DNA of 44,357 nucleotides from a virus, in IMG/VR virus record IMGVR_UViG_3300029915_000054, positions 1 through 44,357 of that record; one strand, written 5' to 3'. Both the position numbers and the translations under genes were made by a program. Below the pieces are notes generated by a model. It was not told the DNA's origin. It worked only from the letters and a program-made list of their open reading frames with translations, and did no database searches. Each line of letters opens with the position of its first letter. Positions within the stretch are counted from its first letter, which is position 1. Below are positions 1 to 44,357 of the stretch, piece after piece.

Positions 1-132
1 GTCTCCGAAGTGCCAGAAAATTACGGTTCAATCGCCGAGTTTGAAGAAATTATGTCGACCATGCCCGATTGGGCGAAAGGTTGGCCACTTAAAGCCTCCG
101 GCGGTTGGAGGGCAAAACGCTATGGGAAATAA
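1..132 (+). CDS. Family A DNA polymerase, C-terminal end (partial)
   Basis: The window opens inside a reading frame in frame 1 that runs 43 codons to a TAA at 130-132. The last residues (PDWAKGWPL ... KRYGK) match the usual tail of phage family A DNA polymerases, which end in a WA-G-PL ... RY-K pattern. The N-terminal part of the same gene is at 43457-44357, on the same strand and running off the right edge. The two pieces do not join in frame, so sequence is missing between them. Identification rests on the tail motif plus the partner fragment, not on catalytic residues. Confidence 0.8.
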   Translation, partial: VSEVPENYGSIAEFEEIMSTMPDWAKGWPLKASGGWRAKRYGK

Positions 133-724
133 ATTTGTAATCGGTGAGTTCGTGGTTCTTCGTGTAATTTATTCCGCTTTGTATACAGTTGTACTTGTGA
201 CGGGCGATAAATTAGAAAATGGTCGCTGGCCTTGCATTATAAACGATACGGGCGAAAACGTAGAATTACGCGAGGAACAATTATTTAAAATAGATTGGGA
301 GGGAAAAATGGTTGATTTAAGTTTAAGTAAAAATGAAAGGTATGTAACCAATATGAAGGACGAAGCCGTTCGGGATGAATTAATCCATTTGCGCGATAAG
401 TTAGACGAGCTTGACCAAGATGATTATTTTGGTACGCAAGGCTGGGAATATCAATTTGGCATGGGGGAAATAATGGAAAGTAGTGAAGATGCCAGAATTA
501 GGTTAAACGGAGTAGTACAAGAACTACAAAACGAATTGAATTGCATTAAAAATTCCTTACCTCTTTTGCCGGTAGAGATACGAGCGCATATAGGCACGTG
601 GAAGGATAGATTTTTCTATATAGAGGCGGTTTCGGTTGAACATGCGATATGGTTGGCTAAACGGCAAATAGTGGATTTGGGTACTACCCCGTTTATAATA
701 ACCTCCATAGAAATACATGGATAA
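122..724 (+). CDS. Hypothetical early protein, 200 aa
   Basis: I do not recognise this protein. The ATG at 122 overlaps the end of the polymerase gene and has a GGAGGG ribosome binding site at 107-112; an upstream in-frame ATG at 41 lies inside the polymerase and has no such site. The sequence is mixed hydrophilic, with acidic central helices and no clear membrane segment. An in-frame ATG at 309 also follows a purine-rich GGGAGGG, so a shorter second product is possible. The stop at 722-724 falls at the left edge of a promoter/operator cassette, so the gene ends just before a new transcription unit. Confidence 0.7.
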   Translation: MGNKFVIGEFVVLRVIYSALYTVVLVTGDKLENGRWPCIINDTGENVELREEQLFKIDWEGKMVDLSLSKNERYVTNMKDEAVRDELIHLRDKLDELDQDDYFGTQGWEYQFGMGEIMESSEDARIRLNGVVQELQNELNCIKNSLPLLPVEIRAHIGTWKDRFFYIEAVSVEHAIWLAKRQIVDLGTTPFIITSIEIHG

Positions 725-765
725 TTGTTGACACTAACGTCAACAAGTAATATACTCTCTTTATC
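721..765 (+). promoter_or_regulatory. Promoter with overlapping operator, copy 1
   Basis: A perfect dyad TTGTTGAC-N6-GTCAACAA occupies 725-746. It covers the -35 box TTGACA (728-733), which is followed by a 17-base spacer and the -10 box TATACT (751-756). The 45-base cassette 721-765 recurs at 2461-2505 and 39543-39587 with changes only in the dyad centre. A second dyad, CTCTCTTT (755-762) with AAAGAGAG (772-779), follows at once. The layout suggests a strong sigma70 promoter repressed by a dimer bound over the -35 box. It drives the gene at 788. Confidence 0.85.
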
Positions 766-787
766 GAAACGAAAGAGAGAAAATAAA

Positions 788-958
788 ATGTATATAGGAA
801 TCGCAGTAAATGTTAATACCGGCATGAAATATCATACACATGGATATTCTTCGCGTTATAAAGCAAAAACAGCGGCTACGAAATTAAAGCAGATATATAA
901 ACAGTCCGGTGAAACGATTGTTGTTATGACCCGCCTTGTTAAATTAGATGGGGAATAA
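788..958 (+). CDS. Hypothetical small protein, 56 aa
   Basis: This is the first gene after promoter copy 1. The frame is open from 725, but the promoter occupies 728-756, so the ATG at 788, preceded by AAAGAGAG, is the only sensible start. The product is basic and soluble, with many Tyr and Lys residues. No family is recognised. Being first behind a strong regulated promoter suggests a host-takeover or regulatory role; that is inference only. Confidence 0.65.
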   Translation: MYIGIAVNVNTGMKYHTHGYSSRYKAKTAATKLKQIYKQSGETIVVMTRLVKLDGE

Positions 959-959
959 A

Positions 960-1139
960 ATGTTACTTTGCAAAGAGCATTACGATTTAATAGAAATGTT
1001 TGAAAAAGATGTAACCGGTTATCGTACAGATAAAGAGCCCAAAGATTTATGGGCTATGGGTAACGTGTACCAACACGGCGAGTACAACAAATTATTTCAT
1101 GTCTATAGAAAAGGGTACGCTTTCGGTAAAACACAATAA
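960..1139 (+). CDS. Hypothetical small protein, 59 aa
   Basis: The ATG at 960 has GGGGA just upstream (951-955). An earlier in-frame ATG at 948 overlaps the previous gene and has no ribosome binding site, so 960 is preferred. The product is rich in aromatic and charged residues and has no membrane segment. It is the second gene of the unit starting at promoter copy 1. Function unknown. Confidence 0.6.
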   Translation: MLLCKEHYDLIEMFEKDVTGYRTDKEPKDLWAMGNVYQHGEYNKLFHVYRKGYAFGKTQ

Positions 1140-1148
1140 GGAAATGCC

Positions 1149-1340
1149 ATGATTACAAAGGAAGGAGAGGCAGTCTACGAGGTAAAATTTCAAATTAAAA
1201 CCTCCACGTTCATAGGTAAAATGGGGGTGTTTAACGCTAAAGAGGCAGTGATAGACCAGTATAACCCGACTCGCGCATATAAATCTAAAAACGAGGCGAT
1301 AGACGCTACTATTAACCACTTAGAGAGTTTAAAGGATTGA
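1149..1340 (+). CDS. Hypothetical small protein, 63 aa
   Basis: AAGGAA lies five bases before the ATG at 1149, a good ribosome binding site. The product reads as a small alpha/beta protein ending in a helix with alternating hydrophobic residues. Its stop overlaps the TTG start of the next gene, which suggests coupled translation. No family is recognised. Confidence 0.6.
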   Translation: MITKEGEAVYEVKFQIKTSTFIGKMGVFNAKEAVIDQYNPTRAYKSKNEAIDATINHLESLKD

Positions 1341-1564
1341 TTAAACTAGACCGGCAATTGTATGCCTTATTAACGCACCACTTGAGAGACGGCAAAGCGG
1401 ATATGACCGAGGTGTTGGCCATAATGAGCAATCACATAACTATGATGATTCAATGCGTGGCCGCGCCGCCCGAGGTAAAAATATCACTCGCCGAGCAAGT
1501 CATGTCCTGCGTTGTAGAAGAAATTAAGAAAGACCCAAACCCAATGGCTAGGAGATTAAATTGA
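1337..1564 (+). CDS. Hypothetical helical protein, 75 aa (TTG start)
   Basis: The likely start is TTG at 1337, overlapping the previous stop, with AAAGG a few bases upstream. The product is helical and rich in Met and Val. Its middle and C-terminal part (TEVLAIM ... PPEVKISLAEQ) lines up with the next gene's protein (DIITAL ... TPDIKAQLSKQ), so the two look like an old tandem duplication. No known family. Confidence 0.55.
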   Translation: MIKLDRQLYALLTHHLRDGKADMTEVLAIMSNHITMMIQCVAAPPEVKISLAEQVMSCVVEEIKKDPNPMARRLN

Positions 1565-1752
1565 CACCGATATTTAATGAGTTAAACAAAATAATGAATG
1601 ACGCTATCAAACGGGGCGATTCACCGGGGGATATAATAACTGCTCTAACAAGCTGTGTGATTGGTGTTATTAACTGCTTGAAAGTCACGCCGGATATAAA
1701 GGCACAACTTAGTAAACAGGCCGCCGATATGATACAGGCAGAAGCGAAGTAA
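1561..1752 (+). CDS. Hypothetical helical protein, 63 aa (TTG start), paralogue of upstream gene
   Basis: TTG at 1561 overlaps the preceding stop. The protein resembles its upstream neighbour in length, helical pattern and the order IT-L, CVI, P-I-A-LS-Q. Its stop overlaps the next ATG (TAATG at 1750-1754), so the run of genes from 1337 to 2490 is translationally chained. Function unknown. Confidence 0.55.
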   Translation: MTPIFNELNKIMNDAIKRGDSPGDIITALTSCVIGVINCLKVTPDIKAQLSKQAADMIQAEAK

Positions 1753-1973
1753 TGCTACCAAAAGAAATAAGAGATAAAAAAGCCTTTGCCAAAGTATGCG
1801 CACGAGAAACAAAACGAATTGTAAAACGTATGGATGATTATTTAAATTCGTCCAACCATAAATCAATTGAAATGGCAGAGGCATTTTATAGAGTCCTTGC
1901 GTGGCATATAGCCGAGGGGGATTTGCAACCGGAGAACGTACATTTAACATCGTTACTAAGGAGAACCGATTGA
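1752..1973 (+). CDS. Hypothetical basic protein, 73 aa
   Basis: The ATG at 1752 overlaps the previous TAA. The N-terminal half is strongly basic (KEIRDKKAFAKVCARETKR), which could suit nucleic acid binding. The C-terminal half is a predicted helix. No family is recognised. It belongs to the chained small-gene run of the early plus arm. Confidence 0.6.
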   Translation: MLPKEIRDKKAFAKVCARETKRIVKRMDDYLNSSNHKSIEMAEAFYRVLAWHIAEGDLQPENVHLTSLLRRTD

Positions 1974-2125
1974 GTACCTACGTTTTAGTTTTGGTGTTCA
2001 TGAACACCTACGGCATATCCGCCGTTAATATAGATTACCCGTCTAAAACTCTTTGCGAGATAGAGGGCAAGAGAGTTACAACTGATTTGCCGGATTCAAA
2101 ATATTACTGTTTGGAGCGTAAATAG
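1970..2125 (+). CDS. Small membrane or secreted protein, 52 aa (TTG start)
   Basis: The frame is open from 1901, but the best start is TTG at 1970, six bases after AAGGAG (1958-1963), overlapping the TGA of the previous gene. With this start the protein begins with a hydrophobic stretch (STYVLVLVFMNTYGISAV) that looks like a signal peptide or membrane anchor, followed by a short polar domain with two cysteines. This is a common layout for small phage envelope proteins. Role unknown. Confidence 0.55.
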   Translation: MSTYVLVLVFMNTYGISAVNIDYPSKTLCEIEGKRVTTDLPDSKYYCLERK

Positions 2126-2490
2126 TGAAATACGAAATAGAGATAACCGGGGCGGTTTTGAGTAATGAGGTATTTGCCGATATTAAACACCGTTGCGGTG
2201 AAGTCGTAGAAAGTTGGCTATGCCCTTCATTTGTGGACGCTGGTAAACTAATAGATACTTGGATTAAAGCGAACCCGTATACCCGGCATGTTGGCTGTAC
2301 CAGTGAATATTGCAAAGTGAAAGAACCTATCGAACAGTTAGTAATGACCCCCTGTGATACAACTACAATAAACTTGCCTTTGATTAATATGGAGCCTATG
2401 AAAATAACGATACCCGAGAACCATAAAGAGTACGTTATAAATATACCGGCTTATGTACCAATAATTGTTGACACTACCGTCAACAAGTAA
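2125..2490 (+). CDS. Hypothetical protein, 121 aa, ends in operator-encoded tail
   Basis: GTG at 2125 overlaps the TAG of the previous gene. The protein has two cysteines near residues 63 and 68 and a beta-rich C-terminal half. Its last residues, IIVDTTVNK, are encoded by the promoter/operator cassette at 2461-2505, and the stop (2488-2490) directly abuts the -10 box. The unrelated protein at 39372-39572 ends with the same residues for the same reason. No family is recognised. Confidence 0.6.
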   Translation: MKYEIEITGAVLSNEVFADIKHRCGEVVESWLCPSFVDAGKLIDTWIKANPYTRHVGCTSEYCKVKEPIEQLVMTPCDTTTINLPLINMEPMKITIPENHKEYVINIPAYVPIIVDTTVNK

Positions 2491-2505
2491 TATACTCTCT
2501 TTATC
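2461..2505 (+). promoter_or_regulatory. Promoter with overlapping operator, copy 2
   Basis: Perfect dyad TTGTTGAC-N6-GTCAACAA at 2465-2486, -35 TTGACA at 2468-2473, 17-base spacer, -10 TATACT at 2491-2496. The downstream dyad CTCTCTTT (2495-2502) and AAAGAGAG (2514-2521) is kept as in copy 1, with a slightly longer loop. It reads into the gene at 2530. The dyad centre is ACTACC against ACTAAC in copy 1. Confidence 0.85.
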
Positions 2506-2529
2506 AAATAACGAAAGAGAGGAAACATC

Positions 2530-2880
2530 ATGCCATATATCGCCACAGAGACCGTTGCAATGATTCGCAAAGCAATCAAAAAAGAATTTCCTAACGTGAA
2601 GTTCTCAATCACAAAAGAACATTACTCGTCTTTGAACGTAGTAGTTTTACAGAGCCACATGGATTTTACTAAACGTCCGCTAGAAGGCCAAAGCCACTAC
2701 CCAGAAAACTTGTGGAAATATAACGAAGAATCCGAAAAGTTTTTAGAAAAGTTAGAAAATTTAATTAATAGCTGCCATGAGCAAAAAGAGCTTACTTATG
2801 ATTACGATTACGGTTCAGTTCCTAACTATTATTTAAATATAAATATCGGCAAGTGGGATAAACCCTACGTTCAAATTTAA
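2530..2880 (+). CDS. LPD29-like domain protein, 116 aa
   Basis: The N-terminal half (YIATETVAMIRKAIKKEFPNV, here split as YIATETVAMI and RKAIKKEFPNV, then KFSI) resembles the LPD29 domain seen in phage and plasmid proteins, where a helix with IRK-LK-FP-VKFS precedes a strand. The C-terminal half has a helix (residues about 68-85) and an acidic, Tyr-rich segment. It sits first behind promoter copy 2 with GAGAGGAA before the ATG. LPD29 has no firmly known function; association with polyvalent mobile-element proteins is what is known of the family. Confidence 0.6.
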   Translation: MPYIATETVAMIRKAIKKEFPNVKFSITKEHYSSLNVVVLQSHMDFTKRPLEGQSHYPENLWKYNEESEKFLEKLENLINSCHEQKELTYDYDYGSVPNYYLNINIGKWDKPYVQI

Positions 2881-2924
2881 AACGCAGTCAATGACAAGGA
2901 CGTCACCTTTAAAGGAAAATTAAA

Positions 2925-3029
2925 ATGAGTGATGAAACAGTAGGTATAATTTCGGTACTTGTATTCGGGCTATTGTGGGGTTTTGTGTTCACCTTCACGG
3001 CTTGCATGTACTTGGAGATTTTAGGGTAA
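2925..3029 (+). CDS. Small single-span membrane protein, 34 aa
   Basis: A short frame starts with ATG at 2925 after AAAGGAAAATTAAA and ends at 3027-3029. Residues 6-29 form one hydrophobic segment (IISVLVFGLLWGFVFTF) after a polar MSDET start. The stop overlaps the next ATG (TAATG). A clean ribosome binding site, a transmembrane pattern and the overlap support a real gene. Function unknown; too short to place in a family. Confidence 0.5.
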   Translation: MSDETVGIISVLVFGLLWGFVFTFTACMYLEILG

Positions 3030-3145
3030 TGATTGACGAGCAAAAATATTTTAATCAAATGTTGTTCCGAAAAAGTGCCAGCTACCCCCTAGATTGGACT
3101 TGGTGTTTATTCACCCAGTTAAAAAAACGATTATCGGCAATGTAG
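3029..3145 (+). CDS. Hypothetical small protein, 38 aa
   Basis: The ATG at 3029 overlaps the stop of the upstream membrane protein, which suggests translational coupling. The product is polar at its N-terminus with a Trp-rich middle (LDWTWCLF) and a basic end (QLKKRLSAM). There is no other support beyond the overlap and the otherwise gene-free gap it fills. Function unknown. Confidence 0.35.
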   Translation: MIDEQKYFNQMLFRKSASYPLDWTWCLFTQLKKRLSAM

Positions 3146-3152
3146 GCTATTA

Positions 3153-3323
3153 GTGAAAAGCCCCGAATTTGAAGCAATGAAAGCAACGGATAGAGCTACG
3201 GCCAGAGCGTTGTATATGTATACCAAAGAGCTATTAATCCGTTTTTACAAGGACTATAGAGTTTTATTAAAAATTGATAGGGTGAAAAGACATGCCAAAA
3301 TTAAGCCAATACCGCATTGTTAA
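3153..3323 (+). CDS. Hypothetical basic protein, 56 aa (GTG start)
   Basis: A frame opens at GTG 3153 and runs 56 codons to 3323, overlapping the next gene by 32 bases. The product is strongly basic and helical, with a C-terminal segment rich in Lys, Arg and His, compatible with nucleic acid binding. The ribosome binding site is weak, so the call is tentative. Confidence 0.35.
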   Translation: MKSPEFEAMKATDRATARALYMYTKELLIRFYKDYRVLLKIDRVKRHAKIKPIPHC

Positions 3324-3522
3324 AGCGCAAGTGGAATCTTTCAAAGAGCTAGGATTTATTTGCCAGTTCGATATCCAAGATTACAAACACAAATTCGCAC
3401 CAAAAATTCGTTTAATCGGAGAGTGTAAAATGTATCGTTTTTCCGATGAAAATTGGGATATCGTGAGTTCACAATTAGCTAAACTTTACGGAGTAATTAA
3501 AAATGAAAAAAGAGCTGCCTAG
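3292..3522 (+). CDS. Hypothetical basic protein, 76 aa
   Basis: ATG at 3292 follows AGGGTGAAAAG. The protein mixes strands and helices, has two cysteines (residues 24 and 45) and many Lys residues. It overlaps the next gene by 20 bases. No family is recognised; it lies in the small-gene tail of the plus arm. Confidence 0.6.
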   Translation: MPKLSQYRIVKAQVESFKELGFICQFDIQDYKHKFAPKIRLIGECKMYRFSDENWDIVSSQLAKLYGVIKNEKRAA

Positions 3523-3703
3523 CACCTTTGAAGTTATCGGCATGTTACAAATGGCAATCCGCGCCTTTGAGACTAACCCAAAAGCTGTACCAAAAACCGA
3601 GCTTGAGAAAAACGGTCTGGAAATGATACGCGAGTCTGTGCGTATTCTAACCGAGGACGTTTTAGGCTCTCTATCTGCTCCCGGTAGTAACTTTCACCAA
3701 TGA
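3503..3703 (+). CDS. Hypothetical helical protein, 66 aa
   Basis: ATG at 3503 has GGAG at 3490-3493 upstream. The product is predicted to be mainly helical (FEVIGMLQMAIRAFE, then LEMIRESVRILTEDVL). It overlaps its neighbours on both sides by a few bases, typical of this operon. No family is recognised. Confidence 0.6.
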   Translation: MKKELPSTFEVIGMLQMAIRAFETNPKAVPKTELEKNGLEMIRESVRILTEDVLGSLSAPGSNFHQ

Positions 3704-3996
3704 GCGATTTAATGGATAAAATTATCGCCGAAGCGGAGAGAGTATCCGCAGAGCGTCAAAAATCGGGGGTAACTCCGCAAGATTTTTTAAAAAATTGGTT
3801 AGGGGATTTTGCTGCCTCAGTTAAACAGCATGAACTTATAGACCAAGAATTTGAAAGATTAAAAGCTCTACCGGGTATTTTCTGCTGTTACTGTGGCGTT
3901 AAAATATTTACCGATTTAACACCCTTGCAGTATATGGCCGCTGAAAGTTTACCGCCAGCGTGTGACAAATGCGACCGGCCAGCGGGAACTATTTAA
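3700..3996 (+). CDS. Hypothetical zinc-ribbon-like protein, 98 aa
   Basis: The ATG at 3700 overlaps the previous stop (ATGA). Residues 1-55 are helical and charged. The C-terminal part carries CYCG at about 63-66 and CDKC at about 88-91, two CxxC pairs that could bind one zinc ion. This is the last gene of the plus arm. Its TAA (3994-3996) overlaps the stop codon of the convergent minus-strand gene at 3993. A DNA- or RNA-binding role is likely only by analogy with other small zinc-ribbon proteins. Confidence 0.6.
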   Translation: MSDLMDKIIAEAERVSAERQKSGVTPQDFLKNWLGDFAASVKQHELIDQEFERLKALPGIFCCYCGVKIFTDLTPLQYMAAESLPPACDKCDRPAGTI

Positions 3997-4175
3997 TTAT
4001 TTTCTTCCATATCGGTTTTATTATCGGCCTGTTCCAAGGACATGCAAATAGTAGAGCCGATTTGTGTTTGGATAATTTGAACGTCCGTTTGGACGTTCTC
4101 TATTTTAGTAAGCAATGCGAAATAAAACGCCACTGTCACAATTAGGAACATTGAAACTATAAACCATTCCCTCAT
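3993..4175 (-). CDS. Small membrane protein, 60 aa (lysis region)
   Basis: The frame is open from 4238, but the real start is the ATG at 4175, which overlaps the TGA of the gene at 4172-4306. With this start the protein has a short polar N-terminus, one membrane span (about residues 4-22, WFIVSMFLIVTVAFYFALL) and a polar, acidic C-terminal tail. One span plus tail, downstream of an endolysin, fits an inner-membrane spanin or a class III holin. No lipoprotein partner was found. Last gene of the minus arm. Confidence 0.55.
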   Translation of the reverse strand: MREWFIVSMFLIVTVAFYFALLTKIENVQTDVQIIQTQIGSTICMSLEQADNKTDMEENN

Positions 4176-4306
4176 TTTCTCCGCCTTCTCCAAATTATTA
4201 TTGATATCGCCAACGCTAGCGCCCCGAGTTCCATCCAAGTGTTACCGGGAACCGCTAAATTTTTTATTAATTCGATTATAATTTCTACGCTGAGTTCCTC
4301 AAACAT
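4172..4306 (-). CDS. Small membrane protein, 44 aa, holin candidate
   Basis: ATG at 4306 is preceded by GAGGGGGCTATC, a strong ribosome binding site. The product starts with an amphipathic helix (FEELSVEIIIELIKNL), then one membrane span (residues about 24-39, ending IIIW) and a very basic end RRRRK. Position right after the endolysin and the one-span layout suggest a holin or holin-like protein. The stop overlaps the next ATG. The role is inferred from context, not from a recognised family. Confidence 0.55.
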   Translation of the reverse strand: MFEELSVEIIIELIKNLAVPGNTWMELGALALAISIIIWRRRRK

Positions 4307-4326
4307 GATAGCCCCCTCATCCTTGC

Positions 4327-4360
4327 GCTCTCTTTTAGTATAGACTAAAAATAAGAGAGC
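4327..4360 (-). other. Hairpin upstream of lysis membrane genes
   Basis: GCTCTCTT and TTAGT at 4327-4339 pair with ACTAA and AAGAGAGC at 4344-4360 around a four-base loop, with a small bulge. It lies in the 104-base gap between the endolysin and the holin candidate. There is no run of T after it on the minus strand, so it is more likely an RNA processing or stability structure than a terminator. Confidence 0.4.
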
Positions 4361-4410
4361 GACCGGAGCCGCTCAATGCGCGTCAATGGAGGAACCGCCT
4401 CGCTAGTATT

Positions 4411-4896
4411 TCACATTAGAGCCCGTTTAATCCAGCCTTTAAAATACTTTTCTTGCGAAGGTTTCCGCAACACGATATCTAAATAATGCTTACACGTAGC
4501 CACCCGAAAAGTATCGTGTAAACGAATCGTCCGAATATTATTAATCGCCTGTAAAGTCCTTTGTCCTAGTTGGCCGTCAATTGTTACGCTGGGGATAATA
4601 GGTACAAAAGTATTCAAACATTCTTGGAGCATTTTAACCGCTACGACTTGCCCAGCATTTACCGAGAATCTGAAAACTAAATTAGCGGTAGTCTGGTCTT
4701 GAATGGAACTCAGGCTTAAAGGATTCCAGAAATCACGGGTATAAATTTCAATCGCTCTTTCCGGCGTGAGGTTTTTAATATCCTCATTGGGATAGGAGCG
4801 TTTCGAGATCCCATATTTCGTTTCCCCTCCCGGGTCTTTAGGGTCATTATCATAACCCCCCTCTATCTCTAAGATATCCTTATCAAAGACAGCCAT
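4411..4896 (-). CDS. Endolysin, glycoside hydrolase family 108 muramidase
   Basis: The N-terminal domain has the family 108 signature EGGY ... DPGG-T--GIS (residues about 12-31), with the catalytic glutamate expected at EGG. The C-terminal part (from about residue 70) matches the peptidoglycan-binding domain that follows in this family. At 161 residues it is slightly short of the usual 170-200 but looks complete. No signal peptide is seen, so release would need a holin; two small membrane genes follow directly. It cleaves the glycan strands of the host cell wall at lysis. Confidence 0.9.
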   Translation of the reverse strand: MAVFDKDILEIEGGYDNDPKDPGGETKYGISKRSYPNEDIKNLTPERAIEIYTRDFWNPLSLSSIQDQTTANLVFRFSVNAGQVVAVKMLQECLNTFVPIIPSVTIDGQLGQRTLQAINNIRTIRLHDTFRVATCKHYLDIVLRKPSQEKYFKGWIKRALM

Positions 4897-4905
4897 ATTT
4901 TCCCC

Positions 4906-6042
4906 TTAGTATTTAACGTAACGAAACACTACATATGATTGTTGTATAATATTCATTGCGGTTTGAGGTACGCTTGTCCGCCCATTGATACCCGTACTTG
5001 TTTGAGCCGGAGTAGTATATCGCGTACCTTGCGCGAACCCGAAAGCAAAATCTTTGGGAACGGTACTAGGCGCAGATAATAAAGAGTTATGGGTATGGTC
5101 TACCATGTCCGTTAATAACATTGTATAGGTATCGCTAGTCGCGGGATTCGTGTTACCTAGTTTGTTTCCTATTTGCGTATTTCCCGAACCGCCCGAAGCC
5201 ATGCTAACCCGTCTCAAACAATTAGGTACACCGAAATTTGTAGCCCCGCCACTTGCCCCATAGCCGTATGGTAGAAAAGTAAGTGTGAATGTTCCAGACG
5301 AAGCCGCCGCCGCGCTTAAAGTGATAGTGGTTGAACCTACTGCGGTTATATAAGTACCTGCTGTGATATTGCTGGATTCAACATAACAAGGCGTGGAGTT
5401 ACCTGCGTTCGGTAAGTACGCCGAAACTAAAGCGATAACGTCCGAAGGAACGGTAACCACGGTAGTACTATTTGTTGTACAGGTTGCGGTATATGTCAAC
5501 GCTTGAAATAAAAGCGGGTAGGCAGTCCGAGCATAAGACGCGCCATTACAAAGTAACGCCCCCACATACCCTCTAGGGCTTGCCGAATCAATATAAGTAC
5601 CGGGGGCTACCGCACGACCACCAGACACAACAATCCAATTATTATCCGCACCGGGTACAGAGGTATTCCCGTTTACTTGGCTTTCCCATATTTGATATCC
5701 ATATGGTGCGCCCGCGGTATACGCGACTCGCGCGAATATAGGATAACTTGCAGGACCACCTACAGGGGGCGAACCCGAAGCCGGGGCTACCCAAAGAGGC
5801 GCGCCCGCTAATTGTATTTGTTGGATAGCTGAGGTTATATCTAGCATTAATTGGTTAAATTGAGGACGGGGAACTGGGAGAGCCGAGGGAACGGTACTCA
5901 AGTCCTCTTCATAGTTTGGGGTAAACCCGTATTGATAACTCAATGGCCCGGTAGTACCTCCGGTACTATCGATTGCCACCACGTCCGATGGTCCAGCGTC
6001 TACCGCATATGGGTATAAAAAATAGGGATTAGCAACAGTCAT
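4906..6042 (-). CDS. Tail fibre protein with collar domain, 378 aa
   Basis: Residues about 158-182 (RGYVGALLCNGASYART) and 268-282 (TNFGVPNCLRR) form a phage tail collar domain, and the C-terminus (DHTHNS, then YVVFRYVKY) closes it. The collar is split by an insert at about residues 186-257 made of Thr/Ser-rich beta sequence that resembles modules in the sheath and cement proteins. The N-terminal 150 residues likely attach to the baseplate, since the gene follows the DUF2612 baseplate gene. Probably a host-binding short fibre. Confidence 0.8.
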   Translation of the reverse strand: MTVANPYFLYPYAVDAGPSDVVAIDSTGGTTGPLSYQYGFTPNYEEDLSTVPSALPVPRPQFNQLMLDITSAIQQIQLAGAPLWVAPASGSPPVGGPASYPIFARVAYTAGAPYGYQIWESQVNGNTSVPGADNNWIVVSGGRAVAPGTYIDSASPRGYVGALLCNGASYARTAYPLLFQALTYTATCTTNSTTVVTVPSDVIALVSAYLPNAGNSTPCYVESSNITAGTYITAVGSTTITLSAAAASSGTFTLTFLPYGYGASGGATNFGVPNCLRRVSMASGGSGNTQIGNKLGNTNPATSDTYTMLLTDMVDHTHNSLLSAPSTVPKDFAFGFAQGTRYTTPAQTSTGINGRTSVPQTAMNIIQQSYVVFRYVKY

Positions 6043-6054
6043 TGTGTAAGCTCC

Positions 6055-6711
6055 TTATATTCTGGCAACGCCCGCAGGTCGTGGGAATATGTCTAAATTG
6101 TTCATAACCGAAAATAACGCCGGAGGAAAATCAGAACCTGTAAAAACATATTCGATAGTCATATCAAGATTATCGATAACGTAAATCGTTCCTGTATACC
6201 CGATGGTGTTATCCGTACAAAGATGATTAAAAAACTCGTTAATGTCGTCTACGTCACCCAAATTACATAATTGAAAATATCGAAGTCTTAACAAAAATTG
6301 TTGCTGTTGTACTGTAAGCGCAAAGAATTGAGATTTTGTAGAAAAGTTACCGCTACCGGGGTTTGCGATAATCGTTGTACCAAAGTTTTTATAATCGTTT
6401 TCTAAGTCTGGATAACTCGGGTCAAACGCATTAAAGCCCCAAATAGGCTTTGCGGGCGGTTCGTCACCAATTGGGATGTATACAGGAACATTTAAAATAA
6501 TCGACCACACGACCATGCCGAATATTGTAGGGTCGGGGGTGCATAAGTCGAAAATGGTTTGTTCCCAATTCAACCAAAAAACTTGATGATTCGCAAATAA
6601 CCAGTTTTGTTTGTCACCGATTAATGTACGAATATTGCGCGAGTTCTGATATTGCCACAAAACCGCCTGTTCAACATCAATCGCAAAAAAGTCAAAGTCT
6701 TGTATTCTCAT
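6055..6711 (-). CDS. Baseplate protein, DUF2612 family
   Basis: The 218-residue protein has the DUF2612 features: an N-terminal QYQNS--I-TLI segment and aromatic-rich beta segments, with PxG near the C-terminus. In Mu- and P2-like phages this slot after gpJ holds the wedge protein that links baseplate to fibres (gpI/gp48-like). It overlaps the J gene by four bases (ATGA). The next gene is the collar-domain fibre, consistent with a fibre-attachment role. Confidence 0.75.
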   Translation of the reverse strand: MRIQDFDFFAIDVEQAVLWQYQNSRNIRTLIGDKQNWLFANHQVFWLNWEQTIFDLCTPDPTIFGMVVWSIILNVPVYIPIGDEPPAKPIWGFNAFDPSYPDLENDYKNFGTTIIANPGSGNFSTKSQFFALTVQQQQFLLRLRYFQLCNLGDVDDINEFFNHLCTDNTIGYTGTIYVIDNLDMTIEYVFTGSDFPPALFSVMNNLDIFPRPAGVARI

Positions 6712-8459
6712 GAGGATAGCACGTTCACAATGATATTAGAGGCATCTATAGTAGCAAGTTGATAGACGGCTATGGGTATCTCAGCGGAACTGGTCGGCGT
6801 TGTTGGAGCTGTAGCAATGAATAGGCTTTGAACATAAATATTAGGATTGAGACGAGTTACCGCCCCCGCCAATTCAAAGGATGAAACATTTTGTCCAACG
6901 ACTAGCCCGGCAATTCCCGGTACTAAACCATTAACATAATCTAAAATCGCGTTTGTTACAATTTGTACTACGTTTTGAACCGAGTTTATAAAGCTAACAT
7001 TCACAATGACATTAACCGGGACGCTCGCGGGGGTGTCAAATAACACGGTCATAACCTGATTGCTGTACGGTACGATTACCTGTGCGCTTATCGCGTTACC
7101 TGGTCCGTTATTGTAAGCCGCGCCCGCGCTTTTCTTAGAAACTAAGGCTTGAGCAACGGTAGAAACTGTACCGCTGGATGTGCCATCGTTCGCGTTATTA
7201 ACCGAAACCCAGCCGCTAACAGGTGTTACAATCGTGGTTAAACTTCCCGCAGGGCATGAAATAACGCCAGCCGTTAGACATTGGAAAGTCGTTTGTATCG
7301 AACCGCTCGCCGGGATAGTTACAGAGGCCAAAGTTTGATAAACAAAATTCCCACTTTGCGCTTGTGAACCCGCCGGAACTACCGTACTCGGAGTACCGGT
7401 AATTGTGCCTATAACCACGGTTTGTACATTGTTCGTATCAAAGGCATTAGTAACCGAAGTTAAGCCCGAAACGGGGGTTACAATCGTGGTTAGCGTACCA
7501 ATAGGACACGCAATCGAGCCGGTACTTACCGATTGAAATAAAACGTCTATAACCCCGCTTACGGGAATAACCACGGTATTAACCGTTGCGAATACATTAC
7601 CATTACTTGAAACTTGAGTACCCGCAGGAACCGAAGTAGTAGCAACCCCCGTTAATGTACCGATAACCGTTGAATAAGTACCCGTTCCGGTAGTATCGCA
7701 ATCGACACACGCATAAATAGAGTTTCGAACCATCGAAACCCCGCTAATTGTTTGAGTAGTAGAATTGACGTTTTCTAAAAACGACATGCTCTTAACGCCC
7801 GGTACTAAAGTTACCCCGGATATAATCGCCAGAGCTACAGACGCGCCTTGCGTAGCAAGCGTATTTAATCTATAAATTCGCGCTTGTAAATCGCTTTGGG
7901 TTATATTGCCAAGAATCGGAGAAGCGGAATTGGTCACGCTATCCCATCCTAGAATAGGGGTAATAATATTTGTTAAAGTACCTTCTGGAGCGGGAATTGG
8001 ACCATCGACCAGCGAATTAAATTGTACCGCCGGAATAATACCTGAGTCGGGTATAGTCTCTAGTTCGACTGTAACAAATTGATTATTATCCCCTGTTCCT
8101 GTTTCAGCCACTACCGAGCCGATAGGAATCACTGTGCCGGGCGTTCCCTCAATTGAAGCAAATGTTACCGAAGGGCTGGCCGCTGTTCTTCCATAGGGGT
8201 TTGTAAGCGACATAATGTCATCAAGAAAAATACCGCCCGCATAGTTCGGGTTAATCTGATTTGCGAGCTTTGCGTTATTTTCTGCAACCGCAATCCTCGC
8301 TTGTACCTCGGCTTGAATTAGCATACCTTGGGGCGTGTTAGGAGTAACAACCAGTTCAGAGCCAAACAGGGCTTGATATTCTTCCACCACCTGTTGCTCG
8401 ATAAATGCGGCATCGACTACGATAACCCCGGTGTCCGTTATGTAATTATATACCGGCAT
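6708..8459 (-). CDS. Baseplate wedge protein J/gp47-like, 583 aa, expanded
   Basis: The N-terminal 90 residues (TPQGMLIQ, then ANQINPNYAGG-FLD) and C-terminal 150 residues match baseplate J proteins. The family usually has 300-400 residues. The extra length comes from a beta unit present three times, at about residues 97-178, 265-340 and 347-423, each with a P-G--V ... IP-SG ... GTLT-IVTPVSG--SVTN pattern. The central gpJ role is to form the wedge ring around the hub. It sits between the gp46-like gene and the DUF2612 gene, the standard order. Confidence 0.85.
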   Translation of the reverse strand: MPVYNYITDTGVIVVDAAFIEQQVVEEYQALFGSELVVTPNTPQGMLIQAEVQARIAVAENNAKLANQINPNYAGGIFLDDIMSLTNPYGRTAASPSVTFASIEGTPGTVIPIGSVVAETGTGDNNQFVTVELETIPDSGIIPAVQFNSLVDGPIPAPEGTLTNIITPILGWDSVTNSASPILGNITQSDLQARIYRLNTLATQGASVALAIISGVTLVPGVKSMSFLENVNSTTQTISGVSMVRNSIYACVDCDTTGTGTYSTVIGTLTGVATTSVPAGTQVSSNGNVFATVNTVVIPVSGVIDVLFQSVSTGSIACPIGTLTTIVTPVSGLTSVTNAFDTNNVQTVVIGTITGTPSTVVPAGSQAQSGNFVYQTLASVTIPASGSIQTTFQCLTAGVISCPAGSLTTIVTPVSGWVSVNNANDGTSSGTVSTVAQALVSKKSAGAAYNNGPGNAISAQVIVPYSNQVMTVLFDTPASVPVNVIVNVSFINSVQNVVQIVTNAILDYVNGLVPGIAGLVVGQNVSSFELAGAVTRLNPNIYVQSLFIATAPTTPTSSAEIPIAVYQLATIDASNIIVNVLSS

Positions 8460-8823
8460 TTAACTCTCCTATTCCTTCGGTCGTGCGTATAATCGCGGTG
8501 TAAAGTAGGGTGTTTCCCTCTTGCGTAAGTACTAAAGATATTACCTCAATTACCCCCGCAACAGCTAGCCACGCAGCACGAAAAGCCGCTTGTGCTTGTT
8601 GTAATTGAGGTACTCCGACAAAGATAGTCGTAAAGTACGGTATGCCTTGGTCTACGTGTAGGGCTTCCTCTCCTAAGCGAGTTTTTGCGGCTTGGGCGCA
8701 GTTCTCAAGTATTGCTTGAATGCCAGTACTTACCGCAATATTGCCCACGGAGTCTAAATAGATATCGTTATCCATAACCCCTGAAAGGTTATTGTTTACG
8801 TTACAGGCTAAAGTTAGAGGCAT
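8446..8823 (-). CDS. Baseplate protein gpW/gp25-like (Mu gp46-like)
   Basis: The 125-residue protein has the D-YLD--GNIA pattern near residues 19-31, then LGE---DQG-PY (about 71-83), typical of the Mu gp46 / gp25-like family that initiates sheath polymerisation at the baseplate. Its 3' end overlaps the J gene by 14 bases. Order spike, gp46, J is that of Mu-like contractile baseplates. Confident from motif plus context. Confidence 0.8.
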   Translation of the reverse strand: MPLTLACNVNNNLSGVMDNDIYLDSVGNIAVSTGIQAILENCAQAAKTRLGEEALHVDQGIPYFTTIFVGVPQLQQAQAAFRAAWLAVAGVIEVISLVLTQEGNTLLYTAIIRTTEGIGELNAGI

Positions 8824-8832
8824 ATTTAATCC

Positions 8833-9453
8833 TTATGTCGGGGGCGTGTAAGGTATGCCCTGATTCACTGTACCCGATACGTTTAATGTTCCATTGACCC
8901 ATAAAAGATTTGTCGAGCTGCCCGAATCAATATTTACATTCGGTGAGGTAATCGTAACTGTATTATTGGTCAAAGATACAGTTACCTTTCCATCGTTACT
9001 CGATAAAACTACCGCCTCGGAATCATGAGAATCTATTGTATCAAGCCCTTTCATAACATCGGGGAAAAATACGCCATCAGAGAAATTTTTAACCCTAGCC
9101 GTGTTCGGAGACGTTTGTTTGTAGCTGTTTAAAAAGTTGGATATATCCCTATCATTAGCGATTACCCAACCTTGGTCGCCCGATTTAAGAGGGAAACTTA
9201 GACGAAATCCGCCACCCCCAAACACAAACACTGGAATGGCTGCGAGCTGAGGGCGCGGATACTGGCTGCCGTCTGTACCGACAATGTTGATCAATAGCTG
9301 TACTTTTGCTCTGTTGGTTTTTCTATCGTAGCTCATGACTTGCGCAGGTAACATCCCATTAACATTCTGTAGCATTTTTTGGAATGAGAAAGTTACCGCT
9401 CCGGCGAGCGTACCGTTATCGGCTGGATTTATCGAGGGGTTATTATTACTCAT
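8833..9453 (-). CDS. Baseplate spike protein, Gp138 N-terminal domain
   Basis: Residues about 35-115 form an OB-like domain (PAQVMSYDRKTNRAKVQ, then LSFPLKSGDQGWVIANDRDI) as in Gp138-type central spikes. The C-terminal third is a beta-repeat (VTVSLTNNTVTITSPNVNI) that would form the narrow spike tip. The spike trimer sits under the hub and pierces the outer membrane when the sheath contracts. It directly follows the hub gene, overlapping it by four bases. Confidence 0.8.
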   Translation of the reverse strand: MSNNNPSINPADNGTLAGAVTFSFQKMLQNVNGMLPAQVMSYDRKTNRAKVQLLINIVGTDGSQYPRPQLAAIPVFVFGGGGFRLSFPLKSGDQGWVIANDRDISNFLNSYKQTSPNTARVKNFSDGVFFPDVMKGLDTIDSHDSEAVVLSSNDGKVTVSLTNNTVTITSPNVNIDSGSSTNLLWVNGTLNVSGTVNQGIPYTPPT

Positions 9454-10289
9454 CGTCTACGAGCCGCCTCTGCAATATAATAAAATGGAGTATCCCGCGA
9501 GGCGATATCGAAACCGAGTTTATAAATAACGTACTCGCCATTCGCTGCGGGGTATTGTTCGCTTTCAATGCGAAGCCCTGCGCCTAGCTTTGTTTGATTA
9601 TCCACCAACATCTTAACTTTTATACCTTGCTCTGTAAATTCGGGGATACCTATCATGCCGGATTGAGCGTTCAATACGCGAGTAATGCCCGTTAATGGGA
9701 TAAACGCATTTTTAACAATTAGCGTATCATCATCGATAAACGCATTAATTCCACCCATGCTATTGAGCAATTCAACCTGATTCAATGCGCCCCCGCCAAA
9801 GCTATAATTTCCCACGTTCTTATTAGTCGCTTGGAAATTTAAGATTGTGGATGTATCTTGCGACACTCCACGGCAAATAGCCTTAAGAGTCGCCGAACCT
9901 GATTGATTGCGAGTAATGATATTACCTTTTAGAAAATTCCCAGTTAAGCATGTCAAAGTAACACCAATGTCCGGCGGTTGCGACACAATCGATTTTATGA
10001 TGTTACCCCGATAGATTACGGCTGTTCCATAGGACTCTCGACCCGCCTCAAGGATAACGGTTTTAGGGGTACGATTTAAAATATAGGGTGACGTTTCTGT
10101 CAAAATAAAATCTTGCGTGTCACGGTCTAAATTCATAATCGTTACAGTGCAATCATTTTGCAGAGAATTACCATACTTTGTGCCTGTCGCGCGTATGTTC
10201 ATAGGTGACGAATAAGTTTTTAACTTTCCGTTAACCTCGATACTTACTCGAACTATGCGGGGGTCAAGCGACTGCGGCATATCGGGCAC
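9450..10289 (-). CDS. Baseplate hub protein (gp27/gp44-like)
   Basis: The 279-residue beta-rich protein (N-terminus RIVRVSIEVNGKL, then CTVTIMNLDR) has the pattern of small hub proteins found between plug and spike genes in Pam3-like contractile phages. Hub trimers close the tail tube and carry the spike. No catalytic residues are apparent. The start overlaps the plug gene by 26 bases. Family assignment rests on sequence pattern plus gene order. Confidence 0.75.
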   Translation of the reverse strand: MPDMPQSLDPRIVRVSIEVNGKLKTYSSPMNIRATGTKYGNSLQNDCTVTIMNLDRDTQDFILTETSPYILNRTPKTVILEAGRESYGTAVIYRGNIIKSIVSQPPDIGVTLTCLTGNFLKGNIITRNQSGSATLKAICRGVSQDTSTILNFQATNKNVGNYSFGGGALNQVELLNSMGGINAFIDDDTLIVKNAFIPLTGITRVLNAQSGMIGIPEFTEQGIKVKMLVDNQTKLGAGLRIESEQYPAANGEYVIYKLGFDIASRDTPFYYIAEAARRR

Positions 10290-10608
10290 TCACTATATTG
10301 GCTAAACGCGCCGCATTTAACTCCGCTTGACTAGCAAAAACCATGAATTGGTCAAGTCCGAATCTTCGCCAGTCCGGGTACTCCCCGTCTAGGCTTGTAA
10401 TGTAAAAATTCCCGTTTTCAAGATACCTATAGGGCAATAAAAAGTTATTCGGAACGGCTCGAACACCAGTCACAATAACCGCATTATTTATGGTTATATC
10501 TACCGCCATAATATTTCCGCAATCGTATACCGCTAGGTCATAAGTGCTGTTATTTATTTGCAAAGAAAACGACTGATTGGGGATTGCCTGTAAAGGTATA
10601 TTTAACAT
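10264..10608 (-). CDS. Baseplate plug protein (DUF6983, Pam3 gp18-like)
   Basis: The 114-residue protein begins with IPLQAIPNQSFSLQINN and continues with NN-VIVTGVRAVPN and PYRYLENGNFY, the pattern of the baseplate plug family first described as Pam3 gp18. It forms a small beta-barrel at the tube-hub junction. Gene order Dit-like, plug, hub, spike agrees. Confidence 0.8.
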   Translation of the reverse strand: MLNIPLQAIPNQSFSLQINNSTYDLAVYDCGNIMAVDITINNAVIVTGVRAVPNNFLLPYRYLENGNFYITSLDGEYPDWRRFGLDQFMVFASQAELNAARLANIVSARYAAVA

Positions 10609-10610
10609 GG

Positions 10611-11168
10611 TTAACTCCCACTCGGTGAAAGTATATCGTTTAGTATTGAAGATTGTGGACCGGTCGCTGGGGTGGCTTGTTGCGCCCCTCTTTGTTTGGT
10701 GTTCCCATTCTTAGGGTTTCTGGGCGTTGTTGTATATTTCGCTGTAACAAACTGTACTTCTTTAAGCCCTAACGCCAAAGTAATCGTATTAAACAAATTG
10801 GTGTCTTCTTCGTGTGGCATCGAGTGAATTAATTGATTCACATAAATACCGGAGCGAGTTTGTACAATGAGCAATGTACCCTCAAGGTAATACTGGTTAA
10901 TCTGGTCGTATGTTTCCCGATATGTTGCGGGCGTAAGTATCAAGGATAGTTCTATCTCGGTTGGTAAAATGATTCGATGGTCTGTAATAATCGCGCCACT
11001 TTCTACCGGGTGTTCCATTACCTTGGCTTGCTCTTTTACCACGGCTTTAATAGCTCGGGCGTTTCGGAATATCTGGGTGAAATCTTGAGTGAAAACGGCC
11101 ACCGTATCTTGCCCGAGAAACGAAGATAAAACCGAGGTCGCTAGATTCGCTATTTCTGCAAAGGCCAT
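10611..11168 (-). CDS. Dit-like tail/baseplate initiator protein
   Basis: Residues about 35-85 (NARAIKAVVKEQAKVMEHPVE and ITDHRIILP, here read separately) match the N-terminal domain of Dit-like proteins of contractile phages. The C-terminal 40 residues are Thr/Gln/Pro-rich and disordered. It joins the tail tube to the hub. It lies between the tape measure and plug genes; its stop lies 3 bases before the plug gene's ATG. Confidence 0.8.
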   Translation of the reverse strand: MAFAEIANLATSVLSSFLGQDTVAVFTQDFTQIFRNARAIKAVVKEQAKVMEHPVESGAIITDHRIILPTEIELSLILTPATYRETYDQINQYYLEGTLLIVQTRSGIYVNQLIHSMPHEEDTNLFNTITLALGLKEVQFVTAKYTTTPRNPKNGNTKQRGAQQATPATGPQSSILNDILSPSGS

Positions 11169-12346
11169 TAGCTATGTACTCCATTATCTACGTGGCTGTT
11201 TAGCTTGCTTATTTCGCTTTGCAAACTTCCTTTAGCCGCTGCCGCTATTCCCTCGGCATCGGTAGCCGCCGTGTTGATATTTACGTTTTCTATGTTAACC
11301 TCGGTTTTCGCATCGGGTTGGCCGAAACCTGACCGCAAAGCCAATTGGGAAAAAGGGTCTAAAAATAAGCTAGGTATACCTGTGGTTTGCGCGTAATCCT
11401 TTTTCTCTTGCTTCGTAGCATTGGGATTTTGCGGATTATTACCAAAGGCTTTTTCAGCGAATGAGTTTTTATTGGGGTCTAAAAGGAATTCGAGATCCTC
11501 TTTTATCAGAGCGTAGGCCGCCCCCAATGCGGTGATTGCTGCTACCGCTTTTGTTATTGGACCACCTAAGCGCACGAGTGCCACGGTTAACGCAGTCACA
11601 CCTAAACCCATAGCGACAAACGCATCCTTAACGACTGCTTTATGTTCTATAAAATATTCGATACCTTTTGTAATCCCCGGCAGCAAGGGCAATGCTAACT
11701 CTCTATAAAATTCTTGATACGCGCGATTCGCATCGTACAGGGCGTTATCAAACTTGCGCGTAATTTCGGTTTGCTCTTTTGTCACAAGCCCTAGTTTTTG
11801 TTGCTGGGCTACAACGGCCTCGACTTCGCGCCGTCCTTGCTGTAATAGCAAAATGGTGGGCAAGTCTAAACCGAGCGATTTACCGTATAATTGAGCCTGT
11901 CTAGGATTGAGCTTTTGGAATAAATCCGCGAGCCGTGGCAATACGCGCAAAGCCGTTTCGCCTGTTGTTCCAAAGTGTTCCGCTAAACTTTTCAAAGAGG
12001 ATTGGAATTGCTGCGCAGTTCCCCCGGTTCGCTGTACGGCATGCCCCCACGCATCAAGCGCAGTAACATCCACATTAAGCTCGCGCGAAGCATTCCCCAC
12101 GTCTCGGATGGATTGAATTGCGCCATTCGCGCCACTTAAAAGGGCGTGAAACCCCACGAAGCCCGCAAACATCCCTACAACGGATTGCGCTATACCGTGA
12201 AAAGAGGCCGAGACATGGTCGCCCGCTTTGCTAAGATTATTAAACTCGTTTTCGAGCCGTTTAACTTGTGCTTGGGCTTGCTCGACACCTTTTCTAACTT
12301 CATCGGTTTGGAGCTTCACCTCGATATAAAGGGTTTCTAAATTCAT
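11168..12346 (-). CDS. Tape measure protein, 392 aa
   Basis: The N-terminus is a coiled coil (about residues 10-45, VRKGVEQAQAQVKRLENEF), followed by hydrophobic helices around 55-75 and 240-285, and the usual ELNVDVTALDAWGHAV segment of phage tape measures. At about 0.15 nm per residue it would set a tail of roughly 60 nm, short for a contractile tail. The start overlaps the stop of the frameshifted chaperone, as is usual. It also acts at ejection, probably crossing the inner membrane through the hydrophobic segments. Confidence 0.85.
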   Translation of the reverse strand: MNLETLYIEVKLQTDEVRKGVEQAQAQVKRLENEFNNLSKAGDHVSASFHGIAQSVVGMFAGFVGFHALLSGANGAIQSIRDVGNASRELNVDVTALDAWGHAVQRTGGTAQQFQSSLKSLAEHFGTTGETALRVLPRLADLFQKLNPRQAQLYGKSLGLDLPTILLLQQGRREVEAVVAQQQKLGLVTKEQTEITRKFDNALYDANRAYQEFYRELALPLLPGITKGIEYFIEHKAVVKDAFVAMGLGVTALTVALVRLGGPITKAVAAITALGAAYALIKEDLEFLLDPNKNSFAEKAFGNNPQNPNATKQEKKDYAQTTGIPSLFLDPFSQLALRSGFGQPDAKTEVNIENVNINTAATDAEGIAAAAKGSLQSEISKLNSHVDNGVHS

Positions 12347-12875
12347 GCTCTCGCCTTTTTACTATTCTCAATAGCGACAAATTCGTTATATTTACAAACG
12401 GCAATAATCTCCCACATGATATACGCATCTTCCACGGTATAGATAGTTTTAAGCTCGTGGAGTGTGGCTTTGCCATTGGAAATAATAGCGGCTAAAAACG
12501 AGTTGACATTTTTAAAATCAACCTTTAGAGGCTCTTGGTTTTGCCACTTGGGAAACCTTATCGTTTCCCATCGTCTAAAAAACCCTCGTTATACTCCGCT
12601 ACCGCTTTCATTAACTTAAGCATTTCCGACCAACCCTTAACATGATTATTAATCAATTCTTGAGTCGTTAAGAATAGGGGAGAGCCGCCAGCGGGCATAG
12701 GGACTGCAATATAAGTAAATACCTCTGCCCAAACCTTGCGCCGTCCTTCTTCGTCCGGGCTTTCAAAATTCAAAGCAAAGGGAATTTTACCGACAAGCAT
12801 AACGCCCTGCCATGCAGGGAATTTATGAATGATATATTTTTTGTCGCCTATACTAATTTCTTTTGGCTCAAGCAC
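12343..12875 (-). CDS. Tail assembly chaperone, -1 frameshift fusion product (177 aa)
   Basis: The zero-frame gene (12558-12875) ends soon after a slippery TTTTTTA at 12582-12576. In the -1 frame an uninterrupted 77-codon extension runs from 12576 to a TGA at 12345-12343 that overlaps the tape measure ATG. It has no start codon of its own, so it can only be made by frameshifting. The extension begins RRWETIRF and ends SKKARA. The long form would bind the tape measure and recruit tube protein, as lambda gpGT does. Confidence 0.8.
12558..12875 (-). CDS. Tail assembly chaperone, short form (105 aa)
   Basis: This is the zero-frame product between the tube protein and the tape measure, the standard slot for the short chaperone. 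It starts LEPKEISIGDKKY and is helical in its second half (WSEMLKLMKAVAEYN). It ends five codons after the slippery heptamer. Expected ratio of short to long forms is high, but that cannot be read from sequence. It helps tube subunits assemble around the tape measure and is absent from the virion. Confidence 0.8.
   Translation of the reverse strand: MLEPKEISIGDKKYIIHKFPAWQGVMLVGKIPFALNFESPDEEGRRKVWAEVFTYIAVPMPAGGSPLFLTTQELINNHVKGWSEMLKLMKAVAEYNEGFLDDGKR
12576..12582 (-). promoter_or_regulatory. Programmed -1 frameshift site TTTTTTA
   Basis: In the zero frame the bases read GGT TTT TTA, so T-TTT-TTA is a canonical X-XXY-YYZ heptamer. Slipping back one base leads to AGA CGA TGG and a 77-codon open extension. 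The position, ten codons or fewer before the zero-frame stop, is typical of phage tail chaperone genes. No stimulator structure was worked out. Confidence 0.8.
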
Positions 12876-12877
12876 GA

Positions 12878-13321
12878 TTAACCACCTATTCTATTTTCAA
12901 ACGTAAAATTATAAGTCTTAGACTTTAAACGACCGCTAGACGCTACCGCACTAAAGGGCGCACCGTCTGTAATCGCTCCATTAATCAACTGTACAAAGTT
13001 ACCTTGTTTATAGGTAATGTTTGCGGTGATTAAATCAATCGGCAAAATCTTACCGCGACCAGGGCGATTAACCTCTAGGAGTACGGATAAATTCTGGTCG
13101 TCTTGTGAGCCAGCAATCACACTTATATTAACCTTAATCGGGTTGGCCTTTGACCATACGATTAAATCGCCATTAAGCCCCATTGCTGAGTCGCCGACTT
13201 GAAGGCTTGGAACGTCCAAGCCGTCTGTGTCATCCGCATACTGTGTAATCAGTATCCCTTGTGGGAACGTAGTCGAGGCAATTATCCTAAGCTCTAACCC
13301 AAAACCTGAAATATCGTTCAT
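12878..13321 (-). CDS. Tail tube protein, 147 aa
   Basis: The beta-rich 147-residue protein follows the sheath gene directly, the tube position in contractile phages. Segments such as GLNGDLIVWSKANPIKVNISV and TYKQGNFVQL, here split, alternate hydrophobic residues as expected of a tube barrel. It would form the hexameric inner tube through which DNA passes. Function rests mainly on order, size and fold pattern. Confidence 0.75.
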   Translation of the reverse strand: MNDISGFGLELRIIASTTFPQGILITQYADDTDGLDVPSLQVGDSAMGLNGDLIVWSKANPIKVNISVIAGSQDDQNLSVLLEVNRPGRGKILPIDLITANITYKQGNFVQLINGAITDGAPFSAVASSGRLKSKTYNFTFENRIGG

Positions 13322-13334
13322 TTTCGCTCCTAAA

Positions 13335-15734
13335 TTAGATTAAGATATCCTGTCCATTGACTAAGCGGATAACATCGTCTTTGCTATAGATTAAAGTGTA
13401 TTTCGCGCTGTATACGCCCGCATTGTTGATAATCGCGCAATCAACCCAGTAACCGATAGATTGAACCTGATACCATGCGTTATCGTCATTAGTTTGAGCC
13501 GTGATAAACATTCTTTGCGCACTCGATAAAGTCTTATTCGCGCTGATTGTTCCGTTAGCTAAAGCCGTATTAATTACAGATTGTAAACCCGCCAGAATTT
13601 GCGCCCGTCCTTGAGTATTGGCAGGTATTTGATTGGATGTTACAAACATGTTAAGAATTTCGGTTGTAATCGCATCTTTTAACCAAATTTCGTTTACATA
13701 CGTGGTCATGTCAAGTGGGCTTGGTGACGCGCCTTGTAATACTCCGATTTGATAAAAGTTAACAGGGTCGCCCGCTTGTTGGGTGTTTCCGTAGTAGTTA
13801 ACTGAAACCGCATCATATTGATTTTTTGCTTCATCAGTAACAACGCTAGGGAATACGCCAGCGAATGGACCTTGGAACATATAATTTTGTACAGAGTTAC
13901 GTGCATAATAATCGGTAGCCGCTTCCACCATCATTGGTATTTGCTCGGGGAATTGGTTAAACACGAATTGCAATACCTCAGAAGCCGAACCGGTGGCAGC
14001 ATTAGAGATAGTTACGTTTGTACTTGGTGAAGCCGCTATGGCAATAATCACACTGCCTGCCGGAATATTCGCACCTATTACTGGCATCCCGATTGCAAGC
14101 CCCGCAGTACTTGGCAAGCCCGCGATTACCGCAGAACTTGAGCTAACTGTACCTGTTAAAAAGAATGATAGGCCGGACAATGTTAACGCTGTACCTCCGA
14201 TTAAACCGAGTCCTGTAGAATCATTCGTCCACGCAACATAATTGCTTGCCGTTACCGGTACGCAAAACATGAACATGTTATTTTTTGCAAGATTCCAATT
14301 ACCTGCTAAAATCGCATCTGATAAACTTAGGTTCAAATTGTTCAAGAATAAGAACGAACCGAAGTTATTAGAACGCGATACAGAATCGTCTAAACATTGG
14401 GTAATTGTTTGAGCCGCCGAACCGTTAGAAACAATCGCGCCCGCGCTGTATACGCCGTTAATGAAAGTGGCTCTAGGCAACCATCCAAGCAAAGGAGACG
14501 GGGTTAAATCTGTTCCGCTTGTACCCGCTTGCAATTCGATTGCATAATCACCAACTGAACCGCCAGTAAATACAAAACCGCCGTTTGAACTAACAACAGT
14601 CGAACCCGCAAAAACTGTATTCGCTGGTGTGAAAAATTCTATCGGAGTGGTTGCTGCGATAAAACTTAAATTCTCTGTGCCTGAACCTGTAGCCGCATCG
14701 GATAAAACAATAGTCGTGCTATTAGTAATGGATGAAATGGTTGTACCCGGGTCTATGTCAACTCCTGATACTTTCATGCCTATATTAAGTACCGAAGTAT
14801 CGGCCAACCCGGTAACGATGTTACTTGAGTTAGTCAAAACCCCCGCTTGTACTAAGCCTAACGGGGCTTGAGATAATATAATCGTAGTACTGGTTGTCGC
14901 CGTAGGCGTAAAGGTTACAGTTATTGAAGCTGAGGCCGTAGCGTTCGCGGAGATAGTGATCGAAGTATCAGCAATCACAGATAAAACCGTGGAGTTAATC
15001 GGGATTCCTGCGCCTGAAACATTTTGACCGGGTAAAACACCTGTGGTACTCGCCATCGTAATAACGGGGCTTGTTGAAACCGTAGTACCTGGCAAAGTAA
15101 ACGGAGCTAAAGAAATAGAAGAAATAGAAGTACCGAGAGGTATATCTGTTCCTATAACGTGCATACCCGCCACTAAATTAGCGGTACTGCTTAGCCCGGT
15201 AACAGTTGTTGAACCAGAGGTCAACGAGCCCACCAAGTTAGTAATGAATTCAGAGTTAACCGCTTCGGTTAAAATATTCGCTACGTCTGTTAAATCGGTG
15301 GCACTAACAAAGCTAACATTATTAAATGTTCCGATTACTGGAGTACCAACTACACCATTAACGATAGGCGCGATAGTAATACCGAAAGAGCCGTTATTGA
15401 TCCCGTTCCAGTTATTTATATTGGTATTGTTCCCTGATATTGAGCGAATCATAGGAGCAACATCAGTAGAATTCCATCGTGCGAATTGGATAGACGCTGG
15501 TTGTACAAGTGTTTTACTTATGAATGAAAAGTAAAAAATTGCTCTTTGGGCTTCTTCTGAGGATATGCCGAAGAACGAAATCACTTGAGCCGCGCTAGTG
15601 AATTCCACGAAAGTATGGGGAGGCACTAACAGACTGCCTGTAAAAAATCTACCGACTAAATCCCTTGTAGGAACATTCGCCGAAGCCCCTACGCCGGAGA
15701 CGATGTTTACATAATTCTGGGGTGAAATACTCAT
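13335..15734 (-). CDS. Tail sheath protein (DUF3383), 799 aa with inserted beta modules
   Basis: Residues 1-165 (AANVP-RDL, FVEFTSAAQVISFFG, EEAQRAI-YF) and about 600-799 (MMVEAATDYYA, then WL-DAI and PANTQGRAQI) match DUF3383 sheath proteins, usually 350-500 residues. The extra length comes from Thr/Ser/Gly-rich beta modules at about residues 171-213, 218-277, 298-360 and 526-593, sharing GLSST-L--GM-V-G--IP-GT-I-SI ... T-I-LS--ATGS. Sheath subunits contract to drive the tube. The modules probably point outward and may add surface adhesion. Confidence 0.85.
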   Translation of the reverse strand: MSISPQNYVNIVSGVGASANVPTRDLVGRFFTGSLLVPPHTFVEFTSAAQVISFFGISSEEAQRAIFYFSFISKTLVQPASIQFARWNSTDVAPMIRSISGNNTNINNWNGINNGSFGITIAPIVNGVVGTPVIGTFNNVSFVSATDLTDVANILTEAVNSEFITNLVGSLTSGSTTVTGLSSTANLVAGMHVIGTDIPLGTSISSISLAPFTLPGTTVSTSPVITMASTTGVLPGQNVSGAGIPINSTVLSVIADTSITISANATASASITVTFTPTATTSTTIILSQAPLGLVQAGVLTNSSNIVTGLADTSVLNIGMKVSGVDIDPGTTISSITNSTTIVLSDAATGSGTENLSFIAATTPIEFFTPANTVFAGSTVVSSNGGFVFTGGSVGDYAIELQAGTSGTDLTPSPLLGWLPRATFINGVYSAGAIVSNGSAAQTITQCLDDSVSRSNNFGSFLFLNNLNLSLSDAILAGNWNLAKNNMFMFCVPVTASNYVAWTNDSTGLGLIGGTALTLSGLSFFLTGTVSSSSAVIAGLPSTAGLAIGMPVIGANIPAGSVIIAIAASPSTNVTISNAATGSASEVLQFVFNQFPEQIPMMVEAATDYYARNSVQNYMFQGPFAGVFPSVVTDEAKNQYDAVSVNYYGNTQQAGDPVNFYQIGVLQGASPSPLDMTTYVNEIWLKDAITTEILNMFVTSNQIPANTQGRAQILAGLQSVINTALANGTISANKTLSSAQRMFITAQTNDDNAWYQVQSIGYWVDCAIINNAGVYSAKYTLIYSKDDVIRLVNGQDILI

Positions 15735-15737
15735 TTA

Positions 15738-16289
15738 TTATACTCCGTGTATGTTCGTGGAAATAGGCGGTGTAATCTTAGGACTGGTCGATACCCTTTC
15801 GTTTAAATATACTAACACAAAATCAAACGAAGGGGAGGCCTCGAAATTATCCCTATCATCCACGAAATATGGGTTAGTTATATCGCTAATACGCAAGATT
15901 CCAACGCCCGCATCATTCAATATATCTAAAGTTTTACTGCTTTGCATAATACAGGCGACTTCATTAACAAGGTCGGAGGCTGTAGGTATTGTAATATCCG
16001 AAGGGTTTTGAAGTACAAGCGCAGACACTTGGAACGTGGTTTCGTAATACTGGCTTTCAGTATGTACGAAATCCTGTGCGTTAACATCCCACACGTCCTC
16101 ATGTCTTAAAAACCCAAAGCGTTTATTAAAAATCTTTGTAAAAAATACCATCGGGGCGGTTGGTGTGCCTTGTTGCGTTGGTTGATTCGATTGTCTAACA
16201 ACAGTCGTTGTAAAACCATCCTCAATTAAGCCCGCTTGGATAATCGGTAGAAATAACTGTATGAGGGTGTTATCCGTATAACTTGACAT
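15738..16289 (-). CDS. Tail terminator / neck protein (LIC_12616-like), 183 aa
   Basis: The true start is the ATG at 16289, overlapping the previous stop (TAATG), not the in-frame codon at 16328. The protein resembles neck terminator proteins with PAPMVFFTKI-NKR-GF-RH and YYETTFQVSALV segments (about residues 44-95). It would cap the tube and sheath and join the tail to the head. It lies between the connector genes and the sheath gene. Confidence 0.75.
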   Translation of the reverse strand: MSSYTDNTLIQLFLPIIQAGLIEDGFTTTVVRQSNQPTQQGTPTAPMVFFTKIFNKRFGFLRHEDVWDVNAQDFVHTESQYYETTFQVSALVLQNPSDITIPTASDLVNEVACIMQSSKTLDILNDAGVGILRISDITNPYFVDDRDNFEASPSFDFVLVYLNERVSTSPKITPPISTNIHGV

Positions 16290-16657
16290 TATGCGCCCCC
16301 TATGTCTACTACCAGAACACCTTTCCAACCGTCTTGCGCGTACCAGTCGTTATTTGATTCGACTTGGTAGCGTTTACCGGCATAGGTCATTTGGTCGCCT
16401 GATACGTTCCTGTTTATGTCTAATACGTTATTTGAAGTATAGAACGTGGAATAATTCTTTTGTAAATCGAGTCCGTAAAGTTCATACAGCTTTCTTGGAA
16501 CTGCTTGAAAACTTCCAAACATTTCAACGGGGTCAAGATATACCGTAATGTCTTGGCCAACCGCATTAGTAGAACGTGAGGCATATTGATAGTACATTAC
16601 CACTTGCTTTGCGATTAGGGTTAACGCCATATTTAATAGATTTTGACCTGGTATCAT
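16289..16657 (-). CDS. Head-tail collar/joining protein, 122 aa
   Basis: The N-terminus (PGQNLLNMALTLIAKQ) and the middle (GQDITVYLDPVEMFGSFQAVP, YGLDLQKNY-TFYT) match a conserved phage 'collar protein' group found between HK97 gp10-like and terminator genes. Its end SNNDWYAQDGW is also typical. It is probably a neck component. The exact biochemical role in this group is not established. Confidence 0.65.
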   Translation of the reverse strand: MIPGQNLLNMALTLIAKQVVMYYQYASRSTNAVGQDITVYLDPVEMFGSFQAVPRKLYELYGLDLQKNYSTFYTSNNVLDINRNVSGDQMTYAGKRYQVESNNDWYAQDGWKGVLVVDIGGA

Positions 16658-17175
16658 TTGCCTGTCTCCACTTCGTAGGAAACGGTCGCTTGCATGTGTC
16701 CAGTATCGATTAACGGCTTAGATATTCCCGCAGCTTGAGACTTTGTTAAACGCCCTTTAGGAACGCTTCGCCCGGGTCGATTTAATCGAGCCTCAATCGT
16801 TGCGCGTTTTAGAGGGGGAGAGAATACCAAAGAGATTGAATGTTTAATATCTTCGGAGGCTCTTATGCCAATATTATCTAAGACGGCCATAACCGTGGAC
16901 TTTTTAGCTAAAACAGCTTTAAGCCCTCTTCGCCCTATATCTTCCCATGTCTTTTGGTCACGAATTATTGCAGGGCGAATAAATGGACGGGCGGGTATAT
17001 TTTTGTTCGGATTGCCGTATTCATTTTGAGCTGCTATAGCTGCGACCGGTGTGGATTTTTCATCGTCATAACGCGCACTAGGGAACCAGCCGATTTTCAC
17101 CGTACCGGGTTGTAACGCCTTCGCTATGTTTTCTAACGCTTTCGGATTATCTCGTCTTATAGTCACACTACCCAT
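16654..17175 (-). CDS. Tail completion / head-tail joining protein (HK97 gp10-like), 173 aa
   Basis: The pattern KIGWFPSARY near residue 30 and NIPARPFIRPAI near 80-91 is characteristic of gp10-like and virion morphogenesis proteins. The open frame begins at a GTG (17181); the ATG at 17175 is preferred, with GGGG seven bases upstream. It overlaps the DUF4054 gene by 13 bases. It acts at the head-tail interface, probably in finishing the connector or tail. Confidence 0.65.
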   Translation of the reverse strand: MGSVTIRRDNPKALENIAKALQPGTVKIGWFPSARYDDEKSTPVAAIAAQNEYGNPNKNIPARPFIRPAIIRDQKTWEDIGRRGLKAVLAKKSTVMAVLDNIGIRASEDIKHSISLVFSPPLKRATIEARLNRPGRSVPKGRLTKSQAAGISKPLIDTGHMQATVSYEVETGK

Positions 17176-17663
17176 GGCCACACCCCGTTATCCGAACCGA
17201 GAAACCCCGCGCGGACGTAGGAGCCACCGTAGTATTGACCGCCGGAGCTTTGTATTTGCAACATCGCCAGTAATTCTTGCCCAAAAGGACTCAAGCCCAA
17301 CCACCATTGAAATTGATTAGGGTTTGGGGGCGGTGTAACTGTGACCGTAACCTTATCGATTGTCGCGCTTTGTAGCTGATAGGGGATTGTACCCGGCGAA
17401 CCGCCAGAACCCGAACCAGCCCCATTACCTGTATTAACTAAATTAGTTAAATAGATTAAATGCGACATCATTAACTGGATTGCGTATTCGCGTTGGTCGC
17501 CTTGGATTGCTCCAAAGTTTCCAACATTGCTTATATAATTAATCGCATTGTTCCAGTAGGCTTGTAGTTTAATTTGAGGATAGCTAGTCGGGTCTGAATA
17601 TATCGCAAACTGAGGGTTAGCAATGTAACCGTTATAATCAAAAACCAGAATAGCTGGATTCAT
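17163..17663 (-). CDS. Head-tail connector adaptor (DUF4054), 166 aa
   Basis: The layout NPQFAIYSDPTSYPQIKLQAY, here read in parts, then W--AINYI and LMMSHLIYLTNL is that of DUF4054, a helical adaptor that docks under the portal. A Gly/Ser-rich loop (about residues 80-90) follows and then VTVTPPPNPNQFQWW and GQELLAML, also typical. Gene order capsid, small protein, DUF4054, gp10-like supports the call. Confidence 0.75.
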   Translation of the reverse strand: MNPAILVFDYNGYIANPQFAIYSDPTSYPQIKLQAYWNNAINYISNVGNFGAIQGDQREYAIQLMMSHLIYLTNLVNTGNGAGSGSGGSPGTIPYQLQSATIDKVTVTVTPPPNPNQFQWWLGLSPFGQELLAMLQIQSSGGQYYGGSYVRAGFLGSDNGVWPWVV

Positions 17664-17665
17664 AT

Positions 17666-18052
17666 TTATCTACCTTTCTTTTTGTAGATAGGGAGGTCTT
17701 CTTCGCTATCGTCACTTTTCTCAAAATCTTTAGGCGTTAAAGGTGCGCTCTCATCTTTTGGATTCATGTTAACCGCTATTTTCGCCGGGTCTGTTTTCTT
17801 GCTATCGACCACGATATAGCCGTCTTTAACTTGTTGTTGAAAGGATAAATCTTTCTGTAAAAGTTCCAATTCTTCATCGGTAACTTTAGTTACTACGCCC
17901 ATTGGCGTATCAAGAGCTTTTGGGTTTTTCATCCCGTGACCGCCGTGTATCTCGATTCGTTTAACGATTCTTGATAGGGATTTTGGGTCGGTCTTCGGGG
18001 CGTAAACCGCGAAAGAGTTACTGCATGTTAAAGTTGAATAAATAAAAGGCAT
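17666..18052 (-). CDS. Conserved hypothetical head-region protein, 128 aa
   Basis: The preferred start is ATG at 18052, nine bases after GGAG; an in-frame ATG at 18067 has that same GGAG inside it. The N-terminal 85 residues (FIYSTLTCSN, then IEIHGGHG, TPMGVVTKVTDEELELL) recur in related phages downstream of capsid genes. The C-terminal third is polar, acidic and probably disordered, ending in KKKGR. The role is unknown; capsid or connector assembly is inferred from position. Confidence 0.55.
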   Translation of the reverse strand: MPFIYSTLTCSNSFAVYAPKTDPKSLSRIVKRIEIHGGHGMKNPKALDTPMGVVTKVTDEELELLQKDLSFQQQVKDGYIVVDSKKTDPAKIAVNMNPKDESAPLTPKDFEKSDDSEEDLPIYKKKGR

Positions 18053-18075
18053 TGCATAATTCTCCATTGAATTGT

Positions 18076-18098
18076 AAACCCGCCCCCGAGAGGGCGAG
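18076..18098 (-). terminator. Possible weak terminator after capsid gene
   Basis: On the minus strand CTCGCCC (18098-18092) pairs with GGGCGGG (18085-18079) around a six-base loop, followed by TTT only. It lies in the 55-base gap after the major capsid gene. The short T run suggests partial termination or an RNA stabiliser that would leave more capsid than connector message. Confidence 0.4.
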
Positions 18099-18107
18099 CC
18101 TTTTTAT

Positions 18108-19235
18108 TTAGATACCTGTGAATCTTACTACAGCGAAAGGACGTTTACACATAACACCGGCTGTCGCGTTCGAGAAATCTTCCTCGTATGCTTTAGCTAG
18201 TTGTTGAACGCCTAACACTTGGAACTTAGCTGGAACCATTTGAATGAAGGTTAACCCTCCGTCTGTACTCATATCTTGGATTCTATCCGCGAACATGTAA
18301 AACACGTTTGCAGAACCGTTAGCGTTGTTAAGCTGTGGAGCAGAAACAACACGGCATCTTGGATAAGCATCTTCCAACCATGCGCGAACGCTGATACCAA
18401 AATCAGAGATAACGGTTAGGAAATCTACTGAATCGGTAGCAATTGCAAGAGTTAAATCTGCTTTTTCAGGGTCGATTGTATCTTGTGACTGTGTACGCAA
18501 TTGAACTACGGCTAAACGTAAGTCGTTCGTAATTTCTAGGAACGTCTTGTTTGACCAAAGTGTAGAAGTCGCCGCAGCGTTAGGAGGAACAGGGATATAA
18601 GAACCTAAACCGGGGTCATTCAAGAAACCGTATGTGTTGTTATCGCCAGAGTTGAACCCTACGAAACCAACAGTGTTACGGATAATCTCAAGAGCGAGCG
18701 CGGCAGCTTCACGTTTCATGCCTGAATCATCTACACGTAAACGAGCGGCACGAGCCGATTCCAATACGCCGACTTTCATACCTTCTTCAAAACGTACTAC
18801 TGTACGATAGTTGAAGTTAGTGTTCCAAGAGCTTAATGGTACGTTGGTATAATCTCCATAAACTTGTGAAGTACCAGTACGTTCCAAAATACCTTGTACG
18901 ACCTGTTCGTCTTCCCAAGAACCAGTGGTCATAATACCGACTAAATCGTCAATTTTACGAGCCGCAGTAATTACGAATACAAAGCCGGGTAACCAGTTTT
19001 GTAGGAACTGTACAGGTGTGCCAATGCTTCCAGTGGTAACGGTAGGCTGTACAGCGTCCATTGCCATGGCTTGCATTTTTAACATGTGTTTGTGACCGCT
19101 AAACATTTGGTCAACAATGTGTTTATTTAAGTTAATACCTAGACGTGGCAAGCTCTCAAACTGCTTGTGGTCAAAGTTTTCCAACGCCCGGACTTGTCGG
19201 GCTGATAAGTTGGATTTAACGTCATTCGCTCTCAT
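18108..19235 (-). CDS. Major capsid protein (DUF2184), 375 aa
   Basis: The protein matches DUF2184 capsids: a helical N-terminus, W-PG-VFVITAARKIDDL (about 85-105), GSWEDE-V, then GGLTFIQMVPAKFQVLGV near the C-terminus. It follows the protease/scaffold and cement genes, the usual order. HK97-like fold is expected for the family. No long N-terminal scaffold domain is present, in line with the separate acidic scaffold region in the DUF2213 protein. Confidence 0.85.
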   Translation of the reverse strand: MRANDVKSNLSARQVRALENFDHKQFESLPRLGINLNKHIVDQMFSGHKHMLKMQAMAMDAVQPTVTTGSIGTPVQFLQNWLPGFVFVITAARKIDDLVGIMTTGSWEDEQVVQGILERTGTSQVYGDYTNVPLSSWNTNFNYRTVVRFEEGMKVGVLESARAARLRVDDSGMKREAAALALEIIRNTVGFVGFNSGDNNTYGFLNDPGLGSYIPVPPNAAATSTLWSNKTFLEITNDLRLAVVQLRTQSQDTIDPEKADLTLAIATDSVDFLTVISDFGISVRAWLEDAYPRCRVVSAPQLNNANGSANVFYMFADRIQDMSTDGGLTFIQMVPAKFQVLGVQQLAKAYEEDFSNATAGVMCKRPFAVVRFTGI

Positions 19236-19249
19236 ATCAGTTCCTTATA

Positions 19250-19975
19250 TTAAGATGGGATAACTAGAGCAGGAGTAAGCGTAATAACCGCCAAACCTGC
19301 CGCGCTAACTGTATAATAATCTACCACAGCGTTTGCAAAAGATTTGCCAGCGGGTAAGTTATCGCCTGAAGGAACGAAAGTTAACGGCACTGTCGCTGTC
19401 GCGCTAGCTGCTTGAGAGATAACAATCGAAGTATTCGCAATTACTGAAACAACGGTTGTATTCGCAAGAATTCCCGCACCTGAAACCGCTTGGCCAGGGA
19501 ATACGCCAGTAGTACTAGCCATAGTTACAGTCGTGCTTGTGCTAGTTGTTCCGCCATTCAATACGAAAGGAGCTGATGAAATAGTGGACAATAAGCCAGT
19601 TACGTTATCAAAAACTACGCTATCGCCAATTGCGGCCGCGGCGGGTAAATTCACAATGAAACTTCCCATAGTCGCGCACTCTACGGCAGTAAAGTTAGGA
19701 ACGGTTAGGCTAGGAGCTAGAGGGATACCACCAGCACCGAACAAAGCAACGTCTTTCGGGTCTACTAAAATACCAGCGAAAGGGGCGTTAGCCGAAGGCT
19801 TACCAGCCGCGCAGAAACCTTGTGAGGTTACAGAGCAAGCGATAGAACCGATAATGTTATAGGCAGCAGAAGCGGAGTTAATAGTAAACGCCTCGGCACG
19901 TGTAGGACCATCGGTGAATTGTTCACCGGCTACACCAAAACCTTGTTGTAAGGAAACAGTAGATTGAAAACCCAT
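19250..19975 (-). CDS. Capsid cement/decoration protein (Gp24-like) with inserted module, 241 aa
   Basis: The N-terminus (FQSTVSLQQGFGVAGE, TDGPTRAEAF) and FAGILVDPKDVALFG, then ECATMGSFIVNLPA, match the structural cement protein family; the end LPAGKSFANAVVDYYTV closes it. Between residues about 136 and 205 lies an insert (ASTTGVFPGQAVSGAGI, VVSVIANTSIVIS) nearly identical in pattern to one module of the sheath protein. The family stabilises the capsid surface at the hexamer joints, so the insert would sit outside the head. Confidence 0.8.
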   Translation of the reverse strand: MGFQSTVSLQQGFGVAGEQFTDGPTRAEAFTINSASAAYNIIGSIACSVTSQGFCAAGKPSANAPFAGILVDPKDVALFGAGGIPLAPSLTVPNFTAVECATMGSFIVNLPAAAAIGDSVVFDNVTGLLSTISSAPFVLNGGTTSTSTTVTMASTTGVFPGQAVSGAGILANTTVVSVIANTSIVISQAASATATVPLTFVPSGDNLPAGKSFANAVVDYYTVSAAGLAVITLTPALVIPS

Positions 19976-19977
19976 GA

Positions 19978-21303
19978 TTATTTACCTCCTGATAGGTACG
20001 CATCGATACAGTCAGACTTTATATGTCGTGAATCTTGACCGACCGCTGGAGTACTTACACGAGCACCGCGCAAGAAACCCTCAATCGCTGAATATTCATG
20101 ACCTTTGCGACAAGATACACCGAGCTTTTTAACTGCATAACTGGCGACTTCATCTAAAGTCTTCTCTTTATGGTCAAAAACGCCAATGTGTGGTTGTAGT
20201 CGTTTAACCAGCGCATCACGTACCGCCATTTCTTTGAAAATAGAACGCTTCATAGAGTCCATAGTGTCTTTAGCATCTTTGGGTTTTTCCATGTCGCCTT
20301 TTTTCTCGCCGTCTTCGTCTTTTTTCTTTTCTTCTTCCTCTTCGCTTTCATCTTCGTTAAGTTTGGCTTTCGTCACAAACATAGCGGGATCGGCTTCGTC
20401 TTCTTCTTCGTTCCAAGGCTCGCCAGCTTCGTCACCTTCTTCGGCTTGCTTTTTGCTACCTTCTGGGTCTTCTTCGTCTGCGCCTTTCATAGCGTTCAAT
20501 TCTTGACGAATTTCTTTAAGCATTTGGACGACATCCTGCATTGTCATCTCTTCGCCTTCGTCCTTCGCTTCTTCTTTAATCGGATCTGCCATCACTAGCC
20601 CCTTAGTATCAAAAGTAAATTTAAAATGGTCAAGGACGGCTACGTCATGACCAGACCGCCCTTCCTCAACTAACGCCACATGATTACCGCGGATTTGTCT
20701 TTGGATGGCATCATATCTCACCCCATTGTATACCCCGCTTACAATATCGTAAAGGCAACGGTATCCTATGGAAAGTTCTTTTTTGCCAGCGTCAATCAAT
20801 TCCGCGAGTTTATTTGAAAAGATTTTTAAATTCCCTTTCAAATAACCGTCCTCAAAGTAAACGTCCTCACCTATTACCCCGTGTACGCCTTTTCGCTCGG
20901 CTCCGGTTAAACCGTCATCCTCGGAACCCAGCATTGCGTGTTCGTCTGTCCACGGAATCAATTTAAATGATTCTATGGTTTCGGGGTCTGCCAGTTCTTC
21001 TTCGGGGCGGTACACTTGGTAAATTTTGTCGGGGTCTAAATCGGGGGATATCTGCCCGCCTGAGTATGGGAAAACGCCCACTTTTGATATGGGGTTACCC
21101 TTAATCTCTGCCCAGCCGTTTATATCGTAATCTCGCGCCGATTCATTATCCATCGTTAAATCTAGGATAGAACCTTCGTCTTTTGATTCTCGTTGCTTGC
21201 TAAATGCTATCGCCTCGGCTTGTTTATCGGGATAGCCGGAGCGTTCTAACTCGGCAATATTCTTGCCCAGAACTTTTTTAGATTTGCCGGATTTAAGAGG
21301 CAT
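19978..21303 (-). CDS. Prohead protease with acidic scaffold region (DUF2213), 441 aa
   Basis: Residues about 45-240 form the DUF2213 protease domain, with the serine in KKELSIGYRC (about 172-181) and the histidine in RGNHVALVEEGR (about 205-216). Residues about 245-350 are extremely acidic and Lys-rich low complexity, as in a scaffold. A helical C-terminal region (KRLQPHIG, then SAIEGFLRGAR) follows. It would build the prohead and then process it. It is the gene before cement and capsid. Confidence 0.8.
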   Translation of the reverse strand: MPLKSGKSKKVLGKNIAELERSGYPDKQAEAIAFSKQRESKDEGSILDLTMDNESARDYDINGWAEIKGNPISKVGVFPYSGGQISPDLDPDKIYQVYRPEEELADPETIESFKLIPWTDEHAMLGSEDDGLTGAERKGVHGVIGEDVYFEDGYLKGNLKIFSNKLAELIDAGKKELSIGYRCLYDIVSGVYNGVRYDAIQRQIRGNHVALVEEGRSGHDVAVLDHFKFTFDTKGLVMADPIKEEAKDEGEEMTMQDVVQMLKEIRQELNAMKGADEEDPEGSKKQAEEGDEAGEPWNEEEDEADPAMFVTKAKLNEDESEEEEEKKKDEDGEKKGDMEKPKDAKDTMDSMKRSIFKEMAVRDALVKRLQPHIGVFDHKEKTLDEVASYAVKKLGVSCRKGHEYSAIEGFLRGARVSTPAVGQDSRHIKSDCIDAYLSGGK

Positions 21304-21364
21304 AGATAGTAACTCCGTGTTTTATATCTATAGTCTAGGCGAATGGATACAAACTTTCAATCTT

Positions 21365-21685
21365 CTATAGAGTTATGCCCTCTTTTTTAAGATAGGCGTG
21401 GACTTCGTTATGGTGCGTTTTACACAACCAAATTACATCCAAAGGTTTAGAGTAATCCCAATGATGGCCTTCAACATTAATTTCCCCGCATTGGATACAA
21501 GGTTGCTTCTCTATTTTGCCACGTTTGATATGTACTTTTAAAAGAGACCTAGCGATACCTCGAAGTCGTTGTTTTTCGTTCACGGTATTCGTTTTTCTCC
21601 ATTCTCGCATATATTCGGCATGACAGGGATTACAATATTTATTTTTAATAATAGGGTTGGCGCAGTTAGCACAAAATTTACTCAT
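21365..21685 (-). CDS. HNH endonuclease, free-standing, 106 aa
   Basis: Two CxxC pairs in the first 21 residues form a zinc ribbon. A second zinc site (C63, C66, C88, H91) surrounds the HNH core GHHWDYSKPLDVIWLC and KTHHNEVH, the HH-DY-KPL-V-WLC pattern of phage homing-type endonucleases. RBS GAGAGG precedes the ATG. It lies between the Mu F-like and protease genes with 100 and 61 bases of non-coding DNA around it, unlike the tight spacing elsewhere. It probably nicks DNA of phages lacking it. Confidence 0.85.
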   Translation of the reverse strand: MSKFCANCANPIIKNKYCNPCHAEYMREWRKTNTVNEKQRLRGIARSLLKVHIKRGKIEKQPCIQCGEINVEGHHWDYSKPLDVIWLCKTHHNEVHAYLKKEGITL

Positions 21686-21784
21686 AATTACCTCTCTAGT
21701 AATTGTCTCAGTGTGGGTACAAAGTCAACTAGTGAGATTCTAGTTTTCGGCTGGCCGGCCTAGACTTTGCATATTTATATTATA

Positions 21785-22678
21785 TCATTCTTCGTCTGTT
21801 TCAAAAACGATAATAGGGCGCATGTAACACTTACAGTTAATAGGCTCGCCGGGTAACCCTCTGTCCGCTTGAGGTACGCCCAGTGCGGCTTGCTCTTCTC
21901 TAATGTGTTCAAAACTGAACACTTTACCAGCTATATCTATGTGTGACTCTCTAGGGTGAAGACTTCCGCCCGAGTGCCCCCATTCGAATTGTTTCACGCC
22001 ATTGTTTAACAGCTTTTGGCGATTAATCGTATTATAGGCTTTGCGTGTTTGGTCGAGCGCGATATTTTTAGCGCGTCTATAGGATATCCCTTCGTACTTT
22101 TCTAAGTCGGGGATTAAATCAGCTATCCCCCGCCCGGTTGTAATGGAACGCATTACAGAGCCGGTAACGTCTTTGAGGTACTCTTGTGGGATAGACTTTA
22201 TTAACGATACATTTTCAGAAACGAGAGCTGTAGAAACTTCCTCTTGCCCACTAGACACAACACTGGTTTTTAGTGTAAGGCCGCCCGTTAGTTTCTTTAG
22301 GCTTTCTTGAACCGTAGTCGCGCTCGTCTTTGTTGCTCCCTGTACCATTGTTTTAGCCAGTGAAGACGCTTTGAGGTTAAAGAATTCCTCGAACGTGCGC
22401 GACAAAGAATTGAGTAAAATTCTAGCCTGAGACGCAAGCGAAGCATCCATTGCTGTAAGTTTCTCTTGGCTTTTAAAAAAGTCATCTGATATCTCCCCTT
22501 TAAAAAGGCGGACTATCTGTTTTTTAGTCTCTCTAGCCATTTGTTTAACCAACAGTTGAAGAGCGGCTACATACCGCTCCTGTTGTGCTGCATTATATGC
22601 TAGTTTGGAGCCTTTTAAAACAGTGTCTCTGTTTTTTACCCACTTGGCTCTCTTTTTGGTCAGTTCAAGCTCAGCCAT
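21785..22678 (-). CDS. Mu gpF-like minor head protein, 297 aa
   Basis: The C-terminal 110 residues carry the gpF signature: RRAKNIALDQTRKAYN (about 205-220), QFEWGHSGGSLHPRESH (about 235-251) and GEPINCKCYMRPI near the end. The N-terminal half is helical. The protein sits inside the prohead next to the portal and helps head morphogenesis or early DNA ejection. Its start overlaps the Tad2-like gene by eight bases. Confidence 0.85.
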   Translation of the reverse strand: MAELELTKKRAKWVKNRDTVLKGSKLAYNAAQQERYVAALQLLVKQMARETKKQIVRLFKGEISDDFFKSQEKLTAMDASLASQARILLNSLSRTFEEFFNLKASSLAKTMVQGATKTSATTVQESLKKLTGGLTLKTSVVSSGQEEVSTALVSENVSLIKSIPQEYLKDVTGSVMRSITTGRGIADLIPDLEKYEGISYRRAKNIALDQTRKAYNTINRQKLLNNGVKQFEWGHSGGSLHPRESHIDIAGKVFSFEHIREEQAALGVPQADRGLPGEPINCKCYMRPIIVFETDEE

Positions 22679-22928
22679 GAATCTCCCAATCTTCGCCTAA
22701 AATATCCATCGTTTGAGCATCCCACACCGAAACATTCTTACCTATGCAAACGTCAATGTGTGGGGAATATTTAACCTTTTCGCCCATCTTAAACCAAAGG
22801 TTCAAAGGGTGTCTATTAACTTCAAATTCTGAACCGGGTACTAAAAACACAAAAACATCTTTAGGCCATCCGGCGCGTTGTAGCTTCGCGCCTTTCTTAA
22901 TCAGGTCTAACGCTTCACTAAAATTCAT
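22671..22928 (-). CDS. tad2: Tad2-like protein (DUF2829), possible anti-Thoeris
   Basis: The 85-residue protein has the DUF2829 layout: MNFSEALDLIKKGAKLQRAGW at the start (split here as SEALDLIKKG and LQRAGW), FVFLVPGSEFEVNRHPL, YSPHIDV and a C-terminal DILGEDWEI. Members of this family, named Tad2, bind the cyclic ADP-ribose signal of the Thoeris defence and so block abortive infection. Here it lies inside the head operon between portal and Mu F-like genes, so it would be made late unless a hidden promoter exists. Sequestering activity is inferred from the family. Confidence 0.75.
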   Translation of the reverse strand: MNFSEALDLIKKGAKLQRAGWPKDVFVFLVPGSEFEVNRHPLNLWFKMGEKVKYSPHIDVCIGKNVSVWDAQTMDILGEDWEIHG

Positions 22929-22931
22929 CCC

Positions 22932-24461
22932 TTATGCTCCTGCTATTGGGCTTTCCGCGAACGGGTCGGGCTCTTCAATTTCCTTGGCCGTCAAATTTAT
23001 ATACCCGCTGCTTTCATCGTGTCGTAATCTGTCGCGCTCGTCTTGACCATCAATCGCACCCGAATTAACCAAGAATACACCTGCCTCTGCATTGAGTTTA
23101 TTAATCTCGGCTTGCTCTTTCTTCGTCATTGCATCGAGTTCGTTCCAGTCAATCATGACCTCGAAAGGCTCGATACCGAATTGAGGCGCAATTTCTGAAT
23201 GTATTAATAGCATGTGGTGACGTTCAATTAAAGGGGTTAAATCGTGTTCTTGGATGGACTCTAATTCTTCGTGATAGTTTGCTTCTTCAAATTCCCCGGT
23301 AGCGTTAAACCCTTTAGGAGGAGTGCCTAAGAGTTTAACGGAGGGAACATTCGCAGCGGCGGCAACTAACTGGTATTGCGTCATAATAACGGCGTCCAGG
23401 TCTGCCAAACTAGTGTCAAATTGTTGCATTTCGTCCTCGAGGTCTATCGTTTTAACGCCGAAATTATCGCGGCGTTGCGTGAACTCGGTTAAACGCTTTG
23501 CAACCTTCCAAGGAAACATTTCTGCTTTTGCTAAATCCATCTTAACCACATCAAGCCGTTTAGTCATGGCGAGCATGGGCGTTTCATCTGCGGTTTTCTC
23601 AGACGCATAAACGCGCTGTGCGATTTTCTGCGGAATAGGAATACCCCCGAAAATATAGGTAGGCTTTAACAGGTCGCTAACCTCTTCGGTGCGGAAAATA
23701 ACAAGGTGTGTTCTATGTACTTTCTTGCCGTTAATGATCCACCAAGTCGGCTCATAGAAATTTATAGACGCTGGGTTTCCTGCGGCTTCGTTATCTAGCT
23801 GCGGGGTTATCCAATACGGGTCAATCTGTGAAATACCTTGATAACTTCCGGGCGTTATAGCATCGATGTTAAATGGGTTTTCGTAATATTCGTCCTGTAG
23901 CTCGTCATTTTCCATTTTCACGTTAAACATGGCCACGCGAATACCAAACACTCTACCCATTTGCACCAGTTGGATTAAATTCTTATTGAGTTTATATCGC
24001 TTGTCGGCCTTCTTAATGGCCTCTAAAACTTCTGGGTCTATCTTAACACCACCACTAATGGATATTTCAAAGCCGTTTCTCGTTGCGTCTTTAGCGGGCA
24101 TTAAACAGCACTTAGAGATTAACCAGTTTTGAGCGAGCATGGCGCATAATTGATACCCGATAAATGTTTGCTGTGCATACCAGAGAACCTGCGTTGTAGG
24201 CATAATCGAATTGCCGCCCCATTGCGCCTTAATGTTAACTTGGTTATCCATTGCAAACGTGGGCTTTTCCTTCGTGTCTAGGGCTATCGAAGTATGGACG
24301 GAATTATTAAAATTAGCCTCCCAAAACTTCTCTAGCTTTTCGTGTTCTTCGGTATCTAAAGGCTGGTCGTAATAGTTAAAAGCGCGGGGGCGTTCTGGTT
24401 TCTCCTTTACGACAGGAGCTATTTCGGGTTTTTTAAACCGGCTTAGTAATCGTTTAATCAT
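22932..24461 (-). CDS. Portal protein (DUF1073), 509 aa
   Basis: The protein follows the large terminase with a four-base overlap and matches DUF1073 portals: [18 protein letters not shown] (about 100-118), [23 protein letters not shown] (about 240-255) and [17 protein letters not shown] (about 374-390). Length is normal for the family. It forms the dodecameric DNA channel at one capsid vertex. The first 40 residues are basic and probably disordered. Confidence 0.85.
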
Positions 24462-26065
24462 ATAAAAGCACTCCTGCGCTCTGGGGGTGTGGGGGCAAAA
24501 GCTATCATAACACTATCTGCTCTATTCGGAGAAAGTCCACCGTCCGCTATTTTGTCTACTATAATTTTTCCCGCATCATTTTGGTAGTAAGTAGGTTGTG
24601 AAAGTTCAGTAATTAAAGCCGAGAATTCCGCGATATGGCTTGATATAGATATTATCTCGTCTGGGTTACACTCGATACCCTGAGTTATCCAGCGGTGCGT
24701 TTTCTGGAATCGTGTTCGTAACGCCCACCACCCCTGAGCTTTAAAGTTTCCAAAAAAGTCTTCGTTTGTGGGTCCGCGCTCACGGTTGCGCCCGTCTTCG
24801 CCGGTACTAAACGGATAATTTTCTTTGTCTAAAACTTCGCCTGAACCTCTAAACGGATTGAAAATAATCTCATGCAATCGCGCGGCGTTGATTCGTTTAG
24901 CGTCTCCACGTGCGCCCGCGCCCAAGCCGTCTGCGTCATAATAGACCTCGGGGTATCCAAGCACATCACACAGGGTAAACGCTTTTTGTACCGTCTCAAA
25001 AATATCCGAGCCTTTACCGCTCCAGATTTCGAGATACTCTAAAAGTATACCGTACCGACCACAGTACGCATTTTTATCCTTGCCCTCGTCTGCAATGTCA
25101 AGCCCGGCTTTCCTTTGACCACTAGGGGTTATCCCTAGTTTTATATGCGCATCAATAGCCGATTGAACCCATGCCGAGGGAATCACGATACCCTCAACGG
25201 ACGCGCTATAATCTAAATCTACCTCTTGCGCGATAACCACGGGGTTATCAATGTCTTTGCAAGTCTTATCGTACCATGCTTGGTCTTTGCGAGGGTCTTC
25301 GCGCCAGTGAAACGAAAATACACTAATCGCGCCCCCGAATCGTTTACGCGCAAAAGGGTTATTCATACCGCGAGGCGTTGAAACGTCTATCCGGCAATTT
25401 GTGGTTTGCGATAGCGAGGCATCTATTAACTCGGGTCGTGGCATCCATGCGGATTCGTCCACGAAATAGAAACTGGCTCGCGCTCCCCGCCCGATACCAT
25501 CCCCCGACTCGCCAGCGATAACGCTATTTGTGTATGGGAATTCTATGCGCATGTATGGCGCGTGTTTTCGTTCGTCATAGCCGGGGCGAAATTCTTCCGG
25601 TACGTTGGCAATGAATTGCCGCGCCTTATAAAGTAGCGACTTCGGATCACCTTTTTTGTCCACATACTCTTCTTTACGTGAACCGAACCCAGCGACCACT
25701 CCGTCATTAAATAAACAGATTGTACTAGAAACGGCTATAGTGAGCCATGATAAACCCATTTCCCTCGATTTATCAGTAATGCCCGGCTCTTTGTTCTTCC
25801 AGCGTTCCATAAACCAAGCTACCCATTCCTCTTGTTTTGGGAATAGCATAAATGGCATAAGCGTAGGCAAGCCCACCTCTACATTTCGAGGGTCAAAAGT
25901 TACACCCCAGTCAATAATGAACTGGGCGGGATTCTCTTTATAAAACGCCCGCATACCCGCGAGTTTTTTAGGGTTTTTTCTTAGGCGTGTTAGATTCTCG
26001 ATTCTTGCATCGAAGACCTGAACGTAATCGGGTTTTTTGAAGTCGAAGGCAAACGGTAACGGCAT
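24458..26065 (-). CDS. terL: Terminase large subunit, 535 aa
   Basis: The ATPase domain has a Walker A-like KSREMGLS (residues 99-106) and Walker B FYFVDES (199-205). The RNase H-like nuclease domain has GLDIADEG (321-328), YYDADGLG (376-383) and a late acidic residue in RADSVMIAF (about 520-528), giving the expected acidic cluster. The ATPase pumps DNA into the prohead through the portal; the nuclease cuts the concatemer. Small terminase is separated by three fibre genes and two small ORFs, an unusual spacing. Confidence 0.9.
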
Positions 26066-26066
26066 T

Positions 26067-26237
26067 CTATATTTTCGCGCAATGTTTATCTAAAATATCG
26101 CGCAATTCCTTCACGGCCTCTTTTTTACTCGTATGTATTTTGGTGTCGTCTGTGTGCGCTTCGAGAACGGAATTTACTTCGTTGTTTTCGGTGTCAATCT
26201 CGCTAATCGAACAATGGTAAACGTAATATTTGCTCAT
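26067..26237 (-). CDS. Hypothetical small protein, 56 aa
   Basis: ATG at 26237 follows AGGGGATTTA, a good ribosome binding site, and the frame ends one base before the terminase ATG. The product starts [14 protein letters not shown] and ends in a charged helix ([13 protein letters not shown]). It fills the gap between the 65-residue ORF and terL exactly. No family is recognised. Confidence 0.6.
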
Positions 26238-26253
26238 TAAATCCCCTAAGGAG

Positions 26254-26271
26254 AAAGGGGCTTAACGCCCC
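26254..26271 (-). terminator. Hairpin, weak terminator candidate upstream of terL unit
   Basis: On the minus strand GGGGC, a five-base loop and GCCCC (26271-26257) are followed by TTT (26256-26254). It lies between the gene at 26278 and the small ORF before terL. The T run is short, so partial termination separating fibre and packaging messages is plausible but unproven. Confidence 0.45.
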
Positions 26272-26277
26272 GTTTCG

Positions 26278-26475
26278 TTATTCGTGTTCTATTTGTGCCG
26301 GGGCTTCATCAGCTTTAGGAGCCGCTAAAGAGGCCGCTTTAACACCGATAAACTCGGCCAGCATTTCAACTAAACTACCCACTTGGTCAAGCAATAATTG
26401 CTCAATGTGTGGAGCCGCTTCAACCATTTCCTTTTCAATGAAACTGATAATCGCTTTACCAAAAATCTCTAACAT
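26278..26475 (-). CDS. Hypothetical helical protein, 65 aa
   Basis: AGGAGAG precedes the ATG at 26475. Residues 1-48 form long amphipathic helices (FGKAIISFIEKEMVEAA, then QLLLDQVGSLVEMLAEFIG); the rest is Ala/Pro/Glu-rich. The helical pattern could give membrane association or an oligomer. No family recognised. It lies between fibre genes and terL. Confidence 0.55.
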   Translation of the reverse strand: MLEIFGKAIISFIEKEMVEAAPHIEQLLLDQVGSLVEMLAEFIGVKAASLAAPKADEAPAQIEHE

Positions 26476-26499
26476 TTTACTCTCCTTAGTTTTTAAAAA

Positions 26500-27351
26500 T
26501 TAAGCACTTCTATACCAACCTTCCCAATACAATTGTAAAGCCGTGGCACTGGTAAAGTTTGAGGCCGCTGTCATGTTAAAAGCCGAACCTGCGGCTTTGG
26601 TAGTTCCTTGAGCGCAAAAAGAAAAAATATTACTACTTCCCGCGCCTTGTAAAAATGCGTAAGTATTTCCCGACCCGAAGTTTATCCCTTGCGCCACCGG
26701 CATAATTAACATGCTGTTAGAGGGAGATATATTCCCCGGAGCGGTTCCAACAACTATACTTGGTTGTCCACTAGCTGTTGTATAAGTTGGCGTACATTGC
26801 ATTGTTCCGTATATCCATACAAGCGAGCCTGTAGGTGTTGGGAATTGCCTATAGAAACCTGTTTGAACGGAATACGATACACTTAAATCACCTACGGTAG
26901 AAAATGTAAAAGTAGGCGTGTATGTACCTTCAATCACGGGTCTGAAAGGTTGCGCAATATACCAAGAGGCCACCGTAGCCCCTGAATTTAATACACAAAT
27001 AAAGGTAACCGCATACGCTACGGGCACTGAATAAAAAGTATTGGTGTTTGTTGAGTCTTTAACGGTCAAAGCGCCAGAACTGTTATTAATAATCGTGTAA
27101 GACATACCAGCGACAAGGGTGGTCGTTAAGGGTAATAATACGGCATCCCCGGCAGCTGAGGCGGTATATTGCTGGTTTTCTGCGCTAGCCACGGTTAGGG
27201 GATAAGTAGTACCTATACCTGTTCGAGTAGTAGTAGCGAAACCGCCTATCAAGTTATTTCCGGATAAATTCAAATTTCCATCAAATTGGGCGATAGCATT
27301 GGCCGTAGGAGTCGAGGTAATTATTCTATTTAAAACCGTGTTTATGGTCAT
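26500..27351 (-). CDS. Fibre-like structural protein A, 283 aa
   Basis: The protein is rich in Ser, Thr, Ala and Gly with almost no Lys, typical of fibre proteins. Residues about 50-133 (VLLPLTTTL, then YTIINNSSGALTV, ATVASWYIA) match residues about 50-133 of the next gene's protein (VVLPVVTTF, YLIINESTGALTV, TAASWAAQ). The C-terminal 150 residues are different. Its start MTINTVLNRI resembles the neighbour's MAINNILNNT. Probably a receptor-binding or surface fibre. Confidence 0.6.
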   Translation of the reverse strand: MTINTVLNRIITSTPTANAIAQFDGNLNLSGNNLIGGFATTTRTGIGTTYPLTVASAENQQYTASAAGDAVLLPLTTTLVAGMSYTIINNSSGALTVKDSTNTNTFYSVPVAYAVTFICVLNSGATVASWYIAQPFRPVIEGTYTPTFTFSTVGDLSVSYSVQTGFYRQFPTPTGSLVWIYGTMQCTPTYTTASGQPSIVVGTAPGNISPSNSMLIMPVAQGINFGSGNTYAFLQGAGSSNIFSFCAQGTTKAAGSAFNMTAASNFTSATALQLYWEGWYRSA

Positions 27352-27369
27352 TGTATAATCCTTAGTAAT

Positions 27370-27400
27370 CGGACACTTATAGTATCCTTATAAGTGTCCG
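27370..27400. repeat. 12-base perfect inverted repeat between fibre genes
   Basis: CGGACACTTATA (27370-27381) and its exact complement (27389-27400) flank a seven-base loop in the 59-base gap between fibre genes A and B. Neither strand has a T run after it. It would form a very stable RNA hairpin, and may control fibre message decay, or be a recombination site among the fibre genes. Confidence 0.75.
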
Positions 27401-27410
27401 GTATTTAAAA

Positions 27411-28154
27411 TTACACTAAGTTAAGCCCTGAGGAAATAGCGTAATCAATAGACCAAGTGGTATTCGCTACCAAGCAAGTCATTTTGAAACTGTCATTTCC
27501 ATTGGCACTTGTTACAGTACCCGCAGAAGCCGTAACCGCTGTACCTAAACGGATTGTTTGCCCTGTGTTAGCTGTCATAATCCAACCGCCAGCACCAACC
27601 CCTTTAACGATAATAACATCACCAACAGCCATAGCCGCAGGAGCGGTGAAAGTTGTTTGAGCGGCATTATTGGAGATATAGCCGGTGTTAACTGCGCAAG
27701 CCTGAGAAGTGCCAGAAACAGGAACCCAAGCAAAAGCCGCAGCAGGTGAGGAATAAATTTGCGCTGCCCAAGAGGCCGCTGTAGTACCCGTAATCAATTG
27801 ACAAACTACACGACACCAGCTTCCAGCGGGAACAGTAGCGACTAAATTAGAACCCGAAGAGTTAACAGTTAATGCGCCTGTTGATTCGTTGATTATTAAA
27901 TATTCAACGCCGATTTGTGGGAACGTAGTAACCACTGGCAATACTACTGTTTGGGTAGTTGTACCGGTGAAGATTTGAGTTTGTGTACTAGAAACCAACA
28001 AAGTGGTCGAACCCGCAGCAGTTGCCGTAACGGTAGCACCACTGATAAAGTTATCCGCACTTGGTTCTAAAAACGCTGGTTGTTGAGTACCTGCGAAAGC
28101 ACCATTACCTGATTGACCGACTAGCGTGTTATTTAAAATATTATTTATAGCCAT
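27411..28154 (-). CDS. Fibre-like structural protein B, 247 aa
   Basis: It has two recognisable modules. Residues about 50-133 match fibre protein A. Residues about 142-247 (WVPVSGTSQACAVNTGYI, GAGGWIMTANTGQTI) match the last 106 residues of fibre protein C. A 23-base identical stretch at 27688-27710 and 28445-28467 shows recent exchange with C. The shared C-terminal domain is likely the host-binding tip. Confidence 0.65.
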   Translation of the reverse strand: MAINNILNNTLVGQSGNGAFAGTQQPAFLEPSADNFISGATVTATAAGSTTLLVSSTQTQIFTGTTTQTVVLPVVTTFPQIGVEYLIINESTGALTVNSSGSNLVATVPAGSWCRVVCQLITGTTAASWAAQIYSSPAAAFAWVPVSGTSQACAVNTGYISNNAAQTTFTAPAAMAVGDVIIVKGVGAGGWIMTANTGQTIRLGTAVTASAGTVTSANGNDSFKMTCLVANTTWSIDYAISSGLNLV

Positions 28155-28167
28155 TTTCTAAAACCCC

Positions 28168-29967
28168 TTAAGAGTAAGTTAATCCCTGAGAGTATGCGCT
28201 TGTTACACGCCACTCGGTATCTGCCACAACACAAAGCAAGTATACGTTATCGATACCTGTTTGACTCGCTACGCTTCCGCCAGACGTTGAAACCGCAGAG
28301 CCACCAGCAATCGTTTGACCGCCGCTAGCATTGACAATCCAACCGCCCACGCCATGCCCTTGAACCGCAATGACCGAACCGACCGCAGCGGTAGCAGGGA
28401 GACTAAAAACAGTCTGTGCCACGTTGAGGGCGATATATCCGTTATTAACTGCGCAAGCCTGAGAAGTTCCCGCCACTGATTGCCACGCTAAACCACCACC
28501 GCCGGGAATGTCGCTTAATAGTGCAAGCGTTCCAGGTCCGGCCGGCCATTCGAGGGCGGTAGCATCGGGTAACAAGGGAACTTTATAATAATTATTGTTT
28601 ATCTTAGCGCGCCAGTAGTCCGCAGCTCCGGCAGGGTAGGGCGTACCGTCACCCCTAAAACCTATAGGGTGCGCACCAGAACCTAGAGCAACTCCTGGAC
28701 CATCATCTGTGCTACTTGTGCCTGTTGCGGGGTCTGCGATTGCGTTCGCGCCCAGAGCTAAAGCCCCGGCGGTCGCATCGTCTGAAACGCCCGAGCCTGC
28801 GCCAAACGTACTGTTATAGTTCCCAGACACGATACCTTGACCAGCTAGCGCACCGACCGCCGTATTAGCTGCGCCCGCTACGTTATCGGCTAGAGCCTGA
28901 TCACCTATTGCGGTTAATAGCCCGCCTGTCGCTGCGACTGCCGCATTAACCCCGACCGCTACGGACTGCACACCGTGAAGGTTTGAACGCAAAGCGTTAT
29001 CGCCTATCGCTACGTTATTATCCCCGTCTATATTCAGGAATAACGCTTCGATACCGAAAACGGTATTGGAGAATTGTGCGCCACCGCCTACCCCGATTGT
29101 TTTGTTATTAATCGTGGAATCGCTCGTACTCGTTAAGCTGTTAAATGTAACGTCTGCGGTTGTGTCAATATTTTGGGGGGTTGACAAAATCGGATTTTCA
29201 GGGTCTGTATTATCGACTATAACTTGCTTGACATTCGCGCCCGTTACGGTCTGAACAAAGCCCGTTCCCGTAGTCGCGGGATTCATGAGAACCCAATCCG
29301 CCCCGTTGTACAATAAATACGCCAATTGATTACCAACTAACATACCCGCAGATAGAGGAGAACCGTTGTTTAAAATTATTGCATCGGTTACGCCATTTAC
29401 TGTAAGAGTTGAAGCCCCCGTATTGTCATGAGCGGGGGAAACCTTCATATAAATTGGAAATCCCACCCCAAACGAGCCAGCGGGGGGTACAAGCAACGTA
29501 ACGGCATAGGCATCGATTGCGCCCGAATCAATCGCGTTATTGTACGAATTCCCTTGAACTAAAAAGGCGCTCGCGGTAGTGATAGAAGGGTTAATCAATT
29601 GAAAAGTGTTTGACGCTTCATTGTAAATAAACAAGTATGAGGCGTTGGACTCAATATCTCCTGCCGCTAATTGACCGCCCCAAAGAACGATAGGAACGGG
29701 CGTTAGCGCGTTGACTTGTAATGTCGGAGAATCGGTATTGTTTTGCAAACTCCCGGTTGACATTGACACGATTAAACCATCTGTCAAAACCGTGACAGGA
29801 GGTGTCAAAATTACGACAAACGCATCATCCACGCCGGTAGCCGGTTCGTAGTTAAACGCGAATTCTTGTACCTGTCTAGGGGTTACGCCTCCACCCCCGC
29901 CACCGCCACTCCCGGGGTAAACCCCGAAGATTATGGCATTCTCTAACCATGAATCGGGGCTACTCAT
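28168..29967 (-). CDS. Fibre-like structural protein C, 599 aa
   Basis: The ATG at 29967, overlapping the previous stop (TAATG) with GGGAGG upstream, is preferred over the in-frame codon at 29982. After a Gly-rich hinge (about residue 20) comes beta sequence, then YadA-head-like repeats at about 320-430 (NNVAIGDNALRSN, SVAVGVNAAV, NTAVGALAG, GALALGANA). The last 106 residues match protein B. A trimeric fibre with a host-binding tip fits. Its place beside small terminase rather than with the tail genes is unusual. Confidence 0.7.
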   Translation of the reverse strand: MSSPDSWLENAIIFGVYPGSGGGGGGGVTPRQVQEFAFNYEPATGVDDAFVVILTPPVTVLTDGLIVSMSTGSLQNNTDSPTLQVNALTPVPIVLWGGQLAAGDIESNASYLFIYNEASNTFQLINPSITTASAFLVQGNSYNNAIDSGAIDAYAVTLLVPPAGSFGVGFPIYMKVSPAHDNTGASTLTVNGVTDAIILNNGSPLSAGMLVGNQLAYLLYNGADWVLMNPATTGTGFVQTVTGANVKQVIVDNTDPENPILSTPQNIDTTADVTFNSLTSTSDSTINNKTIGVGGGAQFSNTVFGIEALFLNIDGDNNVAIGDNALRSNLHGVQSVAVGVNAAVAATGGLLTAIGDQALADNVAGAANTAVGALAGQGIVSGNYNSTFGAGSGVSDDATAGALALGANAIADPATGTSSTDDGPGVALGSGAHPIGFRGDGTPYPAGAADYWRAKINNNYYKVPLLPDATALEWPAGPGTLALLSDIPGGGGLAWQSVAGTSQACAVNNGYIALNVAQTVFSLPATAAVGSVIAVQGHGVGGWIVNASGGQTIAGGSAVSTSGGSVASQTGIDNVYLLCVVADTEWRVTSAYSQGLTYS

Positions 29968-30152
29968 TATTGAGCCTCCCACACCGAGATATCCGTAATG
30001 TTAGTACCGTCATTCGTATAGGTTTTAGTGTAGGTAATGCCTTGATATACTACCGACATTGTGGCGATAAAATCGCCGTCATAAGTGAGTACTTTTGCAA
30101 GGTCATCAACCGGTAATTGTGGTATGGTGCTGGTCGCTACAGTTCCGCTCAT
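29967..30152 (-). CDS. Small hypothetical structural protein, 61 aa
   Basis: A 61-residue protein with beta pattern (FIATMSVVYQGITYTKTYT) and many Thr and Asp residues lies between small terminase and fibre C and overlaps both by a few bases. It could be a fibre chaperone or attachment piece. No family is recognised. Confidence 0.55.
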   Translation of the reverse strand: MSGTVATSTIPQLPVDDLAKVLTYDGDFIATMSVVYQGITYTKTYTNDGTNITDISVWEAQ

Positions 30153-30559
30153 TTTTTAGAACCTCCCTTCATAATCTGTTGGTATATCTTGGCCGCTTCG
30201 ATTGGGTCTGTAACGCTAATGCTTATTGCTGGCTCAGTAACATTGCAATCTAATTCGGGGTTATATTTCTCCGACCAACCGGCACGAGTTCGTAAATAGA
30301 ACATAATAGCTTGAATGTTCCCCGCCATTATTAAATCATACAGTTTGCCGGATACTCTAGCTATTGTTTGAGCTTGGCCACGATTAAACGCTTTCTTTAA
30401 TTCTGGTGTTCGTTTCTCAGCTTTTGACCAAACGTCTTTACTATGCCCGAAATAGTTTTGAATTAAATATTTTGTTAATCCTAAACCCGCGAGCATTGAA
30501 ACCTCTTTTATCTCTTCTTCGTTAGGCAAAAATGTAGGTGTGTTGCCATTCCTTGCCAT
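30149..30559 (-). CDS. terS: Terminase small subunit, 136 aa
   Basis: The N-terminal half holds an HTH-like segment (LAGLGLTKYLIQNYFG), and the core KLYDLIMAGNIQAIMFYLRT and RAGWSE is characteristic of phage small terminase subunits. The C-terminal tail ends in KGGSKK. It recognises the packaging site and delivers it to the large subunit. The large subunit is about 4 kb further down the same strand, with fibre genes in between. Confidence 0.8.
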   Translation of the reverse strand: MARNGNTPTFLPNEEEIKEVSMLAGLGLTKYLIQNYFGHSKDVWSKAEKRTPELKKAFNRGQAQTIARVSGKLYDLIMAGNIQAIMFYLRTRAGWSEKYNPELDCNVTEPAISISVTDPIEAAKIYQQIMKGGSKK

Positions 30560-30567
30560 AAGCTATC

Positions 30568-31221
30568 CTACTCAATATGGAGCGCGTTGGTCGGTATCGC
30601 GCCGCCGCTCTCGAACTGGTCGCCCGAGTTAGCCTTTGTAACGCGCTTAGGGTACTGTTTTGATAATTTAAGTATATCCTTGCGAACCAAGTCACACAAG
30701 GGCATTAAGTAACGGTGCTTGACGCTGCCCTTAACTATCTGTATGAAGTCTTTACCCATGTGTGTGCCGTATTTCGCTCTCATAGAACGCCCGTGCATCC
30801 TCACGCCGTTTACCATGTATTCATCCGCTGCGTTAGATTGCCCCGAATAAATCCAGTTTCCCGCTTGATAAATACCGCCATGATGATTTTGGTTTGTGTC
30901 TGCGAAGGATATAACCATCTTTAGGCCGGGTGATACTTTTTTGAGCAATTTAAAACTAATGGCGACTATGCGGCTAACTGGCGTTTCGTGAGCCGTCAAT
31001 GCAATCCTCACAAGCTCGCAGCATTCTGTTTGCTGTAGCCCATAGGGAGCGCCTAAGGTGCTGTTCGCGCCCCGGCCATACAAAACCACGCCTATAAACT
31101 TTCCGTGTTCCCACACGCCGATTTTAATCAGTTTGCCAGCGGGTACAGTCTTGCTATAGTGGAAATTCACACAAGCGTATTTTGTGGCCTCATAACTCGC
31201 ATAGTCTAGTTTTAACGTCAT
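30568..31221 (-). CDS. mom: Mu Mom-like DNA modification protein, 217 aa
   Basis: Residues 19-24 NFHYSK, 36-47 GVWEHGKFIGVV, 69-75 ELVRIAL and 105-127 (SFADTNQNHHGGIYQAGNW) match the Mom family, whose Mu member adds a carbamoylmethyl group to adenines and protects phage DNA from restriction. The GNAT-like fold is known for the family. It overlaps the ParB-like gene by one base. No Com-like translational activator is seen. It is transcribed just before packaging genes, which suits modification before encapsidation. Confidence 0.85.
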   Translation of the reverse strand: MTLKLDYASYEATKYACVNFHYSKTVPAGKLIKIGVWEHGKFIGVVLYGRGANSTLGAPYGLQQTECCELVRIALTAHETPVSRIVAISFKLLKKVSPGLKMVISFADTNQNHHGGIYQAGNWIYSGQSNAADEYMVNGVRMHGRSMRAKYGTHMGKDFIQIVKGSVKHRYLMPLCDLVRKDILKLSKQYPKRVTKANSGDQFESGGAIPTNALHIE

Positions 31222-31736
31222 TAATCCAAGTCTCTTAAATCGAATGAATTCTCACAGTGAGGACATATTACAAGTTTAGGCTCTAATACGTCCAGTTTGC
31301 CTTGCTCGCCCATGCCCGCCGGGTCAAAGTTCATTTTGCCCAACATTTCATCAATCTCCATTTTCGAGAATCCCGTAGAGCTTAAATCGAAGCCGGGCGT
31401 TTCGTCTAAGGTGTGGAGTTCTTCGGATAGCATGTCGTAATTCCACTCGGCGTTCATTGCGATTTTATTCGCTGCGAGTATGTAGCCCTTTTGTTTCGCT
31501 TCGTCTATCAAGTGGTGCTGTACGATAACGGGGATTTGAGTTAGCCCCATTTTCTTGGCGGCTTTAACTCTAGCGTGTCCGCTTAAAATCACAAAGCTAG
31601 CGTTACATTCGACCGGCACGTTAAAGCCGTAATCGCGAATACTTTTAATTATCTGTTCGATTTGTTCCTTCGAGTGCGTTCTAGCGTTCTTCTCATAGTC
31701 TTTGAGTTTTCCCGGCTCTAGCATCATCACATTCAC
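31221..31736 (-). CDS. ParB-like nuclease-domain protein, 171 aa (GTG start)
   Basis: GTG at 31736 has AGGAGG eight bases upstream. Residues 5-95 match the ParB/Srx-like N-terminal domain: LKDYEKNARTHSKEQIEQI, then VPVECNASFVILSGHARVKAA and IPVIV. The CxxC in LVICPHCENSF near the C-terminus looks like half a zinc site. Such proteins often stand next to DNA modification genes in phages, and here the partner is Mom. Role may be targeting or a nuclease/ATPase function; not resolved by sequence. Confidence 0.8.
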   Translation of the reverse strand: MNVMMLEPGKLKDYEKNARTHSKEQIEQIIKSIRDYGFNVPVECNASFVILSGHARVKAAKKMGLTQIPVIVQHHLIDEAKQKGYILAANKIAMNAEWNYDMLSEELHTLDETPGFDLSSTGFSKMEIDEMLGKMNFDPAGMGEQGKLDVLEPKLVICPHCENSFDLRDLD

Positions 31737-31790
31737 AATAAATTCCTCCTAGAAACCCCTAAGTGTAGGCGTAAGAGCGATACTTGTACA

Positions 31791-31851
31791 GTTTTAGGAG
31801 CGTAACCGTAGAGAAACAGAGAGAATCCGTGGTACCGAGGAACGCTAAAAC
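31791..31851 (-). other. Potential structured 5' leader of ParB/late operon
   Basis: GTTTTAGGAGCGT (31791-31803) pairs with ACGCTAAAAC (31842-31851) as a 10-base stem with a three-base bulge and a long loop. It lies about 55-115 bases upstream of the ParB-like start in what would be the late message leader. Could be a regulatory RNA fold or a protein-binding site. No known riboswitch pattern is recognised. Confidence 0.35.
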
Positions 31852-31940
31852 CCATAGTGGGCGTGGGTTATACGCGATAATTCGTAGAATCCCCAGAAAA
31901 ACCAACTCCTTATATATAAATATAAATATATAGTACTACT

Positions 31941-31978
31941 GTTATACAGTACATATGTACAACCGTTATACAATACAT
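31941..31978. repeat. 14-base direct repeat pair, 24-base period
   Basis: GTTATACAGTACAT at 31941 and GTTATACAATACAT at 31965 differ at one base. On the minus strand each contains TGTATAAC, an extended -10-like sequence. They could be twin -10 elements, activator sites, or iterons. Confidence 0.7.
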
Positions 31979-31999
31979 TCTGTCCTTTGATTTTATATA

Positions 32000-32091
32000 T
32001 TCTCTAAGGACTCTAAGAACAACCTATATAGAATAAGGCACAAACGATTACTTAGAGAAAAAATCTCTAGGTATTCTCTAAGTTCTCTAAG
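32000..32091. repeat. TTCTCTAAG repeat cluster
   Basis: TTCTCTAAG occurs at 32000-32008, 32074-32082 and 32083-32091, with a related GACTCTAAG at 32009-32017 and the inverse CTTAGAGAA at 32051-32059. Pairs abut head to tail, giving 18-base tandem units. The cluster lies between the AT-rich core and the primase terminator. Confidence 0.7.
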
Positions 32092-32095
32092 CTGT

Positions 32096-32115
32096 AAAAA
32101 GGGGCGCGAAGCCCC
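32096..32115 (-). terminator. Intrinsic terminator after primase
   Basis: On the minus strand GGGGC-TTCGC-GCCCC (32115-32101) is followed by TTTTT (32100-32096). It lies 11 bases after the primase stop codon. This separates the replication part of the minus arm from the late part. Confidence 0.8.
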
Positions 32116-32125
32116 AGAGAGTTTA

Positions 32126-34432
32126 TTACTTTTGGTCTGTTTCGTAGGAGGTTATTACATTGGAGGGGTGCGTTTCGTTTATTTTGGGGGAGTCTGTTCG
32201 TATGTAAAGAACGGGTTTACCCATATCAACCGCCGTATTTCTATTTGTCCGCCCTAACGGTAATGAAGGGTGAGGCATATATCCCAGGCTTTTAACCATT
32301 ACTGGTAATTGCTTAGGGTTGACCTTAACACCAACATCTTTCAACTTGTGATTAATCATAATTGACGAGAGCCAGCCGTTCCTAAAGCCCATGCAACCCT
32401 CTGCAATCCATTCTATAATACGTTGAGCCACTGGGTGTAAGCTCTGATTAATAGCAAGCTCAGTGGAGGACGTCATAGGCGCACGTATGCAAGAGGTTGT
32501 CGGGTTGTATCTGTCGGGTATCTCAAAGGTGCTTAGATATTCATTAATAGCAGCCGCGCCGCCCTGATTATGGAACCACTCGAACAGCTCAGGGAAATAA
32601 CTACCGCCCATCCCGTCACGTTCGATATGCTGCCGTTCTTGCTGTGCCGTGAATAATGGCGCAAAGCGTCTATCATTTGCCGTCTTGCGGATACCGTCCT
32701 GATGGTTAGTATTTAGAATGAAATTACAGAATACTTCCCTTGTGACTTTATCTATACCTTTACGCTCTATCTCTTGGTGACGGTTAGTAATCATCGGCTT
32801 TAGAATTTCGAGCATATCCCAGCTTGACTGATAAATATCGTCAACGGTAATTAAGAGTTTGTTTTCCATCCATCCGTTGAACTTACCCGTTAAATCAGAC
32901 GATTTGGGGCTATGCACGTATTGACGGCCAATACAATACGCTAACACTTCATTGAGAAACGATTTACCGTTACCCTCTACGCCTTGAACAATCACACACC
33001 AAGTAAACTTAATGCCCTTGTATTGAATCAAAGCCGCCATGTAAGACAAGAGTATCAAGCGGTCTTCGTCATTGGGTAATAGGTTTGTAACGTGGGTTAT
33101 AAATCGTTGAACGTCCGCAAGGCTGCGAGGGGGATTAACTGGCCGATAGATATTAACAAAGCGCGAATCGTTCTCGGTTACTATCTCGCCGAAGCCTAAC
33201 AGCGGCTTAAAGCAAGTCGCGTGAACCTTCGGGAAACTGTAGCCCTGCGAGAGCGTGAACGCTTCAAATGCTTTGCGCGTAACCTTTTCGTTATTGTAAT
33301 CCAGTTGAAACGAAACGCCCCCATACATAGCGTTGAACGCTTCGGGCTTGTATAGGACACCTTCGGGTATTAACATCTGGTGCGTTTCGGCAATGTATGT
33401 ACAGTTTTGGAAATAGGCTATCTGCTGTTCTATGTTTAAAAATGCGCCTATTTTTTGTTGCGTGGGTGTTGGGGCTTTGTTATCATGCTCGAACGCTTGT
33501 GGCGAGCGTGCATGAACGAAAAAATCCCTGTTACTCCCTCGCGCGTTTAGTACTGTTCGGGGGAGATAACCGGTATTTTGTTCCCACTTATCCCGCTTTA
33601 ACTTCGATAGATTCATTAATTCCGAAACGCGCTCACAATTTCCACCTGTAAAATAGTGAAGTCTATAGGCCAGTGCCGCATCTGCCGCGCTGTAGTCGTA
33701 TTCTTTGCCCGGCGTATGTGATGGATAATGTTTTGCAAGAACCTCTATATTATTTTCCCAGAGATCTCGAATTGATAGAACGCTTCCAAACGCTTCGTTT
33801 TTGGTGAGCTGTCGCCCTAAAATAAATTCCATGAGCTGCGCGTTATCTTCTGGGGGGTTCGTACCCTCTGCGGCTTCGGTCGTCCATTCATCGGGTCGGT
33901 TCGTGTCTGGTGTGGTATCGATTCCTAACGCTGCGATAAACTGCCCTAGTCGCTCTGTATGAAGCGTTTGCGCGTCACCGCTTGGGTTTATCTCAGCCAA
34001 TGCGCAAAAACGCCCTGCTGTGTAAATCTCCACGCCCAGAGAGTCCAAACGCTTACCCTCAAAAGGTGCTACGCCCTCAAAGCGTCCAATAATATGCAAG
34101 CCACGCCCTGAATTGGACGTTTCCACATATGCGCTTGGAAAGTATGTTAAACTGTTTTGTGCGAGTTGAGTTAACGAACCATCCGGGTTTATGCACCCGT
34201 CTAGGTCAATGAAAAAATAGTTATCTCCTTTGATAAACACATATCCAATACCGTAAGAGTCGCCCAGCGCGTCTGATTGCGCCTTGGCGGCTTCATAGGT
34301 CATGTGAATCGTTTGGTCTAGTGGGCTGTGAGCTTTAAGTGTTGCAGGGTTTAACGGGATTTTATCAGTCTTTCCATTAGACGTAGGTCTATACTGACAC
34401 AAGATATATCTTGGTAATAGTGGCTTTATCAT
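32126..34432 (-). CDS. Primase-polymerase / SF3-type helicase, 768 aa
   Basis: The N-terminal part has the archaeo-eukaryotic primase signature: FFIDLDGC (73-80) and SGRGLHI (108-114). A middle segment (about 245-300) resembles the helix-bundle region of NrS-1-type polymerases. The C-terminal part is a superfamily 3 helicase: Walker A GVEGNGKS (484-491), Walker B LLITVDD (526-532) and motif C-like NFILNTNH (570-577). It would open and prime the replication origin, which may lie just downstream of this gene. Length agrees with bifunctional phage primases. Confidence 0.85.
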   Translation of the reverse strand: MIKPLLPRYILCQYRPTSNGKTDKIPLNPATLKAHSPLDQTIHMTYEAAKAQSDALGDSYGIGYVFIKGDNYFFIDLDGCINPDGSLTQLAQNSLTYFPSAYVETSNSGRGLHIIGRFEGVAPFEGKRLDSLGVEIYTAGRFCALAEINPSGDAQTLHTERLGQFIAALGIDTTPDTNRPDEWTTEAAEGTNPPEDNAQLMEFILGRQLTKNEAFGSVLSIRDLWENNIEVLAKHYPSHTPGKEYDYSAADAALAYRLHYFTGGNCERVSELMNLSKLKRDKWEQNTGYLPRTVLNARGSNRDFFVHARSPQAFEHDNKAPTPTQQKIGAFLNIEQQIAYFQNCTYIAETHQMLIPEGVLYKPEAFNAMYGGVSFQLDYNNEKVTRKAFEAFTLSQGYSFPKVHATCFKPLLGFGEIVTENDSRFVNIYRPVNPPRSLADVQRFITHVTNLLPNDEDRLILLSYMAALIQYKGIKFTWCVIVQGVEGNGKSFLNEVLAYCIGRQYVHSPKSSDLTGKFNGWMENKLLITVDDIYQSSWDMLEILKPMITNRHQEIERKGIDKVTREVFCNFILNTNHQDGIRKTANDRRFAPLFTAQQERQHIERDGMGGSYFPELFEWFHNQGGAAAINEYLSTFEIPDRYNPTTSCIRAPMTSSTELAINQSLHPVAQRIIEWIAEGCMGFRNGWLSSIMINHKLKDVGVKVNPKQLPVMVKSLGYMPHPSLPLGRTNRNTAVDMGKPVLYIRTDSPKINETHPSNVITSYETDQK

Positions 34433-34447
34433 GAACGCTTTAGTCCT

Positions 34448-34768
34448 TTAGTTTGTTAAATATCGAATCACCTTTTCTTTTAGTTGTTGTGGTAATTCGG
34501 CTGTTTCTTCTCCCCAAGCTGCGTAGTTCTCGGCTAGTATCGGTAAAATCTCCTTCTCTATGGCTGTTAATAAAACAATGTTTCGCAGGTTCTCAATATC
34601 TTTAAAGTAATGATTGATTAACGCGCTAGCGCATTGCATCCTATTGGCGACTGCTCGCCGGGTCAATTGACGATACCCTTTTTCTATGGCTAAATTTATA
34701 GCAGTATTTAAGATTTGTTCTTTACGTGCAAGGGGATTCATTCTCGCACCTTTCAATCGGTTAGTCAT
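34448..34768 (-). CDS. Mini TetR-like DNA-binding protein, 106 aa
   Basis: The preferred start is ATG at 34768, preceded by GAGG and overlapping the upstream ORF. Residues about 13-62 match a TetR-type HTH domain: QILNTAINLAIEKGY, LTRRAVANRM, then SALINHYFKDIENLR. Only about 45 residues follow, far less than a TetR ligand domain, so this is a reduced form that may dimerise by one or two helices. It is the best candidate in the window to bind the TTGTTGAC dyads, by elimination rather than by direct evidence. Confidence 0.7.
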   Translation of the reverse strand: MTNRLKGARMNPLARKEQILNTAINLAIEKGYRQLTRRAVANRMQCASALINHYFKDIENLRNIVLLTAIEKEILPILAENYAAWGEETAELPQQLKEKVIRYLTN

Positions 34769-34958
34769 TATCTGCCTCAATATTGTTTAAAAGTGATTGC
34801 ACACAAAGAGTTATGCAATCCTTACACACTGGTTTTTTGCTGGGAAATATCCCATTCATTGCGGCTTGGTCTGCTGTTTTAAACGGTTGTTCATTGGGTA
34901 AAATGGGCTTCTCACACCATGATTTTTCCGGGTCGGTTACTGATATAATGTGGTTCAT
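34761..34958 (-). CDS. Hypothetical small protein, 65 aa
   Basis: The gene overlaps its neighbours by four to eight bases on both sides. It has three cysteines in its second half (CKDCITLC), which could bind metal together with other residues. No family recognised. It sits between VRR-NUC and the TetR-like gene. Confidence 0.5.
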   Translation of the reverse strand: MNHIISVTDPEKSWCEKPILPNEQPFKTADQAAMNGIFPSKKPVCKDCITLCVQSLLNNIEADND

Positions 34959-35335
34959 AATGTACCCCTTCCAGTTGTAAAACAGGCATCTCCGCCCAGT
35001 GAATTAATAAGCTCCGCCCACGCTAATTGTGCGCGTTCCCTTTCGGTTCCTGTATATCTCCATCCCGGGTGTTTTACCTCTCGTGAGATAAATTGCCCGA
35101 TGGTTAAACCCACATGCGCCTGGGTAATAAGTACCGGCCTGATTCCTATCAAGTCGGCTGATTTAATCGCCTTGTTTAGCTGCGCCGAATCATTCGCTAA
35201 CCCATAGCGTATAAATTGACCTGCCGGGGTATACGTTGCTCCTACATTATTCCGCCATAGTCTGCAACCGCATTGCGAAGCCTCAAGCCTTATGTCACTT
35301 GATATGCCGGATTCACTTGTAAAGTCCTTAGTCAT
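34955..35335 (-). CDS. VRR-NUC domain nuclease, 126 aa
   Basis: The sequence SSDIRLEASQCGCRLWRNNVG, read in parts, then IRYGLANDS, SADLIGI, REVKHPG and LAWAELINSLGG matches stand-alone VRR-NUC proteins, with the catalytic D and E-x-K of the PD-(D/E)XK fold in SADLIG and SREVK. Such phage enzymes probably resolve branched DNA in replication or before packaging. It overlaps the helicase gene by four bases. Confidence 0.85.
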   Translation of the reverse strand: MTKDFTSESGISSDIRLEASQCGCRLWRNNVGATYTPAGQFIRYGLANDSAQLNKAIKSADLIGIRPVLITQAHVGLTIGQFISREVKHPGWRYTGTERERAQLAWAELINSLGGDACFTTGRGTL

Positions 35336-36951
35336 TTATTATTGCCCATGCTGTCAACAATTTTAGAATATAGCACGGTAGAATCCGCAACGCCAAGGGC
35401 TTGCGCACTTAGGATATCTATGTTAAAGGCGTGATAAAATCTCCGGTATATTTCGGAGTCACTCGCGCCGTTATGTTTGTGATAGCCCGCCCACTGCGCT
35501 ATAGATTCTCTAAGTTCGCCCTGTATTCTAATTTTTTCAGCATGTCTATTTTGAATCCCTTTTATCACATATGGCTCAACGCCCCGGGGGTACTTCGGCG
35601 GGTCGGTTATATTGCGCTCCGCTTCACCCCTGAGAGCCGCCAGCGTTGCTTCGTCAAGCTCGAATAAATCCCCGTCTACAAACTGCGGGGAGCTTCTCTG
35701 TTGTGGCTGGGCATAGTGGCCGCAATAGGGGCATTCTTTACTAAAACGAGTATAAACGCTCAGGCATTTTATACAGGTCTTTAAGGGTATAACGTCCTCT
35801 TGCGTTCCCCGTGACCTGCGTTCCCTCGGTTGTAATGTCCATGTTCTAGGTGCGTCTGGTAAACCATGCCGCGCATAGTTATTAACGTGGTCGATTATGA
35901 TAGCGTGAGACTTGCCCGCCAGAGGGCGCAATGCTCGCCCGAACTGCTGCGCGAATGTCGCATAACTCTCCGTTGGTCTGCCCATAGACACAACCTCAAT
36001 CGCTGGCACGTCTACGCCTTCGCCCAGAATGTCCACGTTAACGAGCTGTAACAAGTCGCCCTCTCGAAAGCGTCTCATGGCCTGTTGGCGTAACAATGGG
36101 GGCGTTAAGCTACTGATAACCTCAGCCGATACGCCGTAATCTCTAAACTCCTGCGCTATCTCGGTCGCGGCCTTAATGTCTACCGCAAAGGTAACGCCAC
36201 GTTTGCCCGCAGCTATGCGCAAGTAATGCTCTACAATGTCTCCTGTAATCTTCGATTTATGTACCGCTGTTCGTAATGGCGCGGGCGAGAAATCCCCACC
36301 AGGCGACCGGCTCACCCCCGATAAATCCAAGTCGTTAGGGGGCGCGAATATTCGATAATCACACAGATAACCTTCGCCGATTAACCTACGCATAGATGGA
36401 CCGATAACCATATTATCCATGATACCGTCCGAGCTGCGCCCGAGTCCTCGACCATCGGCACGAACGGGCGTGGCCGTAGGGTAAAAGCCCCGAGCGTTAG
36501 GGAACAACAGACACGCCCGCCCCCATTTGTTCGCACTCAATACGTGGTGCGCCTCGTCAATGATTAATAGAGTTACTCGGGGAAACCATGAGGTCATAGC
36601 GGGTAACCTTAACAGAGTATCAACAGACGCAAGAAAGCAAACGGCGTTAGGGTCATAAAATCCCCGTTGGTATGCTATGTGGTGCGTTGCGACTATCTCC
36701 CGAATCGTACCTTTCGGCGCGATAATATTATGCTTTATGCCGAAACCGGCCAGCGTTAGAGATAATTGCGAAACAAGTTCCGTCCTATGCGCTATAACTA
36801 CAGAGTACCCGGCGTGCTGCTGCACGATAGTACTTAAAATAACCGATTTACCGCCCCCTGTAGAGAGCTGGCCGAGTACGTTAGGGCTTCCAGCGTTCCA
36901 GAGTTGCGCCGTTTGCTGTACCATATCTTGCTGATAATCCCTTAGCTGCAT
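35332..36951 (-). CDS. DEAD/DEAH-box helicase (SF2), 539 aa
   Basis: Motif I is STGGGKS (30-36), motif Ia follows VVIAHRTEL (51-59), motif II is DEAH (132-135), motif III is TATP (159-162) and motif VI QQFGRALRP (about 337-345). A CxxC pair of zinc knuckles (CIKC, CPYC) lies near residues 395-420. The C-terminal 120 residues are helical. It is the first gene of the minus arm behind the divergent promoter and likely assists replication or recombination. No clear ribosome binding site precedes the ATG. Confidence 0.9.
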   Translation of the reverse strand: MQLRDYQQDMVQQTAQLWNAGSPNVLGQLSTGGGKSVILSTIVQQHAGYSVVIAHRTELVSQLSLTLAGFGIKHNIIAPKGTIREIVATHHIAYQRGFYDPNAVCFLASVDTLLRLPAMTSWFPRVTLLIIDEAHHVLSANKWGRACLLFPNARGFYPTATPVRADGRGLGRSSDGIMDNMVIGPSMRRLIGEGYLCDYRIFAPPNDLDLSGVSRSPGGDFSPAPLRTAVHKSKITGDIVEHYLRIAAGKRGVTFAVDIKAATEIAQEFRDYGVSAEVISSLTPPLLRQQAMRRFREGDLLQLVNVDILGEGVDVPAIEVVSMGRPTESYATFAQQFGRALRPLAGKSHAIIIDHVNNYARHGLPDAPRTWTLQPRERRSRGTQEDVIPLKTCIKCLSVYTRFSKECPYCGHYAQPQQRSSPQFVDGDLFELDEATLAALRGEAERNITDPPKYPRGVEPYVIKGIQNRHAEKIRIQGELRESIAQWAGYHKHNGASDSEIYRRFYHAFNIDILSAQALGVADSTVLYSKIVDSMGNNK

Positions 36952-36964
36952 ATATTAATCTGTG

Positions 36965-37010
36965 TTGTTGACAGGGTAGTCAATATAACTTTATACTCCA
37001 TTTTTGTCAA
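36965..37010. promoter_or_regulatory. Divergent promoters sharing one operator
   Basis: Plus strand: -35 TTGACA 36968-36973 and -10 TATACT 36992-36997 (18-base spacer), reading into the gene at 37028. Minus strand: -35 TTGACA at 37010-37005 and -10 TATATT at 36987-36982 (17-base spacer), reading into the helicase at 36951. The dyad TTGTTGAC-N6-GTCAATAT (36965-36986) lies over the plus -35 and the minus -10, so one bound regulator would block both arms. Confidence 0.8.
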
Positions 37011-37027
37011 TTTAAAAGGTGCTCAAT

Positions 37028-37831
37028 ATGATAAAATTAGAAATCACAGACCCGCATTTGCTCGATAAGAAAGCCTTACAAGAAACCGCAATCTATTTAA
37101 TGGCGTTGAGTGGTGGAAAGTTGGTAATCCCTGAGCGTAAAGTTAACGTAGGGGATATTTCCGAGCAAGCCGCAGAGTTTAAAAAAATAGCCGAAAATAT
37201 CGCTAATAACATAGTTCGCCCTCCTTTGAGTGTCGATGAACAATTGGACATGCAACAAATTGCCGGGGTTGCGTTTGATGAACCTTTAATCGAAGAGGAA
37301 TTGATACCTGTTCCTGCCGAAAGTGTTTGCTTACATGCGCCGACCGCTGCCGAGATTTTCAACCCTGTAAACGGTTTGAATTTACCGCCAGTACCTAAAC
37401 CCTCGGTTGAATTAGATACGCAAGGTATGCCTTGGGATGTTCGGATTCATGCGCGTACTAAAACGAAGATGAAAGACGGCTCTTGGAAAAAACTTCGAGG
37501 TATTGGTCCAGACGTAGTGAAGCGCGTTGAAGGTGAATTGAAAGCTGTTCAAAATATACCAGCTCCCCCGCCTAGTGTGGCTGTTCCTGTTGCGCCTGTC
37601 ACCGCAACTGCGGTTATTCCTGCTGCGCCTGCGGTCGCTGCGGTTCCCGGGTTTACTGATTTAATGGCGTTAGTAACCAAGTCTATTACAGAAGGTACAT
37701 TGAAAAGAGATCAGGTTGTCGAAGTATTAAAACCGTTTGGTATTCCTTCTCTGCCTTTAGTGTCCACACGTTTAGATTTAATCCCCGCGATTATGTTAGC
37801 TCTTGAGGGGGTTATTAATGCTCCACGCTAA
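37028..37831 (+). CDS. Early replication-module protein of unknown function, 267 aa
   Basis: The ATG at 37028 with AAAAGG eight bases upstream is preferred over GTG at 37019. The middle has the conserved segment ELDTQGMPWDVRIHARTK (about 128-145) followed by DGSWKKLRG, known from phage proteins near DUF2800 and DUF2815 genes. A long Pro/Ala/Val linker (about 178-207) separates it from a helical C-terminal domain. The layout suggests a DNA or SSB-binding protein. First gene of the plus arm. Confidence 0.65.
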   Translation: MIKLEITDPHLLDKKALQETAIYLMALSGGKLVIPERKVNVGDISEQAAEFKKIAENIANNIVRPPLSVDEQLDMQQIAGVAFDEPLIEEELIPVPAESVCLHAPTAAEIFNPVNGLNLPPVPKPSVELDTQGMPWDVRIHARTKTKMKDGSWKKLRGIGPDVVKRVEGELKAVQNIPAPPPSVAVPVAPVTATAVIPAAPAVAAVPGFTDLMALVTKSITEGTLKRDQVVEVLKPFGIPSLPLVSTRLDLIPAIMLALEGVINAPR

Positions 37832-38900
37832 ACTCGCACCATCTAGCGCGGCTCGCCGTGTCTCTTGCCCCGGTTCACGCGCCCTTGAGGCGCGTTATCC
37901 TGAAAAGGTAGAATCCCCGTCCGCTCGTGAAGGCCATGCCGCGCATTGGGTAGCGCAACAGTATCTATTATGTAACTACGCTATCCCCGCAATCGCCCCT
38001 AACGGCGAGCCAATAACCGATGAAATGTTAGACGGAGCGGATTTATATGAACATGAAATCAAATGGAACAACAAAGACGCAGCCGCCACACTACATATCG
38101 AAGAGAGAACGGATATATCTATTATCCACCCTGATTGTTGGGGTACTCCTGACTGTTGGTTTATCGTTGATAACCACCTTCATATTTTTGATTATAAGTT
38201 TGGTCATGGCTTTGTGGAAGTCTTTGAAAACTGGCAGCTGCTGGAATATGCTGCGGGCGTATCTCAACAGGTTACGCTAACAAAAATCACAATGACGATT
38301 ATCCAGCCGCGCTGTTACACCAAAGAGGGTCCAATACGCTCTTGGATAATCGATGCCGCAGATTTATTGGGTTACATGGATAAATTGCGTAATGCCGAAG
38401 CCAGAGCGTCCGAACCCGAGGCGATTTGCACGCCTAACCCTGAGTGTAAGAATTGTTTAGGTCGTCATGCGTGTACCGCTTTACAAAATACTGCTGCTAA
38501 ATTTGCCGACCTTTCGAGCGAAAATCTATCGTATGAATTGGACTCGCGCCAGACCGCATGGGAATTAAAATACTTGCGTCATGCTGCGTCCATGATTGAC
38601 GCGAGAATGACCGGGCTTGAAGAGCAGGCAAAATCTATGATTATGCGGGGCGAATCAGTGCCAGGGTTTAAATTAGAACCCGGGCAAGGCCGAGACCATT
38701 GGAATGCGGGTGCAAACGAAATTATTACTCTGGGCATTATGATGGAATTAGACCTTGCGAAACCGCCGCAAGTTATCACCCCCGCACAAGCTAAAAAATT
38801 AGGTTTGCCGGATGATATCATATCCACCTATTCGCAGAGAATACCGGGTAAACTTAAATTAATTGAAGATAACAACGCAGCGAAGGTATTTAGAAAATGA
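37818..38900 (+). CDS. DUF2800 nuclease (Cas4/RecB-like), 360 aa
   Basis: The ATG at 37818 with GAGGGGG upstream is chosen over the TTG at 37803. The start SAARRVSCPGSRALE, then SAREGHAAHWVA, WGTPDCWFI, HIFDYKFG (about 118-125) and the cysteine cluster CTPNPECKNC with CLGRHAC (about 205-225) match DUF2800. These are PD-(D/E)XK exonucleases with an iron-sulphur or zinc cluster, here probably for recombination or replication. It overlaps the next gene by four bases. Confidence 0.85.
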   Translation: MLHAKLAPSSAARRVSCPGSRALEARYPEKVESPSAREGHAAHWVAQQYLLCNYAIPAIAPNGEPITDEMLDGADLYEHEIKWNNKDAAATLHIEERTDISIIHPDCWGTPDCWFIVDNHLHIFDYKFGHGFVEVFENWQLLEYAAGVSQQVTLTKITMTIIQPRCYTKEGPIRSWIIDAADLLGYMDKLRNAEARASEPEAICTPNPECKNCLGRHACTALQNTAAKFADLSSENLSYELDSRQTAWELKYLRHAASMIDARMTGLEEQAKSMIMRGESVPGFKLEPGQGRDHWNAGANEIITLGIMMELDLAKPPQVITPAQAKKLGLPDDIISTYSQRIPGKLKLIEDNNAAKVFRK

Positions 38901-39379
38901 GTTATGAAAATATGTATTTGCAGCTCACGGGGAAAGTTAGCCAAAATAATTTTATAGACGTTACCATCCGAGAAAATCCGGGTTGTGAATACCATTTGGT
39001 TGATATTTTTTCTCTATCCGCTCATATGTGGGGATACCCTAAATCCAAAGAGATAACGCAATCCTCAACCGTTTGCCAGTCTAGGACTTTCAACGATAAA
39101 GCACTTAAAGACTTCGAAAAAGATTTAATACATATGATTCGAAAAGTTAGAGCGGCTAGAAAAGATAAGAAATACGACCGAGGTTATAAAATGACCGATA
39201 TGTTTAAGGTTAGGGAAGAACCCATACCCGATTTAAAAAATTGTATTGAGTGCAAGGGGGCTATTGTTCAAGATATCTTCCAACGACCCAAGGGGAAACA
39301 GGGCGCGGGAGGTGGGAGACTGCTAGAGGCTAGAGCGTGTGTACCGTGTAAAATAATTTATGAGGTACTGTGTGATTGA
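38897..39379 (+). CDS. Hypothetical protein with C-terminal zinc ribbon, 160 aa
   Basis: The ATG overlaps the DUF2800 stop. Residues 1-110 are mixed and charged; the C-terminal 50 residues have CIEC (about 115-118) and CVPC (about 149-152), a likely zinc-binding pair. Position between a recombination nuclease and the SSB suggests a DNA-related function. No family recognised. Confidence 0.6.
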   Translation: MSYENMYLQLTGKVSQNNFIDVTIRENPGCEYHLVDIFSLSAHMWGYPKSKEITQSSTVCQSRTFNDKALKDFEKDLIHMIRKVRAARKDKKYDRGYKMTDMFKVREEPIPDLKNCIECKGAIVQDIFQRPKGKQGAGGGRLLEARACVPCKIIYEVLCD

Positions 39380-39572
39380 AATTAACGCCCGCCAGATTGG
39401 AGGATTAATCGTAGTTGTGGGCGATTACATAAAGGATTTACAAGAGAAACATAATACCATGGGTTTAACCGTAATAGAGGACGCGAAGCTACACCGAGCG
39501 CATAAACTCATGAAAGAGATAAACGATTTGCAACCCAAGAGGATAATTGTTGACACTACAGTCAACAAGTAA
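39372..39572 (+). CDS. Hypothetical protein, 66 aa, operator-encoded tail (GTG start)
   Basis: GTG at 39372, six bases after GAGG, is preferred over ATG at 39360. A long helix spans the second half (AKLHRAHKLMKEINDL). The last residues IIVDTTVNK come from promoter copy 3, as in the unrelated protein at 2125-2490. No family recognised. Confidence 0.5.
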   Translation: MIEINARQIGGLIVVVGDYIKDLQEKHNTMGLTVIEDAKLHRAHKLMKEINDLQPKRIIVDTTVNK

Positions 39573-39587
39573 TATACTCTCTTTATC
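39543..39587 (+). promoter_or_regulatory. Promoter with overlapping operator, copy 3
   Basis: Perfect dyad TTGTTGAC-N6-GTCAACAA at 39547-39568, -35 TTGACA 39550-39555, 17-base spacer, -10 TATACT 39573-39578. The 45-base cassette equals copies 1 and 2 apart from the dyad centre (ACTACA). The downstream CTCTCTTT/AAAGAGAG dyad is broken here. It reads into the gene at 39606. Confidence 0.85.
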
Positions 39588-39605
39588 AACTAAGAGGGTA
39601 AATAA

Positions 39606-39869
39606 ATGAAATATAAGTTAGGGCAAAAATATTATTTGATTAACATGGGTTGGATTGAAGAAATACTATTTCACTCGGTTTTAATCGCTTTAGACGGTGC
39701 GGGCGTTTATTCTAAAGAGCATTATTATGATTCTTCAGGTGTAGAGATAGTAACGGTTCACAATAAGGATAAACAGGATATTTCGATACCCATATTTAAC
39801 ACCGAATCGAAAGCAATAGACTATCAAATTAAAGTATTGAAAGCCTTAAAACATAAAGAGGCCGTATGA
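39606..39869 (+). CDS. Hypothetical protein, 87 aa
   Basis: AGAGGG precedes the ATG at 39606. The protein starts KYKLGQKYYLI, a pattern seen in small beta-barrel domains, and ends in a basic helix. It is the first gene of a third regulated unit. No family recognised. Overlaps the next gene by four bases. Confidence 0.6.
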   Translation: MKYKLGQKYYLINMGWIEEILFHSVLIALDGAGVYSKEHYYDSSGVEIVTVHNKDKQDISIPIFNTESKAIDYQIKVLKALKHKEAV

Positions 39870-40048
39870 AAATTGAAAAAATATATTTAGGTGACGGCGC
39901 ATATGCCGAATACGATGGATGGAATATCATTGTGACTACGAGCAACGGCATACATACTACAAATGAAATTTGTTTTGAACCCGAAGTTATAGACAAATTA
40001 TTCAAGTATGTTTTAGAAATCAGAAAAGCTAGGGAGGATACTAAATGA
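39866..40048 (+). CDS. Conserved small phage protein, 60 aa
   Basis: The sequence IEKIYLGDGAYAEYDGWNIIV then GIHTTNEI (read in parts) is a pattern I recognise from small conserved proteins of many phages, with a LGDG--AE-DG core, but no function is known. It overlaps both neighbours by four bases. Confidence 0.65.
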   Translation: MKIEKIYLGDGAYAEYDGWNIIVTTSNGIHTTNEICFEPEVIDKLFKYVLEIRKAREDTK

Positions 40049-40437
40049 AAAAACTATTAACAGGAGTACTTATGGCCGGCTCAGTAATTGCTAACGCAGG
40101 AACACCCGTGTTTTATTTCCAAGCGTTGACACAAACCGATATCACTATTGCTAAAGGTGAAATTAAAAAGGTAGTTTACAAGGTGCGTAATCAGTCTACT
40201 AAACCGCATAATATCGCAATGCGAAAAATGGTCGGAGTTAATGAAGTCGGCGGGGCTGGCTCTTGTATCGATAAAGGACGACTTGAGGCCGGACAATCTT
40301 GTTTTCTGAATCTCGAAGTTAATGGGGATGAATTCATAGGGCTTGAAGACAGTTCGCCCCGTGTGTGCGCAGACGGTACGGTTTTGATGTGCTACACGCC
40401 GAGCGAAGCCCAATTGCTGAAAGTCACGAAAGTATAA
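40045..40437 (+). CDS. Secreted cysteine-containing Ig-like protein, 130 aa
   Basis: A clear signal peptide (KKLLTGVLMAGSVIANAG) is followed by an all-beta domain. Four cysteines (about 74, 86, 108, 116) lie in GSCIDKGRLEAGQSC and VCADGTVLMCYTPS, a pattern I know from extracellular repeats of Legionella and Coxiella proteins (LAPGQSC ... GP-VC ... CYQPS). Two disulphides in the periplasm are likely. It sits among early small genes and could change the cell surface, for example in superinfection exclusion. Both host link and role are inference. Confidence 0.65.
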   Translation: MKKLLTGVLMAGSVIANAGTPVFYFQALTQTDITIAKGEIKKVVYKVRNQSTKPHNIAMRKMVGVNEVGGAGSCIDKGRLEAGQSCFLNLEVNGDEFIGLEDSSPRVCADGTVLMCYTPSEAQLLKVTKV

Positions 40438-40452
40438 TATAGGGATTTGAGA

Positions 40453-40941
40453 ATGAATGATTTTAAACAAGGGGATAGGGCTTGGTGGCTATCTGGCGTT
40501 AACATGGAAAATTGTGTAGGTATGGGCGTTCAAATGGTGGATATCGTAAAGATAGACGCGCCAAACTCCTTTACAATTCGCAACGATGTAACCGAGTTTA
40601 AGAATGTCGAACCCTCTACGCTGTACAGGGATAAAAAAGTAGCCTTGGCTGCCGCTATAAAAAAGTTTAGCGAAGAGCCGCCACCCCCGCCGAAGCCGAA
40701 GACAGACACAATTAACCATCCGCCCCACTACAATTCGGGCAAAGCTAAGTGTGAATGTGGACGCCGTATAGAGTGCATAGATGTTACAAGAGAAATGAAT
40801 TTTCCGTTAGGAAATGCCATTAAATATATTTGGCGCTCCGAGCATAAGAACGGGGTAGAGGATATTAAAAAAGCCATATGGTACTTAAATGACTATCTCA
40901 GAAATAAAAACGAAGGACAAAAGGGGAACGCCCCGAAATGA
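40453..40941 (+). CDS. DUF3310 protein, 162 aa
   Basis: The ATG at 40453 is preferred over TTG at 40447. Residues about 90-152 match DUF3310: INHPPHYNSG, ECIDVTREMNFPLGNAIKYI and EDIKKAIWYLNDYL. An N-terminal domain (GDRAWWLSG, then DKKVALAAAIKK) and a Pro-rich linker precede it. The C-terminal tail differs from the usual one, and a second copy of the end (KAIWYLNDYL) lies downstream of the HNH gene at 41202. The function of DUF3310 is not established. Confidence 0.8.
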   Translation: MNDFKQGDRAWWLSGVNMENCVGMGVQMVDIVKIDAPNSFTIRNDVTEFKNVEPSTLYRDKKVALAAAIKKFSEEPPPPPKPKTDTINHPPHYNSGKAKCECGRRIECIDVTREMNFPLGNAIKYIWRSEHKNGVEDIKKAIWYLNDYLRNKNEGQKGNAPK

Positions 40942-41230
40942 GTTTGAAAGGTTTCTCAACCACCATAGGCTTAATGCGTATTATCAAGGCTGTTGCATTT
41001 GTGGATGGAAAAGGTCGGTAATCGATTATTGCCATATCATACCCCATGCAAAGGGAGGTGATTATTCAATTAACAATTTAGTTCCTTTATGCCCGAATCA
41101 TCATAGGCTGTTGGATAGAGAGTTGTTAGAGGAATACGAAAGCGAAGCGATTACAAGATTTATCTATAACATTTATGATTGTTTAGAAAAGGGTTTAATG
41201 TATGAATTCTTGGACAATAAAACGTCATAA
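40889..41230 (+). CDS. HNH endonuclease, 113 aa, inserted at DUF3310 3' end
   Basis: The HNH core is CCICGW (35-40), CHIIPHAKGGDYSINNLVPLC (about 48-68, read in parts) and NHHRLLD (70-76). The only in-frame start is ATG at 40889, inside DUF3310, 53 bases before its stop; there is no strong ribosome binding site. DUF3310-like coding sequence follows at 41230. The layout is that of a free-standing homing endonuclease invading a conserved gene end. Confidence 0.85.
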   Translation: MTISEIKTKDKRGTPRNEFERFLNHHRLNAYYQGCCICGWKRSVIDYCHIIPHAKGGDYSINNLVPLCPNHHRLLDRELLEEYESEAITRFIYNIYDCLEKGLMYEFLDNKTS

Positions 41231-41303
41231 AGCTATATGGTATCTGAATGATTACCTACAAAAGTTATCCACAGATACTGTGGAAAAGTCTGTGGGCAAA
41301 TAG
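41202..41303 (+). pseudogene. Remnant of second DUF3310 C-terminus, 33 aa
   Basis: A short frame reads RHKAIWYLNDYLQKLSTDT, matching KKAIWYLNDYL of DUF3310 upstream, then ends at TAG 41301-41303. The DNA of the two copies is similar but has synonymous changes. It overlaps the end of the HNH gene and begins ATG at 41202 after AAGGG, so it could still be translated. It looks like the original or a donor end of DUF3310 left behind by the HNH insertion. Confidence 0.7.
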
Positions 41304-41335
41304 TTGTTGATACTGGTGTCAATAAGGGGTATAAT
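41304..41335 (+). promoter_or_regulatory. Promoter with operator, copy 4 (degenerate)
   Basis: TTGTTGAT-N6-GTCAATAA (41304-41325) is the same dyad with two changes. The -35 box TTGATA (41307-41312) and -10 TATAAT (41330-41335) are 17 bases apart. The next gene's ATG touches the -10 box, and its AAGGGG ribosome binding site lies inside the spacer, so transcripts from this promoter would lack both. Confidence 0.75.
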
Positions 41336-41584
41336 ATGTTTGTTAAATGTAAGATAAAAACGATATTAGCGAAGCCGGTAGAATTTTTAATGAATGTTGA
41401 AACTATCGTAACGCTTGAGAAATTGGTGGATGAACACAAACTTAACCTTCACTTAAACACCGGTGATTTTGAGTTCTGGTTTGACTCCGAAGAAATCAAA
41501 GACGAAGTTTATAACGCATTCACCGAGTTGTTAGCAACTAAGCAAACCGTGATATCGGACAATATAAGTTTATTAACATTATAA
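41336..41584 (+). CDS. Hypothetical protein, 82 aa
   Basis: ATG at 41336 has AAGGGG (41324-41329) upstream. If only transcripts from the adjacent promoter exist, translation would have to start at the internal ATG at 41390 (64 aa). The protein is mixed alpha/beta and acidic in the middle (DFEFWFDSEEIKDEV). It precedes the SSB gene. No family recognised. Confidence 0.55.
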   Translation: MFVKCKIKTILAKPVEFLMNVETIVTLEKLVDEHKLNLHLNTGDFEFWFDSEEIKDEVYNAFTELLATKQTVISDNISLLTL

Positions 41585-41593
41585 GGATAATTA

Positions 41594-42463
41594 ATGAGTA
41601 CGAAAATCGAGTTATTAACACCGGTAGGCCGTCTTGTGCAAGGTAGCCTATACAACGGAGCCACCACAGACGCAGAAAACCGCCCACTGGTTTATAAAAC
41701 TGGTCAAAACATGGGGCAACCTCGCGTAAACTATTGGTTTAGTGTGGCCGTTCCAAAAGGTGCTGAACAACATTGGAATCAAACAGAGTGGGGCGTTAAA
41801 ATTTGGAACGTAGGTCAAGCTGGTTTCCCTCAAGGTCAAGCCAATAGCCGCGCTTTCGCTTGGAAAATTATAGACGGCGATAGCATGGAGCCAAACACAC
41901 AAGGTAATAAGCCTTGCGATAATGAAGGGTTCCCCGGTAACTGGATTCTCAAATTCTCTGGTTCGTTCGCGCCCTCTTTGTTCAATGAAAACGGTACGCT
42001 CGCATTGACTGAGCCTAACGCAATTCAACTAGGCGACTATATACAAGTTTACGGAACTGTTGAGGATAACAAGTCCACGCAGCAACCCGGCGTTTATTTA
42101 AACCATTCTATGATTGCCCGCTCTGGCTACGGTCAAAGGATTATAGCCGGTGCCGACCCGAAGTCCGTAGGGTTTGGAGCTTCTCCTTTACCTGCGGGAG
42201 CGAGTACAACCCCTTTGGCTTCCTTCGCTCCACCTCCTGCAACTGCTGTACCGCCTGTGATGGCTCCGGCTGCGGTAGCTGCTCCTATTGCCCCCGCACC
42301 TGTGGCCGTACCCCCTGCATACCCGCAGATATTAACGCCTCCAGCTCCACCAGTCGCAGCTAAGGTTTTAACCGAGAAAGCGAATGGCGCAACCTATGAG
42401 CAATTAATCGCCGTTGGTTGGACGGATGACCTTTTAGTTCAAAACGGTATGATGGTACGATGA
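41594..42463 (+). CDS. ssDNA-binding protein (DUF2815), 289 aa
   Basis: The first 190 residues match DUF2815: LLTPVGRLVQGSLYNG, RVNYWFSVAVPKG, FAWKIIDGDSMEPN, LGDYIQVYGTVEDN and GVYLNHSMIAR, an OB-fold-type ssDNA-binding domain. A Pro/Ala/Val-rich linker (about 195-250) joins a small C-terminal piece (YEQLIAVGWTDDLLVQNG). AAGGA precedes the ATG. It would coat single strands in replication. Confidence 0.85.
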   Translation: MSTKIELLTPVGRLVQGSLYNGATTDAENRPLVYKTGQNMGQPRVNYWFSVAVPKGAEQHWNQTEWGVKIWNVGQAGFPQGQANSRAFAWKIIDGDSMEPNTQGNKPCDNEGFPGNWILKFSGSFAPSLFNENGTLALTEPNAIQLGDYIQVYGTVEDNKSTQQPGVYLNHSMIARSGYGQRIIAGADPKSVGFGASPLPAGASTTPLASFAPPPATAVPPVMAPAAVAAPIAPAPVAVPPAYPQILTPPAPPVAAKVLTEKANGATYEQLIAVGWTDDLLVQNGMMVR

Positions 42464-42705
42464 AAGACGAAGTAACCTATAAAACCCTGGTGGATGAAAC
42501 CACCGGGGAAACTAAAACCGTTATGGTTTTACCACAACAAAAGTTATTCGATGACTATAACAACGGGGTTAAACCGCATTGGCATAACGCTTTGAATGAT
42601 GATAAAACCTCGGACGAATATAAACGAGGATGGACGGACGCCGCAGCACTAGCGCAAACCGTTCTATTTAGCCTCCTATTACCAAGGATAGATATTATAA
42701 AATGA
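42460..42705 (+). CDS. Hypothetical protein, 81 aa
   Basis: Overlaps the SSB stop (ATGA) and the next start. It is hydrophilic at the N-terminus with a DETTGETKTV hairpin-like segment and ends in a hydrophobic stretch (AQTVLFSLLLPRI). No family recognised. Confidence 0.6.
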   Translation: MKDEVTYKTLVDETTGETKTVMVLPQQKLFDDYNNGVKPHWHNALNDDKTSDEYKRGWTDAAALAQTVLFSLLLPRIDIIK

Positions 42706-43133
42706 GCGCCATAATTGTAGATATAGACGGAACTATCGCCGATAACATGCACCGTCAAAGCGTATTAGAGGCAGAGCCGAAGAACTGGGACGCTTTCTTT
42801 ATGGAATGTCACCTAGATTTACCTATCGAGCCGATAGTAGAAATCGTCCAGATTTTAGAGAAACACCATACCGTTTTAATTGTAACTGGTCGCTCTGAAA
42901 AGTACCGAGAATTAACAAAACTATGGCTACAAAAGCATAAAATTATATACGATGAACTGTACATGCGGCCTGAAAATGATTACCGTCCAGACCATGAAAT
43001 TAAAGAGGAAATACTACATATTATCCGGGAAACATATACCCCCTTCTTAGCGATAGATGACCGGCAAAGCGTGGTCGATATGTGGAGACGTAACGGTTTA
43101 ATCTGTTTACAAAACGAGCCTAAATATTGTTAA
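42702..43133 (+). CDS. HAD-type phosphatase (polynucleotide 3'-phosphatase-like), 143 aa
   Basis: Motif I DIDGT (7-11), motif II IVTGR (about 59-63) and motif IV AIDDRQSVVDMWR (about 120-132) define a HAD phosphatase. RPENDYRPDHEIKEEIL resembles the phosphatase domain of T4 polynucleotide kinase. There is no kinase domain. It could clean 3' ends for repair or ligation, but a nucleotidase role is also possible. Confidence 0.8.
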   Translation: MSAIIVDIDGTIADNMHRQSVLEAEPKNWDAFFMECHLDLPIEPIVEIVQILEKHHTVLIVTGRSEKYRELTKLWLQKHKIIYDELYMRPENDYRPDHEIKEEILHIIRETYTPFLAIDDRQSVVDMWRRNGLICLQNEPKYC

Positions 43134-43145
43134 GGTTTATAAATC

Positions 43146-43316
43146 ATGTGTTTTAGATTTTTTAAATGCTGTAAGAAAAAACCGGTAGAACAAACCGCAA
43201 CGCCCGACAATACGCCCAGACGTATTGAGGTATCTGTGGCTAGACTCACCGCGCCCGCTCATAGATACACGGATACAGTAACTAACATTATGGAAACTTT
43301 GGAGCTTAGAAAATGA
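43146..43316 (+). CDS. Hypothetical basic protein, 56 aa
   Basis: ATG at 43146 follows AAGG ten bases upstream. The start CFRFFKCCKKK is Cys- and Lys-rich; the rest is polar. It fits exactly between the phosphatase gene and the next ORF, which overlaps its end (ATGA). No family recognised. Confidence 0.5.
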   Translation: MCFRFFKCCKKKPVEQTATPDNTPRRIEVSVARLTAPAHRYTDTVTNIMETLELRK

Positions 43317-43456
43317 GAATAGGCGATCATGTCGTTTATAAAGGACAAAAAGCGCAGATTGTAGAGGTTAAGTGGGGCTTATATTGTATTAAGTTCCTAG
43401 AAACGCGAAAGCAAATTTGGGTCAATGCCGAGGTTCTGGTGAGGTACGATTTTTAA
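43313..43456 (+). CDS. Small SH3/KOW-like protein, 47 aa
   Basis: ATG at 43313 overlaps the upstream stop, and the frame ends directly before the polymerase ATG. The sequence IGDHVVYKGQKAQIVEVKW looks like a small SH3-type barrel of the KOW kind, often found in nucleic acid-binding proteins. Function unknown. Confidence 0.5.
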   Translation: MRIGDHVVYKGQKAQIVEVKWGLYCIKFLETRKQIWVNAEVLVRYDF

Positions 43457-44357
43457 ATGGAACTAGACTTCGAGACATATAGCGAAGCGGGCTTTATCTG
43501 GGATGAAAGAACCCAAAAATATAAAGCTCCCCCCAATGCTACCAAGAAAGGTTTACCAACTATCGGCGCGGCCGTTTATTCCGAGCACCATAGTACAGAG
43601 GTTTTAAGTTGTGCCTATGACCTCGGGGATGGTATCAAAAAGCTCTGGATTCCCGGTATGCCGCCCCCTTTTGACCTATTCCAATACTTAGCCAATGGTG
43701 GATTATTCGAGGCTTGGAACGTCAAATTTGAGCGTTGGATATGGAATAATGTTTGTGTGACGAAATACGGCTGGCCAGTAGTTCAGGAATGGCAGTGGCG
43801 AGACGCTGCGGCCAAAGCGGTAGCCCATGCGCTGCCGAAGTCGCTAGACCCTTGCGGCGAAGTAATGAACATTACGCATAAGAAAGACAAAGACGGCTGG
43901 AGGTTATTAACTAAATTCTCAATGCCGCGCAATCCTACCAAGGGAAACCCTAACCGCCGCATTCATCCGAAAGATGATCCCGAAGACGCGCAAAGACTCT
44001 ATGCCTATAACGTCCGAGACATTGAGGCCGAGTTAGAACTATCCAGTTTAATACCCGATTTAATCCCCTCAGAGCTTGAATTTTGGCAATGCGACTTGGC
44101 TATTAATTCCCGAGGAATCCGGATGGACGTACCGGCAATTAAGGCCGCTATAGTCGTGGTGGAACAAGCACACATTCGATATAACGCCCGATTGCAAGAG
44201 TTAACCAATTGCGCCGTTTTAAAAGCCTCAGAAGTGGCAAAAATAATCCAATGGCTATCAAACAACGGAATTTATACCGATACGCTAGATAGTGACATTG
44301 TGTCCGATTTATTAAAACAGCCTCATTTAACCCCGGAAATTGCAGAAGTTCTGCAAA
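43457..44357 (+). CDS. Family A DNA polymerase, N-terminal part (partial)
   Basis: ATG at 43457 opens a frame that runs off the window after 300 codons and one base. The 3'-5' exonuclease motifs are present: DFETYSE (4-10, Exo I), NVKFE (88-92, Exo II) and YNVRD (184-188, Exo III). The polymerase palm motifs are not in the window. Its C-terminal end is at 1-132. The main replicative polymerase of the phage. Confidence 0.9.
   Translation, partial: MELDFETYSEAGFIWDERTQKYKAPPNATKKGLPTIGAAVYSEHHSTEVLSCAYDLGDGIKKLWIPGMPPPFDLFQYLANGGLFEAWNVKFERWIWNNVCVTKYGWPVVQEWQWRDAAAKAVAHALPKSLDPCGEVMNITHKKDKDGWRLLTKFSMPRNPTKGNPNRRIHPKDDPEDAQRLYAYNVRDIEAELELSSLIPDLIPSELEFWQCDLAINSRGIRMDVPAIKAAIVVVEQAHIRYNARLQELTNCAVLKASEVAKIIQWLSNNGIYTDTLDSDIVSDLLKQPHLTPEIAEVLQ

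What the first reader, a model, noticed from the sequence alone, without database searches (positions are those of the whole stretch)
13956..19549. A shared beta module is inserted in sheath, cement and tail-fibre proteins
Sheath (about 15224-14655 and 14159-13956), cement (19549-19373) and collar fibre (5487-5272) each contain Thr/Ser-rich inserts with ST-L--GM-V-G--IP-GT-I-SI ... T-I-LS--ATGS ... L-F. One sheath copy and the cement copy are close in both protein and DNA. Each insert sits in a loop of an otherwise normal family protein, giving a 799-residue sheath where 350-500 is usual. A virion covered head to tail with one domain suggests adhesion to host surface or mucus-like matter.
Basis: partly seen in the sequence, partly recalled or inferred. 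Interest (0 to 1): 0.7.

Follow-up and report, generated by a model that had tools for sequence, protein, structure and literature searches.

The report
Spreading barrel module coats phage particle
A small barrel-shaped protein domain has been copied again and again into the outer proteins of a group of bacterial viruses, once even inside another copy of itself, and the same domain also turns up in bacterial flagella and pili.

Summary
The sheath holds four copies of one ~65-aa module, the cement protein one and the collar fibre one. One sheath copy (S2) sits inside a loop of another (S1): two related phages have S1 uninterrupted, and S2's four best matches among 90 modules are all cement-protein copies. 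Related phages form a ladder: full-length sheaths of 498-520 aa carry 0 modules, 583-608 carry 1, 659-668 carry 2, 723-727 carry 3, and this one at 799 carries 4. In relatives the module also sits in the neck gateway protein, baseplate J, a second baseplate-region protein and the collar fibre, but in 0 of 82 capsid ORFs. It is predicted as a six-stranded barrel (pLDDT 95.7) whose best solved match is the decoration protein of Arthrobacter phage Bridgette. It is also found, rarely, in bacterial FliD, FlgE and pilin-like proteins. So it is a promiscuous surface-decoration module, kept under purifying selection. Adhesion is plausible but unproven: modules have few aromatic or charged residues. 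New variant of a known kind (compare promiscuous Ig-like domains).

The parts
13335..15734 (-). Tail sheath protein, 799 aa, E217 gp31 type, with four modules
   Evidence: PF11863 E 2.9e-80; phrog_205 tail sheath; E217 sheath gp31 E 1.1e-69; predicted model matches 8env_A, Z 38.1 over 465 residues
15111..15239 (-). Module S1, first part (sheath aa 166-208, strands 1-4)
   Evidence: HMM hit; strands at 164-168, 177-179, 192-194, 203-208 in the sheath model
14892..15110 (-). Module S2 (sheath aa 209-281), nested in S1; nearest kin are cement-protein copies
   Evidence: Absent from the sheaths of L002 and L005; four best matches of 90 are cement copies; model confidence low here (pLDDT about 38-51)
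14847..14891 (-). Module S1, second part (sheath aa 282-296, strand 5 onward)
   Evidence: Aligned to the uninterrupted S1 of L002 and L005; strand 284-287
14652..14846 (-). Module S3 (sheath aa 297-361)
   Evidence: HMM hit; sheath model pLDDT mostly 81-94
13956..14165 (-). Module S4 (sheath aa 524-593), the commonest sheath site in relatives
   Evidence: HMM hit; own model pLDDT 95.7, six strands
19250..19975 (-). Capsid cement protein, 241 aa, E217 gp24 type, with one module
   Evidence: PF22758 E 6.1e-10; phrog_3645; E217 gp24 E 3.4e-4
19358..19576 (-). Module C (cement aa 134-206)
   Evidence: HMM hit at 19370-19561; empty site in the 173-aa cement of L005 and L006
4906..6042 (-). Tail collar fibre protein, 378 aa, with one module
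   Evidence: phrog_19618 tail collar protein E 1.2e-14; PF07484 at 23.8 bits, just under its cut-off of 24
5269..5493 (-). Module F (fibre aa 184-258), with a 9-residue extra loop
   Evidence: HMM hit; aligned to L003 fibre without the extra loop

Best explanation
The inserts are copies of one promiscuous surface-decoration module: a ~65-residue six-stranded beta-barrel of the kind seen in the Arthrobacter phage Bridgette decoration protein. Recombination has copied it in frame into exposed loops of outer virion proteins (sheath at four or more sites, cement, neck gateway, baseplate, collar fibre). In this phage the newest sheath copy (S2) came from a cement-type gene and landed between strands 4 and 5 of an older copy (S1). 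Once in place, copies are mostly inherited vertically and kept under purifying selection. In the particle they most likely form a repeated, nearly uncharged, Thr/Ser-rich outer coat making weak multivalent contacts with whatever the virion touches, the host envelope or its matrix included. Shown: homology, nesting, empty sites, cement-type origin of S2, distribution, selection. Predicted: fold. Inferred: that the loops face outward, and the adhesive role (I put weak adhesion alone at about 0.35-0.4).
For: Module HMM: 60 hits v 0 in reversed ORFs. Empty sites: cement of L005 and L006 lacks C; sheaths of L002 and L005 lack S2 but have S1 whole; sheath of L006 has no module. S2's best matches are cement copies, scores 222, 193, 186, 176, v 102 for the best non-cement copy in its own genome, including a shared lead-in APF.L.G. 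No other nested S2 was found in a viral-contig scan, whose best match is the L009 cement. Sheath ladder 0/1/2/3/4. Carriers in relatives: J, a second baseplate-region protein and fibre, gateway. Barrel fold pLDDT 95.7. 8eci_1: profile E 5.6e-5, Foldseek E 3.4e-3, Z 9.0, 1.7 A over 65 residues. dN below dS in modules of diverged pairs. Rare in 150 + 398 bacterial genomes, but in FliD, FlgE and pilin-like proteins.
Against: No binding data and no known host. Modules are poor in aromatic and charged residues, unlike typical sugar-binding domains (general knowledge). S2's fold is not resolved in the sheath model (pLDDT about 38-51) and rests on homology to C. The 8eci sequence match has a high composition bias (score 26.3, bias 23.8), and the next structural rows reach Z 7.4, so the margin is modest. 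Direction of copying (cement to sheath) is inferred from similarity; dS between S2 and C is near saturation (1.6). One pair (L029/L035) has as many non-synonymous as synonymous differences per site in the module, on very few changes.
Confidence: 0.65

Rival explanations
1. Virion stabiliser: the modules contact each other or neighbouring subunits and cross-link the capsid and sheath lattices, as cement proteins do.
For: Nearest solved relative is a decoration protein; a paper states that Bridgette's capsid cement proteins are dimers that bridge capsomers around the penton (PMC13033339, passage). E217 sheath subunits touch only through their arms when extended (PMC10329688, passage), leaving room for extra contacts.
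Against: The same module sits in fibres, baseplate proteins, FliD and pilin-like proteins, which form no such lattice. Insert sites vary within one protein family.
Confidence: 0.2
2. Passive, tolerated insert: a small, soluble domain that folds on its own drops into loops by chance recombination and is kept because it does no harm; selection keeps it folded only.
For: Copy number varies from 0 to 4 in sheaths; nesting and a register-shifted array show that many loops accept it; dN in modules is about twice that of the core in most diverged pairs.
Against: The same sites are kept across diverged sheaths (about position 308 in 32 of 40 module-bearing sheath ORFs) and in the fibre; 0 of 82 capsid ORFs carry it.
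Confidence: 0.2
3. Surface shield: the uncharged Thr/Ser-rich coat lowers non-specific sticking to particles and hides the virion from proteases.
For: Modules have 3.7% charged residues v 9.6% in sheath cores, and 0.8% v 7.0% in cements.
Against: No assay; a folded barrel is a costly way to do this; rarity in bacterial genomes is unexplained.
Confidence: 0.15

Closest known systems
Arthrobacter phage Bridgette decoration protein (PDB 8ECI chain 1)
   Same: Same barrel by sequence profile and by predicted structure: E 5.6e-5, Z 9.0, 1.7 A, 35% identity over 65 residues; lies on the virion surface.
   Different: There it is a free-standing protein of about 125 aa; here it is an insert in loops of six other virion protein families, in one to four copies.
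Promiscuous Ig-like domains of tailed phages (Fraser 2006, seen only in a reference list)
   Same: Small beta domain moved among fibres, baseplate, tail and head proteins; adhesion proposed (PMC7602432 and PMC9230969, passages).
   Different: The module model has six strands, not the 7-9 of an Ig sandwich as given in PMC7602432; best matches are not Ig. Nesting and empty sites are added here.
E217 gp31 sheath and gp24 cement
   Same: Same families.
   Different: E217 sheath is 504 aa and its alignment to this sheath leaves the modules out.
Multi-domain sheaths of large phages (PMC9230969, passages)
   Same: Extra beta domains added to a conserved sheath core.
   Different: That study ties extra domains to large genomes; here a 44-kb record has a 799-aa sheath, with a likely donor gene and intermediate steps.

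Membership tests
E217-type tail sheath (PF11863) | Sheath core in sequence and fold | tested here: met
   E 2.9e-80; model Z 38.1 to 8env_A over 465 residues
Phage_cement (PF22758) | Family profile above curated cut-off | tested here: met
   39.8 bits v cut-off 27
Bridgette-type decoration barrel | Sequence similarity to 8eci_1 | tested here: met
   Profile E 5.6e-5, though with high bias
Bridgette-type decoration barrel | Same fold | tested here: met
   Foldseek E 3.4e-3, TMq 0.76; Z 9.0, 1.7 A over 65 residues, on a predicted model
Bridgette-type decoration barrel | Free-standing capsid decoration protein | tested here: not met
   Here an insert in larger proteins
Ig-like phage domain | 7-9 strand beta-sandwich | tested here: not met
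   Six strands in the model; strand number of the Ig fold from PMC7602432
Ig-like phage domain | Promiscuous presence in several virion protein families | tested here: met
   Six virion families
Adhesin or carbohydrate-binding domain | Binds a ligand | not testable with these tools
   Only composition was tested: Trp+Tyr 0.3% in sheath modules
Named Pfam or NCBIfam domain | Match of the module to a curated family | tested here: inconclusive
   14 modules: Pfam best E 0.026, NCBIfam best 0.016, each in one member only; PHROGs 17105, 6005, 5838, 10467 and 6002 contain it

The most novel reading that the evidence does not exclude
The module is a shared currency of surface appendages, traded between phages and bacteria. 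It self-associates (its solved relative is a dimer on the capsid), so phage modules stick to the same modules on host pili and flagella, giving a virion-wide, receptor-independent way to concentrate on module-bearing cells.
Probability: 0.07. Interest if true: 0.88.

Novelty: new variant of a known kind. Interest (0 to 1): 0.62.

Why it matters
It gives a clear natural series of a domain entering virion proteins: empty site, single copy, several copies, and a copy inside a copy with a likely donor gene. That makes the old question of why phages decorate their particles with extra beta domains testable, with matched module-free and module-bearing relatives. It adds a barrel alternative to the Ig-like case and ties phage coats to flagellar and pilus proteins. 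It also warns that sheath, cement and fibre annotation by length or by local similarity will be misled by this module.

Tried and rejected
Adhesion as an established function: rejected as unproven. Free mobile element: rejected for want of evidence. S2 is in frame, the region has no terminator-like site and only one promoter-like site against 0.5 expected, and no element-like ends were seen by eye; only a short CTATTTC shared by the left S1/S2 junction and the cement gene was seen output, untested against chance. Chance similarity of Thr/Ser-rich stretches: rejected by reversed decoys and shuffles. Window baseplate J as a carrier: not supported, since its scores against S1a, S2, S3, S4, C and F do not exceed the shuffle maximum; its own repeats are J-type.

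Led nowhere: tblastn of single modules against phages found one weak hit or none, probably because of the low-complexity filter; the window fibre had no match in phages; the module alignment was too variable for the search for related loci; module-only rows misaligned in A6, which was dropped; no paper on 8ECI found by its code. Paper searches listed no paper that, by title and abstract start, describes this module; that is all I claim about print. No Ig-like entry was among the rows shown, which excludes nothing.
Full report
What was claimed. The window is a whole virus record of 44,357 bases in the viral contig collection. The three proteins belong to known families: sheath PF11863 and phrog_205, cement PF22758 and phrog_3645, collar fibre phrog_19618, with PF07484 just under its cut-off.

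The inserts are related. By Smith-Waterman, every pair among S2, S3, S4, C and F beats 300 shuffles. The half copy S1a beats them against S2 (60 v 59, a bare margin), S3, S4 and C but not F. S2 and C are the close pair: 46 of 73 aa and 61% of codon-aligned bases. An HMM from 14 copies finds 60 copies in the fetched loci and none in reversed ORFs, and rebuilding it added none. Against whole records it finds 87 matches in 36 of 49 records, the window included.

One copy is inside another. In the window sheath, S1 begins at aa 166 and is interrupted at about 208 by S2; its second half resumes at about 282. In L002 (same contig as L007) and L005 the S1 copy is continuous. The sheath model puts four strands of S1 before S2 and the fifth at 284-287 after it. 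S2 itself is poorly predicted there (pLDDT about 38-51), because only the window row has it. Of 90 other modules, S2's best four are cement copies (L009, window, L007, L066; scores 222, 193, 186, 176); its best non-cement match in its own genome scores 102. S2 and the cement copies also share the lead-in APF.L.G. A viral-contig scan for the nested region returned five loci; the best was the L009 cement, at 67%, and the other four were at 36%. So S2 most likely came from a cement-type gene, of this lineage or a near one. dS is close to saturation, so no date or exact donor can be given.

Stepwise gain. A scan with the capsid protein gave 79 viral loci and one bacterial contig, a Gallionellaceae MAG. 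With the sheath-scan loci and the window, I could label 47 full-length sheaths: 14 with no module (11 of 498-520 aa, 3 of 630-631 aa that instead repeat a native sheath domain, judged by eye), 27 with one (583-608), 2 with two (659, 668), 3 with three (723, 724, 727) and the window with four (799). Several loci are near-duplicates, so these are records, not independent phages. Cement proteins: 6 of 78 full-length ORFs carry it, three of them nearly identical. L005 has three sheath modules but an empty cement; L006 has none in either. On the capsid-protein tree of 73 rows the window groups with L007 and L008 (100/98 support), and with L009, L005 and L014 in a wider supported set whose inner order is open. 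I therefore do not count gains and losses.

Sites and carriers. In sheaths the module sits at the equivalents of L006 positions 88, about 139-158, about 170, 251, and about 307-313. The 20 regions that I fetched because they held matches contain the module in 16 fibres, 11 baseplate J proteins and 3 homologues of the 218-aa protein downstream of J. In L064 it is also in the gateway (neck) protein, a homologue of E217 gp29, where it is 74% identical in DNA to the copy in the L064 sheath: a second case of likely copying between genes. None of 82 capsid ORFs carries it. For 74 of 91 modules the best match is in the same protein family of another genome, so most copies are inherited in place.

Fold. 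The module S4, with 49 rows, is predicted with mean pLDDT 95.7 as six strands. The only significant PDB sequence match is a decoration protein, 8eci_1 (E 5.6e-5, high bias). It is also the best structural match, named as Arthrobacter phage Bridgette (Foldseek E 3.4e-3, TMq 0.76; Z 9.0, 1.7 A over 65 residues). Lower rows, from Z 7.4 down, include phage tail tube, tail tip and tailspike domains and ATP synthase barrels, so the barrel itself is common. Predicted viral structures give 9 matches at E up to 0.001, among them a Bordetella phage tail collar protein and a Synechococcus phage virion protein. The whole sheath matches E217 sheath at Z 38.1 over 465 residues, so the core is ordinary. Pfam and NCBIfam gave no convincing family; five PHROGs contain the module.

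Bacterial carriers. At strict thresholds 4 of 150 genomes of one order, 3 of 398 of the phylum, 1 of 385 of a class and 4 of 16 of a family have it; these sets overlap in a few genomes. Carriers include FliD (PF07195, PF02465) and FlgE (PF07559, PF22692). They also include proteins with a pilin-like start: one of two tested by Pfam has the methylation motif PF07963, the other matched FG-GAP repeats only, and five more were read by eye. Two carriers look like phage proteins, an adaptor (below cut-off) and a tail collar protein (24.1 bits v 24).

Selection and chemistry. In most diverged sheath pairs modules change about twice as fast as the core at amino-acid sites (for example window v L005, dN 0.227 v 0.111), but dN stays far below dS (1.84 in modules, 1.11 in the core). 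In the cement of window v L009 the two are equal (0.133 v 0.135). dS is saturated in several pairs, and L029/L035 shows dN about equal to dS in the module on very few changes. Modules in sheaths have 34.4% Thr+Ser, 3.7% charged and 0.3% Trp+Tyr, against 18.9, 9.6 and 6.0 in the cores. Fibre modules are less extreme (3.0% Trp+Tyr, two fibres).

Mechanism. Shown: a common module, repeated in-frame insertion, a nested copy of cement type, long retention. Predicted: a barrel that folds on its own. Inferred: the loops face outward. Extra sheath domains generally lie away from the tube (PMC9230969, passages), but I could not measure exposure here. By analogy with E217, with 180 cement and 204 sheath subunits (PMC10329688, passages), a particle would carry several hundred modules; the number is not known for this phage, whose likely tape-measure protein is only 392 aa. 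For function I rank weak multivalent contact with surfaces first. The only feature common to all carriers is that they are outer or appendage proteins; a lattice stabiliser would not explain fibres and pilin-like proteins. The lack of aromatic residues argues against classic sugar binding. The rivals are listed with their tests.

Novelty. Promiscuous Ig-like domains in phage structural proteins are known (PMC7602432, PMC9230969 and PMC10684548, passages). A barrel module with this spread, a nested insertion and a link to flagellar and pilus proteins was not found in searches, which cover only the open library and of which I read titles and abstract starts. I file it as a new variant of a known kind.

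Noticed in passing
721-771, 2461-2511, 39543-39593, 41300-41350: Four copies of a 51-nt repeat. By eye the three closest look like a promoter with a palindrome TTGTTGAC-N6-GTCAACAA over the -35 box, so one phage regulator may control several operons.
   Followed up: no
6708-8459: Baseplate J is 583 aa here and in L003 but 405 aa in L006, with extra J-type repeats rather than the module.
   Followed up: partly
L132:1400-2503 (minus strand), aa 96-230: In the homologue of the 218-aa protein downstream of J, the module array is in a shifted register (second half, full copy, first half), as if opened at the same strand 4-5 loop in which S2 sits in the window.
   Followed up: partly
L067:13436-15325, L068:5664-7556, L070:13359-15251: Sheaths of 630-631 aa without the module; a native sheath stretch appears twice instead, a different way to enlarge a sheath.
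   Followed up: partly
L074:751-1665, L085:6648-7385: Cement proteins with a different barrel-like insert at about the same place as C, not hit by the module HMM: perhaps a second module family using the same site.
   Followed up: no
L072:9313-9981, L074:751-1665: Cement proteins with an N-terminal extension that looks like a signal peptide.
   Followed up: no
L138:925-1836: Bacterial-genome ORF with four tandem modules and no Pfam match.
   Followed up: no
L065:2270-3601: Second cement-like gene of 444 aa in the same contig as a normal 178-aa cement.
   Followed up: no

Follow-up and report, generated by a model that had tools for sequence, protein, structure and literature searches.

Tad2 proteins hold signals made by TIR proteins, gcADPR in the case of SPO1 Tad2 and His-ADPR in the case of ModTad2 (PMC12043709, PMC13299392). 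SPO1 Tad2 (gp34.65; 8smf/8smg) counteracts type I Thoeris, and ModTad2, from a Myroides odoratus prophage (9eib, 8v3e), counteracts type II Thoeris. Structures with cADPR isomers and cyclic di-GMP are available for HgmTad2/AcrIIA7 and SptTad2 (8kbi-8kbm, 8wjd), in which the middle insertion is longer and has been linked to cyclic dinucleotide binding (PMC12043709). The same review describes the gcADPR pocket of SPO1 Tad2 as shared by two protomers: the first contributes loop β1-β2, loop β3-β4 and strand β4, the second loop β1-β2, loop β4-α3 and helix α3 (PMC12043709). On the side of the trigger, staphylococcal and streptococcal Thoeris systems sense major capsid proteins (PMC12578639).

Here, we analysed the complete 44,357-nucleotide stretch of the IMG/VR virus record IMGVR_UViG_3300029915_000054 (referred to as the window), in which the original prediction had placed an 85-residue DUF2829 (now PF11195) protein between the portal and Mu F-like genes.

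A Tad2-family gene is embedded in the packaging and head operon

The gene at positions 22671-22928 of the window (minus strand) is an intact open reading frame with an ATG start, encoding 85 aa. Profile searches confirmed the predicted neighbours: a portal gene upstream (22932..24461, minus strand; Phage_portal_3, 302.6 bits) and, downstream, the gene for a Mu F-like minor head/head morphogenesis protein (MuF; 21785..22678, minus strand; Phage_Mu_F, 42.8 bits). The packaging/head operon runs on the minus strand in the order terminase, portal, Tad2, MuF, small HNH endonuclease, DUF2213 protease, major capsid protein and tail genes. It starts with the terminase large subunit (24458..26065, minus strand) and includes the DUF2213/head maturation protease (19978..21303, minus strand) and the major capsid protein (18108..19235, minus strand), whose counterparts elsewhere act as Thoeris triggers (PMC12578639). 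The small HNH-type endonuclease gene (21365-21685, minus strand), located between those for MuF and the protease, has probably been inserted into the head operon as well.

Only 3 nt separate the portal stop from the Tad2 start, and the Tad2 and MuF genes share 8 nt. Shine-Dalgarno-like motifs precede both starts and lie in the preceding gene: AGGAG (22937..22941, minus strand), inside the last portal codons, is the likely ribosome-binding site of Tad2, and GGGAG (22683..22687, minus strand), inside the last Tad2 codons, is that of MuF. A promoter of its own, which had been proposed for Tad2, is not supported: this arrangement leaves no intergenic space and promoter-like matches were at chance level (12 found, 9.1 ± 2.8 expected). 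Further upstream, a GC-rich hairpin (26257-26271, minus strand) lies between a 65-aa ORF (26278-26475) and the terminase gene; a promoter-like match following it (26092-26064) is a possible start of the head operon.

Tad2 orthologues showed 73-87% protein identity, with four-fold-degenerate sites that were saturated (25-39% identical), and the gene is under strong purifying selection. Protein identity kept despite saturated four-fold sites, together with the recurrence of the gene at related junctions described below, argues that it is not a chance ORF.

Tad2 is not the only anti-defence gene on the minus strand of the window: positions 30568-31221, upstream of the terminase gene and beside a ParB-like gene, encode a Mom-family protein (PF25680, E 1.5e-43). 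Mom is a DNA-modification anti-restriction protein of phage Mu.

The window protein has a Tad2 fold and is closest to ModTad2

The Tad2-like profile PF11195 matched the window protein with 58.2 bits (E 1.2e-15; profile positions 1-72 of 73), for a curated cut-off of 25 bits. The nearest solved sequences were those of ModTad2 (8v3e, 9eib; 50 bits); SPO1 Tad2 followed with 28 bits, and SptTad2 and AcrIIA7/HgmTad2 ranked further down. An AlphaFold2 (AF2) model of the monomer, built from an alignment with 80 homologues, reached a pLDDT of 97.6. When the PDB was searched with this model, all 24 matches at E <= 0.001 were chains of the Tad2/AcrIIA7 family, the top one being the ModTad2-His-ADPR complex (TM 0.80), ahead of SPO1 Tad2 (TM 0.65-0.75). 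The near-invariant residues of the 80 homologues (F3, R18, W21, F26, R39, P41, L42, Y54, H57, D59, W69, D75, D80 and W81) are all kept in the window protein, including F3, R18, W69, D75, D80 and W81, which are invariant. The profile match, the predicted fold and the invariant residues bear out the assignment to the Tad2 family; none of the PADLOC models matched the protein.

ModTad2 has the same length and the same single-domain organisation as the window protein. The two proteins are ~35% identical and differ in two motifs, WNGKGM and TPSVSD in ModTad2 corresponding to WP-KDV and DAQTMD in the window protein. SPO1 Tad2 has the same family and fold, with a different middle segment. HgmTad2/AcrIIA7 and SptTad2 likewise share the family and fold, and their long β2-β5 insertion is missing in the window protein, which is ~10-16 residues shorter in the alignment. 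This difference bears on whether the window protein could be an anti-CRISPR of the AcrIIA7 type, which belongs to the same fold family as Tad2. AcrIIA7/HgmTad2 (8kbi) does match in both profile and fold; however, the similarity is lower than that to ModTad2 and the AcrIIA7 middle insertion, ~16 residues longer, has no counterpart, which makes this activity extremely improbable. The ligand would be of the ADP-ribose type, ModTad2/His-ADPR being the closest structural model. The exact ligand is uncertain because the pocket loops are remodelled in the window clade.

Loops reported to line the ligand pocket are replaced in the window clade

The pocket region was defined by the loops given in the review (PMC12043709) and not by single contact residues. 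Based on the alignment and the AF2 model, residues 19-25 (AGWPKDV; 22854..22874, minus strand) form loop β1-β2 and residues 62-73 (22710..22745, minus strand) cover loop β3-β4, strand β4 and loop β4-α3. WNGK and W-x-x-S loops are found in SPO1 Tad2, ModTad2 and 94-96% of homologues; the window clade has WP-K and WDAQ at these places. The change from WNGK to WP-K, with the loss of one residue, is present in the window Tad2 and its nearest relatives. In the clade, the β3-β4 turn is also one residue shorter, and Q replaces S72, a residue that 94% of homologues share with SPO1 Tad2 and ModTad2.

Within the pocket region, the window protein departs from the consensus at 13 of 19 well-conserved positions and its nearest relatives at 13-14, whereas 69 other homologues do so at 2.7 of the 19 on average. 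In the rest of the window protein, 12 of 39 positions depart, and the difference between pocket and rest (p 0.011) is descriptive only, since the regions were picked after viewing the alignment and the homologues used for comparison had been retrieved with a motif that spans residues 24-33. The check on pocket conservation put forward in the original prediction therefore had a divided outcome: the family invariants are kept, whereas the loops reported as pocket-lining are replaced. The replacements vary little within the clade, which suggests a shift in specificity and not degeneration of the protein.

These departures are what speaks for a sponge of Tad2 fold with a changed specificity, whose remodelled pocket would hold another nucleotide or NAD-derived signal, such as a cyclic dinucleotide or a new TIR product, and would not act on the known Thoeris types. 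The retention of the invariant core residues argues against such a change, and a cyclic dinucleotide ligand is further disfavoured by the missing β2-β5 insertion. We regard this explanation as unlikely. A different kind of change was seen in the junction Tad2 of L043 (L043:3953-4198), which has a long insert in loop β1-β2 and has lost the YxPHID strand; this rearranged gene is possibly a decaying copy.

The portal-MuF junction is a cargo site

Viral contigs and bacterial genomes were searched for loci with a similar portal. Among 124 distinct related junctions with both flanks, the portal gene directly abuts the MuF gene in 103, and 10, each from a viral contig, have Tad2 in between; the window is an additional case. 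L024 also has Tad2 after the portal gene and is outside this count, its contig ending before MuF. In L018, with a portal 83% identical to that of the window, and in L022, portal is directly followed by MuF, without Tad2. No Tad2 was found elsewhere in 16 related records lacking it at the junction, and four records with a junction Tad2 had exactly one copy each (some of these records are fragments). L228 has Tad2 directly 3' of MuF instead. As in a moron, Tad2 is an additional gene at a junction that close relatives keep intact without it; as to the promoter and terminator of its own that a moron would have, the junction showed no intergenic space and the promoter-like matches at chance level described above. 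A 556-nt 'gap' in L068 was rejected as an insertion, as it corresponded to a split portal ORF: the portal at L068:3624-5137 consists of two overlapping ORFs, reflecting a frameshift or an assembly error.

Other small genes were found at the same place. The junction of L047 holds a Lar restriction-alleviation protein (PF14354, E 7e-10) in addition to Tad2, and that of L052 holds Tad2 and DUF3310. The MuF protein next to Tad2 and Lar in L047 (L047:5982-7889) is 635 aa long and has an intein/HINT-like C-terminal part. The junction ORFs L025:4851-4997, L033:3349-3588 and L035:3343-3495 encode short, acidic, helical proteins without a family, which share a G-[FY]-I-x-A-L-x-E-[IV] motif and are candidates for further anti-defence genes.

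A junction ORF of 74-76 aa in L044, L045 and L064 matched the Acb2/Tad1 hairpin profile (PF24729), although below the cut-off (E 0.0007-0.004). Such Acb2-like candidates, located at L045:5553-5777 and L280:3001-3228, have the motif L-S/T-I...L-Q/K-E-A/S-x-x-W-A in common with T4 Vs.4. The AF2 model of the candidate was poor (pLDDT 78, pTM 0.39), a PDB sequence search with it returned no match, and the Acb2 profile gave chance matches at E <= 1 in 8 of 14 control genomes. Given the sub-threshold score, the chance matches in controls, the poor model and the negative PDB search, the Acb2-like ORF of L044/L045/L064 is a lead only, kept on account of the T4 Vs.4 motif. The variety of occupants (Lar, DUF3310, Acb2-like and short ORFs) indicated that cargo genes settle at the portal-MuF junction, Tad2 being the most frequent of them.

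Tad2 has been replaced independently of the portal gene

The presence of Tad2 on the portal tree required 6-8 changes. The window and L077, which with L018 is among its closest relatives by portal, are sisters on this tree (support 100/99) with portals 85% identical, whereas their Tad2 proteins are only 58% identical, that of L077 grouping with those of L026 and L035. The window Tad2 is instead 87% identical to those of L001 and L023, for portals sharing 69%; in the case of L001, portal and MuF are 67-70% identical to their window counterparts. Forcing the window and L077 pair onto the Tad2 tree was rejected (p 2e-8), and so was forcing the Tad2 groupings onto the portal tree (p 2e-5 and 2e-73). 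Several independent insertions of Tad2 at the junction are suggested by the trees; they are not proven, since a single clade for all junction Tad2s, corresponding to a single origin with losses and recombination, was not rejected (p 0.22).

A recent transfer was considered as the cause of the high Tad2 identity with L001/L002 and rejected, since Tad2 and the neighbouring genes are equally saturated at four-fold sites. Saturation or near-saturation of these sites everywhere indicates an old exchange combined with purifying selection and not a fresh copy. Replacement and recurrence were thus both observed, and the best explanation includes Tad2 as an accessory gene that is repeatedly gained, lost or exchanged at the portal-MuF junction.

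This behaviour has to be reconciled with any role in the particle itself, as a head-assembly accessory or decoration protein that has a Tad2 fold by chance. Such a role would agree with the tight embedding of the gene in the operon, its probable translational coupling to MuF and a conservation exceeding that of portal and MuF between the window and L001. Nevertheless, Tad2 is missing in L018 and most of the group, a divergent version takes its place in L077 and homologues elsewhere are found in replication regions; we find a head-assembly role highly improbable.

Synthesis with head proteins would fit a sponge role

In annotated phages, Tad2 is usually found near replication, nucleotide or lysis genes. 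Its neighbours include DNA polymerase, nucleases, SSB, thymidylate synthase and ribonucleotide reductase, and, among the families listed, 2 of the 125 neighbours gave head or packaging matches. The structural placement nevertheless recurs in unrelated phages, with Tad2 proteins that all score above the PF11195 cut-off. In the structural operon of SpaA1, Tad2 comes after MuF; in Klebsiella phage PWKp9B it immediately follows the capsid gene; in Pectobacterium phage Koot it is flanked by two internal virion proteins; and in a Vibrio phage it sits just ahead of the major capsid gene.

Judging from gene order, Tad2 is probably translated late, together with the head proteins. The original prediction had called this place odd for an anti-defence gene. 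The place is indeed unusual, most homologues adjoining replication or nucleotide genes; the timing, however, would lose most of its oddity, since Thoeris can be triggered by a major capsid protein (PMC12578639) and structural placement recurs in unrelated phages.

In the mechanism that we propose, a Tad2 tetramer would bind and hold an NAD-derived immune signal that bacterial TIR proteins produce, and the suicide effector would stay off as long as the signal is held. With the major capsid protein triggering the Thoeris TIR sensors, the alarm would begin at head-protein synthesis. The sponge would be needed in stoichiometric amounts, and translation as part of the late head operon would supply Tad2 along with the trigger itself, so both timing and dose would fit a sponge role. 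We think it likely that the window protein is a Tad2-family sponge, swapped at the portal-MuF junction and made with the head proteins as the alarm starts, with protection of the phage as the expected outcome.

The same neighbourhood could be read as a sign that Tad2 is packaged with portal and MuF and ejected with the DNA, the next cell being disarmed at once. Apart from the position of the gene here and in Koot, the head-associated anti-restriction proteins DarA/Hdf of P1 offer a precedent (PMC12810830). We judge carriage in the virion very unlikely: neither a packaging signal nor a fusion was seen in Tad2, the many relatives in which portal abuts MuF show that it is dispensable for the particle, and pre-arming would be needless if newly made capsid triggers Thoeris. 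An extension of the preferred sponge reading is possible, although doubtful. The junction would be a swap site for blockers of nucleotide-based immunity (Tad2 and perhaps Acb2-like proteins), produced alongside the very capsid proteins that set off the alarm, and the Tad2 pocket of the window clade would be remodelled for an undescribed signal.

Discussion

If coat proteins are what sets off the alarm, sponge genes would have reason to reside in structural operons, and this idea would answer the question of why an anti-defence protein is made late. The portal-MuF junction is a fixed slot that can easily be scanned across phage genomes for further anti-signalling proteins, and it already provides leads in the 48-89 residue ORFs of L025, L033 and L035 and in the Acb2-like candidate of L044/L045. 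A Tad2 clade whose pocket is altered and yet conserved may also lead to a signal outside the range of known Tad2 proteins.

The acr genes of Pseudomonas Mu-like phages are driven by a promoter of their own. Their anti-CRISPR accessory locus (region of genomic plasticity G; PMC4378225) resembles the junction described here: in both, core genes of a phage group enclose a fixed slot for variable, small anti-defence genes. It differs in that the proteins are other than Tad2, and no promoter is evident at the window junction. P015 of Rhizobiophage AP-20-A, an uncharacterised PF11195 protein, is like the window protein closer to ModTad2 than to SPO1 Tad2; this phage is a podovirus, for which a portal-MuF junction is not described (PMC13299392). 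Compared with these systems, Tad2 sponges themselves are known, and what is new is a Tad2 with a remodelled pocket at a swap site of the head operon.

Follow-up and report, generated by a model that had tools for sequence, protein, structure and literature searches.

The DNA analysed here is a metagenomic virus contig of 44,357 bases, which we call the window, and the part of interest holds a DUF3310 gene, an overlapping HNH endonuclease ORF and, behind the latter, a second version of the DUF3310 end; the features are collected in the table below. The DUF3310 protein belongs to its family by a Pfam profile match that covers the domain in full (PF11753, residues 87–146, profile positions 1–60 of 60, E 3e-13), and the domain is already complete 5' of the insert. 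The N-terminal extension of the protein is absent from its nearest relatives (L002–L007); it is apparently common to the DUF3310 proteins of some Escherichia, Acinetobacter and Moraxella phages.

Features of the DUF3310–HNH locus, with positions in the window
Feature	Position	Strand	Basis or remark
DUF3310 gene, 162 aa	40453..40941	+	ORF and profile match
DUF3310 N-terminal extension, ~82 aa	40453-40698	+	without Pfam match
PF11753 core of DUF3310	40711-40890	+	
Upstream KAIWYLNDYL copy, DUF3310 domain end	40870..40899	+	
HNH endonuclease ORF, 113 aa	40889..41230	+	Pfam and PHROG matches, motif alignment
New DUF3310 tail RNKNEGQKGNAPK and stop	40900..40941	+	in the other frame, HNH residues ~5 to 18
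Displaced native DUF3310 end, KAIWYLNDYLQKLSTDTVEKSVGK stop	41229..41303	+	matches the L002 end KAIWYLNDYIKKLSTEAVEKSVNKSC
Inverted consensus DnaA-box pair, TTATCCACA-N5-TGTGGAAAA	41265..41287	.	inside the native end
Promoter-like site, TTGATA, 17-18 bp, TATAAT	41304..41340	+	ahead of the next gene; same in L002/L120
Empty allele (L002-type sequence, outside the window)	around GATATTAAGAAAGCTATATGGTAC		

The two genes share the last 53 nt of DUF3310 in different frames. As the initial annotation had it, the HNH gene begins inside the DUF3310 end: its ATG, at 40889, lies within the KAIWYLNDYL codons and directly 3' of an in-frame TAA. Its stop, TAA at 41228–41230, straddles the other junction, the T coming from the insert and the AA being the first native bases, and the HNH gene therefore owes its start, and its stop in part, to DUF3310 sequence. 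The DUF3310 frame, for its part, runs 13 codons past LNDYL over bases that also code for the start of HNH. Because PHROG families align with the HNH protein from residues 3–16 onwards, inside the overlap, these codons are most simply HNH coding sequence, and the upstream tail is probably no true DUF3310 tail but the beginning of the HNH ORF translated in a different frame. A hairpin, GGGGAACGCCCC at 40923–40940, lies just 5' of a further ATG at 40938, which overlaps the DUF3310 stop and is out of frame with the HNH ORF; this element may be left over from an earlier state or may serve to control the translation of HNH.

The encoded protein is a member of the HNH endonuclease superfamily, scoring above the cutoffs of both PF13391 (33.2 bits against 21, E 4.8e-8) and PF01844 (24.8 bits against 21.4), and in the motif alignment its zinc-binding Cys pairs and His-Asn-His residues are intact. 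Its closest solved relatives are the HNH domains of IscB proteins (E ~1e-4), and no DNA-binding module was recognised in the short ORF of 113 aa. A search with exact 8-residue patterns returned no IMG/VR relatives; against the named phages, the DNA of the window had no match and the HNH protein only short HNH-core matches, of ~50%, in Lak and crAss-like phages. Neither a close relative of the HNH gene nor a donor allele was thus found in the IMG/VR and named-phage searches.

Past the HNH stop, KAIWYLNDYL is encoded again, at 41229–41258, followed by a different tail, QKLSTDTVEKSVGK, and a stop at 41303; this second version sits in a 33-aa ORF at 41202–41303 whose start is within HNH. The initial annotation had noticed both the repeat and its changed tail, as well as differences falling mainly at third positions, and the count agrees: 7 of 30 nt differ between the copies, all seven synonymously, and the longest exact run common to both is ~8 bp. 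The score of one copy against the other, 59, is higher than that of any of 870 mismatched comparisons, in which upstream and downstream flanks of different HNH genes were paired (maximum 53).

The two ends can be told apart with the help of a relative, IMG/VR contig 3300019872_000005, which the DUF3310 protein search returned as L002 and the search with the SSB protein as L120. It has no HNH gene and one uninterrupted DUF3310 gene ending in KAIWYLNDYIKKLSTEAVEKSVNKSC, followed on the right by the same genes as in the window, a small ORF, an SSB-like gene (85% identical at the protein level) and a phosphatase. By blastn, window positions 40714–40895 align with L120 3480–3661 (72.5%) and positions 41229–42454 with L120 3636–4861 (73.5%); on L120, these stretches abut and overlap, 26 bp of the empty allele being matched on both sides of an insert of ~333 bp. 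With this alignment and a score that tops all 870 comparisons, chance similarity of the two ends is excluded. The HNH gene is thus present in one genome and absent from the other at an otherwise collinear site, as is typical of homing genes, and, since the single end of the relative matches the downstream tail, the downstream end is the native one, as the initial annotation had predicted for relatives lacking HNH. A displaced native end that lies downstream and matches a relative without the insert is also one mark of an end-replacing endonuclease ORF of the Allomyces/Glomus type. Another relative without HNH, L003/L121, has a related tail, its DUF3310 ending in ELSTETVSN, and none of the HNH-less relatives examined carries both ends, the pattern named at the outset as contrary to an insertion with end replacement. 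The known alleles are one occupied and one close empty one. The genome collection searched with SSB yielded distant relatives only. To the left of the DUF3310 domain, the stretch from the DUF2800 gene onwards (38900–40714) consists of small unrelated ORFs and is wholly different in L120; it is a hypervariable region with its right edge at the domain.

The native end contains more than codons. The inverted DnaA-box pair is the sole such pair in the window, and it is conserved in L120 (3672–3694), with one box at the same place in L121 (3901); over the region holding the boxes, AAGTTATCCACAGA..CTGTGGAAAAGTCTGT, the stranded end and the native end of L002 are identical at 30 of 32 bases. To judge from these motifs, the pair is a possible origin or DnaA-responsive control site. 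The promoter-like site ahead of the next gene is likewise uninterrupted by the insertion. As the DnaA boxes and the promoter of the next gene are conserved, the stranded end may persist as DNA and not as protein, kept for its cis element, or it may simply be recent. The promoter-like site itself is one of several occurrences of an element, TTGTTGACACTACNGTCAACAAGTAATATACTC at 725, 2465, 36965, 39547 and 41304, whose −35 box is enclosed in an inverted repeat. L120 and L123 have the element too, and it resembles a shared early promoter to which an operator belongs.

We consider it fairly probable that a free-standing HNH gene invaded the 3' end of DUF3310 by end-replacement insertion, an account in which the activity of the endonuclease, its homing, the donor lineage, the repair route and the position of the cut are what we infer. 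The recipient allele would have been broken at or just before the KAIWYLNDYL codons, near DIK|KAIW, and its left side repaired from a related, HNH-bearing DUF3310 allele, which would have supplied a synonymously different KAIWYLNDYL together with the overlapping HNH ORF; the right side would have been joined to the recipient's own end. DUF3310 as it stands has its whole domain and terminates inside HNH coding sequence in the other frame, and the native end stays behind the insert along with the promoter of the next gene. Since native DNA is kept from 41229 onwards, we predict that the cut falls at the base corresponding to 41229 or just upstream of it; in the occupied allele, neither copy still has the native site whole over this position. 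In their divergence from L120 the two flanks are equal, which we count in favour of end replacement. Against it we count the searches that returned neither a donor allele nor a close HNH relative, the shortness of the HNH ORF and its want of a recognised DNA-binding module, the single occupied and single close empty allele, the small size of the duplicated piece, and the 29 IMG/VR relatives of the HNH gene, none of which has the same arrangement. The initial annotation had proposed that the invader brought its own DUF3310 end, keeping the target functional. The synonymous divergence fits two ends from two functional genes, but what is restored is the conserved domain end only, its last 10–12 residues, and the codons beyond it are those of HNH in another frame.

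The origin of the two ends has to be read from few bases. With L002 as the outgroup, our reading of the alignment assigns four of the seven changes to the upstream copy and the other three to the stranded one, each of them synonymous; under random substitution, three out of three synonymous changes have P ~0.01–0.02 and seven out of seven P < 3e-5. A stranded copy that had drifted should hold amino-acid changes, yet it has none, and two functional genes are therefore favoured: two ends recently joined from such genes would explain the 30 bases of evidence better than would a target duplication that has drifted. Among the relatives examined, the upstream copy is nearest to L002 (6 of 30 differences, the next having 8), and any donor would therefore have been a phage of the same clade. 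The duplicated piece, of 26–30 bp, is too short to trace its ancestry, and the tree of the 65-aa domain is weak and does not separate a native from a donor core.

Such a duplication is the stronger rival nevertheless. In this view the HNH ORF was inserted within the lineage of the window itself, duplicating ~26–30 bp of the target; the copies would have diverged later, and the new DUF3310 tail would be an accidental read-through into HNH. In its favour, exactly one stretch of the empty allele, of ~26 bp, has a counterpart on each side of the insert, and the pairwise distances among the upstream copy, the downstream copy and L002 are much alike (7, 6 and 5 differences over 30 nt). Set against it are the three apparently derived changes of the stranded copy, all of them synonymous, and a frame that is open up to the stop. 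As the P value is modest and part of the stranded copy may be under constraint from the cis element, we regard a local duplication as unlikely but worth keeping in mind. We give less credence still to an exchange of modules without homing, in which ordinary phage recombination at the domain end replaced the resident gene with a foreign DUF3310–HNH block, left the resident's last 25 codons in place and gave HNH no role. The N-terminal extension that the nearest relatives lack, and sequence unrelated to L120 from 40714 leftwards to ~38900, would suit such an exchange, whereas a domain core and a native right flank that lie equally near L002 (72.5% versus 73.5%), the core also sharing RSEHKNG and DIKKAIWYLNDY with it, would not; as the similarity of the core would also fit a donor of the same clade, the exchange is only partly distinct from end replacement. 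That the contig is a chimera assembled from two co-occurring strains, one with HNH and one without, is very improbable: the contig is metagenomic and its two ends resemble two haplotypes, but a longest exact shared run of ~8 bp is far too short for the usual assembly join, and both flanks are collinear with L120. A group I or II intron restoring DUF3310 by splicing was rejected, there being no Rfam intron match and an unremarkable folding z-score of −1.06, as was a group I intron carrying HNH, which would not duplicate coding sequence.

Among 29 IMG/VR relatives of the window's HNH gene, no second case of a neighbour's end repeated behind HNH was found, and L226, flagged as one by a score of 42, proved to be two unrelated ORFs. 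In L161 (~4358) and L157 (~4699), other, different HNH ORFs follow DUF3310 at distances of ~145 and ~485 nt, each as a separate gene with no repeated end; HNH genes may visit the neighbourhood of DUF3310 repeatedly.

The closest parallels come from fungal mitochondria. In atp6 of Allomyces macrogynus and in atp6, atp9, cox2 and nad3 of Glomus sp., endonuclease ORFs bring a foreign C-terminus that is fused to the resident gene, and the native C-terminus is displaced behind the endonuclease ORF; in Glomus, the displaced copy is the one that agrees with an insert-free relative and the differences are largely synonymous, the divergence in the fungal cases as a whole being largely or wholly so (PMC3630166). 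The window has the same order of core, putatively foreign C-terminus, endonuclease ORF and displaced native C-terminus, its native copy is likewise recognised through an insert-free relative, the divergence is again synonymous, and, as in Glomus atp6, the endonuclease ORF overlaps the inserted C-terminus (PMC3630166). Unlike these mobile ORFs, it comes from a phage and has an HNH enzyme in place of the LAGLIDADG enzyme reported for Glomus atp6 (PMC3630166); it restores 10–12 residues only, its endonuclease ORF is in a different frame, and it is known here from sequence alone. Homing genes of the T4 type overlap the ORF upstream of them or interrupt a gene, which then yields two polypeptides (PMC2988022). 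The mob and seg genes of T4-like phages, including mobE in nrdA of Aeh1 and mobA, resemble the window in being phage genes inserted into or overlapping host genes, with HNH nucleases in the case of Mob, and in having a start that overlaps the upstream ORF with no obvious ribosome site, but their insertions split a protein in two or sit between genes, whereas DUF3310 in the window stays whole, with its domain end present twice (PMC2988022). Nuclease genes also mark exchange boundaries in phages (PMC10448857), and the window shares with these and with the Skunavirus HNHEs a variable nuclease gene at a recombination boundary near replication genes; duplicated gene ends of the present type are not described in the keyword-matched passages of these two sources (PMC10448857, PMC12724721). 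In the papers searched, which leave out most of the subscription literature, no gene end both displaced and duplicated came up for a phage; the arrangement is one documented in fungal mitochondria, represented here by a single occupied allele.

More generally, we suggest, as a tentative idea, that end replacement, as seen in fungal mitochondria, can also serve homing endonucleases of phages to spread, and that an end of the target gene, synonymously recoded, travels within the HNH cassette in an overlapping frame, which would keep the target whole and abolish the cassette's own cut site, while insertion upstream of the cis element, the DnaA-box pair and the promoter, would leave the next operon undisturbed. 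If true, phages would share a lifestyle known from fungal mitochondria, whereby a selfish nuclease gene settles in an active gene and leaves it working, because it supplies the end that it displaces. It would also give a rule for recognition: the C-terminal code of a gene, repeated behind a nuclease gene with synonymous differences, would reveal target genes and approximate cut sites from sequence, and end replacement would be a route to chimeric gene ends.
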